A model generated the notes under the pieces. It searched no databases and had not been told where the DNA came from. It saw only the letters and a program-made list of their open reading frames with translations. A stretch of DNA of 64,000 bases, from contig JABRWF010000004.1 in NCBI GenBank assembly GCA_018343915.1, positions 3,224,001-3,288,000 of the forward strand. The letters are read 5' to 3'. The DNA comes from Agroathelia rolfsii (lineage: Eukaryota > Basidiomycota > Agaricomycetes > Amylocorticiales > Amylocorticiaceae). A program made the translations under genes and the position numbers. Of the stretch, positions 1 through 64,000 are shown one piece after another (positions within the stretch are counted from its first letter, which is position 1; each line of letters begins with the position of its first letter).

Positions 1-187
1 ATGATGAAATATAGATATGGGGCCAGTTGCTTCCTTGGGCGCTGCGACGCGTTAGTCGCCCTCAGCATCACGTGCTTCCCGCTCATCCATCCATCCATCT
101 CTCCCTCAATCAACTAAATATTATAGCATTTGGTATGTAACATAATAGACCCAGTGTGCCCGAGAAAAATAGTAAATAATGTGCTTA

Positions 188-3100
188 TCATACGTCGAGA
201 TGCTTTTGATCGTATTCCTCCTTCCATCTCGCAAAGCCCTTCAGGGGGACTTCGCCGCAAAGCGCTCGAGTAATCCTGTGCAATTCGTCCACACCCTGAT
301 TAATCGTATCCATGCCGCCAATCATCCATATCAGAATCAAAATCTGGGGTCAGTACTTTATCATTGTGGTACAAAAGCGTTATCGGACGCACCCGGACGA
401 CCTCATACACTGCCACCAGTCCAGACGCATAGTACATATAGTTGACCGACTGGACCTCTCTAAAATCAATCACGTTTGTCTGGTCCGTATCCGCTGCTGT
501 ATTGCCCTCCGTGCTCCGGCTATGGAGCAAGAGACGCTCGAGAAGAGACCGTGGTAACACTTGATGCATAGGTTCAGCCGTGCGCAAAGACTGCGAGATG
601 AGCGAAAGAACCGCCACGACATCCCCCAGCTATGTGCAATCAAAGTATCAGTTGAATACAGAAGATACCGAGCCCCTAATCCGTCACAACAAAAAGACTT
701 ACAAAATTCGGGTTGAGAACCCGGGTGCTATGCAGGAACTTGACCCTCCACTCATCAGACATCTGGCTCAGGGCGCCTCCCATCTGTGGAAAGTTCAGAA
801 TGATGGTGGGTCAGCCGGTTATCACTTTCAACAAAGCCATGCGCATGAATAAAAAGACGCGCTTGCTTACCAGTGCAAGCGAGCTCAGTATCTCAGTCTC
901 GGTCTCCATCAGCTGCTGGTACTCCTTTTGGGGCCATGCACCCCTCAAATTACCCTCCCATTTAGCCATGTCCGTCAACCTCCTCACTTCCGTGATTTCT
1001 TCGGCAGCCACGACAAGTTGGGACCTAAATGAGGCTAGCCACTGTGCCTTAGACGCTTCGCTAGAGTTGGCGGAAGAGGCAGACGTCTCGGAAATCCAGA
1101 AAGAGATCAAGAAGGAGTAAAGGTTGTTGAGCGTCATGATCGTGCGCGCGTTGCGCAAGCGGACAGCTTTGCGGCCGGATTGCGGGGGGATAAGCATCAT
1201 GATAAACGAGGCAGCAGAACCTGAAGAGAGCGCTAATCAATGGACAGCCAATAGTATAATGTTCTGGCGAAACTACAAACCAATTATGACAAGCGTCCAT
1301 CTTTTCCAAGCGACGGACCAACCTGTTCCAGGTGAAGCTATTTGAACAAGATTCTGATCCACTTGCGAATATCCGATGATAAGAGCAAAAGTTGCCTTGA
1401 GAAATGATCAATTTCAGCCAATTGCGCTTTCTCCTCAAAGAGAAAATCCATACACAGGCCAGAATAACACCAGGCTGAATCGCTGGGGGCGTATAAAGAC
1501 GAAGCCAAAGTACGGGCACAAAGAATACTGCCGAGCTAGCAGCAATTCCATACACACTGTATCCATTCCCGTTACCTGTCGGGAAACCACCGACAATTAG
1601 GTATGTCTCTTTTTGGCCCTTGATATTGACATACCAATGTACCATGCGAGAAGACCCAAGATGAGGCCGACGATAGTTCCAGCTAAACGAATAACATAAC
1701 TAAGATCACAGTCAGTTAGTAAGTGATGTGAGTTATGTAGCAGATAGAGCTTACTTGAACATCTGGTCCGAAGCATAAATGTTCAACGTCGTTTGCGCCA
1801 TGATCAACGCCCATAATCCCTTTTCCTTGTAGTAAAATTCTAAAACACACCCACACACAATATCAATATACTCTCCAAAAGCTGGCTTTTGCACGAACAC
1901 TAACCTGCCGACTTGCTGAAAACCGACGGGAGGAACAGTGCGACAGAGAGGAAGGCGTATTTGAACGCGAACTAGGAGGGAACATTAGAAATTCGATTAT
2001 CACGATGAACTGGCACAAGTGCTCCTCACCATAGCTTCGGCCGTCCCAGTCCACCTTCTCAGCTTATGAATTATATTCACAAACTTCTGGAAAATATTGC
2101 TCGGCGGCGCGCTGTCCGGATCGCGACCTGTAGCATGTCCAAAAATTATGAGCCATCGTTTTTTTTCTTCTTTCCAAAATATGCATATATCCACCAACCA
2201 TAAGTGGCCTCAATCTCCTCTTCCTCCTTATCAGCATTCACCTTCCCCTGCTCTCCAAACACATCCTCAGCATCCTCTTGTCCGCCGCGAGAAGTACACA
2301 ACTTCGCCAACGCCCTGAGTTCCTTGGGCGCCCACAGCCTCGTCTTCTTCCGCTTCCCCGCCGTCGTTTGCACCTCCTCCGCAAATGCCATCACGGACTC
2401 CGCCACGGAGATCAAATTCGACGCAAAGACGTAACCCAAGAAAAGCGCACGGAGCGGCAGCCGCTTACGTTTCTCGAACGTGTCCGCCTCCTTGATCATC
2501 TCCAAGTACGGCTCCATGAGCATCAGACGCCCCTGCTCCTTAAATGCAGCGCGAGCTAGGGAGAGCTTCTCGATGTTGGCCGTGAGGTCGGCGAGGGCCT
2601 GGTTGTGCGCTCCGTGATCGTTCCTAAGCCGCCATGCGGCGACGTGATCGAGAATGGCCTTGGAGGATGATAGACAGGCGATGCATGCCGTACGGAGGTC
2701 GGACGTGGTGCTTTCTAGCAGAGGCAGCATTTCCTTGAGAGTGACACCCGCCTGGCGCTCACGCTGCACGTGGCGGGAGTATACTTGGCGCATGAGGTAG
2801 GTGTCCTGGAATCTGTCTTTTTTCCCAGAGGCTGATCCCGACAGCGAACTAGCTTCGGATTCGATGGAAGATAGTTCTGCTTCGTGGTTCCCAACAAGGC
2901 GGGCAAAGACATTCAATGCCACTTGGAAGGGAGTATCATCAGGAGGAGAGTAAGTGCTACCTTGGCTCAAGAACCAAATACTCACCTACTCTGAGCACAA
3001 CCGCAGTCATCGGTTTTTCAAGATCACGCACGTCAGATCCACTCCACCTACCCACATTGAACTCGAGGTTAATAAACGGGAGCTTCGCGCTCACTATTCA

Positions 3101-4402
3101 ACGAGAACATTAGCGCTTGTCTTCTTAGGCGTGTGTATATGCATTCCAGCTGTTGATGTTTACTTACATCCTTTGACCGCGCCGATCGCAGCGGTTCGCA
3201 GCCCCGTAATTTTACTCATCAACGCGCCTCGTTCGTCCAATCCTTGGCCTTCGCTCTTGAGGACCTCGCTCTGAACTTTTAAGATCGTATCCATCTTATC
3301 GAGTAGAGTGCTCATTTCGGATAGACACGTGTGGTTCATGGTTCGAGGGAAAACAAAAGTGGTGCACACAAGCGCAATAGCTACGTACGTGGCTGTGGAG
3401 ATGAGAATCGAGTTCAGGATCGTATACTGGCCAACTGGGAAGAGGGGACCAAAGGTCTAAGTGTATATTTCATCTTAGTAAACCAATCTTTCCATAGAGA
3501 CAATATCAAGGGCTTACACAGAAGACGTCAAGCGCAATAGTCGCAAACATGCTCAGCAAAGTCAACTTGGGGGAGTAAGAACGCAATAGCGCAAAACAAA
3601 ATGATCCAAGGGCCAGGAAACAGGCAAAAACAACCGAGGACCTTTATATGTATAATCAAACACCCGACTACAAACGGTGGGAGAGAAAAAAAAAGTACCT
3701 TGTATCAAGGAATTTCCCTTGAAAAATCGCCAGTTCATAAAGCGCGTCAGGGTTTGTACTTCCGACGAGACTGGTAGTGTCTGTCAGCCGCTATGCATCG
3801 GATAATCTTCACATGTATGTTTACCTTGATTGTACTTTTTCGATTTCGCTAGCGAGGAGGACCTGACTTCTGCTTGCCAGTGCCGCGCGCATAGCAGCGG
3901 CACCAATACCCCATCCAAGGAGTAGGCCAATGACAAGAGTAGAGATAAGCTAGACGAAATGAATACGTAAATCACTCAGGCAATCATGATACTTAGTAAA
4001 AGCACACTAACAAATGTGGTCATCTGGAATGGAAGGAATGGAGGCATGAGAAGACTGGCGATGACACTAAAGAAGCCGCTGTATACATGACACAAGCATA
4101 AACAGCCCTAGTATATAAGCCATTCTGTAAACAAACCAAAAAAAGTTTTGTGCCTACGCATTTCCAAGTGTGCGGAGCGATGCATGGGGTAACAGAACGA
4201 CAAAGGAAGCCCAAGACGCCAGCCAACATCTCAAAAGTATTTTGCGCGCATCAGGAGAACGGATGGGGGCAAACAATGTTGGAGGAATCTTGGATAGTAT
4301 GCGGGACTTGAAGGAGGAGGGTTTGCTTCTCTGAGCGATAGTGGCAGTGGGCTTTATATCCTTATCCTGAGGATCATCAGGATGGGTGTCCTTCAACGAC
4401 AT
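188..4402 (-). CDS. ArAE_2 / FUSC-like large membrane transporter
   Basis: Multi-exon gene read right to left. It starts at the ATG at 4402, followed by a hydrophilic head and the motif LLRCWLASWASFVVLLP at the first membrane segment, which is characteristic of the fungal ArAE_2_N (putative ER transporter, 6TM) family. The exon at 2146-2985 is the long charged cytoplasmic middle region rich in Glu, Arg and Lys. Exons at 811-1200 and 393-617 match the C-terminal DUF2421/ArAE_2 part (LYSFLISFWISE, then VAVLSLISQSLRTAEP and VLPRSLLERLL). The last intron is 344-392; reading through it reaches a false stop at 300, while splicing it gives a C-terminus ending KHLDV at 188. The family is related to aromatic-acid and fusaric-acid exporters; the substrate is unknown. 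The total should be about 1,000 residues. Family assignment is firm; individual internal exons were not all resolved. Confidence 0.85.
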
Positions 4403-5042
4403 GCCGGTATAAGACCCTTGTTATGCGCGGTATCGCTAGTTCCGGAGGCAACAGGTTCCAAAAAGCACAGAGTTCGAGGATGTATGCTAGTGTGCCCCCG
4501 AGCACAGGCAGTACTAGTAGAAGAAGTCCGGACCACTAGCAGGAGCAGCCTGAGGAGATGACAATGGGGGGTGCGAGTTCACGGTTGTCTGAAGAGAGCT
4601 GCAAGGGGTTATACGTATGCACAAGCTATCAAATTTATATCAAACGCAGGTGGGGGAAGCAGAACGACAGTGACATCGGACATTTCACTAGTGATAATTA
4701 TCATCAAACCAACTCATACCAAAATAGGAAATGGAACATGGTGTGGAATATCTGAGATGCGCTTGCTTACGTCATATATTCAAGCCGCTTGTTCTCCCGG
4801 GGCCCTTGCAGTGGTTCTCACTCATTCATGATCACCTTCTAGTTTGCATTCCCCATTTCAAATAACACTCTAGATACATATATTGCTATTAAAAAGCCAG
4901 AATTTGCCGGCCTGAGCACGTATGCTTCGGCCCGTCGGAATCTGTCTAGCATCCGTGCCCGAAACCATCATCGGACACAGATCAGCGCGCATGAAACATC
5001 CTCAAATGATGTCTATATACTTGGGGGTGCGGCACACTTGCA
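4403..5042. other. Intergenic, ~640 bp
   Basis: Gap between the 5' end of the transporter gene and the 3' end of the methyltransferase gene, both on the minus strand, so it should hold the transporter promoter and the methyltransferase terminator. Short open frames on the plus strand here lack domain character. I see no repeat or RNA gene. Confidence 0.6.
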
Positions 5043-6173
5043 TCACACCCGCTTGGCCAACAACACCGTCAACGGCAGCTCAATCTCAATCTCCTCACCT
5101 TCTACACCCGCCTTCTCCGCCTCACTCCTCAACTTGTTTATAAACCTGGTCGAAATGTCCCCTTCTGGATTCTTCAAGTCCTCAGGGTGACGCTCATGGA
5201 ACGTATGCAGACTGCTAAACGTGCGTAAATAGGAATGTAAGCCCTCCCACGTTGTCTTCTTGCGCAAGATCACAGGGCGCGGATCCGGTAGAGACGGATT
5301 ATGCGCGCCCGTATAGTAAACGCGCTGGAAGTCGGAAAACTTGTCTGGTAGCACCTCCGTCGCGCTCGGGATTGCTAAAAAGTGGTCGTCAACGATGCTG
5401 CGTCCTGGCTGCTCCCAGTACGGCCCTAGTGAGTCGGAGCCTCGTGAGTACTCGCTGATGAGTGGTGTCAGGGAAGGGAGGCTGCTAATGCGGAATTCAG
5501 AATATCCCTAGTAAGAAGATAAGAAGATAATGATGATGATGAACAACGGGAAGAAGTGGTTGTATTATTCACCCAGACAGCCACTGATCCATTCTTCCTC
5601 AACACGCGCGCTATCTCGGGCCAGAGCTTTCCCCAGTCAAACCAATGTGCTGCCTGTGCTATAATCAAATAAGAAAAAGAAAAATGTATACCAGTTAACA
5701 CGCCCAAGTTCAATCACGTAAGAAGGTCCTTTGAACAAGATTTACAGGAGACGATGAGATCCACGCTGCCGTCCTCGAGAAAAGCGAGGTTTTCAGCATC
5801 ACCCTGCACATACTCAATTTGGCCCGACTGGGCCACCGCCGGGTGATCTTCTTGCAGTACCTTCTTGGCCTGAGAGATCATAGTCGCGCTAGGATCGAGG
5901 CCGATAATGCGCTTGAACGGTGTTAGCTCTGGAGTAGCCGCACCTGTTGCCGATGCATAGCGTTACAGATTCAGCAACGAGGTACTAGAGAGCTGGACTG
6001 CTCAAGCTGTTCGACAGACCTGTACCGCATCCCAAGTCAAGCGCGGTGTCCCATCGTGCGCCAGACTTTTCGCCGTGATAGCGAAATATGGAATCATAGA
6101 GCTGGCGAGGATAAGTAGGTCTGAAAGATGCGTAACGCGCTGCGTTGAAGGTCGCCTTTCCAAAGGTCGCCAT
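5043..6173 (-). CDS. SAM-dependent methyltransferase, trans-aconitate methyltransferase-like
   Basis: Starts at the ATG at 6173 (MATFGKATFN). Residues 46-52 are DLGCGTG, the SAM-binding motif I of class I methyltransferases. The next exon gives FKRIIGLDPSATM, the acidic-loop motif II, and then a VDLIVS strand. A later exon carries AQAAHWFDW followed by LWPEIARVLRKNGSVAVW, the usual post-motif of the Methyltransf_11/25 family. The C-terminal exon contains PYWEQPGR with DDHF and ends LTVLLAKRV, matching the yeast Tmt1/Crg1 group. The product is probably cytosolic and methylates a small carboxylic acid or a related drug-like substrate; the true substrate cannot be read from sequence. About four introns. 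An upstream in-frame extension toward 6461 is leader sequence without homologous character, so the 6173 start is preferred. Confidence 0.87.
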
Positions 6174-6608
6174 GGGAGAGTGACAAAGTGAGATTTTACA
6201 AAAACGGTGATGACTTGAAAGTTGACGCAGATGGAACTCGCAAACCACTCCTGTATAAATACTTTGTGGAGGCACTACAACAGGCGTCGGCTTTACGTTT
6301 TCGGTACGTATGCGGCACACACAAGCTAATAATAGCTCGAGAGGAGTACCACTTATAAACCGTATTGGCGATTTCTGACCGAGTCGGACGTCATCGGTCT
6401 TACCACTTATCATATGATCAAGCAGCTCGGAATTTCCAACCGGGTCCTGGTAGACTTTCATAGCATGCCATTGACGGTTGAAAAAGAACTCTGATTTCTA
6501 TGCAATACAGAAGTCTTTTCTTTTCAGTTGACAATGGTACAAAGAATACGTATCTACTTGTGGAAAATGCTCATACGTATGTAGTGTGAGGTGACCTGGA
6601 GCACTTGC
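6174..6608. other. Intergenic, ~435 bp
   Basis: Promoter side of the methyltransferase gene and 3' flank of SDH2. The long open frame running up to 6461 on the minus strand is an extension of the methyltransferase first exon into untranslated DNA. Nothing else is seen. Confidence 0.5.
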
Positions 6609-7784
6609 TTACTCTGTGGCCATCTCGAGCTTCATTCTCTGGATTGCAGCAGCAGGGTTGAGACCCTTGGGGCATGTACGAGAGCCTAAAGGAATGTAGT
6701 TAGGTACCCGCGAGATAAAATCAACATAAGTGGTACTTACAGTTGAAGATGGTGTGGCAACGGTACATGCTCATCTCGTTCTGGAGCTTCTCCTTGCGTT
6801 TAGCGCCATACGAGTCCTGTAATGGCTCGTCAATACCAAAAAAATCACAGGACCACTATGCATCAACGACCACACGTACTCTCGAGTCCGCAATCCACCT
6901 ATAAGCCTGCATCAAAGCAGCCGGGCCGAGATATTCATCCTGGTTCCACCAGTAGCTAGGGCAACTCGTCGAGCAGCATGCGCACAGAATGCACTCGTAC
7001 ATGCCATCCAGCTTTAGTCGGTTCTCAGGGCTCTGGAGATACTCGCCCTTTTCGGGGACGGTGTCGTTCTGGAGGTACGGCTCGATCGACTTGTATTGCT
7101 TGTAGAAGAGTGTCAAATCGGGTACGAGGTCCTTGACGATGTACACTGAGCAAATTGAAAAGGTAGTAATAGCATGCGAGCGTCAGCTGTCATGGGAGAG
7201 GACGATGACGACAATGACGATGACGGTAGCCATTACTTACTGTGAGGGAGAGGGTAAATCTTGGTCGACTTGCTCGTGTTGGTATCAATACGGCAGAGAC
7301 AGGCAAGCGTGTTTTGACCGTCAATGTTCATTGCGCACGAACCGCAGATGCCCTCTCTGCAGGAGCGGCGATAGGTGAGTGTCGAATCTTGGCCGTTCTT
7401 GATCTCGTTCAGAGCATCGAGAATCTAGTGAAATGTATGCTTAAGCTTGGGTCGTCTAGATATGAACTCAAAAAAATATGCAGCTGACCATAGGCCCGCA
7501 CTTGTTCAAGTCGACCTTGTAAGACTGCAGTGTAGGCTTCTGCGAGGGTTCATCGGGGTTCTACACATGACACATTGTATACACATAAACAACCAGATAC
7601 AGGATATATATCCAGGCTAGCATACCCAACGGTAAATCTGGAACTCCTTGAATGCAGGAGCCTTCTCGTCTGTCGGGGTCGCCTGGGCCCTCGCAGAGGT
7701 CGAGGCAAACCCGCGGATGGCTGCCGGCTGGACAGCAGCACGTGCACGGAGGACGGCGGGTGTCTTGGAAAGGATAGACTGCAT
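6609..7784 (-). CDS. sdh2: Succinate dehydrogenase iron-sulfur subunit (complex II)
   Basis: Six exons encode about 277 residues, the usual length. Start at 7784 gives an Arg/Ala/Ser-rich mitochondrial presequence. The 2Fe-2S site is [11 protein letters not shown] with a fourth Cys 12 residues on (about C99, C104, C107, C119). The second cluster region is [16 protein letters not shown] (about C190-C200), followed by [18 protein letters not shown], which supplies the remaining 3Fe-4S/4Fe-4S cysteines. The protein transfers electrons from the flavoprotein subunit to ubiquinone in the inner membrane. The ubiquinone-pocket His (about H248, in RCHTIFN) is the ancestral residue. A CCAAT box lies 5' of the gene. 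All cluster ligands are intact. Confidence 0.97.
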
Positions 7785-8434
7785 ATCTCGTAGGGGGTAG
7801 CGCCTATGGCAGCAGCGAGTGGAAGGTATATAGATGGAGAATAAAGAGAAAGAAAGAGGCGGCGGCGACTCAGCGCTGTTGTGGAGGCGATCCCAGCACT
7901 TGAAATCGCCGCCCGTCGCGTGAAGCCGGGTTCTGCTCTTGCCGGTCCACTTGCTTCCGGCCAATCGCAGCCAAGGGATTTCACTGAGCGGGCTCATGGA
8001 AAAACCAGTGGGCATAATCTCCATAACATTGCATAGACAACAGTTATTATAATACAAGAGATAATTCCTAGTACATATCATATGCGAGAAACATGCTTGC
8101 GAAAAAGTACATATGTGTTGAGACCTAATTTGCGTAGTATAACAGTGCTCCTAATACTATTCGTACATTCTGTTCCTGTTCAAAAGTGAGTGTCTGCGAT
8201 GAGTATCGAGAATGTTCAGATGATGGATGGATGATAATTGAGCCATGTCCACAGAAAGAAAAAAAAGGAAAGAATTTCCACTGCGCCAGTGCATACGAAC
8301 AAGAGAAAAGAAAAAGAAAAGAAAAAGAAAAGAAGCCTGCGACAAGCATAATAAATACGATGCAAGTTCACAAAGCCAGAAAATCACGACATTTCGCCCG
8401 CTTAGGTCGACGTTTTATCTTGTAAGCCACACAA
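7785..8434. other. Intergenic with A-rich purine tract
   Basis: SDH2 promoter region and the 3' flank of the coiled-coil gene. About 8260-8335 is a purine-rich tract of repeated AAAAAG/AAAAG units on the plus strand that creates misleading Lys-rich and Phe-rich open frames on both strands. No gene is supported. Confidence 0.6.
7961..7965 (+). promoter_or_regulatory. CCAAT box upstream of SDH2
   Basis: A CCAAT pentamer lies about 177 bases upstream of the SDH2 start (inverted relative to the gene). CCAAT is the HAP/CBC complex site, which commonly drives respiratory genes in fungi. Short motif; function is inferred from position only. Confidence 0.35.
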
Positions 8435-11264
8435 CTACCATTGTGATGGCCTCAAATTGTCTGGATCACGCCTAGCATCATAGCTGAAGTAATCCACATT
8501 CATCATCGTCCCATCCGACTCGGAGCTTGAATTGGGCATAACTTGAAAGCCAGGTGGGAGTGCCTGTCCCTGCTCCAACCTTGAGGGAGGCGAACTGGTA
8601 CTCGATGTGGTTATTGTATCCCTGTCACTTAGTGGAGGAGGTATCACCGCTTGTTCGGGCGGTAGACGAGGCTGAGGCTCAGGCTCGGGTGAGAGGAACT
8701 GGCGGTCCAGAATACGACCACTATCTCTCTCAGACGGCGAGTTGGACTTGAAGAGGAAGGGATACGAGTCAGCATAAATACATAGACTGGTTTCTACGAT
8801 ATTCGTGGAACTTACAGGTGGCTCGACGCTGATGCTAATCCCCGGAACACCGGCAGAGCTGGAAGAGCGACTCCTGGTGAACTTGCGTTTGAAAAACGAA
8901 AGCGATAACTTGGAATTGGACATGGATGTCCCTGGTCGCGATGGCGTCTCAATTTCGAAGGCGGGAGGTGGTGGTGGAGGTTGTTGATGTCCATAGAAAA
9001 CATCTTGTGCGCGGACTCGTTCCTTTGTCAGACCAAACCTATTTCGTTGAAGGGATGACGTCTTGGTCTTGGATGTATTAGCATAAATTTTCGTTTGAAA
9101 GAAGGAAAGAAAACCCTACTTGATATTTTTCAACAACAGGCGGTTCAGACCCTGGATCGCCAAAATCGTGTGCGGAATGATTCAAGAGAGGCGCGACATC
9201 CGTCCAACCTTCCTGATCGCTAATCAGATTACTGCTAACCTGACGCGATTGTGGCTCATAGCGCGCATCATTTCCAACCGTGGCACTCCTGCGCCTCGTC
9301 GTCGGTTTCGGAGCCAAGGTACTGCTGCTGGCGCCACTGTAATTATGCTGATGATCATCTCGCAAAACGGAGGATAGCGTCTTATAATCCCTCGGCATAG
9401 AAGCCGCTTCACCTTGCAGGCTACTGCTTACCGCCGCCTTCTCGGGCGGGCTGAAAAGATCGAACTGTGACAGGCGCATGGACATGCGCGACAGCGCCGA
9501 AGGCGGCCGAGGCACGGTCCCAACGACTTCGTCGCCCGCCATGCTGTATGCATACGAATTGGAGTTGGCGTTGTCAATGGGTTCCGGGGGTATAGGCCGC
9601 GATAGCTGATGAGGCGACGGCACTCTGAGCGGGTTTGATGGCGGGCCGTCCGCCAGTGGGATCAACACGTCCGAATATACATTAGTCTCTGACGAGCGAG
9701 ATGGCGCCCGATGATGATGATGATGATGTTGGTGACGATGCTGGTGTTGATGAGGAGGAGGGGCGGGGATACTACTTTCTCCGCGGTTAGGCGGCCAAGA
9801 TGAGCTTAGGGATGGCTGAGGGGGTGCACGCGTAGCCGGTACTGCCAAAGGCGCTCGTCTGCTCGAGATTGTATCATCAGAAAAGACATCACCCTCCGAG
9901 CCAGCTCTCGTTCTGGAAGTTGCGCGGGGTCGTGAATGAGAGGTGAGGGATGTTAATCGAGAAGACACGGTCGCTGCTCGGGGTCTTGTCGAGGGTGCCC
10001 GAGGAATGGTTGCACCCACATCCGAGTATGTACCAGTATGAGATGGCACGACCGCGTGCGCTGGCGTCTGCGCACGAGGTGGTGGTGGTGCTACGATATG
10101 AGACCGCGACGAGGAATTGGGTGTCTGTGATCGCCGGGTTGACGGTGGTGGCGGCACAGCAATGGATCTCTCCTGAGAACTGTCAGAAGATGGAGCTACA
10201 GGGACATGAGCAGCTGTAGTTGACGTAGTAGCCGTAGGAGCAGCTGAAATCTCCCGTTGCGTTAGAGGTCCTGCTGCCGTAGGACGATGACCGTGAACTT
10301 CGGATCTACTATAGGACCATGAGCGGATATAACCCCTAACTGTCACAAACGATAATTGAGGTGTCCAAAACGTACCTGGAAGGGCCAGCCCGACGGGTGG
10401 CGCCATCTGACGGTGTAGGGGTCCTCCTACGATAAAGAATGGTTTCTTGTTGTTCCGGCTCTAGCTCAACGTCGACTTCTGTATGAGTATGAGGAGGCGA
10501 ATGTCGTGATCGGCTGCTAGCACTCTTAGTCTGATGCATACCCGCACGTCTACCCTCCTCAAAGCCCATCATCTTTCCCCTCTCAAGACCCTCTTTGAAG
10601 CCCATCTGTCTGCCTTGTTCTCGTGCAAGCATGACAATGTTTTCCTCACGAAGTTCCCTTGCTTTCTGACGCTGCCGTGCAGCCTCCTCCTCTGCTTCAT
10701 TGCGCTGTCTCTCCAGTATGGATATAGCTTCCTGGGCTCGATTCACCTCCTATAAACGAGTGTCTTTTTTGTCAGTCAACATGAAAACATATACAGCGTT
10801 GCACTTGCCCTTTGCGCAAATTCCAACTGCGCCTTATGCAACCTCAACTCCTCTGCAACACGTATATGATCCCCAACCGCCTTATCCCGATCCTGTATAA
10901 CTTGCTTCAGACGCTCCACCATCTCCATCAACCTCGCCTCTGCCTCAGCCGCCCTTCGAGACTCGGCATCGAGCCGCTCGGTGGTGATATACAGCAACGA
11001 CGAGAGCTTATGTGTCGAGCGGCTGCTTCGACTCTCGTGCGTGGCCGGGATAGACGAGGTCGCGGTGTGGGTCTTGTACTTAGACGCCTTGGTTGTACTG
11101 CTGTGATGTGATCGCGCTGCTGAGGAGTAGTGTATTGACGACGGCGGCGGAGGCAAGTGCGGGAACATTGCATCGTTGTCCTCGGGAGAGCTTGACGTGC
11201 CGGAAGATGACGCCTCTGCGAAATGCCTTTCGTCGTCCTCGATGCTGTTTTGGTATCGGTACAT
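8435..11264 (-). CDS. Hypothetical low-complexity coiled-coil protein
   Basis: Not recognised beyond its architecture. Start at 11264 (MYRYQNSIEDDERH). Exon 1 has a Ser/His-rich segment and then a coiled coil of Glu/Arg/Ala heptads. Exon 2 continues it (ISILERQRNEAEEEAARQRQ) and ends in a Gly-spaced repeat (MGFKEGLERGKMMGFEEGRRAG). Exon 3 (about 9117-10316) is a disordered Ser/Pro/Thr/Arg-rich stretch with a His run near 9715-9750. Two short 3' exons hold a Pro run and a C-terminus ending NLRPSQW. Total is roughly 800-850 residues. The intron at 10750-10808 appears to use a GC-AG splice pair. A scaffold or cytoskeleton-associated role would fit the coiled coil, but there is no direct evidence. 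Confidence 0.75.
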
Positions 11265-12586
11265 GATGAGAAGGAGATGAAGGGGCGATGACGATGACGA
11301 AGTGTTGAGCAAAACGGTAGTGAGCAACGATTACGTCCCATCTGAGCCACGATGCGATCGTGCGAGGGCGAGAACAATTGGGTTAACTTACTCAACATGA
11401 TCGTGTAACATCAGCTTGCAGCTTGGTGAGGTCAACGGACGAAAATTCGTAGAAGTAAAAGTAGTAGAGAGGGTAGTGCAATGAAAGAAAATGACGTGAA
11501 TATGAAGAGCAACAAAGAACTAAAAGGCAGCTTCAGAGTCCCCAATAAAGGTGGGTGAGGACCATGAATGACATCGAGGGAGATGGAGGGAAAGATGAGA
11601 AAGCCACGCCCGCCCTTCCCCTCAAGTTTGTACCGAGCGTTAAACGTGTGCAGCGCAAATGACTCCCGCGCTCCTTTGGATGCGTGCGATGATCACGCGT
11701 ATGGTGGTTGGTAATGGAAGAGGGGGCAGCCACTAGCCTCGTGTTGACGAGCGGGGCGGTGGATTGATTTCGCAAAAGAGAGTAAAATGTGATGGGGCAG
11801 GCAAACCTACGCGTGTGTTGACGCCGTGTTGGTCCTCGAAGGGGGTTCAACAAGCGCTATTTGGCCAAGACGATCAACGGGACAATCCCCATCCCCACTG
11901 ATCTAGGCCTTATCCGAAGATCGAACGCGTGTTTTTAGCAACGGCTGGCTGTTGTATGACGGATAATGTCGGAGGCAGTGGAGAGAATATGAGAGACAGT
12001 ACGAAACCAGCAAGAGCTGGAGAACATAGCGGCGAGGTGTGCCGCTTGCGGCAAGGAACTCATGAAAGCCGCAATCTAGGCTGATTAAGTGCTAGTTGAT
12101 ATGGCTTGATGGTGGTCATAAGAGCTGATTAGACTGAAATGTGAAAGACATGCACACAAGGCGTGTCCATTACGAAGCCCATTAACGGCATCAAGAATCG
12201 ACGGTGTTGCGGCCCGAAATAGGAATCGTTGTAAGTTATCAAGAAAGCGTTCTATGTTCCTTAGAAATCACGTGAAATTCCATTTCCGGCTTCCATGCTG
12301 CCTCACCTTCAACTGGCGCATGAAGCAAAGGTAGTGGAAAGTCCGAGTTCAAAGAATTGTAGACCTATATCTTGAAGCGATGAAAGAAGCTTTACACGAG
12401 AGGCAGTCACATGTAATGAAGCAGACAATAGCTGCGCTAAAAAAACAAATTTCACATACATTCCGTTTTAGTGATTCATGTAAACAGTCGTAATAAGCGT
12501 GAAAAAGATAGCATAAGGAAATTAGCGAGGCATGATGATGATCACGATGCCCGATGTTACGATAGGCCGCGCAGATAATATCTCAC
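11265..12586. other. Intergenic, ~1.3 kb
   Basis: Upstream region of the coiled-coil gene and 3' flank of the Dabb gene. A possible very short 5' leader exon lies near 11390 (ATG followed by a GTAAGT-like donor), which might give an alternative first exon. Nothing else is supported. Confidence 0.4.
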
Positions 12587-13263
12587 TTAAAGCTTCGCGA
12601 GCTCTGTGAAATCAATTTGATAAGATAGTATTCCCTTCTCTGGCAACGGGGATAAAGGTCAAGTGGTGAGAATATGAAGACGATCCCATCATAAAAACAG
12701 CAACACACCTGCGTCGGTGACTTCCCGCAGGAGATTGAGCAACCTTGCAATACCGGATTAGTAAAAGGGTTAAAATCACTGTTGGAAAAAGGCAAAGCAA
12801 TGTACTTCGTGTGATCCGGGTGTGTTTGATAATGCCTGTATTCGTACCTTGAGTATAAACCCACGGAGTGTGCGAATAAGCTGAAACGCTACGTACTTGA
12901 ATGCCTCGATAGTATCAAATTCAGCACTAAGAGCTATTTGTTTTCCGCCGATGACCACAGAAAGACGCTGTGTGAACATACAATTACCATCAAAGACGAA
13001 AAGAAGTCGCTTATACCGAAATCAAATCCTTGCGTAAGAGACAACGTAACCGGCGGCCCAACTCTGAAACCTTTTACTCCAGTAATGGGCGTGATGAGAT
13101 TGTAGGCTGTATCGAACAGCTCATCCTTCTTCGTTTGACTGAGACCCTCCTTGAATTTGGCAAAAGCTTTTTTTTTTCGAAATTAACGGTGTAAGGGACA
13201 TTATTCCTCTTCTCAGTTACAGCAATAAAGTCGTAGGCACCAACCGAAATGCTGAATAGTCAT
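12587..13263 (-). CDS. Dabb (stress-responsive A/B barrel) protein, copy 1
   Basis: Small gene split by several short introns. Start ATG at 13263 gives MTIQHF; splicing then yields AFAKFKEGLSQTKKDE, GFRVGPPVTLSLTQGFDF, ALSAEFDTIEAFKHYQTHPDH, and a C-terminus GILSYQIDFTELAKL ending at 12587. The predicted product is 107 residues, one ferredoxin-like Dabb domain. It aligns almost residue by residue with the plus-strand gene at 24911, which is also 107 residues. Dabb proteins form dimeric alpha-beta barrels; some act as small-molecule cyclases, others are stress-induced with unknown activity. It is likely cytosolic, with no signal peptide. The first intron would use a GTTGGT donor, which is slightly unusual. 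The paralogue supports the exon joins. Confidence 0.8.
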
Positions 13264-16200
13264 TTTTTTTTTTTTAGATACACGTTGGCCTCGCAGAGGT
13301 TGGAAAGAAGGGGGAACGGTGACGTCGACAAGAGGGCAAAGAGAACGAGAGAGCCGAGAGCGGGTCCGACTGGACGTAGGGCGCCCTATGTGTCTTAGAA
13401 CAATAACGAAATGCAGCTGTTTATGTGATCATTCTACAGTCAGACCGATCTAACAAATTGTGTCTCCACCATCAGCCAGCTCAGGCGCCGCGGGCGGCCC
13501 TTAGTCTATCTGTCTCGGCTATAGTGTGACCCGGAATGTCATTCACAGCGATGGTGATGAGACATGGACTAGACATTGAGGGGATATATATTACTATCGT
13601 TGACGGCAGTGCGCAGAGTTGGTGGAGGAAGAAGAGGAAGGTGACACTAGACTAATAAGCCACGGTGGTAGACTAGACTCAACTAAGTAAGCCGACCCTC
13701 GACTTGTGATCGAAGCTCGGGCGCTATTTCCCGAACACTTCTCGCCTATGAGAATCTCAAGCGAGCACAATGATTTCATTATCGCCCAACTTCTTCTCTT
13801 CCACCTGCAATCAAATCCTCGGGGATCTGGCACTTTTTCGCCAATACGTAGCAGGACTTGCAATCGACACATCCTCCTTCTTGCTATGTATCAAGGCCAT
13901 AGCCGGGTTTGTGTCGCAGCCTGGGCTATTTTTTTTTTTTCTCGCAGCTGCGCTTCGTTGGAGCTTTCGGCACGAAATAACCGGTGCACGTCCGAGCATT
14001 CGCACTTGCCAACTAGACACAATTTGACCCCAACAAAGCTTGGATTTCGCCTCACCAGTGCCTCTCACATGTTAACATGACTTTTGTTCTTCATCCCCCC
14101 CCCTGACTCCTTATACACACTTCCCGTGTCCCGTTGATTTGCGTGTGAATGAATGCATTTCAGGGGGCACATTAAGTCATAAACGTTGCATCAGCATTCA
14201 GTTATTATTCAACGAGCTTTTCATTTTCAATTTCCGAGTCGACGCAATGCGATGCCCCTGAATCCTTTTCACGCCCAGGCGGTAGTGCAACAACTCCCAT
14301 CAAAAAAAAAAATCCCTCACTTTCTGCGATGTTTCGTATCCTGTTTCTTCGCATTCACAGCCCTTAGCTCAAACATCACCTTTTTATGGCCCACCGGAGC
14401 TTGGGAATAAGATTGCTATAATATACTGGCATGAAGAAAGCCATAGAAGCCTGCACTTTTGATCTTCTTTGATAACATGAGCTGACAAGTATACGATGAG
14501 CCGTGTGTATCTCTTCGAGGGCCGCTACGTTCGGCCGATACTGACGGCTTGAATCAGTATTCCAGCAATATAGTAAAGTGTATGCGTACATGTATATATC
14601 TACACAACGATAAACCCAATCCCCATTCGATACCTCTGGGCATGCACAAAGTATTTCCCAACGCCAAATAGAAATCAATAAAGATATCTCAGGACGAGCA
14701 TCAACCACGGTTTTTTCTAGGGGTCGCGTCAATCTGCTGTCGGCTGACAACCTCCCTCTACCGCCGCAGCCTTGTTTGACTTTCGCATCCCCAGCGATTC
14801 GGTGGTCTATTGGCACTGTTATCATCTACATATACGGTTCTATATGTCCACGCCTATCCTATCGTTACTCAACTAATAATAACGGTCCCTAATCTCACCC
14901 TTGGAGTACATACATCACGTGCATCTTAATATGTATAAACTACGCCACCACCCGCAATTCCTTTTTATAGGTCAAACGCATCCACAAATATATCTGATTA
15001 AACCCCCTTTGGTTAGACATAACGATTCACGGAGCTAGGAATACAGTTCATTCTCCCATTCACAACGCTATAATCAATTAAAGGTGCATGTGATTCAGTG
15101 TAGGGACTACAGCTGGAGATCACCAAGCTTAGCGTGTGGTCTACACAAGCCTTTCCACACCACCGCGTGAGCTGTCATTAACTGTTGGCTGCCCAGGTCA
15201 AGGACCGACGACGTTTCCACTGATAGTGATGCTGATAAATGACGTCAATTATATACGTTACGAATCATAACTATATGCATATCGTGTCGGTGTACATCCA
15301 CGGAATGTATGACAGCGGCACAGCCTTGAGAAAAACCACTTTCTGGAAAACAAGAGAACAGAATAAGGACTCTTTACACCCAAGAATACTGATGGATAAA
15401 TGGGCCCCAGTCTTGTATGCAGTAGGATAACAAGGAGTGAATGGTTAATGGATCCAGGATCATCAAGCTGAGACACCCACAAATTGCCTCATTGACAGGG
15501 CATATATTCATATCGTTCCCAGGATTACTGCGATGATTGACCGTCTTACTGCAATAAATCGACCTATGGTCAGGTCCAAGTAGCAAGTGTTTGTGCCTGT
15601 GTAACAAAGGACAGCGCTTTACCAGCCTTGGCAAATATTTGATTGGATAATTTGTTCGATATTGCTATGCACCACTATGAAGGCCAGGCCCGGTAGAGGA
15701 ACGTTTCGGCTGTTTATAACTTATCAGGTCCATGCCTACAGAAGGCTATGATAGCCTAGAGTTCCATTTTCTCCGAGGCACATGATGCATGATGCCCAGT
15801 CGTGACATACCCTGAGTCAGATGTTCTCAGCCTCGTGTATTGCGGCGTACATGCGAGTATAGCAAGCGGGCGGGTACACAAGCTTCCAGCGAGAAACAGA
15901 CGAATGACCGGGTGCGACTGACGAGAGCCACAAGCGAACAGGGGCGCAGGCTATTGCAAGAACCGAACGCCGAATGGTGTGGTTGACTATTGCAGTAATA
16001 CTCAAGGTTTGTCCAGTTGTTTTTATTCTCTGTATCCCCTCTCTTCTCAGTGAAGGGACGGGAGAGAAGGCCCGGTTCAAACTTTCGGGGTCATCAATCT
16101 GTCATCATCATCACCACCACCACCACCGCCGTGATAGGTGGCTTGTTTACTCTACCTCTACGCCAGAATGGCGTCAGGCCATGCGCTCATCAGCTTCCTT

Positions 16201-17344
16201 CCATGGGGTAGATCAAAAAGAGGAAGAGTTACACGTATAGATTCATGATAGACTGACACGAGCTTGCTCGCGGCAGAAGGAGAAGACCACCCTGGGTGCC
16301 CTGGTGATGCAAAAAAAAAAAAAAAAAATAGCCTATGCGTCACGGATGGATTAAAAATAATGCAACACTTAATGCCCTGATTTGGTCTGCGTGTTCGTCT
16401 ATCCGTTCCATCTGGTGACAGAGAGCCAAAGGAAATGTATAGGTCAAGGTGGATTTTGCACGCTCAAACTCGTTCGCACCTGTCTATGGGTTGATGATGA
16501 AGGCGGTAGTAAATAGCTCTATCATGACAGATGTACATCTCTTTTTCCATTCGGACATGTGGGCAGGTAGAAAAGATATGCACGGTTCTTGAGAGAAGAT
16601 CCATTTTCCAAAGATGCTTCTCACGAAAGACGCTGTCCTACTGATGGTGTGATGATGATGATGGATGATGATACATGTATACATGTGGGTCCGTGGATTG
16701 GAGCTTGTTAGTCGTAGTTGTATAGCAAGTCTGAATTGCTGGCTCGGTGAACAGAGCGCCGCGCCGACAAGCGGCCTAGGCACGACTTGCACACCACAAG
16801 CCGGCAACAGCAGCGCCGCTTGAATCTCCCGCAAGATACAGATACGCTCGGCCGCAGTGCCGTGGATACCATATCGTGTTTGTTCCTCAGCCGATGTTGG
16901 GCACCGGTTGAGCAAAAGAAAATACACACAAGCTTGTGCCAAGCTGCCTGGGTATATACACAGCCAATAGGGCCTAGCTCTTGCTTTCTCGCCTCAGGCC
17001 AATCAGGGCAGATACCATACCCGTCATGATAGCCAAGGGGCCAAGAAAGATTATGGAAATTGCACTGCAGAGGGGAGCAGGGCTCGGACCCCCTGAAAAC
17101 GGTGTGACGCATAGATAGGGGCCTTGGAGACCAAAAGCAGCAAGCAGTCAACGGGACATCGGAGTCTGTTCCTGTCGGCTTCTGGTATACGCTTCCTTCA
17201 CTTGGAATAAATATGCCACCTAATGCTATCACACCGATTCCCTCACCAGTCCCGCTTCTCTCTCACACCCTCACCCTCTCTCAAGAGCTCTCATAAACCC
17301 CATCACTCAAGGCTTCTATCAAATACACCTTCACACATCACACA
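13264..17344. other. Gene-poor region, ~4.1 kb
   Basis: Divergent upstream region of Dabb copy 1 and of the repeat-peptide gene. It holds T runs (13263-13275, 13930-13940), a CAT/CAC microsatellite near 16105-16130, and an A run at about 16311-16329. The 174-codon minus-strand frame at 16708-17232 is Cys/Arg-rich without domain character. The 13-mer CATGATGCATGAT occurs at 15781. No gene is supported. Confidence 0.55.
17235..17290 (+). promoter_or_regulatory. Pyrimidine-rich promoter/leader of repeat-peptide gene
   Basis: A CT-rich block (repeated CTCTC, CCCTCACC) lies 55-110 bases before the ATG at 17345, preceded at about 17207 by an AATAAATATG element. CT blocks upstream of start codons are typical of strongly expressed fungal genes and often mark the transcription start. 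Inferred from composition only. Confidence 0.4.
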
Positions 17345-17780
17345 ATGCGCTTCCAGGCTTTGCTTTTGCTTGCATCTCTCTCTTCTCTCGTCTTCGCTGC
17401 CCCTATAGTGAGCATTCAATGGATCTATGCTGTTAAAGTACATGTCCTAATCATTCACTCTAAACAACAGGCCGATAATGAGCTTGCGGCCCGTGCAGAA
17501 GTAATCGACGCCCGTGAGGTTGACTCGGTGAGTAAACATATTTCAATCAATATTACATCACTCAATACTCATGTAAACATTGCCTCAGCGTCAGAACAAC
17601 AGCGAGTGGAAGCGCCAGAACAACAGTGAATGGAAGCGTCAGAACAACAGTGAATGGAAACGTCAGGACAATAGTGAATGGAAACGCCAGAACAACAGCG
17701 AGTGGAAGAAACGCCAGAGCAATAGCGAGTGGAAGCGTCAAAGTAACAGCGAGTGGAAGCCTCGTGAGGACAATGCATGA
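17345..17780 (+). CDS. Secreted Kex2-processed tandem-repeat peptide precursor
   Basis: Three exons: 17345-17407, 17471-17527, 17589-17780, all with GT-AG introns and phase 0, giving 103 residues. Exon 1 is a clean signal peptide (MRFQALLLLASLSSLVFAAP). Exon 2 encodes an acidic spacer (ADNELAARAEVIDAREVDS). Exon 3 is seven tandem units of consensus RQNNSEWK, so each Q(N/D/S)NSEW core is bounded by Lys-Arg; unit 5 ends Lys-Lys-Arg. The tail is PREDNA. Position 2 of the core varies (Asn four times, Asp once, Ser twice); the rest is invariant. Known family behaviour: Kex2 cuts after Lys-Arg in the Golgi and a carboxypeptidase trims the basic residues, which would release hexapeptides starting with Gln. 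It is not a CaaX pheromone and lacks the Tyr-Xaa-Ile-Gly core of ustiloxins. Function unknown. Confidence 0.85.
17589..17759 (+). repeat. Coding minisatellite, seven 24-27 bp units
   Basis: Seven consecutive in-frame units of 24 bases (one of 27) make up exon 3 of the peptide gene. Synonymous changes separate the units (AAC/AAT, AGC/AGT, GAG/GAA, CGT/CGC), so they are not a very recent amplification, yet the encoded peptide is kept. The antisense strand is also open across the array, producing a Cys/Ser-rich shadow frame. Confidence 0.9.
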
Positions 17781-20700
17781 AAGCGTCGGCGCAGTGTCGA
17801 GTGGCGATGAAAATTCCGAGTAGAACGCGATTGTTTACTCTTCTATTCATTCAGTTCGTCGGCGCAGCATTGCCTCATTCCCCAACCTTTCCACTTCCAT
17901 TCGACCTGGGGAAAATAAATCTAATCCTCCTGACATACCCTATTGGGATGGGGACGCATGGCCCTGTCGACTTACGACTACCACTGCGACTCACCCACAT
18001 ATATTATATCCCGAGACAGACACACTCCTTACTTTTTCCCCTCATACACTCCTGTTGTCCGCCTTCTGATATTCATCCGTTGTCTCGGACAACGCTGAAT
18101 TGACTTATTCTATTTATCTCGGTCTCTAGTCTTTACTGGCTTGTTCTTGTTCGCTCGCATCAAATGTCCCTCTTTACATCTTCGCTGGAATACTCCTTGT
18201 TCTTTTTTTCGTTGTAAAACATACAAATAATCATAAATCATCATCCTCTGTTATCGTTGATTCCAAAGCAGACAATATTTTTTTCATCGCAAAGGGTGAT
18301 GATGAGTCATGATGCATGATACGCGAAACTGTCGTCATAAAAGCCCTCCATCAACAATCTCCACCCCGTTCATGCATGGCCCTAAAATGGGATATTGGAT
18401 GGCCACCAATCGGATACGAAAATTGGTATTGCCCCTATTTGGCACCATTCAAACCAAATTTGCTATTTTGTCGGAAGGCAAGAATCTATTAGAACATGCA
18501 CGCAGCGTAGTTATTTGTCCGCCTTTAATAGAGCTCTATACAAAATAATTTCCGTTCCCAGGCACACACGCCACAGGGCATTATGGACCCTCGTTTTTCA
18601 CTTTACAGCCCCCGATTTGTCTCGTGTAGATATGTTCCAGCAGCTATGTACCCAAGTGTGTACGTTCAATACCCCAACGGACTATTGGACACAAGAGAGA
18701 TGGATCAGTAAAATCTTCTCTCTCATCAATATGTCCCTTTGCTCGGCTCAATTTACTGCCACATATACAATAAGGACAAGGCGAAATCTTCGTTAGTTTC
18801 ACTGGTAAATACGTGCTAGCATTAGCTCCTTCGGCGTTGACCCAGCTCCTTTCCGGATTTACCTTGATCCACTTAATCTACTGGCATCCCGATAGTGTCC
18901 CGGAGCGCTGTACTGCGCCTCTACTAATAATACTTAGTATAGCAAGCCTTGGAACAAGTGTGCTGCCGAATAACCGGTGACCAAGTATGCCGTGTGTCCT
19001 GAGTCTTTCCTTCTGCTGTATAACCTCAGTTTATGGTTATGGGGCATGTGGACTGTTGATTGTGTATACCTGGGGGTCGTATCATATTATGGATAACTCT
19101 TAAGCGTGACATGACGCGACATATCGGCAACCATGGCCAGAACGACTGATGGTGGCGGTGGGTTACCCTGTCTCAGTTGCACACATTTCTGGGGGGCAGG
19201 GTTTTTGTCACTTTTGAGCGATAACCAGCTTCGATAATAGACTCAAACGAACGGGGCACTTCTGCTGCTTACACGTGAGGAGCAAATATGTAAAAGGCTC
19301 AAGCTCAATATGCTGATGATGATGTGGACTTAAATATCCTGCTGTTGTTCCGATCATGATTATTCACTCCTGCGATTCACTGGTAGAAAGATCAATTCGC
19401 CCACCAGTGAAATTGAAGAAGTCCTTGCCTAAAGCATGGTCAAGATAAAGCTCCCAGGTGGGTCTTAGATCTACAGGTGAAGACGTCATCGATACTCGTC
19501 TCGATAGAGTACGATGGATGGTTCTGATTGTTATATCGCGCACATGCCTCCTAATCGCAGAACAAGACCACCGGGAACTTGTGTTTGACTCGGAGCTTAT
19601 GAGATCATAGACATAGAAGAAGTGAAGCTTCGAAGCAGGCAGTATGCGACTTGCGGAACATTATCCCACTGATCCAACATCACACGACTAGATGACATTG
19701 ATTACATCGTCACCAGATACTATGATGTTCTGTGTTGGACATAGTCAAGGTCAATCATGCCCGATATCTGTTCAGTTGGACGTGTCTCCCAACGTAACGA
19801 GGCATAGAAATAGTTGCAAGAAGAGTTCAGGCCGCTCAAAAGATTATGGTGTTGATGTTGCATGTGTATGGTATGTAATCGCATTTGGTGTAAGTGGTAG
19901 GAATTGCGAATTTGCGATGCCGCGATGGGCCAATCGATGGTAAGCACCCCCCCCCCCCTTCCCCCGAAAGAGCCGGTTTTAGTAACGCTACCCCACACCA
20001 TTTAGCTAATAGCTCTTCTCTCAAAAATAGTACGCACACTAGTAGCCTATAAACCTTGATAAAGCCCTGCTTGCCCATTTCTTTCCATAAGTTTCTTCTT
20101 TCGGCACCGGTGGAACTAAGATCAGAAAACGAAGACGATGGAAAGAAAGAAGCATCCAAAGAATAAACACAACAGTGAAAGGAAAAAAGAATCACGGTCT
20201 CGGGAATTTAATTACCTGTGAAAGCTTAATCACCGAGAATGTCGAGGTGTATTATAAATGTACAGCTGAAGCGGTGATAATAAACTTGTAAAAAAAAACC
20301 ATGACTAGTGCTACCCTTCTTGTAAGCTATCATTACATAGCTTTGACAGAGATATTAGCTCAGACACCCTTTGATTCATCACCCATAAAATACGACAAAT
20401 GGTGATTGGATGGTGTTCAATCGCTCGAGACTGATGCATCCGGGATAGGATCATGCCAATAAGACTCTGCATCGATATGGTGTCGGGATGAGGACGAATG
20501 GTGGTAGCCAAGATAAACAGCTGATGAAACGATGTCGTATCCTTAATTATTTGGGAGCTAATATAAAGCAAAGACAGAGCGCAGGCAAGGCTCGAAGAAC
20601 GAGTAATACACGTCGTTCACGATGAGCCTTTATATGTACTGTAGTGTCCAGTCCTCTGCGAAAAATAAATCGAGCCGAGGATGACGACCGTAGGCTGCAG

Positions 20701-22239
20701 TATGTTCACCGTCTCCGCGGTCCTTTCACTCTTGAAGAACGTGTTATTGAAACGTACGTCAGTAACGCAATAGGTCATATTTAACTCAGGGCCGATGCCA
20801 AACAAAGAACAGGAACGGGTGTGAACGCGTATGAATCGGTAAGAAACTAAAAGACGTACGAAGTTGTGCGTGAGGATGACGTCTGCTCTATGTATCAACG
20901 GAATTAGGCGGAAAGCACTCCCATGGGTATGAATGTAGCAATGTACTCAAAAGGCAGATGCAATAACCGAGGGATCGCATAAGCGCGATTCGAACAGAAA
21001 GGCACTAGAAGACGCATACCCTAGGCGGAGGGGCCTCCTAGGAGTGAAGCAGGACGCGGTGGAATGGTCTTCCCACCTCAAACAGCCTACTGATTGGCAT
21101 ACAAGGGCCCGAGAGTCCATGTTCATAGCTTTCTAGTTAAAAGCATCATGACCACATGGGTGTGTTCGATGGAATCAAGCAAGGTTTGGATATTGATATT
21201 GATGCAAGATTGACCGAGTCAATCTGGGAATAGGTGAGCCAAAGTACGATGCTTGGATCAGGAATCGTGTGGGCATTGGAAGAACGGCCGAGGATCGATG
21301 GCACAAAGCACTAAGATACGTGGTATTCAGCCGCATCATTCATTAACCACCCGCTCGTGAAGTAGAGGATGTAGTCAGGTAAGCGATTAAGTGTTCTGAT
21401 GTACATTCTAGTAGTACAATGCAGCTTGAGAACTTGAATAGCTCTGGTCGGGTCATATTCCTGGCGACAAAAACAATGTTGCATTCGATATATCACTCAT
21501 GAATGCTTTGGAGGTTACCCAGGTCATCCACACAAACAGTGCCAACGGAAGAGGTGGTATAGAGAGGAGACTGTGGATGAACACTACACAGATGGACTAT
21601 GATTACACTTTGCCATCATAGGCCGCCTGCCGCGTGACAACACCGTTTCTTGCAAAGTAGTGCTCACATTCATTACATTCATTCATGTCGAGGATTCTTT
21701 GTTGTTGACAACTTCATCCCTATTCCACTCTTGGATATACACATCACTATGCAAAATATACCTGTCTTCTCTGCTGCACACCAGGCCAAATTTGAACGTG
21801 CCTATAGCGACCCACTAGCAGGCAGACCCTTGAATAATGAGCGGCACCCAAGTCGACTTGAACAGGGAGATACGGATGCCATAGAAATGCTTTGGAATAT
21901 ACGAAGGATGTCTATGAGGAGAATTCAGTCGCAAATTAACGACGCATCTATTGCCCACGCGACATCCAGCGTTATTGCATCAACGGACACAGCAGACTCG
22001 GACAGTGACGGTCAGGATGAGCCTGAGGCTGCCACCCCAACTCACCGTGACGACACCAGCAGCGTGACAGGCGCACGACGTACGTGGCTGTGCAGCTCCT
22101 GTCACAATTTCTCGGCCACAAATGACCCGATTGGGAAACTACAGATTCGAACAAGTTCACCGATGGCAACGGCACACGGAGGCAAATCGAACATACCACT
22201 GGCACTCGATCCATTTCCCCACTCAGGACGGCTGCACCA
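17781..22239. other. Gene-poor region, ~4.5 kb
   Basis: 3' flank of the peptide gene, then DNA with only short unconvincing frames on both strands. A second CATGATGCATGAT motif is at 18308. C10 and A8 homopolymers occur at about 19948 and 20291. A 178-codon frame near the right end is listed separately. No transposon or RNA gene is recognised. Confidence 0.5.
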
Positions 22240-22285
22240 ATGGCTTTTAGAACCTACACTTGGGTCTCACTCTGGTTTCTCCTGA
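21749..22285 (+). CDS. Doubtful 178-codon ORF overlapping the EXPERA gene start
   Basis: An uninterrupted frame from ATG at 21749 to TGA at 22285 that overlaps the first exon of the next gene by 46 bases in another frame. The translation has a Ser/Asp/Thr-rich acidic centre and one Cys-x2-Cys pair; I do not recognise it. It could be a short gene, an upstream ORF on the EXPERA transcript, or chance. Confidence 0.25.
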   Translation: MQNIPVFSAAHQAKFERAYSDPLAGRPLNNERHPSRLEQGDTDAIEMLWNIRRMSMRRIQSQINDASIAHATSSVIASTDTADSDSDGQDEPEAATPTHRDDTSSVTGARRTWLCSSCHNFSATNDPIGKLQIRTSSPMATAHGGKSNIPLALDPFPHSGRLHQWLLEPTLGSHSGFS

Positions 22286-23217
22286 CTACCCCTGTCATTT
22301 TATGGGATGTTGGATATTGCTTCATGAGGTCAGTTGTCTCCAGATACGTACGAGGCTGCACCTGGCAGCTTCTTCGTTGCCTAGTCCCTTAGCGCCCATA
22401 GTCGTGTTTGCAGTCATGTCTAATTATGTTTCTTGCTAGGCCTCGATCCATGGTTGGAGGTGATCTGCATTGGATATGGAAACCTTACGAGATCTATCAG
22501 GAAGTGGACTATGTATGTCTTCTAGTTTCTCATTTTTTGCATGAATGCACTCATAGTCGTCTACTTTGACGTTTTTATGCTTGCAGATCTATGGTATATC
22601 ACTTTGACATTGCTCAGGTAATGAAATCTTAACTCATGTCGCGATGTACAGGCATCCCTTCATTAGAGCGCAAAGATGGCTTCACCAACGCACAATGTAC
22701 GCATATTTAAGTAAACTGTGTTGCCAAGGACTCTATTGACGCATAGTTCCACAGCCACGCTGAATGTAATTGAAACGTTGATGAATCTGACATATCTTTA
22801 TTACGCACATATTGGTAAATGGGCTCCAGCAAACTTGATTGGATTGTGCGTTCATCATTTCTTGAACGCGTGTATTGCCTCGGGATGCTAACATTTGAAA
22901 ATGTGGGTACAGTGCAGCTGCCGTGATGACGCTATCCAAGACGGTACTGTATTGGCTCCAGGAATACTTCTGCAGTGGGTGTGCCGTCGGCCATAATAGC
23001 CTTTATGTCTTGATAGTTTACTGGATCATTCCGAACGGGTAGGTTTTCGTCATTTTTTTTTGGAATACACTTGATGAGGCACTAAGAGTTCATTCCCTGA
23101 AGGCTGTGGATCATTGTTCCGTCTCTGATTGTGATCCGGCTAGGCAAGGATCTCATTCGTTCTCTCACTTTCGCCGAGGCTGCGGCAAAACAAATAACAG
23201 AGCGCAAGTATCAGTAG
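22240..23217 (+). CDS. EXPERA / emopamil-binding-like membrane protein
   Basis: Seven exons sum to exactly 182 codons: 22240-22328, 22440-22512, 22587-22593, 22652-22696, 22755-22845, 22913-23038, 23103-23217. The product of 181 residues has four hydrophobic segments: TWVSLWFLLTTPVILWDVGY, the TLMNLTYLYYAHIG helix, LIGFAAAVMTLSKTVLYWL, and LWIIVPSLIVIRLG. The first loop has RPRSMVGGDLHWIWKPY and the last loop GHNSLYVLIVYWIIPNGLW, typical of the fungal EBP-like/EXPERA family. Family members are ER membrane proteins; the best known is sterol delta8-delta7 isomerase, but this shorter subgroup is not proven to isomerise sterols. Exon 3 is only seven bases. Exon joins are supported by frame and by homologous order of motifs. 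Confidence 0.8.
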
Positions 23218-24273
23218 TTGCTGGCATGTGTTTCTCTGTCCGTGTAAGCACCCGATTGGATAGGTTTCACAATGTATACCACCTTGGAATATGCACCAGT
23301 GACACGTGATCGACTGAGATATCTCCCAGCACCATGGTACCTTGATCTGACAGGACCTCGTGCGCGTGTTTCACAGGCAAAACTATTAGAAGTGGTGTGT
23401 CTCAGGTCTATCTTACACAGATCCAAAGTCATGCTAGGTACTTCCGCTGATTGAAATCATTGTTTGATTCATGGAGTAATTCCACACCCCCGTTAAGATC
23501 GCTATATATTGCCACATACGTGCTCGATGCTGTGCCAGCTCTGAGCACTATCTCCATTGCATTATAATTCTATCTTCAAGTGTTTACTTACTATAATACT
23601 TGCAAGAGAGTGTTGTAGATAGTATACAAAGTGCAAGACATACTAAAGTTGACGCTGTTTCACACAATTTATGCACCGTCTGACGCGGCAATGCGTTCTG
23701 CTTATGCGTGTCGTTGCCTCCCGTCGTTGGCACTAATTTAGTGCGGGTCGGCGTAATTTCGCAGGGTGGCTTGCTCCATACTGGTAAGACTATTGACTGA
23801 GCTAATGCCTTGTCGCCCTACCAAGTCTGACTCCTTATTGGGCCACCAAGGGGTGGTTGTGTCCGCTCCGCGTCTTCCATTTTATCGATCGGTCCTGCTT
23901 GGAACAAAAGGCAAATGGTCCTGGAGCCGGGATTTATTAAGCGTGAGTTAGTGCGTATGTCATCATTGGCGGCCCGCCTCGAGTGACCCAAAGAGTAATT
24001 TTTTTAAAAAAAAAAAAAAGGAAAAAGAACGATTCCCACGGAATGCTGATTAATCATATCTTACGCATTGGATAGCGTAACTGACGTCTGCTGTCCGTCA
24101 CCGTCTCACTCATCCGGACTGGAATGGAATCCCATGGAGGCAAAGGTATTTCACGCTGTTAGTGGGTTGGAGGCTGCCCTGCTTTTTGTCCCTTGCAAAA
24201 ACATAGTTTGCATGCACATGCATTGTATTCGATCCTTGGCAAGACAGCATAGGATCTAACATTCAGGAAGGTG
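23218..24273. other. Intergenic, ~1.06 kb
   Basis: 3' flank of the EXPERA gene followed by featureless DNA. A TTTTTTT/A13 homopolymer pair at about 24000-24019 could form a short A/T hairpin. Plus-strand frames at 23272 and 23766 show no domain character. Confidence 0.45.
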
Positions 24274-24851
24274 CTAAGACAATAGGTTTAAGGACGGCTC
24301 AAAGTACCACTCCGCCGGCGTAGCGGGGAGTTTCCCGACTGTGGCTGCGGTTCCGGGCCTGAGCGCCACCAAAGGATGAGTTCCGGCGGATCCATTCCCA
24401 TTAGCGTTGCTATAGTGCTGTTCATTGGTCGTGATCATTTCACAGGCCACAGCAATATTCCTTGTTTCCTTAGTGGCTCCATTCCTGCTCGTTGCTTGTC
24501 TCACATTGAGAGGACAACGGAGTCAGTTGGAGGGCGCGTGTGATTTGACTTGGATGCCCAGCCAGTCATGAGGAATTAATTGCCCAGGATCCAAGACCAA
24601 GATTAATTTATCTGCCACACACCCTGTTCCATGGCGGCAATGTGACGACAGCGGTTCTGCAACACGCATGGAAAGGTGACACAATAGACTGGGACATAGT
24701 CCCGCGCCGTCCCCCTGTCTAGGACAGGATAGAATCCCGGCATCACTGCCACTGGCATGACTCCGTCCTTCTCGTCTCCCGATGCGGGCACTTCGTATAT
24801 AACTAGACCATGCAGTGGCCTGGTTACATTGCCATCTTCATCCCACTTCAT
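24274..24851 (-). CDS. Possible hypothetical two-exon gene or remnant
   Basis: Two adjacent minus-strand frames look protein-like. The upper one (24603-24851) starts with ATG at 24851 (MKWDEDGNVTRPLHGLVIYE) and is balanced in composition. The lower one (24274-24504) includes TAATVGKLPATPAEWYFEPS before its stop. They could be exons of one gene, but I could not find a GT-AG pair that joins them cleanly. The presumed start is only 59 bases from the divergent start of Dabb copy 2, which leaves almost no promoter. I do not recognise a family; a decayed gene is equally possible. Confidence 0.3.
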
Positions 24852-24910
24852 TGTATCCTTAAGGCAGCCTTTGGGCTACTTGTTTTTATTTCCTCTTTCT
24901 ATTTGTATCC

Positions 24911-25419
24911 ATGGCCATTCACCACTTCGGTAAGCCCAAGCGCCTTTTGAAACTCAGCCACGCGCGGTTCTCACATCGCTTATTTCGACTTCCAGCCTTC
25001 CTCAAGTTCAAGCCCGGCTTGACTGAGTCAGAACAAAAGCAGGCTTTCAGCTCAACATCCGACATGTTGCCTCGTATTCCTGCAGTAAAAAGCTTCCACG
25101 TGGGGCCCCCAGTATCCTTTGCCTTGACTCAGGGATATGAGTATGGTGCGTATGCTTAATTAACATGATTTAGTCATTAATTCTCAATTTTCATTATTTT
25201 GCTTTAGCTCTATTCGCTGAGTTTGAGAACCTAGACGCCTTCAGACAATACACTGAGTGTGAAGAGCACCGTAGACTGACGAGAGATTTGAAGCGCTTGA
25301 TGGATGGTATGTAGTCTCCATGTCCTCAACATAAGCAAAGGTATTCACGCGTTACTTTCTCAGTCAAGGGTCTTCTGTCATACCAACTTGATACCAGGCA
25401 GGCTAGGGCAAAGCTATAA
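24911..25419 (+). CDS. Dabb (stress-responsive A/B barrel) protein, copy 2
   Basis: Four exons (24911-24929, 24996-25145, 25208-25306, 25364-25419) total 324 bases, 107 residues. Key stretches are AFLKFKPGLTESEQKQAF, KSFHVGPPVSFALTQGYEY, ALFAEFENLDAFRQYTECEEH and GLLSYQLD, one complete Dabb domain. It is the paralogue of the minus-strand gene at 12587-13263: same length, same first-intron position after MxIxHF, and shared VGPPVxxxLTQG motif. Copy 1 has two further introns in the second half that are absent here. The biochemical role is unknown; members act as dimeric alpha-beta barrels. It lies 1 kb upstream of the flavin monooxygenase on the same strand. Confidence 0.85.
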
Positions 25420-26423
25420 TCTGCCCTACCTGCTTTGGTTTCTTGCGACTTCTCTCTAACTTACTGTGCACTATCAATTCGTCAGTCCGCACGCTCTTCC
25501 ACATTTGCTCTCTTACTAACTGCTTCAATCCCATTTATGCAGACAACCGACCGTATTGTATCCCTACAACCACCCTACAGATCACACGTAAACGTGTGTG
25601 CGCGTTTTCCTTTTACTCTACAACCACCTCCTCCTTGAATGGATAATCAGAATCAGGTACACGTACAATCAGAGTCACAGACCATATTTCTTCAAACCCT
25701 ACCCAATTTCCTTCGTCAGCCCAACTGCAAACCGCATTTCCACATTCGTTCTCATTCATTTGTCTGTTATCATTGTTTCTTTATTGCTTCGCCGTCACAA
25801 AAGCATTTGTCCTTCCTTGGGTTCGCTTCGACTTCTCAATCTCTCGCCATCTCTTGTTTATACATTCCATTTATCTTATTTATTTCGGGTTTCTTCATTT
25901 CCTTTCAGGCTGGCATTCCCTTGCTTCTTTACTTTTCTTCTTCGCCGGCCGTGCCAGGTTTGACATTCGTTATACACCAACACATTTATTACTTTGCTTT
26001 GTGGGTTATTGTTCGTTTATTCTTATTCAATTGCTACCGGGCTTTCGATCTTATTACTACCCTACATTTTCATATTGCAAATAGAAACTAGACCTCATTA
26101 TGCATATGGTTAGCTATGCTGGTGCCTAGACCAGTAATGTAGAATATATGCTAGTATGCCCATTAGTTGACATGTATCATCTACTATACAACTACTATAC
26201 AGTACAGTATGTAATTGACAACCTATGCGTTTATATTTCCGGTGACATTCATGAATGGCGTCAGTCTCCTCATTCTGTGTCGATATATCGATATGGGGTT
26301 AATGTAGTGTATTCAGTCAAGAACTTGATAGGTCATATGTCGCATATCGCACCATCATGGCGATTCTGAGTCCAAAAACTCACAGTTTGATTGATACACG
26401 TTTTTTCTATCGTCAACGATAGA
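25420..26423. other. Pyrimidine-rich intergenic, ~1 kb
   Basis: The stretch 25435-26090 is strongly T/C-rich on the plus strand, so long Phe/Ser/Leu-rich frames (up to 150 codons) open by composition alone. It is probably the Dabb 3' flank and the upstream region of the monooxygenase. No protein domain is seen. Confidence 0.5.
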
Positions 26424-27953
26424 ATGCCTAGCCCACGTCCGCAACGCATCCTAGTCATCGGAGGTGGCCCATGTGGCCTCGTTACCTTGCGAAACCTACT
26501 AGAACGTGGTCGTTTCGCCTCGGTCCAGCTCGTAGAAAGGCGCGGAGATGTGGGCGGTGTATGGTGGGGTGTGGGTCGAATGCGTTAGTGTACTGATGAT
26601 TACAATGATGGCACATTTTGTAGGAACGTAAATGAGGGCTCTGACTCGGTGTCGCGCTGGCCATCGCCGCTTTATCCTGGTCTGGTGGGCAACGTACTAC
26701 CAGAGTTCCTGTCCTTCTCCGGGCTAGACTTCGAAACCGTCGGAGATCGTGCGAGATATTTCCCGACTGCCAGGGAGACGTACAATTATCTGCGCAAGTT
26801 CGCCGAACCACTGCGCGATTACATCCGGCTTAATACAGAGATTACGACCGTGGAGGAGACGGCCAACGGTGACTGGAAAGTTTATTGGAAGCTTTGGAAA
26901 CAGGACGGAACGTACACTGAAGGAAAAGAGAACTGGGATGCAGTTGTCATCGCTACAGCATGGTATGACCATCCAAAGTGGCCCGATATCCAGGGATTGG
27001 AATCGGCGCGTGATGCGGGACTCGCCGTGCACGCCATGCAATGGAAAGGACCTGAAGCTTACGCAGGCAAAGTAAGTTTTCAATCACGCTGTTTGCATGC
27101 TCACAGCTATTGCAATTTCTAATTAAGAACGACAACAACCACATTTTTATGGTAGTAGGATGTGCTCGTTGTAGGCAATGCCAATTCATCAAACGACATC
27201 ACCGCACAGTTGTTGCCTGTCGCTCGCAGCGTGCGACGATCCACAAGGAACCCTGCAAGCTACCATTTCGTTTATTTACCAGATGAGCGCATAAATGAAG
27301 TGGGCCCCATCACGGACATTGTAGTAACCTCAAACGACACACTCTCCGTGACCTTTTCAGACAACACCTCGGCATCTGGTCTTCATACTGTCATCTTTGG
27401 GACCGGGTACAATGTCTCTGTATCGTATCTCCGTGTACGAGAGCCATTCAGTAGTAAACTCGTACCAATCAATTCTTCATCGGTCTCGCCTACCCGTATA
27501 CCATCGTTGCATCACCACATTCTTTACGCATACAATCCGACGTTAGCATTTATTGGCGCCATTGTATCCGGAACGCCATTTGTGCTTGCAGATGCCACGA
27601 GTACTTGGCTGGCTCTCGCCTGGAATGGTGTCCTGCCTTATCCGGAGTCTGTAGAAGAACGACACCTATCGGAGACTGCACGGCTCGAAGAGTTGGAAAA
27701 TATCAAGAAGACCACTGGGAGTACATCGAGCTTGGTCGCGTACCATGTCCTTGGGGGTGCTGAACTGTCTTACGCAAGACAGATCAGGAAGGAAATTGTC
27801 GATGTTCGACCGGAATTTGATAATGTGCTGCTCGATTGGGATGACGCTATGTGGGCAAGGAGGGAGGGCATGTATCCCATCAAATTTGAGTCGCTTAAAC
27901 AAGCTCGAGAGAAGGGCTTGGAGCCCGGTAATCGTATTTCCCACAATTCATAA
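26424..27953 (+). CDS. Flavin-containing monooxygenase (FMO-like, FAD/NADPH)
   Basis: Start at 26424 gives RILVIGGGPCGLVTLRNLLE, the FAD-binding Rossmann GxGxxG motif at residues 13-18, followed by GGVWW. Exon 2 has RWPSPLYPGLVGNVLPEFLS, a signature of fungal FMOs, and ends AYAGK. Exon 3 opens with DVLVVGNANSSNDIT, the second (NADPH) dinucleotide motif, then FGTGYN and a long C-terminal domain, stopping at 27953. The enzyme would add one oxygen atom from O2 to a soft nucleophile (N or S) or act as a Baeyer-Villiger type enzyme; substrate unknown. The intron 2 splice is canonical. The intron 1 boundary is ambiguous: canonical GT-AG 26571-26636, or a 42-base GC-AG intron 26582-26623, which would retain more residues. 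Confidence 0.87.
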
Positions 27954-28084
27954 AACTACAAGTAGACAGTCCAATGAAGACATGAAGTATGTAGAACACA
28001 AGCTTTCTACAGATCGAAATTCAATGTTACATTCGGGATAAATCATTGCCGTCTTTCCTTGAAGTCAAGAAAAACTACCTTTTG

Positions 28085-28909
28085 TCATCTTCTAACTCGT
28101 AGGGCTCGGGGAGACTCGTTTTCGGTATTTTGAGTGGCGGTACGATAAAGGTAAGCCTCTAATCTGCTGGCCTCTTGATCCCAATTCAGCGTTTCTGTCC
28201 TCGTCAAAAACTCGGCCTTTCTGGTCTTTTCCTCAATCAAGTGCACGAATTCGAGGGTCTTGGTCTGGAATATATTTTCTGGTGACCAAATTGACACTGG
28301 AATGGCGAGAGACGATGTGTTCCGGTTGCTAATAATTCGCTTCTGTTTATCTCCCCATTTTCTGAGAATGTTTGCTGGACCATGTTTCTTAATTTGTTGC
28401 TCCGTCATCCAAGTGATTGAATTATCATTCGGAAGAACGCAGTTCAGTTGGACCTGATAGTTGGAATTAGAATCCATGTCAATCTTAAGCATAAGCTTTT
28501 TTGGCATGAAATGTCACAACCTCAAATCTGATGAGCACAGAAATTCGATGAGTCCGAGTGACCACCAAATAAACGAGGTCAATGCTAATCACATGCTTTC
28601 GTTGAAAGAGTCCATCTCTTCGCTAATAATGTTTTCCACTATGACACCCATGCCATGGAAACCCCGAGCGCTGACCTCGGGATCAAGTATATTTTCCGAT
28701 GTAGCGTCGTAGGGTGTGTCCATTGTAAAATACGCCAAAGGATGGTGTGTAGAATTTGGATTCAGCGGCCTCAAGATATTCCAATTGTAAGCATGAGTAG
28801 TATCATCAATGTCAGGCCAAGGCTTCCAGACAAGTAAACAAAGTATACGCCGGAAGCTAGCTGCTCTCTCGGGACTCGGATTTTCTAAAACTCAGCTTGA
28901 ATACGCTTT
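28085..28909 (-). CDS. Hypothetical gene or pseudogene, uncertain structure
   Basis: Two minus-strand frames read sequentially: an upstream frame (about 28589-28909) with VWKPWPDIDDTTHAYNWNIL and MDTPYDATSENILDPE, and a downstream frame (28085-28507) with SITWMTEQQIKKHGPANILR and FVHLIEEKTRKAEFL, ending ALRVRR. Both have balanced composition with intact charged/hydrophobic periodicity. A phase-0 join using the GAG|GTCAGC donor near 28675 is possible. No start codon is convincing upstream, so the gene may be 5'-truncated. Convergent with the monooxygenase (131 bases between stops). Family not recognised. Confidence 0.35.
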
Positions 28910-29605
28910 TCAACCTGCCAGTGATACTTCTGACTTGAGCTTCCTTGAACACGATACACTATTCAGGCATGGGATCAGAGCTTAACCGTGACCGTTTTAA
29001 CAAGAAGATATCCTTTGATGGATAAATTTGAGTCATTTCTTTTAGTTCCAAACCCCATTTTGTGACGGATAATACTGTTGAAATTCAGCCTCAAGATAGC
29101 TTAATTAAGCATTTCTCGTCTACTGGCATGATAATGACCTTGAGAACCTTTCTCGAGTTTCGCCTTGCGACACGGTGAACCTCAATCGGTGGGCTTATCT
29201 CTGAGGAAGATTATAAAACTATTTACACAAACCCGTGTCGATCCTAGTCACCTATGCTACACCTGGTATCAGGATGGCCGTTCGCACCAAGCCGATGCTC
29301 ACCCATCGATCGTACATGAACTTCTGATGTTTGTTCAGGAACCCATCGAGTTTGCCTAATCTGCAACACTAGGCTCTCAATTAGTCAGGGATTAACCGTA
29401 CTCTATAACCACACTATGACTATTTGTATCATTGATCCTATCCCTTGCTAGGCTAGCGTATTTCTTTCAATTGAATTATGACGCAGAACGATGCGTTGAT
29501 GTAGTCAATTGAATTGAAGAATGCCTAGAAGTTTTATCTCTTGTTGTGAGCAGGGAAACCTCCTGATTCAGGGTACATATACTACAACATAGTGAAACAG
29601 TTCTC
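28910..29605. other. Intergenic, ~700 bp
   Basis: No convincing gene. The only frame over 60 codons (29165-29359, plus) has no domain character. Expected to hold the terminator of the PNPOx-like gene. Confidence 0.45.
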
Positions 29606-30582
29606 TTACGTATACGCTATTTTGAAATACAAACCAGCAGACAGCACCCCAGCCACAAAGGCCAGGATCGTCTTCGCCTCTTGCCTTATCGGTCCCGGAA
29701 GTGGAGATTCTTTTATAGCTTCAACGGCTCCAATTGTTGAAACTAGATCCCCCACTGCAACACCGATTCGTCCTGCTTCTGGTCTGCTACTTACATGCTT
29801 CTCTGAGATGGGTCCGATCGTCATGCCTTCCAGGCCATCTAGGCTCCTAATGTTATTTTGTGACCAGTATTGCTGCAATGAGTTGATTTTGTCTTGTTCT
29901 CTCTTGCTAGCCCAATCAAGAAGTTTTGTACGATGGGACTTGAATTCATAAAGAGGAATAGCGTAACCACAGGACTGGAGGGGTGTATAAATACAAAGGT
30001 GGGCAGATGCGATCGGTATAGGCAATAAGTGGGTATGACTGGAGTAACTTACTGTTCCGACTTTGTGAATATCAATAACAATAACGCTGCGAGAGCCTGG
30101 TTTACGGGCCTCGTCAGGGATTAGTGCCTCGTACTCGGGCGTGCCAAACTCATGAACCTTGCCTATTCGCACGTAATCAGAAGTATGACGCACACATGAT
30201 TGCCAATCCACTCACCTGTGCCCCAGAGACGGACAATCTGGGGAGGGCCGTCGAAGGCGTGGAACATAACCGTGATACGGCCATTCTCTTTCAGATGCGA
30301 AATTGTCTCTGCACCTATAGTTGTCGAGAAAAATGTATTTTAGATCATAATGAAAGGTTTTATTTATCTCAAATCAGGCATGGCAGCGGTTAACTTACCA
30401 CTACCAGTGAGATCTTCATACCAGACGCGATTATTATTCACCACATGGAATGTACCTGGTACACTCTTTGGGCTAACGTTGATATGACCACCTTGCGCAG
30501 GAGCGGTTGCAACCCAGAATAATTTCTGTGCGAGGATCCAGGCAATGATATGATCCGGAATACTGTCAAAATGCTTCGCCAT
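29606..30582 (-). CDS. PNPOx-like FMN-binding protein with C-terminal membrane anchor
   Basis: Start at 30582 (MAKHFDSIPDHIIAWILAQK). Residues about 20-62 carry LFWVATAP..GHINVSPKS and VWYEDLTGSG, and the second exon gives ETISHLKENGRITVMFHAF and PQIVRLWGTGKVHEFG, which together are the split-barrel flavin-binding core of the pyridoxamine 5'-phosphate oxidase family. A third exon adds SRSVIVIDIHKVGTSCGYAIPLYEF. The C-terminal third (from about LLDWASKREQDK) is outside the family core and ends in a hydrophobic run, TILAFVAGVLSAGLYFKIAYT, which looks like a tail anchor. About 275 residues, three to four introns. Probably an FMN- or F420-type oxidoreductase of unknown substrate rather than vitamin B6 synthesis. 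Confidence 0.85.
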
Positions 30583-31858
30583 GTTATGCCGGACTTTGAT
30601 TTGATAATTCAATGTCCTAGGTTTGCTTGTGGTTGTGGTTGTCAATGATTGCCACTGGCAGGGTGTTGGAGAGAGCACCCGAATGTGAATCGAGTCATGT
30701 TGCCATTGGAGGTCTATCGGCTTTAATTACATATTCCCCGATGCAGCTGACCAACGAGCCGATGCGAGCGTGGCTCTAACCATAATCACGGTGTGGGCGT
30801 CTAAGCTCGCCTAAACATCTGTTCAAGTTGTTTTACTTTCTCACGCACAATATTACACCTTGAGCATTGGGGGTGTTATCTTCGTTCGGAAAGAAACTAT
30901 AGGACAAAAGGCTCATGCATATTAGAACCAGCCCAAATGGGAAGTGGAAGATGAAGGAGGGTGGCTCTGGGTCTTGGGATAGAAAACGAAGTAGCTATGA
31001 ATGTTCGGCCGACTGTCTACTTCAAGTCCTGGGTAATGTCATAGTATCGTCTCGGTCATCCAGATCCGATCAACTACATGCATATGCATAAGGACGGCCG
31101 CTTCTCCATTACGAGATCCCGTTACGTAGGGTGGAACTTTGCAGCTATGTATCGATCCCATATAAGTCTGTCAAGTTTCATCACACAAGTCATAGCTGAA
31201 GACCAAGACGTGTGGTGTACTAAAACAGGCATTTTGCGACATTTATACAGGTGAGCTGCTGTTATCAGTGGTCGTCACACCGGAGAAAAAGCTTGAGTGG
31301 CCATCACTAGTAGTAGTCGTGTATGTAATGGATTCAGCCATGAGCTTCTTTCTACTAGTACCAGGTGACTCAGATAGTCAAAGGCAAAACATAGATATCT
31401 GCGAAGGGTGTAGAGCTCGAGGGTCGTCGTCGTCCCGATAATCATTGACAAGGCGGTAGAATGGAAGTATTACATCACCGTGACCAAGCTATTCAAAACA
31501 TATACACCATCTAGAGCTTAGACATATGTAAAGTCTGTAATCATCTCACCTCGTCCTTTTACTGGACGTATGGCTATATATTTGAGTAGTACAACCATAG
31601 ATTCTCGTTAAGCCCAGTGATAAATATCGATCAGTATCGATCTCGTCGTACATACATGCATATAAATGAGAGCAGAGATTTAAACTCGGAGTTACTAATT
31701 CTGTACTCTCTCATGCGCTTGGCACATTTGAACGTATCATTTTGGTATAAAGAATTAATTGGAATAAGTGGTACAGGATTGAGAGCGATAAACCATTGCA
31801 GCGAAAAAAACCTAGTTACGTTGTTCCACCAATAAAACAACAGAGTCCATAGTACCGA
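30583..31858. other. Intergenic, ~1.28 kb
   Basis: Promoter side of the PNPOx-like gene and 3' flank of the GT90 gene. Frames near 31617-31840 on both strands are short and unsupported. No repeat or RNA gene is seen. Confidence 0.45.
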
Positions 31859-34306
31859 TTAGTTGTCCTCTTCTAGACCATACCACACCGCATCATGATT
31901 ATCCCATGTCATTTCATCCCTATCTGGACTCATCACACGTGCATATTCCAAGAACAACCTGACGTGAAAACAGATAAGTGCTTTAATACATTACAAAAAC
32001 AAGTCTGCTAGGCGGTACCTACCTGAACATATACGCCGTCATGTCCTCTTTACGCCAAAAAGTTCTACTCCATTCGCGTCCAGCCACAGCAATGGAGCGG
32101 GCCATATGGGGGTGTCCACTCTCGCCATGCAAATCACCGCGGAAGAAGGCGAGGGCATCATATAAGTCAGATAGATCTTGTTGGATGGGCACGTAATGTA
32201 CCCAAGGCTGTATACGGTCGTGATACCTAATAATTGCAAAGATCAATCGAATGACGCCTTGAGGCAGGTCCTTGTGTCTTACCATTCAGGGTAAATAGTT
32301 GACTTGAATATAAGCGAATTCGAGGTAATCAGTCGCTTAAAACGGCTCGACCAGCCATTTCCATCCATCTAATTATCCGAGTAATACAGGTGAGAGGTGA
32401 AAATCGTATATATGCATCTACGAAAGCAAGGTACAACTCACATCAAAAGCATACTTGTACTGCCCAGCGCCCTTTGTATCTTGATGCTGGCGCCACTCGA
32501 ATAGCTGCCTCAACTCCTGACAGGTCTCCTCTTGACACGCGATTGGAGATTCACCCGAAAACGCCATATCCATATACGCTGGGTTAATCAACGCGCGTCT
32601 GATCTCCTCTGGCTCACCAACGCGTGTAGAGTTTGTCACTTGCGTTTTCAACACACTGACAGTCCCATCACGGCTATTCGTATCGTATAGGAGACGGATC
32701 CGGTGCTGACTGCGCCAGTACGTCGTTGGGCTGTGCCACATGCCAGTGTTGCTCCCGCGCCAGACTAGACGTTCGTCTGGCTTGTCGTCCCACTCGGGAT
32801 CATAATTTCGCGGGAGAATGTCATCAACCCAGCTCATGGAGACGACAGGGGTAATGTCACTATGTAATGTAGTGCTGCACCAAGAAAAGAACGGAGTTAA
32901 GGTTGAGGATGGACTGGGCCCTTCGCCGTGTGACAGAAATTGGCCATGTAGTCTGAAAAGCGATGGGTGCTCGCATGGGTCCATGGCACGCTTATGGTCG
33001 TGAATGAATGTTTTACGTGTTTGCGGTTCTGCTGTACCAGTCCAGTTAACGCCATGAACTCGGGCTGGAGAGTCTTTGGGGCATGCGACTAGCCAACCAG
33101 ATGGCGAGTCAGGATCTGGCCTGAAATTGGATGTGTCGATGACTTGTAGGTGTTTAAATTTTTAGGTCGATATCAAGGCGTAAAGGAAGCAAGGTAGATA
33201 CCTTTCCCCTGTGCAGCAGCAGCAACAGCCTGCTGCTTCAACTCGTAATAATTGACCACATCAGGGTTGTCATGAGGAGTGAAGACAGCTCGAAAAGCAG
33301 GTATCCATTCAGTTATATTCTCCAGTATGTCGATAACCCTATGAGCTCCATCGAGCAAATGGGGGTTTTCACTGGAGAAAGACGTTCGAGCAATCGTGAT
33401 GGGACCGCCTTTTGACTTGGCCAAAGTGAACGAATCCCGGTGTTCTTCACGGGCCTTGGAAGCCAATGAGGTTGAAAACCCTGCTATAACAGAAAATGAC
33501 GTACGTGTTGGACTTGTTGCAGCTCTCGAGGATCGACGCCCCAAAGCGGTTCTAAATCATGAAAAATTTTGTCGTATTCATCTGGCAATTGCACATTATT
33601 TTCTTCGACGTATGACCACCATGCATCGAAACCCAGAGGTGGGGGTCGACGATAACGACGTTTGTATTCCTCAACAGCTTCTGCAAGCGTTTTGCTGGAT
33701 GAATTGAGTTTCTTCTGCCACGTAGCCTGAGCACGTTCGATAAGCTCGAAGATGGGATGGGGTCCATCCGGATTCGTCACTAGAAGTCCGTTAGGCAGGT
33801 ACTCGTGCAAGTAAGGCTTGGCAGTTGATGCTTCATCTGCTTCCAAAAGACGTAGGATGGCATTTCGGACATCATCGGAATAATCTGATAAGTCGAGGAC
33901 GAGGGGATTTGGAGAGTGTTTGAGATCTGAGGTCTTGTGTGCAATGGCAAGGGATGGTACGTCTTCAAGGCCCCCAGGTACCTCGCTGCCTAAGAATTTA
34001 TCAGGATGTGATGTAGATCAAACATAGACAACAAGGAATAATACTGTTACTGCCAAGAAAGTCTACTTCTGACACTTCTTGTACCTTTTCATCATTTGTC
34101 AGGTCAACAACCTCCAAAAAGCCTGGTAAATCTTCATGTGAGAGCACATCATGTTGACCATTCCACCAAGTGTATTTTTTCGAGAGAGCAGCGTCGGATC
34201 CCGTTCTTAGGTAAAGGAAGGAAATGAGAGCAGTGCCAGCAAGTGAGAGGGCAAGGATGCGCTGGGAACGATGCATGCGACGGCCCAAAGAGACATGAAC
34301 CGCCAT
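31859..34306 (-). CDS. GT90 / CAP10 family glycosyltransferase, type II membrane protein
   Basis: Start at 34306; residues 17-33 (RILALSLAGTALISFLYL) form a single N-terminal signal anchor, so the catalytic part faces the Golgi lumen. Downstream exons give WWSYVEENNVQLPDEYDKIF, HDLEPLWGV, then DPRARV-type sequence PDSPSGWLVACPKD. The catalytic CAP10 domain includes DERLVWRGSNTGMW with YWRSQHRIRLL, and the C-terminal core MDGNGWSSRFKRLITSNSL, IYPEW, HDRIQPWVHYVPIQ, ALAFFRGD and FWRKEDMTAYMFRLFLEYAR. These are the family's defining blocks (Cryptococcus Cap10 and Cxt1 beta-1,2-xylosyltransferase). Probably xylosylates cell-wall or glycolipid acceptors. About 650-700 residues; the C-terminus ends GLEEDN. 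Confidence 0.9.
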
Positions 34307-37300
34307 GGTTATCGCACGACCAGCTGGAAGAGTGTGGATTGAGAAGGAGTGCTGATAGGGTAACCTGGCACCCTTGGGCTAGATACATAAACTGAATGGA
34401 ATGCTGCGAACAGTAGGACTGCAGCTTCGGGCGCTAGGGGTGAAAACACCATTCGTGTCAGGACCATACACCCAGGCACCAACTGCCATCCGGCTATTCC
34501 TTTGCTTGCTCATTATCGTTATATGTGTATGGCCAGTGGTATAATCCAGAAGGGGTATCATACGATTATGACTGATTCATCATGCATCAAGGAAGAGAAG
34601 GTGCGGCGGCCTCCCGTAATTAAGGCATAACAAGCCCAGCATGATAGCAAAACGATAATTTAATCACATAGATGTCTGAGAGGACATGAAATCTTTTGGG
34701 TCAATGTAGCCACTGGGACCATTACGTAGGCCTGTGGCCCAAACGAGTAAGAATATTGGACTGGAGGGTGCCCAAGAGTGTTGTTGATTCTCAGCTTCTA
34801 AAAAATCCCACGGCGGACTCGGAACAGAACACTGACGCGGCCGGGCTTGCCCGGAGCGGTGATACTGCAACACCGAAATCTAGTACGCTCGTCATATCTC
34901 GAGGATGCTACTGGTACATGTATCAAAGAATCTACGTAGAGATACATTAGGTAACTGGGGTTGTGTACAGGAAAGGCAACAGAGATCTCCCAGGTTCCAA
35001 GTAACTTGTGACTGTAGGTAATCAGTCTGCCATACACATTACTACACAGGTGGCCTTGGTCTAGACCTGATGGCACCTAAGTATCTGATATCGGTTGCAT
35101 CTTTACCATAAAAATGTAGCCATAGACGCCGAATGGAGTGTTCTCCGGAGGCAACACACTGAGAGATTGTTTAGAGTCCGAACCAAACCAGAATGCGGAT
35201 GCAGTGTCAGCGTAAGGTCAGCGGTGTCAGCTGCCATGCTCATTTTATTAGACGAGCGCGCGAAACATCTGCTCAACATATGGTTTCAGGCTTACAAATA
35301 TGGTGATAATCCGAAGTATCAATACGACGAAGGCTAAGGGAGTCGGTTTAGATATTTGGATTTAGACATTCCATTGTCCTTTTTTCATCAGAAGGAGGAC
35401 CTTCGCAGTATCGTGACCCATCGTCCTTATGTGAACAGTATATCTGATGTCAATATTTCCAATTTTACAGGCGTACAAGCTTCAAGACCCTGAAATACGA
35501 TGATCTATCCGAGGCGAGCAGGCCAAGGACAATCCAGGCTGGAGCAAGCACTGTTACATCACTGCCAACGCTTCTTTCGATGTTGCTGTGCTTGGAAGGA
35601 AGGGATCGAGGCGCATTCCCATGCAGTGCTCATGGTCAGCACTGACAGGAGGATCCCATGAACAGACAAATGCCAACAAATTACTGAGACGTCTTAATGA
35701 TGATACTGATAAGAGTTCAGGTGATAACAGCCACTGGCACATGAGCCAATGTGGCGCTACAGTGGTATCGGTGGCGGTGGCGCAATTGGGGCCCCGTGAT
35801 AACCTAACAGAAATGCCGAGAACCGAAGGCATTTCCCGATTTGTCGCCTGAAGAAAACATCGACAGCCAAGGTGCAAGTATTGGATAAACCTCGGAAGTC
35901 AGACTTGAGTGATTCAGGTCCTCGAAACGGCAAGATGGGTAAGGTTCTGTATTTACCTAATACATTGCAAATATCCTGGAACATCTCTACTCGATCGATG
36001 TGGCGAGGGTGTATTATTCCGGTTCAATTATCTTTCGACTGAGATCAGGGAGACCTCTCAATGCGCCCTTCCTCTTGCATCACCATGACCGTAGGACTCA
36101 AAGCGAGGAGGTTATTGGCACATGAAGGTGCAAAATATCATGGTATTGGCAAATTTTGTCCTCGGTGAAGTCCAAAGACTCGCAACCTCAACACTTGCAT
36201 CAACGAATTTGTCTAATCCGGTACACTCACGGTCTCACGTGTACGGATGGACAGCATGGTCGATCAAATCATGCGTACTGCGGTACGGGACGGCGTAACC
36301 CTCTTTTTTCCGGTCGTTTGGGTCCACTGACCTGACCTCTTTCATTGACGTTTCGAGCCGTGACCCGGCGCTGCGCACTGACATTCTGACGGAGAAGAAA
36401 AAAAGACCCTGGAGCGGGAGATACGCGCCGAGGACAAGACAGCCCCCAAGTCCCAGCGGACCGGGCGCGGTGGTTGTCCATATTCGTCCATATCCTGTTC
36501 TGCGCGTCTGCATGTGTGCGCCGCATCCTCCTGGTAGCCGGATCCGACGTGCTTCCTAACTATCGCCCTTGTACCACCTAGATTCCTATATCATCATTGC
36601 ATGAAGAGGAATACAAAGGCCCGCACCGCACCCACACATCTACCAAGTGGATAGGTGGGATTCAACATGCGTCCTATTCACGATGCACGATGACACTTGG
36701 TCCTGAAGGCGCATGGGAGGCACAGATCCCGGGGAACGGAAAAGACCAGAATAATGGTGGGTTCGCTGTCTACGACCTTACTTCATTTTTTTTTTCAGGT
36801 AATGCCCCAAACCCTTGGCCCTCTTGCGCTTCCTGGGTCCCATCAAAGATCAGTGGATATAGCCGCACAAGCGAGAGGAAAAGAAGGGTGAGCATACCCA
36901 TGCCCTTCTTCCATTTGCGGCCATGCGTCACCTGAGCAGAAGTGCATGCATAGCTGTGGCTGCAGCCTCCAGCACTGCCGTGTGACCACTCTCAGCATGC
37001 TCAACAAGTAATCACCACTCAACAGAGCGTCGGTATCTTCAGTGCTTTATTCCATGGAATACTCTCAAGGTGTACAGTTACCAGTTCGTCTCAGGTTCTC
37101 GGATCATGCTGAGAGCGTTACGATGTGCATTCTGAGTACTGAGCGCTCGAACATCTGCATGCCCCTGGCCACGTCAATGGGCCGAGCACTTGATTGAGCT
37201 TAACCAGTACCAGGTGCAGTACCATCAAGTCCCAGTACCGAAAAAGCCCTTTATTGCCCATCAAGCAGCTTGATGATGTCCGGACGACGGAAAGAGTGTG

Positions 37301-40300
37301 TGTCTAAGCAAAAGGTGTAGATGTGCGAGATATTTTGTCTTGGCTTGTCTCCAACCTGTAGATCAAAGAGAACCTTGCGCGCTTGAACCTTGGACTATCC
37401 GTTGCCATCTGTCAGACCTTTCCGCTTGAAGGATTCCCACATTATTCTTTCTTCTTTGCATTCCCTGGTACCTTCCGCTTTTCCACCTATTTTCCACTCT
37501 GCGAAGACAGATGTGTGACGTTTCGTTTACGGTGATTTATGATGGGCCATGAAACGCCCGATGTGGTATTTATGCCCATGCTCAAAGCAAAATTGTCAAA
37601 TCAAAATGCTCTGGTAAGCCGGGTAGGGGGGGGGGGGGGTGGACTCAGATTGACATCCGTGCGCAGGCATGCAACAGGGGAAGGAAGGGAAAAAAGAAGG
37701 CTCTGGTAACGGCCGAGTTTGGCCGCCGAGCATTAGATATACACAAGCCTAACGGGGACGGAGCAGATTACCGAGCGTGCTCATGCTTGTCCTTTGTGAC
37801 TCGGTGCCCCCTTCCCACCACGAGTAACAGCAGCCAAGGTCTGAGAAATACAGGGTATAGCGATGCGGGGGAGCAGGAAGATGAGCGAAAGATGCGGAGG
37901 GGTGCGGTTTAATCGTCCGAATTACCGCCCTCCGATGATGTTTTTCTTCACCCTCGGAAACGACATACGTTTGCGGCCTAACGAACACAGAACCGGACGA
38001 TGGACCGAGACGATCAACAAGACGTTAATTAGGCTAACTAGGTTGTCTACTCCGTGAGTGTATCATTCACGCAGCCTTATTCGATTTTAGTCTAGTATAC
38101 CCATTATCATTACGTACTTTCTAAATTGTATCTTATTTCTCCCCGTACGCATCTCTATGACTCTGTGATTATGATGCATCATGCCAATCGTTTACTCGAC
38201 GTATATGGCTTCCCTTCGTCTGTCCGAGCGCTTGTCTCCGAGCATTTTACCGGCTTTCCAATCATCCTCTCTCTCACGCAATTTACGCCAAAGCACTAGT
38301 CAGGGCGCTTAATTTTTCGCTTGCGCTAAGTGATTAATAGCGACGACATAATCCGAGTCTCGTTCACAATGATTAGGCGGGAGGCGGCGTTCCTTGGCGA
38401 CAACGAAACCGTGTGGACATCGGGCGCAGTTAAATCAGGGGCGGCGACAATGACTAGATTCACGCTGTATTTCTCTCTGCTATAATGGCGGTAGTAGGTA
38501 ATGTCACTGGTACGCCGACGCCATCATTGTGTATAATTCTTAATGACACGAATATATATCATGGTGCATTTAGTCATCAAGTGCTAATACATGGCTTGAT
38601 TGTCTAGGCAAGGGATGAAACCTAGGTCAAATTGTTGACTCAGAACGTCTGCTTAGTGTCAATTCCATAAGGAGTTTTTTTTTTTTTTAAAGAAAATAAA
38701 AATAAAAATAAAATCGAGGTCGTTTGGCTTGTTCATGCCCCTGAACAAATGAAGGATGCCTAGCCAACGTCGTTCATTCACCATTATGAGCCATAGCTAG
38801 CTTAGAATGTTACACCGATGCCCATCATGGATGGAATGACGCATGAAATAAGCCACCAAACTTTGCAAGGGACAGACCCTAAACTAAACTCCCTCCTAAT
38901 CCCTCGCGACAGAGCAACAAAACCTTATTCATTCAACTTGACATCGTTTCAGGTCCCTAACTCCTTACAGCCTAGTAATGGTCGTTTTTTTTTTAGTACA
39001 TTATTACTGCCGCACCGCTAACTACAATTATTTTATCATTGATTGCATTTGAATATAATTTTTACCCGACCATGTATTCCATACACATACACCAAAACCT
39101 TTGGAACAAGAAAACAAATCGAATCAGCAAAGGAGAAGAAAACATAAGCAATTGACCAAGTCTCTCAGTCCATTTGTTGGGTTATATATATGTACTCGTC
39201 GTAATGCCGTTGATGATACTTTGAAGAATTGGATGTCCGTGTGAATCAACAAGGAAAACAGGGGGGGGGGGGGGAGAGAGAGAGAGAAAGTAAAAGACGG
39301 ACAGGAACAACTGGTAATGAAAAAAGAAGAGGGAGGAGACAATAACCAGTATCGCGACCTTGGACTGTATGTATCCTATGAACACCTATAGTCGTTTTTT
39401 GTTCGTGCACATTTATCAATGACGGAAAAGGGAATTCAAGAAAACAGAAGAGACCAAGAAAGACGTGCGCGAACTTGGGAAGAAAAGGCGAGGGTTGGGG
39501 GGGGGAGCGTTTGCTTGTGGTGTTAGCATGAGTTGGGTGAGTGGATTAAGATGAAACGGGAACGTCCATCAGCACTTGAGATCATCGTTCACAGTAAAGA
39601 AACGATTGAAAAAAGACAAAAAAGGAGAGCAATATGGAAATGCATGATGGATGATTGCAACGCGAAAAAAAAATGGGGAACATGAGTGAAGAGGGATAAA
39701 GGAGAAGAGACGAGACGAGAAACAAGCAGAAAGAGCATTGGTATACAGAAACGACGAAAAAAAAGGGTGAGATGAGGGGTGCATGTAAATGGACAAACGT
39801 GATTGCGGATAGATACAATTGATAGATCAAAAAGCAATTGGCCCAAGCTGGATGAAACGAGACGGAAACGGAGATGGAGAAAACCAAGGCAATGAAGAAA
39901 AAGAAAAAAGGACAAAAAAGAGTAGGAATTGATATCTAAGTGACCATGATGAAGAGGATGCATAAAGTTCGATCGTTCACTTCTCCCCTTTTCCTCCTCC
40001 CTGACCACCAGGTTATTCTAGAAAATCAGCGGAACGCGTGGCAGTGACGATGGCGTGGCAACAGCGGAGACGATAGCAAGGACGATGCTGATGGCAATAG
40101 TGACCGTGAGACGGGCCGGGGCTATGATTGGGTGACATGGATGAAAAAGAGGGGAGGAGGAAGTGATGGCAAATAAGTAAAGGCTAGTGAAGAGGGTAAG
40201 GGACAAAGTAGCATCGAATCTATGACATGGACGCGCGCGAAGCGAGGGATTGATGCATGATAACAGATTTTTGCCCTTCTTTTTTGTCAATAGGAACGAT

Positions 40301-40735
40301 CAAACACCCCACTGGGCCGGCAAGACAGGCAAACGCCACGCGCGCTATACGTACAACCTTTTGACACGCCGTCGACACCCAGACTTTTCGAATGCTCTAG
40401 CGCGCTTTTCGTCGTCCTGTCTCCGTGGCGTTTGTTTTATTTCCTTTCGTTCTTCTTCTTTTCGTTCCCGTCTACTGTCAAGGGGCAATCGATTCTCATT
40501 TCCCGCCGTAGGTCAACAAAATCCGAGCCATGATTCGTTCGTTGATTGACAATCCTCGGACAGCATCTATCCGCCAGTCTGTCGATGCCAGCCTAACCCA
40601 AGCCCATCAATCGCCTGCGACCAAGTGAACATCAATCCATCCGTTCATCCATCCATTCCTCCCACCATCTCCACCTCTGCCGCCACCCACACCATCGTCG
40701 CACCCATCCTGCAGGCGCATGCGCTCACACACAAA
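34307..40735. other. Gene-poor region, ~6.4 kb
   Basis: No supported gene. Contents: simple-sequence tracts (G14 followed by GA repeats at 39261-39290, AAAAT repeats at about 38690-38712, G13 at 37627-37639), and several copies of an ATGATGCATGAT-like motif (34578, 38171, 40251). The purine-rich plus strand from 39420 to 40000 gives Phe/Ser-rich minus-strand shadow frames and is probably the long 3' flank of the HMG-box gene. Decayed mobile elements cannot be excluded. Confidence 0.45.
39261..39290 (+). repeat. Poly-G14 plus GA microsatellite
   Basis: Fourteen G followed by about eight GA units. A run like this can form a G-rich secondary structure and is prone to length error in sequencing. 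Confidence 0.9.
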
Positions 40736-42730
40736 TCAGCCCTCATTCTTGACCCTGCTCCAGGGAGTGACAAACGGCGGCATATCGCCCGCACCCGCCG
40801 AGGGAGGACCATGGTGATGATGGGACCGACCATATGCCCCCGTCGACCGATTATCCGACATGGGCGGCAATGTCACGGGCCCGGCAGAGTATAATCGTGC
40901 ATCAGCGCTGTTCCTGTCAGCGCCCAGAGAAGGATAGGAAGTGTTCAGGGGCGGCAGGGACGGTGTCGAGCCAAACCCAGCCGTGACGGATGCCGTCGAA
41001 CGGTCGTACAGGCCAGATAGGCCTGCTGCCGCTACTGCCACAGCCGCATCAGTAGTGTACGCTGACGTTGCGGTCGGCGAGGGCGACGTCGAATGAGAAG
41101 GGGAATAGAGGCCTCCACCACCTGGTCCCGATGTGCTCGATCCCGACGACGGAGGCTGTGTGCCCGGAGGATAGAACGGCGAATTTAGCGTTGGGAAGTT
41201 GAAGTCGGGAGACTGCGAGGTCGTGGCGATGGGTGACTCGGCGGCTGACGTGCTCGACCGGCTGGAAGGCGCAACGCTGCTGCCAGGTCCGCTCCAGGAA
41301 GAGGACGAAGAAGAATAGGCGTGCTGCTTGGCGCGATCGGCCATCCATGCGGCTGCGGCTGCGGTCGGATCGCGCGAGCCATAATCGTGTGCAGGGCGGC
41401 TAGTCGGCGGTTGTGTCCAGGGAGACTGTTGACCAGAGACACCGCCGCCTGATGCTGCGGAATACGGCGGGCTGCTTGAGGAAGGCGTGGCGGGGAACCC
41501 TCTAGAGAAGGAGTAAGGGCCAGTAGATGGCGTCGGTAATGGCGGAATCGACGGCGGTTGCTGATGATGATGGTGGTGGTTCGGCACCGTGCTCCGTTCG
41601 TAAAGATGGCGCGAATCGCTGCGGCTGCGGAACGATTCCGGAGAAGAGGACGAAGAAGGGTAGGGGAAGTTAGCAGCGCCAGCGTGTGCTGACGACGAGC
41701 CAATGGAGTACCCTGAACGGGAGTCGATAGGAGAGATAGGGCGTGAATGCAATGATGTTAATGACTGGGCCGCGTGCATACTTGGGTAAATATCTGATGC
41801 ATAATCATAATTCTCCTCGCTCTCAATTGGTGAGCCGTCGCCGTCGAGACCGGGGTCATCGAGGCCATCGCCTGGCAGGTGATCATACCCATGTAGCTGG
41901 GCATCTGGCCTTCGTCTCTTACGAGAGTTATTGGGTCTGCGGCGATAGACATAATCCGGATATTTCGCGTTGAAGTTCTCTTTCAGCGTTTTGGCCTTGT
42001 CAAGGTAAAACTGCTTTTCTACCTATGGAAAGAAGGTCACATGAGTTTCCAAAAAAAGAAAGAGTAACCATCAAGTGCAAACAGAAGCGGCAGACGCGGG
42101 GTAACGCTAACACATAATGTTGTCACGCCACGCGTTCAGTGGCTGCCAAGAAAGTTTAAAAAAGGAAAAGGGTAAACGCGTCACGCACCGCTGGCATGTT
42201 GGCCCATTCTTGACTTAGAATTTTGCTGATGGCCCCCGTCTTCATAGACTGGTTCTCGGCAGACACCTGGGGGCGTCGCCTTCTGGCAAAAATCATAAAC
42301 GCGTTCATGGGTCGTTTGGGGGTACCATCGGCGTTTAAAGTTTGCACTGTAAGAGATGCGTTGGGGTCGTCTGGATCTAAATGTGCATGCATAGCGATAT
42401 AACAGAGGGGAAGGAAAGGTAGGAAAATGATTGAATAATCTGATTATGCATTGTTGTTTTGCGTGTCTTTGAGAGCCAAAAGTGACACACAAAGTACACG
42501 CATATATACTCACCTTGGTTAGCAGAGACACTATGTCTGGAGTGAGATGGATAATCAAGACCATGTGTCGACGTGGGTGTGGTCGACGTTGGAGTGGATG
42601 ACTCGGTGTTAGCAGCATTGGACTGCATGTCCTTGTCATCGCGTTCACTGTGGGAGGGCGATACAGAGTCGAAGAACGAGGTTGACTGGTACGTCTTGGG
42701 GAGTGCCATGTCAGAGCTGTAACGGTTCAT
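40736..42730 (-). CDS. HMG-box transcription factor (SOX/Rox1/MATA-HMG type)
   Basis: Start assigned at 42730 (MNRYSSDMALPK); an in-frame ATG at 42793 could add 21 residues. The Ser/Thr-rich head is followed by the HMG box from about residue 92: PKRPMNAFMIFARRRRPQVS, then SMKTGAISKILSQEWANMPA and EKQFYLDKAKTLKENFNAKY, ending PDYVYRRRPNNSRKRRR with a nuclear localisation signal. RPMNAF is the signature of sequence-specific (SOX-like) HMG boxes. The long C-terminal exon (40736 to about 41970) is low-complexity: Ser runs, His run, Pro- and Gly-rich tracts, Ala repeats, ending SRVKNEG, a typical activation or scaffold region. Three or more introns, one inside the HMG box. Basidiomycete members regulate mating, dikaryon or fruiting development; the specific role here is unknown. 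Confidence 0.9.
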
Positions 42731-45700
42731 GCCAAAGGCGAAAGTGCTAATAGCACGGTGGTGATCTAGTGTGGCTGCCAGGGCGAAGAGCAAAGGTTAT
42801 AATGGAGAGAGGGTGCAGCAACAGCCGTGGTAGGAGATGGAGCAACAATCAACAGCAACGATGATAGATCGTGGCGAGAGGAGGGGGTAGTAAAAACAAA
42901 CAGATAGTGTGCGTGTGTGAGTGAGGGTATATATATATGTGTGTGGTTGTGGACTGATGTATGTGCAGGGGAACAAGGGGGGGATGAAGCGTACAGACCG
43001 AACTCCCTGAAGAGAGAGAGAGATGAGATGGTGATGAGAGAGAGAAAGAGAGAGAGAGAGCAAGCCGAGAGCGAGCACGAAGAAGTAGAAAAGGAAGAAG
43101 AGAGAACAGACGGGCTAAGATGAGATCATGGCGGTAGGGCGCGGAGGTCTGGGCAAACAAGTCGAGCAGGAGTATAGAAGCACAAGTCGAGCCAACGAGC
43201 CACACAGCTTGCGAACGACGCTCTAACACAAACGAGGGCGTAACGAACAACAGGCGGCCTCATCTCGCCATCTTGTCATCTGCCCATTCCCATTCGGAAG
43301 TTGACCTCTCCTCCTTGCACCCCGTTCCCCGGATCTCCCTGCCTCCAATGGCAATTCTCCCGGCGCCCCCTCGCCCTGGATGTCTCTTGGCATCCCGAGG
43401 ACTGAATGGCTGGCTCTCACTGGGTCGCATCGGGAAACCGGCGGAGATTCCTGCCGAGATGGCGATGGTCCCATGCCCAGCAACCCAAAGGTTATTCAAG
43501 GTTCTCACCCAGGATCGGGAATCTCGCCCTCCGATCCTTCTTCCTCTCTCTGCCAGGCCTCGAGCGGCGGAGATTATCGCTCAGCTGGCTCACTCGCTGA
43601 CGAGCAGTCCGCCTCGGCCTGCAAACGGAGGAGGGATGCATGGCACACAAGCTGTCTGTTTCCTGCCTGCCCTGGTCTGGTCTGCAATCACCCTTGAGAG
43701 CCACTTTGATCACGATCACATGGATGTATATAGAATATACAATACTAATGGTCGTTTGAAAATGAAAAACGGTAGGAAAGGGAAAGAAAGAACCCCATGC
43801 ATCCTCGGCACCAATAGCCGTTCGCCTCCCCTTCTCCTTCGTCCTCTATCACGTCTTTAAATCGGCCGTCGGACGTTAGCGCGGGTACATGTTACCCAGC
43901 GGGCAAAAACTTAATCGGACCTTTTACTCGACGGTCCCCGTCTTCTTTTTCTTTTTCTTTTTTCTTTCTTCCTTTTTGCGGCTGCTGGCTAGCCAGGCTC
44001 TCCGTTTCTGTCCACACGCTGTGTCACGGACGCGTCCACTCGCGTCACGGCTCTCCGCTTTGCGTGTATGCGCACAGGATTGACAGTCTGGCACATGCAC
44101 ACTGGCAGGTCTTTCTCAGTCGTCGACACAGTCTGGCCCCGCTCGGCCCTGCCAGTTGCTGACTGCCACGCCCGACGGCGTTCATTGCTTGATGAGTCAA
44201 GCAACAAGGACATGTCGCCCCATATGCTGCCTGCTGCCAGTGGTTTGGTTCACAACATCAAGAATGACCCGCTCCCTCTTCCGCGTACTTGCCCTTTCCT
44301 GTCATCATCATCCTCATCGTTGTCGCTTTTCCTTCCTTTCTTCCATCACGTTATAACTCATATCCGATCTTTTCATCATATCATGATGATGTGCCTCTTG
44401 ACCAAGCTATCCTGTTTCCAAATCTGTCTTAGTGTTTAATAAAAAATAATAAATCAGATGTTGACTCGTCCCTCCCCCACATTGCCAGCTAACCAAACAA
44501 GCGCACATATCATACATGCCTCGCACGCAGGCGGCTCAACAGGAATCAATGCGGAATGAAAGCCAAAGATGGAGGGACATTACACTAGACAGCGTGTGAC
44601 ATTGATGTCGATCTTTGCTTCTCTTTCTTCCGCCTTGGCCTATTATGGCACATATACGTACTACGAACGGCTCGTCATTACCCTATATCATGCATGCATG
44701 CATACCCATCCAAGCTTAGTGCTTATGAAGGGTGGGGGGGGGGGGAAATACAGCAAACAAGAGGTAAAGAAAAAACGATCTTGCCTCCGCCCCGACCCTC
44801 CCTTCCATCGGGCCAGATCAACATCCGCTTAACCCAGTTTGGCTGTCGCCGCCCAGACATGCATCATCATCAGTCCCACACAACCGATTTCGCACTTCCC
44901 CAATCCCCATGCGCCCCTTTGGATATGACCCCTCCTATCTGTCCGGAATCGCCCCGTGCGAGCTTACTCGGTTACTGTTGCTGCCTGCACCTACAAGTAA
45001 AGCTCACCCCAGCAGAGCCACCTTGATCGACTATCAGAAAACAACGACAGCTAAAATGAAGCAGCTAACTGCATGGAGATGCTGCCAAGGGCTCGACACC
45101 CAAAAATGGGCATGACAGAACCTAAGGCCTAAAATGCATTATTGTGCTCCCTCTTTGTACCGTATCGTCACCTTGACTGCGCTCTCCTCGGTGCCTTGTT
45201 TTGTTGTGTGGCTTGGCCTCTGCTTTGACGGGCTGTGAGTGAGGTGATTGTGGTCCGCAGCAGTGGTGCACGCACATGTGCACCTACAACTGCTGCCTGT
45301 AGGTAACTCAGCAGGCTTATGGTAGAGTGATTGCTGCCTATATGCCTATGCATATCTAAACGTGGCCTCACTAGCGCCATTGCACCCCCTAAGTGTGTAG
45401 CGTCCGAGTAGTGTAGTAGTCTATAAGTTTCCTCAATATGGGATTAGGATTTGCGCGCACGTTCCCTTAGGCATCATAATTTATCACTGCATACTCAATT
45501 GATTTTCGGAGGCGGCGCACGAGCTAGAGAAGGAGAAAAAGAAAATGTTGCGCAATAGAATAATAAAGGTAGCCTATCTATCAAGCATGTAGCGTTCACC
45601 CCATCTTCACAATTTCTAATTTCCAATTCATTCCAGCATAGCGGCGCCTGCATACATATACATTCATCATCATTATCATCATCATTGCAATCGTCATCGT

Positions 45701-48700
45701 CATCAACATGCATGCACCCACGCGTGCATCATAGTTGATAAGTCCAATTCAACCCCCTATGGTTCTTGACAAATTAAACAAAAAGCGGTTGAATGACAAA
45801 GGAGCCTATGGGGAGCCGTTCGGAGCGATATGCTAATATGGTTTGTGACGGAACGGCTCCATGAACTTTATGCTCTTGATCCTAATGAGTTCCTTTGACC
45901 GAACCTGTGTAAAATGCTATTATCGTTGTGATAACTGCGACTTGAGCTAATACACCTATCACATCACGTACGTATACCTCTGCATGTAACATTGATGCGT
46001 AACAGCATGCCACCTGATGTATGAAAGATACCAAGGGATCTGGACAGGCCTTCACAATTGAAGAGCGCACATAGAGATCATTATCACACACAAGAACTTT
46101 GAAAAATAAGCATTCTCTCGGGCTGTTCCGCTCTCGCGCCTGTCGGTGATTCGGTATCAAAATGTCAGTGGTGCGAAGAATGCACTGCAAACACAAGCGG
46201 CGGCGCCGGCGTGCCAGTGATGGGGAGAACACGCAAAAGGAAAATAGCAAATGTCCGGCGAATTTTTCGAGAGTACTTGGGATCGAAATGAAGAAACCTT
46301 ACCAGGCTAACTCTCAGCGTAACCACACATGTTACTCGGACTCGGGGATAACCTATGCCAAGAATACATGTAGTGTGCACATGTTTTCTACTCAGGTATC
46401 ATACCCTCCCTCATTTACCCATGAGCGGAACGCGGCCAACTGTGAGTGCTGTATTTTGCCACCTGATTCCCTGGCTTTTCAAGCGCTTGTGCGACACTCC
46501 CGCAGCCGCATGGGTTTTCGAGTCTTCTCTCGCTTCGGAATGTCATCGCTTGTCGCTTCCTTCTCTGTCTGGAGTAAGACTAGGTCCATTGTTTGATTTT
46601 TTATCCTATACATGTCGTAATGGAGGATCATGGTTAATGATGACCCCCTCTATCGGAAAAGAACCTTACAAAGAACGATCTAATTTACATTTGTTTACTT
46701 CCTCAACCTGATTCAAAGTTGTGTACGTGTACGTATACGTGATGCCAGTTTGTGCCGCTTTGTCACACGGTGGTGATTGTTAGCAGCCCGAGTCGGTTTG
46801 GTAGTTTACCTCCGCCAAAACGCCGGCGCGGGGGCTTTTTAGGGATGCTAACTAAGCTACGCACGCGCATCCCTTGCGAATCATTGTCTTTTTCTTTTCT
46901 TAGTTTCATGACTCAGAATAAGCTTCAAGTTACAGTTCATCGATTATGCAGCAACCCACGGATTGCGATGGTTAGGGTGTCTCGCTTTGAGCATGAGCGT
47001 TCGAGGTTTGCTATTGAAGGATGCACTAGTATTTGGCATTGAATACGGAACACTGACTCGGAGGTTACGAGTGATAACCTAAAAAGAATATATTCTGGGC
47101 GCCGAGTGGTATTAAAGACCGGACGACGGAGAAAAAAAATACAGAGAGAAAAGGATACTGATCTGTATAACTCAGGAATACTCTGCAAGAAATTCCCCAT
47201 TGGTATCGCATCGGCGTTCTAAAAAATAAAGAAATTCTTCTTGGCATTCATAAATCATATTTTGTTGCAAGGATAGGATAACGGCGAAACGAACCATCAA
47301 AAATAGATGAACGCCTAGTAGGTCAATGTCAGGTATGCCTCAACCACGACTACGAGGAAAATTAATTTGCCAATACCTGCCAGTGTCTGGTTCAATATCT
47401 TCTTTCTAGACAAGGATACTTGGTACGCGATCCCCCTCCTGCTTTGTGCTGGCGACGTCGCCTCATCTTTCCGGTTTGTCTCGTCGAAGTGTTTCTCTAC
47501 ATCTTCGACCAGGAGAGTGGTCACCAATTCTGTTGCATGGCCGTTGTCCGCGGAATAAAGGAAAGAACAGCAGCTCGAGCGGCAGAATCACACTGACGAC
47601 CGATTCTCATCCCCCAAAATCCTCGTTTTGATTTCATTTTATTTCGTTTCCCTTTGGGTATTCGAGAGTCTGAGACAGAGTGTAGAGTGCTGCTACCGTG
47701 TTGTATCCTTTTCATTTCCATTCCTGTGCTTAGAGAGGAAGATGATGAAAAGGAAGAAAAGGAAATAACGTGGGCACGGCGTCTTTTTTGATCTTCTTAC
47801 TTCCTCCAAGAGTCATCATTACGAATACCCTTACCACCTGCATCAATTCGCCGACTAAAGATCACGAGGGGATAACGATTGCGAGGATGAGGACCGAAGC
47901 ACGAACAAGCATGCGGCTGCGGTGCTGTTACATCGATGTCATCATTCATAAACAGCCAGAAGCGAGTATCACTACGGGCGAGACAAAGGAGGATCAAATA
48001 AGTATACCGTATTGATATTGATTTATGGCCCTATAATTCATTGGCATGATGGCCGTAGCAAATCATACTAACCTGCTTATTTAGGAGATTCTCTTCCCAA
48101 GTGGGATTGGCGATATGTGTATTTGCCAGATGATACGCGCCTTTTTTGGCATGTAGCAATTACCAGGTATCTCGAGAGAAGTCTTGATAATTGGAAATTG
48201 CGACGTTAACAGCCAGGGGTCTAGCCTTCTACCGTCGTTGCTTGAATGCAACCTCCTATTCAAAAGTATAAGCAAGTCAGCGGAACACCCCAAACGGATG
48301 TATTCACGCGATCCTCATCAATTGTCCATCGCGACCGAGGTGGCAAAGAATGGTGCAAACAGAGCGGTCGCTCACTGGTAACTAGGCTGTCCGCGAGCTT
48401 AGCTCAATACTAACGATTCTATCGTGGCGTATTAGCGCGATACTACAAAACATTTGGAATGGCCGTCAATAACTTTTCTGTGTATAGTGACGGCAATCAT
48501 GCTTGTCAGATATCGAAAACGGAAAATAAGAGAGCTGGTGGGTGACGTGTTCTTCGCCAACCCACTAGAACAGCAGATTGATCTTGTCTCCACTCTAGTC
48601 ATACCTTTGGCTAGATGATGCCTATATGCACATTCCTGTATGCTTCCCAGAGCAAGCAAAGAAGTCCTCGGCCTCATTTATTGGCCGGGCAGTGCAAATA

Positions 48701-51700
48701 ACGAAATAGATACGTGCGACCTTCATCCCTTTCGGGAGTGCATACGGCCTACGGCTATTGGTACGGATCATTCAATCTTCCATCAATCATGCTTACCATC
48801 ATGTCAATTTGTACTCGATTAAACATTTGGACATGAGTGGTTTTTCAAATTTGAAGTCGACCATGGCGATGGAGGTAAGGGGCTTCCTGGCTGTCAATGG
48901 CTCCGAGCCCGAGCCGTCTTCCTCTGCCTTACCGTCTCAGGGGCTCAAATTCCGAGCCCTGTCCTCCGTCTTGTAGGCTCAGCAAGACGAACGTGGCAAT
49001 GCGGTCTTTTCTCGATGCATGTCGAGATAGGAAGCCTAGTTTGAAGATAGCAGATGAAGTGATCACGATTTCACAGAGCATATCATGCTGGACTAAAGCC
49101 AAAATCTCCTAGATAAGAATAAGAAGACTTGGGATTGGATAGGGCTCAGGTGAGAATTCGTAGTCTCCATTTAGCCTAGGATTAGAAATACACTTACCCT
49201 AATTACGTGTTGGAAGATGCATGTTAACCTTACCAGTGGACTGGAACCAACAAATATGGTATCAAAATTCATTTTTCCCTCTTCTCTTGTCGGATTTCGC
49301 TCTCCGTCTGCTGCATCAAGTTCAATCGTCTATGTTCGTTATTGGGACGCTGAACCCACTTGAGTCTAAATGGCGTGTCGCATCCCAGAACGCGGGCAAA
49401 GCAAAACCCTCATGAAGTACTTGCAGTATGTAAATCAGGCGACACGTCAGCGCTCACCATAACTATACTGGCAAAGGTGCCTGATAGTTTGATCCATTTT
49501 GCCCTTAGTTGGAAAGACCAAGACGATTCATGTCCCCCCTCGCACCGGTCGTTATATCGGGCATCTTTCTCTTCCGCCCTTTCCGTCGTCACTTGTCACC
49601 GGTGAACATATATTCCCCCATGTAAACAAACAAAAGTGCTACCGTAATCTAATTGTTCAAATTTGGCATGTCGTCGGCTTGGTCATGTCGCTCTATACCT
49701 CAACGACAAGATCTATGAATGATTCCCATATGAAACCAAGAGTCTATGGAAGTTCCGGGTCGACGCCTTGAAGGGCGAAGTGGGGGATTGGTAATTAATC
49801 AGATGAAATAGTATTCATATTTGGTGCTGATCCGACCCGACAACGCCTTGGCATACGGGGGTGATCGGTTTGTCTGCGTGGTCTTGCAGGCCATCGGCGA
49901 GCGATTGGTTGACTGAGGTGCTGAGAAATCATCAATAATAGCTTTAACCCCAGGGACGTAGCGGAATGTGCCGCCATCACTTGCATCCATGAGGGTGAGG
50001 TACTGGCAACCTCTACAGTGTAGTAGCCCACTATGTCTATCATAATCAGACAATGCCGCATTTTCTCCACGAATGACAGGCAGGGGAAAGCCCTACAATG
50101 ATGATGATGGATCATGGATGTATAAGCTAGGAAGTCAAAGATGGAACAAGTGTCAGAGAGCCTAGCGACGGACTGGCGAAGCAATAGTTAGTATCATGTT
50201 CATCATCAACATCAGCTGGACAAGTCACGTACTAGGAGCTGATGGTGAGTCACCCAACCTCAGGGCATTAGGTTTCAACCACCATCAGAGGTCTCCCGGA
50301 TCAGGGTTAGGGAGATAGACGAAAGCCGAGGGGACTAGGATTGGGCGGCCTTTGCAGATGAGAGAGATATGCAACAGTCCGAGTCTAGTTAGAGACAATA
50401 TGACAGAAAGGCGGAGACATCTGATTAATAAGAAGTCCCTTGAAGAGAGAAGAACCATCATAGCCTAGATAATTTCCATCGCGTGCATACGAGGAGCGCG
50501 TTGTAGCTATTTCTTCCTACCCCTAAAGATTAATGCTTGTGCCTGCCAGTCATCAGCGCCTGAGCGATCAGGCGCTTAACGCTTAGGTTTCAGACTTTGC
50601 CTGCCCTCCAACCTGGGCCCACCTTGTACCCATGTACATCACATGGAACAGCGTAAACACGTTAAAAAATAAGTATAAAAAAGGTCCGATAGGCTTCCCG
50701 AAGTCTAAGACGAAGGGGGACATGTGTGTAAATGCCAACTGGGCCGACTTCCTAGCATTGTAGCAGCAAGAGCGACAACGGTAGAAACCATGACGCCACT
50801 TGGTCTAACGACTCGTACACTTCATGGATGCTGCACCTAATGAAATATGGGCTTGCTTTCTGTTGGGGAAATCCCAACTAGTCATCATGATCACTCATAC
50901 TCTCCCTTATACCAATCGGGCTGATGCACCCTTACTGCTGTGCATTCTCCCGCACTATCCGATAATCTTCTGCACGCAAGCGGGTAGTCCGCAGACGCAA
51001 TGCGCGCTACGGATCCAGGCCATCAGTCCCGTAATAAAATCTCAACTCCCGGCTACCATGTGGAGGCGAGAAAAATCGGGCAAAAATCTCCCTCTTGTCG
51101 GTCGCACGCACAGTAGGTGTGTCCAGCACTGTGAAGATCCACATTTACGGATACCATTATCCGTTGCCAAACCGAGGATTTAGAACAAGGGAATGTCCCA
51201 GACAAGAGTAGAGATGTTTCATCACAGCATCAATATCGATGGGACAAGAAAGACAATTTTGGAAATGGACAGTAAGTGTGCGAACGGACGGCTAGGACAG
51301 TTCGTGTGAGACTATTGGAGCGCAACGAGAACTAGAATTTCATAGAGATAGTCTATGAGACAAATATCGTCGATCCAAAGATAGCTGAGAGAAAACATAA
51401 ATAGCTTCTGTTCAACATTCAGTCGTCAAATAGTAGCTTACCATCTCGCGGAGTTAGAAGTATAGTCGAGAAAGAAAAATGAGGGAGTTGGGTTTGGAAG
51501 TCATAAATACGTATCTTTGGTTGCGTAAAAGTAGGCCGTCCGCTCAGAATGAGGCCGATCCCTGTCAAGTGAGTGATATTGCATCGCCTCAAGTCATTGT
51601 CACTCCTGGATAATCATATCATTCCAGGCGACACCACCAGGACAACTCATGATCCTATTCCTGAAACGAAAGCGGGTTGCAAAAAGAAGCGAGAAGACCA

Positions 51701-52430
51701 CCTGCGTCTCCCGCCTCCTTGATGTTTTCCAGCGTGTGACAGTATCCTGAAGAAGCACATGGATGAATGTTCAGAGAAAGAGACGTTGAAGTGGATTGCC
51801 ACCACCGCCTGAAAGGAGGCGGAACTTGAGTAGGATCATGTCGATGATCCGCAGGGTGAGGTTATTCATCAGATATATGATGCTCTGATATCCGAAGGGT
51901 GCTAAGGCTTTTCTTCTCTCTTGTCAGCCAGCTGTACAACCGTGCAGGGTTGGATTGGATTGGCGAAAATCCAGACAAAGTCCGAGACTCCGAGCAGCCC
52001 TCGTTGCCAACATTGCCAGCAAGATATATCAGACAGGCACTTGCAGTAGTTTTCTAAACATTAATCAGAACATAGCAGTGTTCATCCGTCTCCTCTGGTT
52101 CTTCGCCATCTGCCTATGAGAAAAAGATAAAAACAGAGAGGAAGGTCGACACCAAGGGAACAGAATAATTTGCCATTCGCTGGGTTTTTTTTTTTTTTTT
52201 TTTTCTCAAGGATTTGGAGCGCAACAATATGATACTTACATAAGCAGCAGCTGCTGTATTTAGAACCCCGCATAGGGCGGTACGTCAATCTATGACGCGT
52301 GCCATAGCTGTGCAATAGCCATGTCGTCTGTGAGGCTGTGGCTGCTGTACAGCAGCACCGCCTCTCCTTTGCTAGTCTCGTTGTCGTCGTCGTCGCCGTC
52401 TTATCCATCCGTAGTGATCAGACATCGTTG
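42731..52430. other. Gene-poor region, ~9.7 kb
   Basis: Separates the divergent starts of the HMG-box and kinase genes. The part next to the HMG gene has TA/GT (42928-42950) and GA (43011-43060) microsatellites. Plus-strand frames of 195 codons (43273-43860), 144 codons (46162-46596) and 119 codons (50824-51183) and a minus-strand frame of 129 codons (49795-50184) have no domain character. A T20 run is at 52185-52204. I see no transposon, tRNA or conserved RNA. Confidence 0.45.
43011..43060 (+). repeat. GA microsatellite upstream of HMG-box gene
   Basis: Interrupted GAGA repeat about 280-330 bases upstream of the assigned start of the minus-strand HMG gene; CT-rich on the coding strand, as in many fungal leaders. 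Confidence 0.8.
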
Positions 52431-54446
52431 ATGCATCTCTCCATTAAGGACGCAATTCTCCCTCAGCCTCCGTCGTACTCACATAAGAAGAATTATGAGA
52501 TTCATGAACAACTCGGAACCGGCAGCTTCGGCAAGGTCATGGTGGGCTCGGTTCTCCGGCGTGTAAATTGATGTGCAAATTGTTTACTGTTCCGACTTTG
52601 CCTAGAAAGCGACTTGGCATGTTCCTCGAGAGCAATTGGCAATTGCAGAGTCTGGTGCTGCAGCAGATCCATCACCTAAGGTCACCCGCGACGCACTCAA
52701 TGTCTCGAGTCCAACGTCGACACCGACAAACAAGACCCTCCTAGTTGCTCTCAAGCTGATACAAAAGAAAAAAGTCAAAGGCAATGAAGAGACTGTTTGG
52801 AGCGAGATGAAAGTCCTTCGTGGATTGTCCCACCCGAATATTGTCAAGTTTTATGAATGTTTCGAATCACGCAGCAAATATTATCTTGTATTTGAGCTGG
52901 CTACTGGTGGAGAGCTCTTCGATCGCATCCTCAAACGAGGCAGGTTCACAGAAAAGGACGCCAGTTTTGTTTGTTTTCGATGTAGCTATGCTATGCACGG
53001 ACAGCGTGCTTACTTTACTTTCTCTTAGGTTATTAAAGAAGTCTCTGAAGGCGTAAAATATCTTCATGACCGAGAGGTGGTTCACTGTGATTTGAAGTAA
53101 TACCCTTTAGACTTGTTCACTAGTATTGTATTCCTCACAACTTCCATCGTTGTAGACCAGAAAACATACTCTATCGTCATCAGGGAGAAGACTCAGATAT
53201 TGTTATATGCGACTTCGGAATGTATGTGATATTCATTTGCCTCATGGTCAAGACAAGCTAAAATTTCAATTTTGACTAGTGCAAAGCATTTAGATACTCC
53301 TGATGAGCACCTCCATGCACTCGCAGGATCGTATGGCTATGTAGCCCCTGAAGTCATAATACCAGAAATACGAGAGAAGAGCGGCTATGGGAAGGCCGTC
53401 GATCTCTGGAGCATCGGGTATTTCTCAATGTCTTTCCCAGCGTATAATTTTCAACACTCATTCGAACATCTAAGTGTAATCACATATGTACTTCTGTGTG
53501 GATACTCCCCATTCCGCTCTGAATCACCTCAAGCTCTGGCAAAAGAATGCATGCAAGGTCGTATTGAATTCCATGAGAAGTACTGGGCAAAGGTCAGCCA
53601 AACAGGCAAGTCTATCATGCAACGAGTTGTACCACCCCCTATGTGTCTAATCGTCCGTATCCATCAGCCAAGGATTTCATATTGGCACTACTAAAACCGG
53701 CTCCCAGTGAACGATTGACAGCTGACCAGACGCTCAAGCACCCTGTAAGCACGTCAAGATTCCTTTTTCCATTGAAGATTCCACAGCTGAATGCATCCGG
53801 ATCACAGTGGCTTTCCCCGGAAGAGCCGGAGAAGACAGAAGCAGCAGTTCCCGCAGCGCAACCTGAGGCGGCAATACCCCATGAACAAGAAGAACACAAC
53901 CTTCACGCAACCATCAAGGCCAACTTTGACGCCAAGGCGCGTTGGCGTTCTGCCATTCAGAATGTGCGTGCTGTTGGCCGTCTAGCCCACGCGGCCAGCC
54001 ATGCCTCCAAAGAGGACACATCCCCAAAGAATGGCGCCAGCAGCGAGCATTTACCAATCAGTCGCTCCACCACAGCCGAATCGTCTGGCAGTGGCTGGTG
54101 GCAGGGTCACAGGGAAGCAAATGGAGCTAGGAGCCCCACACCATCCCAACCTACCACACCCAACAGCGAAAGAAGTAAGCAAGAAGGGGGCCATGATGCC
54201 CTGGGTCAGGCTACCGCCGAGCCGACCAATATTTCTATAAATGTTCCAGCGAATGGTGCGGCTGACGAAGTCGTACAGCATGGGAATGATAATACCAACG
54301 AAGAGGATGACGATTGCACATTCGGTATGCCAGGATCGTTCTGCAAGCCTATATCCCCTACGAATGAAAAGCACCCCCAGGGGTCCGGCGGCCGAGGCGG
54401 TCAAGGCCCGAGCTGGACCCATGCATTTTGGCAACTGTGGAGCTAA
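52431..54446 (+). CDS. Ca2+/calmodulin-dependent-like Ser/Thr protein kinase, non-RD
   Basis: Start at 52431 ([16 protein letters not shown]). Kinase motifs in order: GTGSFGKV (P-loop), [10 protein letters not shown] (catalytic Lys), [30 protein letters not shown] (catalytic loop), [19 protein letters not shown] (APE), [21 protein letters not shown] (DxWSxG), and a C-lobe ending near [12 protein letters not shown]. The C-terminal exon carries [20 protein letters not shown], a basic amphipathic helix like the calmodulin-binding segment of fungal CaMKs, and then a disordered Ser/Pro/Asn-rich tail ending FWQLWS. About seven introns. The residue before the catalytic Asp is Cys instead of Arg, so it is a non-RD kinase. 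An in-frame hydrophobic extension upstream (from 52338) is read as leader sequence. Confidence 0.9.
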
Positions 54447-57400
54447 TAGGACTCGGAGCCTTCATGAAAGAGCACTGGCATAATCTTTTATATTGTGGCA
54501 AACTCGAAATACTTTTGTGATACCTTTATTTTAGATGACATTGAGATATTACTGATGTGGATGTTTCTTGGTTGTATTACTGTACATTGTTTCTTATTGA
54601 CAATGTATTTCTCAAACGACGTGTTCTGTATGTTGTAGTGTTGGTGACTATAAAAGTTTGTTGTGACCCGCAAACCCATCCCTAAACGGATAGCCGGGGG
54701 GGGGGGATTACTGCGGTTTGTTGATGATGGACATTATGTGGCAAACGGGTTAACGATTATCACCCACAGGTGATCCTGACTGTCTTTGGACAAGACATTT
54801 TGCTCAATTTCTCTTCGCCAACTATAACACCAATATCTGTAGAAGCTTTCTTGGGATATCATGACAATAACAACTGCGGAATAATATGGCTGTACGGAAA
54901 AGGAAGCTTAAAGTTCAAGGAGACACTCAGGCTGGCAGGGTTCACAAAACTTCTCTGGTGACTTCTTTTACGTACACGATACGCCGAGGAGCCATTTTCC
55001 AGAGGGCAAATTTGCTTGTGTGGCGTCCGGAGTCTCCTGATCCCTTTAAGCCCTATTAGCTTCAATGCTCTGATTGCTTGGGCTATCTGATCATGATGGA
55101 GACGACAAGATGATTGCTGATGGTTGCCCTTTGCTCATTATGCCAAAGGAGTAAGCTATCATCTAGCTCTCCAGCTTCTATCTGCATGTTGAATGGACTT
55201 TAGGCGCAGATACAGCTAGTAATCATTACCGTATCAACTCATTTCAATTTCATCCATTAACGATCAAATCTATGGAATATGCTTCGATAATCGCAGCTCG
55301 TTGACAAGATTATGGTTATAGTGGACATCGACCAAGCCTGTCAGTGCGACTGAGGACACACCTCGTGTCAATGGACAAGAGGGAAGGTATAAAAAAAAAA
55401 TTGTATTCGCGGATACAATTTGCCAGTAGCGCGGCGTGCGCGTGTGATGCCAATGGCCACGATGTTTTATTTAGCCATTTCTGGTATTTTCTTCAGGCAA
55501 GTCTTTCCACGTTGAACGAGCTTCCATTCCATGCCACTTTCTGCTCGTTGATGGCGTGCCCCTGTGCGCTGCCGACAACAGACTCTTAGAGTCATGCTTT
55601 TTAGGTAGGCTTCGTTCCGAGAACCCGAGCCCACTGGTAGTTGTATGTATGTGTTGGTAACTTATAACCCGGAAGGGTTTTGATAACTACTTTTTTGGAC
55701 CCACCCAAGTTGTATCATTCGATCCTCGTGTCTTCATCGCTTCTGATCTGCTTTTCATATGCCATCGTGACTGACTATGCCAAAACTTATATCCGCGGCT
55801 TGAACAATAGCGACGACACTTTAAATTTACTACTGATCATCATGCATCGATCATCCACGGTCGTGCGTTCTTACCACTTATGTGGCGAGTTTGGCAAGTG
55901 CATTACGAGATTGTAAGTCTCTTGTATCATTGGCATCATATTCCATTTATATTTTTCGGACATAACAATGCTTGAAGCCTTTGCAAAATGTCTAGGGAAG
56001 GAATAATGTCCTAGAACCCCAAGTGCATAGCTTACTAACTTTATTCAAGTTTGTTTTCGCCCTGGCTTCCATTCCCCCCTCCTCCTTTACGCCGCTTTGA
56101 CTGACAAACGCTGTCAATCTCCGACGATCCATGTGTTAGGGAAATCTAAGTAGTGCATTCACTGTCGTGCTCCATATTGATGGCAGGGTTGTTCAGCATT
56201 CTAGTACAGGCACAAAGCTTCAGACTGACAACGATGATATTAGTGGGGGGTAATTAAGAACCAAATCTTGACTTAATCAAGAGCTAAAACAATGGTGGTG
56301 CTGAGAGCAGGCCGATCGCCATTAGCCTCCTCAGTTGTCAATCATGATGCATGATGGACGAAGGGCCGAGGAGAAAACGCGTAGTGGCAGGCCAGCCAAG
56401 AAGCAAAAGGCCGACTATTTCGTGGCCGAGTGGAAATGGGCAATTACTAGACTGATTGATACCACTAGTAGATATTTTTAATAGTTAAAGCAGGGACAGA
56501 TTAGTCGCAGACTTATCGAACGACATAATGTTTGTTGACCTGCCGTTCCACTTCGTCTTCTCTTTGAGCTCGAAGGGATAGCCATTGTCTTAGTCTTAAA
56601 AAGCTGAGCTTTCAGCTCAAGTCAATCTACGATAAGGCTAAATATTCTTCAGCCTCCAATTTATCTTTTCCTTATGATATCAACCTCAATTGACGCGATT
56701 AACAACTATGGCAATTCAATGTTAGTGTTTGATTGTGTCATGTTCGAGCTCCATCCACTCCAACTTCGCTCGACCATTTATTTTGTTTTGTGTCTAGATA
56801 TGGAACTGGGTTTCAAAGGAAGTGGAAAAAGGAAAAACTGAAAAAAAAAGTCGCGTTGGTTCTTTCCAGTGATGAATAGAGCCTCCGAATTGCACGCAAT
56901 CGTGTGTTGATCATACTACCTGATCATGCCAGTGATTCATGACGGTTAACAAACTTTATCAAAGGTATTGAGCCAGTGACCACATGCTTGAACGAGCCAC
57001 TTCTCCGTAAGTCCGTATGAATACATGTTTCTCCTCATCGCCCCTACAGAATGTGCTTCTCTGAGAATGAAATGGGAAACTGAGGCCGCCGAGATGCTAA
57101 GCACTCCACTCTGCTTCCTTTGGGTAAACGTGAGCTCGGCACATGATCATATCTATCAAACTCAAGACCCAGGTTTTATCGTCGATCCAATACAGTGCAA
57201 CTAACCTCACAAAATCAAGGATTTAGAGTATTAGGTTTGGGGTGCCCATTGTTAGCATGAGATTGATCAAACCCATCGCATAACCCGAGGTAGCGCCTCT
57301 CGGGTCTGTCCCAGACCACTCTCCTCCTCACCGTCTGATTCTTCCTCTTCCATCTTCTTCGAGTTCCTCTACCCTAGCCCGTTCCGCCTCTCGTTATCTA

Positions 57401-58591
57401 GGGAGCCCCATTTTGCGCTGAGTCCAGAACCGGTATCTGCTCTGATAACCGTGGCATGAAGAAGAATGGGGAGTGGGGATGGGCGTTACGATATAATGAT
57501 GAGATGACATGCTATCGCCGCTCTGCGTTCCACCACACATCATGCATGATCGTGTCACGATTTTGCAGCTGCTCCATGGCCAAAAGAGTTTTTTCTTCTC
57601 GACTGATGGCCCGCCACGACACAATGTTAGGGTTATAGTGGTGCCATTACACAGCAGTGTGATGGACGAGCGTCAGGTGGAAAGTATAGAAAGGATTGTT
57701 AGCCCATTGCTCCATCAAACGGTTAGACCCCTGTCTTGGGCTTGATTGAAATCAAAACAAACAAAATAATAATAATGAACAACCATGCAGGCCTATGCAG
57801 GGGTCATAGTGCATACAATGACCTTGCTGGGCACTGTGCAAGGTCCATCGCCCTTTGCACCCACCAACGATGATCCGTATGCGATGCCTACGTTCTACAG
57901 CTTGTAACGGCTCTGCCATGGGTTGTCAACCTGATTCCTTGTCAGGGCAAACATGTCCATCATAACGCTGTCATCCGAGTCAAGTTTCGGTAGACATTAT
58001 ACACACCCAAGCCCGGCGCCTGGTACCGACCGACTCAGCCGCTCACGCAATACAAAATGTAATAACGTTTATATTCAAGTTCACGGCGAACTTGGTTTAG
58101 GTCGCTCCATTCCTGCTGACACACGGAAGAGGCTTGCGTCATGACGGCCATGACTCAGCTATGACAACGCCTTTCTCACATCATTCGCACAACTCCAGTG
58201 CAGTCGTGTAGAGTATTATGTGTACGCGCCGTGTTCCTCACTAATTGCTGGTGCGCATGGCGGTCACTGACAGAGCATGCGAATCCAATCACTCGGACTA
58301 TTTTGCTGGCTATTCTTGCACGTTGGCAGCTCTGCAGGCGGCGGAGTCCAGGTGACAAGTGGCTGACGAATGGTTTGTTCGGGCAGGTGCCGAAGTTCGG
58401 CAAGGGCCTTGGTCAGCAGAGCGTACAATGGTGGTGGTGGCCACAGCAGCTAGCTCGTCATCCTTTCGTGCTCGCGCGGAAAAAATTCATTCATCAAGAA
58501 TTATAAAAAATGCCAGACATGGTCGAGAGGTGAGCATCGTAATTGCCATCCCTCACCTGTACAGCACCTAGCATACCCATTACTCTCTAGG
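54447..58591. other. Gene-poor region, ~4.1 kb
   Basis: 3' flank of the kinase gene, then DNA with no supported gene, and the promoter of cystathionine gamma-lyase at the right. Contains a G9 run at about 54698, an A10 run near 55390, and ATGATGCATGAT-like motifs at 56343 and 57538. Frames near 57240-57620 look gag-like in base composition only; no motif is recognised. Confidence 0.45.
58151..58157 (+). promoter_or_regulatory. TGACTCA (Gcn4/Cpc1-type) site
   Basis: A perfect TGACTCA heptamer 441 bases upstream of the cystathionine gamma-lyase start. This is the binding site of the general amino-acid control factor Gcn4/Cpc1, a known regulator of sulfur amino-acid genes. Single short motif, so functional inference is weak. 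Confidence 0.35.
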
Positions 58592-60058
58592 ATGTCTCCT
58601 GCACGTATACTCGAAGATACCCACGCAAACGGTTCATCAGATAAGACTGCTCAACCCATCCTTGACGATCATACCAACGACGGGTTCGGCACCCGAGCCA
58701 TCCACGTAGGCTCAGAGCCCAGCACAGAGACAGGGGCCGTTATCCCGGCTATCTCTCTCAGCACTACCTATAAGCAAGAGAGCGTAGGTGTTCACAAAGG
58801 ATACGAGTACACTCGTTCTGGCAACCCCAACCGCGATGCTCTAGAGAGGACGCTGACGGCCATCGAGGCCGGCGCCGGCCAGGCACTCGCATTCGCATCT
58901 GGCTCCTCAGCTACGGCTACATTGCTGCAGTCGTTGGGTCCCGGTGCCCATGTTCTGAGTGTCAATGACGTCTATGGCGGAACCTTCAGGTACATGACCA
59001 AAGTCGCGGCCCAGAATCAGGGCCTCGAAGTTGATTTCGTGGAGCTCGAAGGTCTTGGTGAAGATGAGATCCGCAGTCACGTTCGTCCTAACACCAAGGT
59101 GAGCGTTTGGTTCTAATGATCGGTTGATTGTACATGATTGTGAATTCTAACTTGTTTGATATGATAGTTGATCTGGATCGAGACACCAAGCAATCCCACT
59201 CTGCGTGTATTGTCCATCCCAACTATCGCTCGTGTAGCACATACATCCCCATCGCAGCCGCTGCTGCTTGTCGACTCGACATTCCAATCACCTTTCTTCG
59301 CCTCCCCAATCCTCGCTGGCGCAGATATCGTCTTACATTCACTCACCAAATACATTAATGGCCACTCTGACATACTCGCTGGTGCAATTCTCCTGCCCTC
59401 TTCACCCACGCACGACGCCTTTGCAGCCAAACTACGCTTCTTGCAAAATGCCATCGGCGCTGTACCGAGTGCGTACGACTGCTGGCTTGCCCAACGCGGC
59501 GCCAAGACATTGCACCTGCGCATGAAAGCGCACGGGGAGAACGCCTTGCTCGTCGCGCGTGCACTAGCATCGAGCCCGTACGTGGACACGAATAGAATCG
59601 CTTATCCCGGCCTGGCCTCCCACCCACGCCACACACTTGCGTGGGAGGCACTTGCCCCCGTCGCTAAGCGATGGGTGACCTCTCTACAGACTTTCACGGG
59701 CGCCGAGGGTGACTTCCCGTACGGTGGCATGCTCTCATTCCATCCCAACCCGAGGCTGTTCTCCACTTCGGAGCAGCAGGCAGCGTTTGCCCACGCTTTC
59801 CTTGGCCATCTGCGACTGTTTACACTCGCAGAGAGCTTGGGTGGCGTCGAGAGTTTGTCAGAGCTGCCAGCGCTGATGACGCATGCGTCCATCCCCGAGG
59901 CGGAGCGTGCCAAGTTGGGCATCTCGGAGGGCATGGTCCGCCTCAGCGTTGGCGTTGAGGAGGGCGAGGACCTCGTCGCGGATGTCGTACAAGCTTTGGA
60001 GCGTGCAGCTGAGGATGTGCTGGGCTCGAAGAAAGCTGCGGCTATCGCTGTGGCATGA
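58592..60058 (+). CDS. Cystathionine gamma-lyase (PLP enzyme, transsulfuration)
   Basis: Two exons, 58592-59098 and 59168-60058, give 465 residues. A 30-residue N-terminal extension precedes the conserved GFGTRAIHVG start of the Cys/Met-metabolism PLP family. Other blocks: EYTRSGNPNRDALERTLTAIE, AFASGSSATATLLQSL, NDVYGGTFRYM, IWIETPSNPTLRV, LLVDSTFQSP (Asp about 205 binds the PLP ring nitrogen) and HSLTKYINGHSD, where Lys about 230 forms the Schiff base. The C-terminus has ESLGGVESL, MTHASIP and MVRLSVGVE. It cleaves cystathionine to cysteine, 2-oxobutyrate and ammonia and can release hydrogen sulfide. Cystathionine gamma-lyase fits better than gamma-synthase, but the distinction by eye is not absolute. 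It is convergent with the GH28 gene: only 248 bases separate the stop codons. Confidence 0.92.
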
Positions 60059-60124
60059 AAAAAATATGCTGGTATGCTTTCTTGCCTGCTCGCCATTGAC
60101 GATGTCATCTTGGTTGTGTGAAAT

Positions 60125-60306
60125 GTGACTTTTCACGATCACATAGATGTACTTTTTTTTCTGTGTATTTATTGGATTTTTACCTGTACAAATAGAAATA
60201 ATGATGATGTACAACAGTCCAAACGTTTATATATACAGATCCTGATTTCTGCTGCTGCAGGAGTGATGAACTTGCTTCCCCAACATACCCTTCTTTCAGA
60301 GAGCTG
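60125..60306. repeat. 3' flank duplicated beside second GH28 copy (unit 1)
   Basis: This stretch, immediately 3' of the GH28 stop, closely resembles 63680-63841 next to the second copy: shared blocks include a CACATAGAT element, TTATTGGATTTT, ACCTGTACA, AATAATGAT and CAGATCCTG. It shows that the duplication unit extends past the coding region. Confidence 0.8.
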
Positions 60307-62529
60307 TTAGATGGTTACATTCGTGCAGTTGAAGTCAAGCTGTAATGTGTGCAAAACAATTTTGTTATCAAATACTCTTGACCCAAAAATGAGCTTTACA
60401 TACCAGAGATTCATCCGCCAAGTTCGCACACTGGTAAATGGGCGTGTATCCGGATACGGTAATGTTGATGTCCTTTGCAGTGATGTCGTCGCAGGTGTTG
60501 GAGCACTCGAGACTGACGATTATACCCTCACTGCCACTGCTTGCCGTGCCGGTTATGTTGACGTAGTGTACTAAATGGCAGGAAAGAATTAGAAAAAGTA
60601 CTTTATTGGACAGAAAAAGGAAAATTATTGCGCATATGCACGTCCTAGACACAGCCCATAAAAATAAAAATAAAATAAAAAAATAAAAACTTTTTCAACT
60701 CACTATCATCAATCGTCAACTGCGCCGGGAACTCTTCACACTGCTCCGTCGAGGTATCGTAGCACTGCGTGAGGACGATAGGACTGACCGCGCCATCTAT
60801 GTAAAAGTGTTCGAAAGTGACATTGCGGACGTAGCCTGTACCGCCGCCGGAAATACTCATGGAATCGTTTGAACCACCCTATCATTTGGGGGAGTGGGAG
60901 GAGAGATGATCAGAAAATGATCTAGAAATGTGGACGTTCCAGAGGTCAAATGACAAAGGGAGAACTAGAAGACGGTTGGGAGGAAGGGGTGAAGGAACGT
61001 GTTCATATGCGCATATACGCATGTAACGGGAGAAAAAAAGGAAAGAAATCGGAGAATCAAAAAAAGAAAAAGAAGAAAGAGAGCGACTTACAAAAACTTT
61101 GATACGTGCGCCGTAATGGGAGCTGTATAACTGGATGTTCGTCACCTGCACGTTGGCGACAATGTCCGTCTCTCCGGCGTACTGATGAAGAAGTCAGGGT
61201 ATTGCATTCAATTTTTCCTCATGCACAAAAGGTGGGATCCATACCTGACCAAGAGCTATAGTAGAGAAAAGACAAAGAATTAGCAACTTCTCAAGAGAAA
61301 GAGAAGAGACTGAGAAGGCGCACGGGCGCAAAAAGACATACATCCAATCGAGATGCCATGGCTGCCACTACAATATATATTGTCAACCTGAACATAGGTC
61401 GAATTGGGCTTGAGCGCAACACAGTCATCATGGTTGTACACATGCGAGTTTTGGAACGTCGCATATGAGGAGCGATCTTAGATATACAAAGCAAGCCCGG
61501 TTCGGATCAATTATTTGCTTTTAAGAAATGGTCCATTACAGGGGCTGAATGGATTACTTACAGGTGTCCCACCCGTCCGTGTTCACCGCCGGAGCAGATC
61601 CATTAGAGCTAACAGAATGAATTGTGATGCCGTCGTAGAGAACATTTGTAGACTCGTAGAGAAAGTTGTGCCAGAATGGTGAATTCTGGATGGTAATGTT
61701 ACGCACGACTACGTTCTAATGAACCAAGGCTAACATGGGTTCAAAAAAGAGGCCAGCAATCTATGAAAGTACGTACAGTGCTTTGGTACACCGTAAGAGG
61801 AATAGGCCGCGCAAATGTCAATGAAGAGCCGCCTGCGACACCCGCATTCGGGTTGGTTGCGTATGCTTCCCACCAGATAAGGCCGTTGCCATCGATTGCA
61901 CCACCTCCCTGAGGACAAAATTTCAATAAAAGTAAAATAGAGGAGAGTAATCCCTACCTTCACTCAATACAATGTTCTCACCGCCTAGTAGCCAGGCAGT
62001 TGTTGCATTCTGTGCAATGCAGCATTATGAGCGCTGAACATATGAAAGAGCAAATGACGGCAAGTCTCACCTGGTAGGTAAGATAGAAGCTTGCCGGAGA
62101 CCAGTATGTGATATTAGGTGTATATGTTATTTGTCCAGTGAGCGAAATATTAACATTGTGCAGGCCCGTGGTGTTGAGTGCAGTGCCGACAGTATAGTTT
62201 CCTGGCAAATCGATAACGGAGTTCTTGTTGCATTCAGAGAATGCTTTGAGGATGTTTGGCTATAGAAAGCGGTGTTAGTTATTGTGATCTAATGCATATA
62301 CAAAATGTAGCAAGTACAGACACCATCATCCTGCCTACTTCCACTTGAGGAGTACAGTTAACTTGACGACAAGGATCCATCTGGACATCTGAGCTTATAG
62401 AGCTTCGACTGTGCATGAGCCGCGCTTCTATGCTTGGACGGCAACCGTCCGAGCGAAAGGGGCAGCACTGGCAGCCAGACAGACTGTTGCAGCAGCGAGG
62501 GAAGTCACACCAGTGGAAGCAATACGCAT
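60307..62529 (-). CDS. Secreted GH28 polygalacturonase (exo-type likely), copy 1
   Basis: About nine exons on the minus strand. The ATG at 62529 gives a signal peptide (MRIASTGVTSLAAATVCLAA). From PNILKAFSECNKNSVIDLPG onward the protein is intact: GLHNVNISLTGQITYTPNIT, GGGAIDGNGLIWWEAYATNP, then the GH28 signatures VNTDGWDT (motif I Asp), NHDDCVALKP (paired catalytic Asp), SGSHGISIGSLGQ (catalytic His) and GARIKVF (substrate-binding Arg-Lys). The C-terminus ends DFNCTNVTI at 60307. The SGSHG and Cys spacing fits fungal exopolygalacturonases that release galacturonic acid from pectin. The first exon between the signal peptide and PNIL is hard to splice (see findings), so the extreme N-terminus may be disrupted or contain an unrecognised intron. 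Confidence 0.88.
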
Positions 62530-63841
62530 GATTTAGCACAGCAAGGACTTGAACAGTCAAAATGCAGGGCAGTAGGCTATCGACTTCAGGACGATGCGGG
62601 GTAACGAACACAAAATTCACTAGAATTCGTATTTATTACATCCTCATGCATCGCACAATAATCTTCCAGGATTCGACATACGACTTTCATTTCAATAGGT
62701 TAGTTTGCGGGCCGAGAGCAAGAGCTGAATGTTGTGCAGATGACTGATAATTATGCATGGTCCGCCGGTGTACGTCCCTAAACCTGAGAACCAAGGTGTA
62801 CTGTGCCACGTCAATAAACGTTTGCGTTTAAAAAGATTCATTCGTAGTCAACAGCAGACGTACCTGCGGAGTAAGGACCTACATACATCAAATATCAACA
62901 GATGTCATTGCACGATTCACAAGATAAATATTACGTGAGTTTTGCGAAATATCCAGTATTGCACCCCCAAAGATTACGAGGATATACGTAATTGCACCAT
63001 AACTAAATCTTGGTGCTCATTAATGATTAACCTATTCTGTCCAGTATTTTGCTGTAAATGAAAATTCGCGATTTTGGGACCTGTTAATGATTTTGCCTGG
63101 ATGGTATGTAAAGACATTTTTTGGGACTGCCAGTGATACCGGTGCAAGTAAGCGTCGCATTGACATCCTTCGTCCGTCTTCCATCATATGAACGACTACA
63201 CCGGCATGACTCAGGTCGTTCAGGTTGTACAAGTATGTGATCAAGGTCGTACAAGTGTGCGGTCCAAGTCGTAGTATGTAAAGCGTGATTTTGCATCATT
63301 TCGAAGGATTCCGTTTTCCGACTGATCTTCGACACGATCTTAACGGCTTCAACTTGAACCTAATAAATCAACATCTGCCAATGGTCGCTTCTGACTTGGT
63401 ACATGTGCTACGTCATTGACTTAATAAACCATATGGCTCGGGATTGAAGCACAGGCCAAGGAACAAGCCACCATGGACCCAGCGACTCTGAGGTTCATGA
63501 ACGTTTTGCAGCACACACAGGATGGCTTGAGCACACCAGTTGTTGCGACATAGTTGTACTTTCTTACTGCACCGACATTCTATGGTTTGTCGATTACGCA
63601 TCTGCATTGATATTTGATTCTCATCCTCCCGCGCCCTCTCCCTGACGATGACACCCAACCACCACTCTTTTTCTTGGTTATGTACTACTTTTCATAGTCA
63701 CATAGATATAAAATTTATTGGATTTTACCTGTACAGATAGGAATAATGATAACATACAACAGTCTAAGTATTTATATACGCAGATCCTGGTTTCCACATC
63801 TATAAGGATGGATTCGTTTGTTCCTACCCCTCCAAGAGGTT
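62530..63841. other. Intergenic between tandem GH28 copies, ~1.3 kb
   Basis: Promoter of GH28 copy 1 and 3' flank of copy 2. Around 63195-63275 a short phrase (GGTCGT.CA.GTTGTACAAGT.TG) recurs two to three times. No gene is supported; minus-strand frames at 63032-63335 and 63413-63658 have no domain character. Confidence 0.45.
63680..63841. repeat. 3' flank duplicated beside second GH28 copy (unit 2)
   Basis: Counterpart of 60125-60306. Same order of short blocks with scattered substitutions and small indels, consistent with an old tandem duplication. Confidence 0.8.
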
Positions 63842-64000
63842 TCAGATGGTCACATCCGTGCAGTCGAAATCAAGCTGTAAATATGTGAAGCAACAAGGGT
63901 ACTCCATCAGCAAACATGTTTTCCACTCGAAGTCAAAGACCGAAAGAAAAACGCACCAGTGATTCATCTGCCAAGTTCGCGCACTGGTAGACAGACGTGT
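63842..64000 (-). CDS. GH28 polygalacturonase copy 2, 3' end (cut by window edge)
   Basis: The final exon 63842-63874 encodes LDFDCTDVTI and a stop. The preceding exon, 63957 onward, encodes SVYQCANLADESL and runs off the window. Copy 1 ends YQCANLADESL then LDFNCTNVTI with the intron in the same place. Only the C-terminal two dozen residues are visible, so activity cannot be judged, but the frame is open. Two substitutions (Asn to Asp) remove N-glycosylation-like positions relative to copy 1. Confidence 0.8.
   Translation of the reverse strand, partial: TRLSTSARTWQMNHWCVFLSVFDFEWKTCLLMEYPCCFTYLQLDFDCTDVTI

Follow-up and report, generated by a model that had tools for sequence, protein, structure and literature searches.

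The 64,000-nucleotide stretch of Agroathelia rolfsii DNA analyzed here (hereafter, the window) very probably contains a gene for the precursor of a Kex2-processed repeat protein (KEP), in which a predicted signal peptide and a short spacer are followed by seven units of a Q[N/D/S]NSEW hexapeptide (Table 1). This reading, already put forward in an earlier note on this DNA, fits the features amenable to testing (predicted signal peptide, repeats and dibasic sites), and we favor it because of the architecture of the precursor, the existence of an intact syntenic copy, the invariant NSEW core, the synonymous bias of the variation in the coding sequence and the presence of a kexin domain in the genome.

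Table 1. Features of the putative KEP precursor gene and of its upstream region, in window positions.
Feature	Position	Strand	Description
Candidate regulatory block	16992-17128	+	217-353 bp before the ATG; four AGGGG/CCCCT pentamers
Precursor gene	17345-17780	+	Three exons, intact frame, 103-residue product
Exon 1	17345-17407	+	Predicted signal peptide MRFQALLLLASLSSLVFA (17345-17398), then API
Intron 1	17408-17470	+	63 bp, GTGAGC..CAACAG; splice sites present in the partner copy (67 bp there)
Exon 2	17471-17527	+	19-residue spacer ADNELAARAEVIDAREVDS
Intron 2	17528-17588	+	61 bp, GTGAGT..CCTCAG; same splice sites and length in the partner copy
Exon 3	17589-17780	+	Arg, seven Q[N/D/S]NSEW units and the tail EDNA
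Core repeats 1-4	17592-17609, 17616-17633, 17640-17657, 17664-17681	+	Read from the sequence
Core repeats 5-7	17688-17705, 17715-17732, 17739-17756	+	Read from the sequence; core span 17592-17756
Stop codon TGA	17778-17780	+	End of exon 3

The intact three-exon frame proposed in the earlier note was borne out, with both the splice sites and the frame of the 103-aa spliced product kept in a second copy of the gene on another contig (the partner), and its succession of signal peptide (as predicted), short spacer and seven tandem units was likewise found in the window sequence. At the start of exon 1, the mean hydropathy over 11 residues reaches at most 2.4 and a cleavage-like site is apparent at VFA/AP (from composition and by eye); the N-terminal signal peptide that forms part of the definition of KEPs is hence recognized by composition alone. 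The exon structure was selected among 155 two-intron models (the chosen one included) that place at least six units in frame, and single-intron models also exist; the intron pair GTGAGC/CAG and GTGAGT/CAG was chosen because both introns are kept in the partner, and by eye. Intron 1 of the window copy (63 bp) contains no in-frame stop, and therefore an intron-retaining form would also encode an open protein; retention of the 67-bp partner intron would shift the frame. Among frames of at least 40 aa located between 14.2 and 21.6 kb, exon 3 ranks first by an ad hoc third-position score, and no further gene was recognized in this interval, where small ones could escape recognition.

The repeats of exon 3 are detected by TRF as a 24-bp tandem array of 7.1 copies (17587-17760). 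The window units begin, in order, with QNN, QNN, QNN, QDN, QNN, QSN and QSN, all of them continuing with SEW, and the NSEW core that had been described as invariant is indeed present in all 14 units of the two copies. Dibasic sites had been claimed between all units and occur at 6 of 6 window junctions. The related claim that each unit ends in Lys-Arg held for six of the seven units (KR in units 1-4 and 6, KKR in unit 5) and failed for unit 7, which ends in KPR and is followed by EDNA. Ahead of unit 1 stands the monobasic sequence DSR, with a single Arg, and five of the seven units have a dibasic site on both flanks. In silico cutting after KR or RR, followed by trimming, yields QNNSEW three times and QDNSEW and QSNSEW once each; release of the first unit from the spacer would additionally require a cut at the single Arg, and the last one retains the tail. 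Cleavage at a single Arg is suspected for some Coprinopsis cinerea KEPs, according to PMC9769878.

The published definitions of KEPs differ in how they apply to this array. Le Marquer 2019 asks for at least three repeats with dibasic Kex2 separators, and the precursor presents seven units with six KR or KKR junctions; the motifs reported in that survey range from 3 aa upward (PMC6339444). The rule printed in Umemura 2020 is at least three tandem repeats of at least 8 aa between sites (PMC7329392), under which the unit, being 8 aa long with KR and 6 aa without it, is borderline. In addition, QNNSEW presents an N-X-S sequon at its residue 2 (four of seven units in the window, five of seven in the partner) that is absent from the QDN and QSN units. 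N-glycosylation of the precursor is possible on these grounds, and it would alter the expected peptide mass.

The second copy was identified through genome-wide pattern and homology searches. An exact pattern of NSEWK codons occurs at seven sites on the contig of the window (C4), at seven on C5 and nowhere else in the 37.67 Mb of the eight contigs, with the reversed pattern used as control occurring at one site on each of C4 and C5; a longer pattern spanning one unit junction gave six and six sites, and its control none on either contig. The genome homology search returned six matching stretches, all of them at these two loci (5/5 candidates scored). The partner gene on C5 is intact and encodes a 102-aa product with the same introns, seven units (QNN four times, then QSN, QNN and QSN) and six KR junctions, the QNN:QDN:QSN ratio being 4:1:2 in the window and 5:0:2 in the partner, and the C-terminus PREDNA and PREDDA, respectively.

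The similarity between the two contigs extends well beyond the precursor gene. Window positions 1-61136 are collinear with C5:1201500-1281499 in three blocks that cover 61,080 of 64,000 positions, with an identity of 91.5% at aligned bases and about 88% with gaps included (two long blocks), the third block being short and at 68%; the alignment stops where the compared C5 stretch stops. The two contigs are similar in size (4.41 vs 4.30 Mb). Matches to the kexin P-domain were obtained once on C6 and once on C7, and DUF6534, which we take to be a family expanded in Agaricomycetes, gave 78 matches in this genome (5 under the cut-off) and none in 14 control genomes. The DUF6534 matches form dense parallel clusters at about 0.5-1.1 Mb on C6 and about 0.4-1.0 Mb on C7. 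A search with 5.8S rRNA gave no match in the 39 of 1193 candidates scored. Because C4 and C5 are collinear and of similar size, and because C6 and C7 bear parallel kexin P-domain and DUF6534 matches, C4 and C5 apparently represent alternative haplotypes in a dikaryotic or diploid fungus (or homoeologues).

The evidence for conservation comes from these two copies within one assembly, and it points to constraint on the encoded peptide. In the 18 columns defined by unit codons 1 and 3-7 across the 14 units, there are five variable columns, all of which are synonymous third positions; the chance of obtaining exactly these five columns from 18 is 1 in 8568, a rough value, since the units share history. 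Codon 2 varies between N, D and S, and codon 8 differs at KKR and KPR. When all unit pairs are considered, the true frame presents 241 synonymous vs 142 nonsynonymous differences, compared to 10 vs 373 and 21 vs 362 in the other two frames. A simple tandem-repeat artefact was rejected, given that the NSEW codons vary only synonymously. Comparison of copy against copy reveals 11 synonymous codon differences (stop codon included) and six nonsynonymous ones (N24H, E31D, D67N, N75S, S83N and N101D, numbered after removal of the extra Lys of the window copy), none of the six mapping to NSEW or to the KR sites. The window copy has one Lys codon more than the partner, and exon 1 is identical in both. 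At the nucleotide level, the identity of exon 3 overall is not above that of the introns (91.1% vs 92.1 and 91.8%), and the flanking DNA shows lower identity (88.1% at 14.2-17.0 kb and 85.6% at 17.8-21.6 kb).

Upstream of the gene, a block of 137 window positions constitutes the longest substitution-free run of the 14.2-21.6 kb interval in the BLAST alignment, which leaves partner insertions uncounted. MAFFT places gaps in this region, and its mismatches number 9 in the 100-nt bin that starts at 16945 and 3 in the one at 17045, both of which extend past the block. All four of its AGGGG/CCCCT pentamers (17036, 17071, 17090 and 17117) are present in the partner. When the window was scanned in overlapping stretches of 131 nt (3194 in all), at least four such pentamers were found in 2, both of them corresponding to the upstream block, in a density test that was picked post hoc with the block already seen. 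The pentamer resembles the stress-response element of yeasts, and the block is a candidate regulatory region.

Several other genes were recognized in the window. An HMG-box transcription factor gene (42159-42443, minus strand; HMG_box E 6.4e-13) shows coding bias between the copies, and the long frame alongside its HMG-box exon (40739-42022, minus strand) gave no Pfam match. A Cys/Met metabolism PLP enzyme is encoded at 58454-60055 on the plus strand (Cys_Met_Meta_PP, E 1.9e-31 and 5.8e-75 in two frames), and a possible flavin-dependent monooxygenase gene lies at 26391-27950 on the plus strand, with a NAD_binding_8 match above the cut-off at 26391-26585 and an FMO-like match under it at 27159-27950.

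No homologue of the spliced product was found in protein searches (0 of 462 candidates, E<=10), and none with an alignment of both exon 3 copies (0 of 656 candidates). The tandem NSEWK repeats that the earlier note had proposed looking for in relatives did not appear in these protein searches, and the genome matches consisted of the two copies alone. Among viral contigs, 16 stretches fit the pattern and none was confirmed; PDB sequences gave no match to the precursor, and the single Pfam match on it had an E of 0.67 and 9.9 bits (cut-off 32.3). The protein collection does include one or more relatives of the fungus, as a neighboring exon at 2149-2985 (minus strand) retrieved an 83%-identical protein from a 4.5-kb JGI contig (one of 2 hits among 1491 candidates). 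This exon has no Pfam match of its own, and one of its two homologues bears PF10337. Literature searches for the core motif (NSEWK, NNSEW/SNSEW/DNSEW and SEWKR) returned nothing relevant by title or the opening of the abstract, supplementary KEP lists lying outside that scope. The precursor is an orphan within the collections searched, and in one survey stand-alone KEPs, without a homologue, amount to 2560 of 7878 (PMC7329392).

From the features of the precursor, we infer a route of secretion, cleavage, pyroglutamate formation and function in which the predicted signal peptide would bring the preproprotein into the ER, a Golgi kexin would cut after each KR or KKR, and a Kex1-type carboxypeptidase would remove the basic residues, leaving a free C-terminal Trp. 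The predicted secreted products would be QNNSEW, as the main one, together with QDNSEW and QSNSEW. Their N-terminal Gln would probably cyclize to pyroglutamate, which is plausible by analogy because many confirmed C. cinerea peptides are pyroglutamated, with no unmodified form of these peptides confirmed (PMC9769878). The peptide is most likely linear, and it may serve as an extracellular signal, a role that has been put forward for other KEPs and to which we assign roughly even chances here; a cyclized toxin or a mating pheromone is less likely. A more specific and speculative proposal, which we consider unlikely as a whole, is that pyroGlu-[N/D/S]NSEW would constitute an agaricomycete hormone family, operating independently of mating through a dedicated receptor to signal development or stress, with its gene activated through the upstream AGGGG/CCCCT cluster and with a haplotype-specific ratio of sequon to non-sequon variants.

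An alpha-type mating pheromone precursor, as found in ascomycetes, would also present a signal peptide and short, KR-separated, Trp-containing repeats. The precursor does resemble those of ascomycete alpha pheromones, which PMC6339444 describes as comprising a signal peptide, a pro-region and tandem KR-separated peptides. Nevertheless, ascomycete precursors have a different core and bear STE13 dipeptides, whereas XA/XP is found at none of the six KR junctions analyzed here (QN, QD or QS follows directly); the view of the earlier note that the peptide is not alpha-factor-like stands on this absence. The abundance of DUF6534 gives the genome a basidiomycete look, and both copies encode an almost identical peptide, which also argues against a mating pheromone. 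Furthermore, basidiomycete pheromones are described as prenylated peptides, with no KEP involved, in PMC9769878 and PMC6339444. Searches for STE2 (in the eight contigs) and STE3 gave no match, and neither did their controls, so that these results carry no weight as absences. Overall, we regard an alpha-type pheromone as very unlikely.

We assign a slightly smaller, and similarly slim, probability to a RiPP precursor of the dikaritin type (ustiloxin, phomopsin or asperipin), in which UstYa oxidases would cyclize the Kex2-excised core, for instance at Trp. The architecture of such precursors, with a signal peptide and Kex2-excised tandem cores (PMC7329392), is identical in kind to that observed here, and UstYa matches do exist in the genome (36 stretches; 48/48 candidates scored). 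The same survey reports a DUF3328-accompanied KEP type (P-3) that carries W in its repeats and a W content of 20.5% in KEPs accompanied by DUF3328, similar to the 24.5% of those lacking it, and its author contemplates that basidiomycetes might use other cyclization factors (PMC7329392). However, the nearest UstYa match is 79,965 bp off on C4 and 82,110 bp off on C5, in an exon-by-exon search that could miss an intron-broken gene, compared to an average distance of 3.09 genes where a KEP has such a gene close by (22% of KEPs), and the accompanied basidiomycete KEPs number 103 of 1680 (PMC7329392). In addition, known dikaritins are cyclized by clustered UstYa enzymes via Tyr, and the A. rolfsii core has one Trp and no Tyr. 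With UstYa some 80 kb distant at the nearest, the earlier judgment that the peptide is not ustiloxin-like remains in place. A tyrosinase search gave no match, and its control gave none either, so that this result is left out of account. The UstYa matches at C4:3321745-3322517 and C5:1150343-1164341, about 80-96 kb from each copy, possibly belong to a separate cyclic-peptide cluster.

Slimmest of all is the chance that the product is a secreted repeat protein functioning in uncleaved or partially cleaved form, for instance in the cell wall, or one that is N-glycosylated at NNS and plays a structural role like that of Rep1. The N-X-S sequon of the QNNSEW units would be in agreement with it, and Ustilago maydis Rep1, which contributes to the properties of the hyphal wall, is itself a KEP; the Rep1 peptides are nonetheless far longer, at 37 residues (PMC6339444). 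The unit is short and hydrophilic, and a dibasic site is kept at 12 of 12 inter-unit junctions in the two copies, both of which argue against an uncut protein. A CaaX lipopeptide pheromone, which had been discounted beforehand, was rejected on the signal-peptide-like start and on C-termini that read PREDNA in the window product and PREDDA in the partner.

KEPs are widespread, and Trp-ending KEP peptides from mushrooms have already been described (PMC9769878). Expression of C. cinerea KEP 490115 in P. pastoris gave QYKAPSW, pyro-QYKAPSW and QMRPPSW (PMC9769878). It shares with the putative A. rolfsii precursor the traits of a basidiomycete KEP with a short core that starts with Gln (also as pyroglutamate in C. 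cinerea) and ends in Trp. KEP 490115 differs in carrying STE13 XA/XP motifs together with an RR site, whereas the six-residue core of A. rolfsii follows directly after KR, and the two core sequences are unrelated; the likeness is thus one of kind, and we claim no homology. Products of this kind have been detected in mushrooms, with GPPAPSW reported in C. cinerea supernatant, and with SGTGEASAADW (present seven times in Lentinula edodes KEP 2599) and SGVAADW (Pleurotus KEPs 1091723 and 1439342) reported in fruiting bodies (PMC9769878). The Lentinula and Pleurotus KEPs share with the A. rolfsii precursor a repeated peptide with an acidic residue and a C-terminal Trp (-DW there, -EW here), and KEP 2599 also has the same number of repeats. 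Their cores are, however, longer, different and devoid of N-terminal Gln, and the Pleurotus precursors carry the STE13 motifs that A. rolfsii lacks.

Mushroom-forming fungi encode many KEPs with products that have no assigned role, and deletion of six C. cinerea KEPs left mycelial growth and fruiting unaffected, as scored in PMC9769878. Since its core is invariant, its candidate promoter compact and its alleles two in number, a hexapeptide precursor such as this one would provide an easy test of KEP peptides as signals. Furthermore, six-residue cores such as this one may be under-counted in length-limited KEP surveys.
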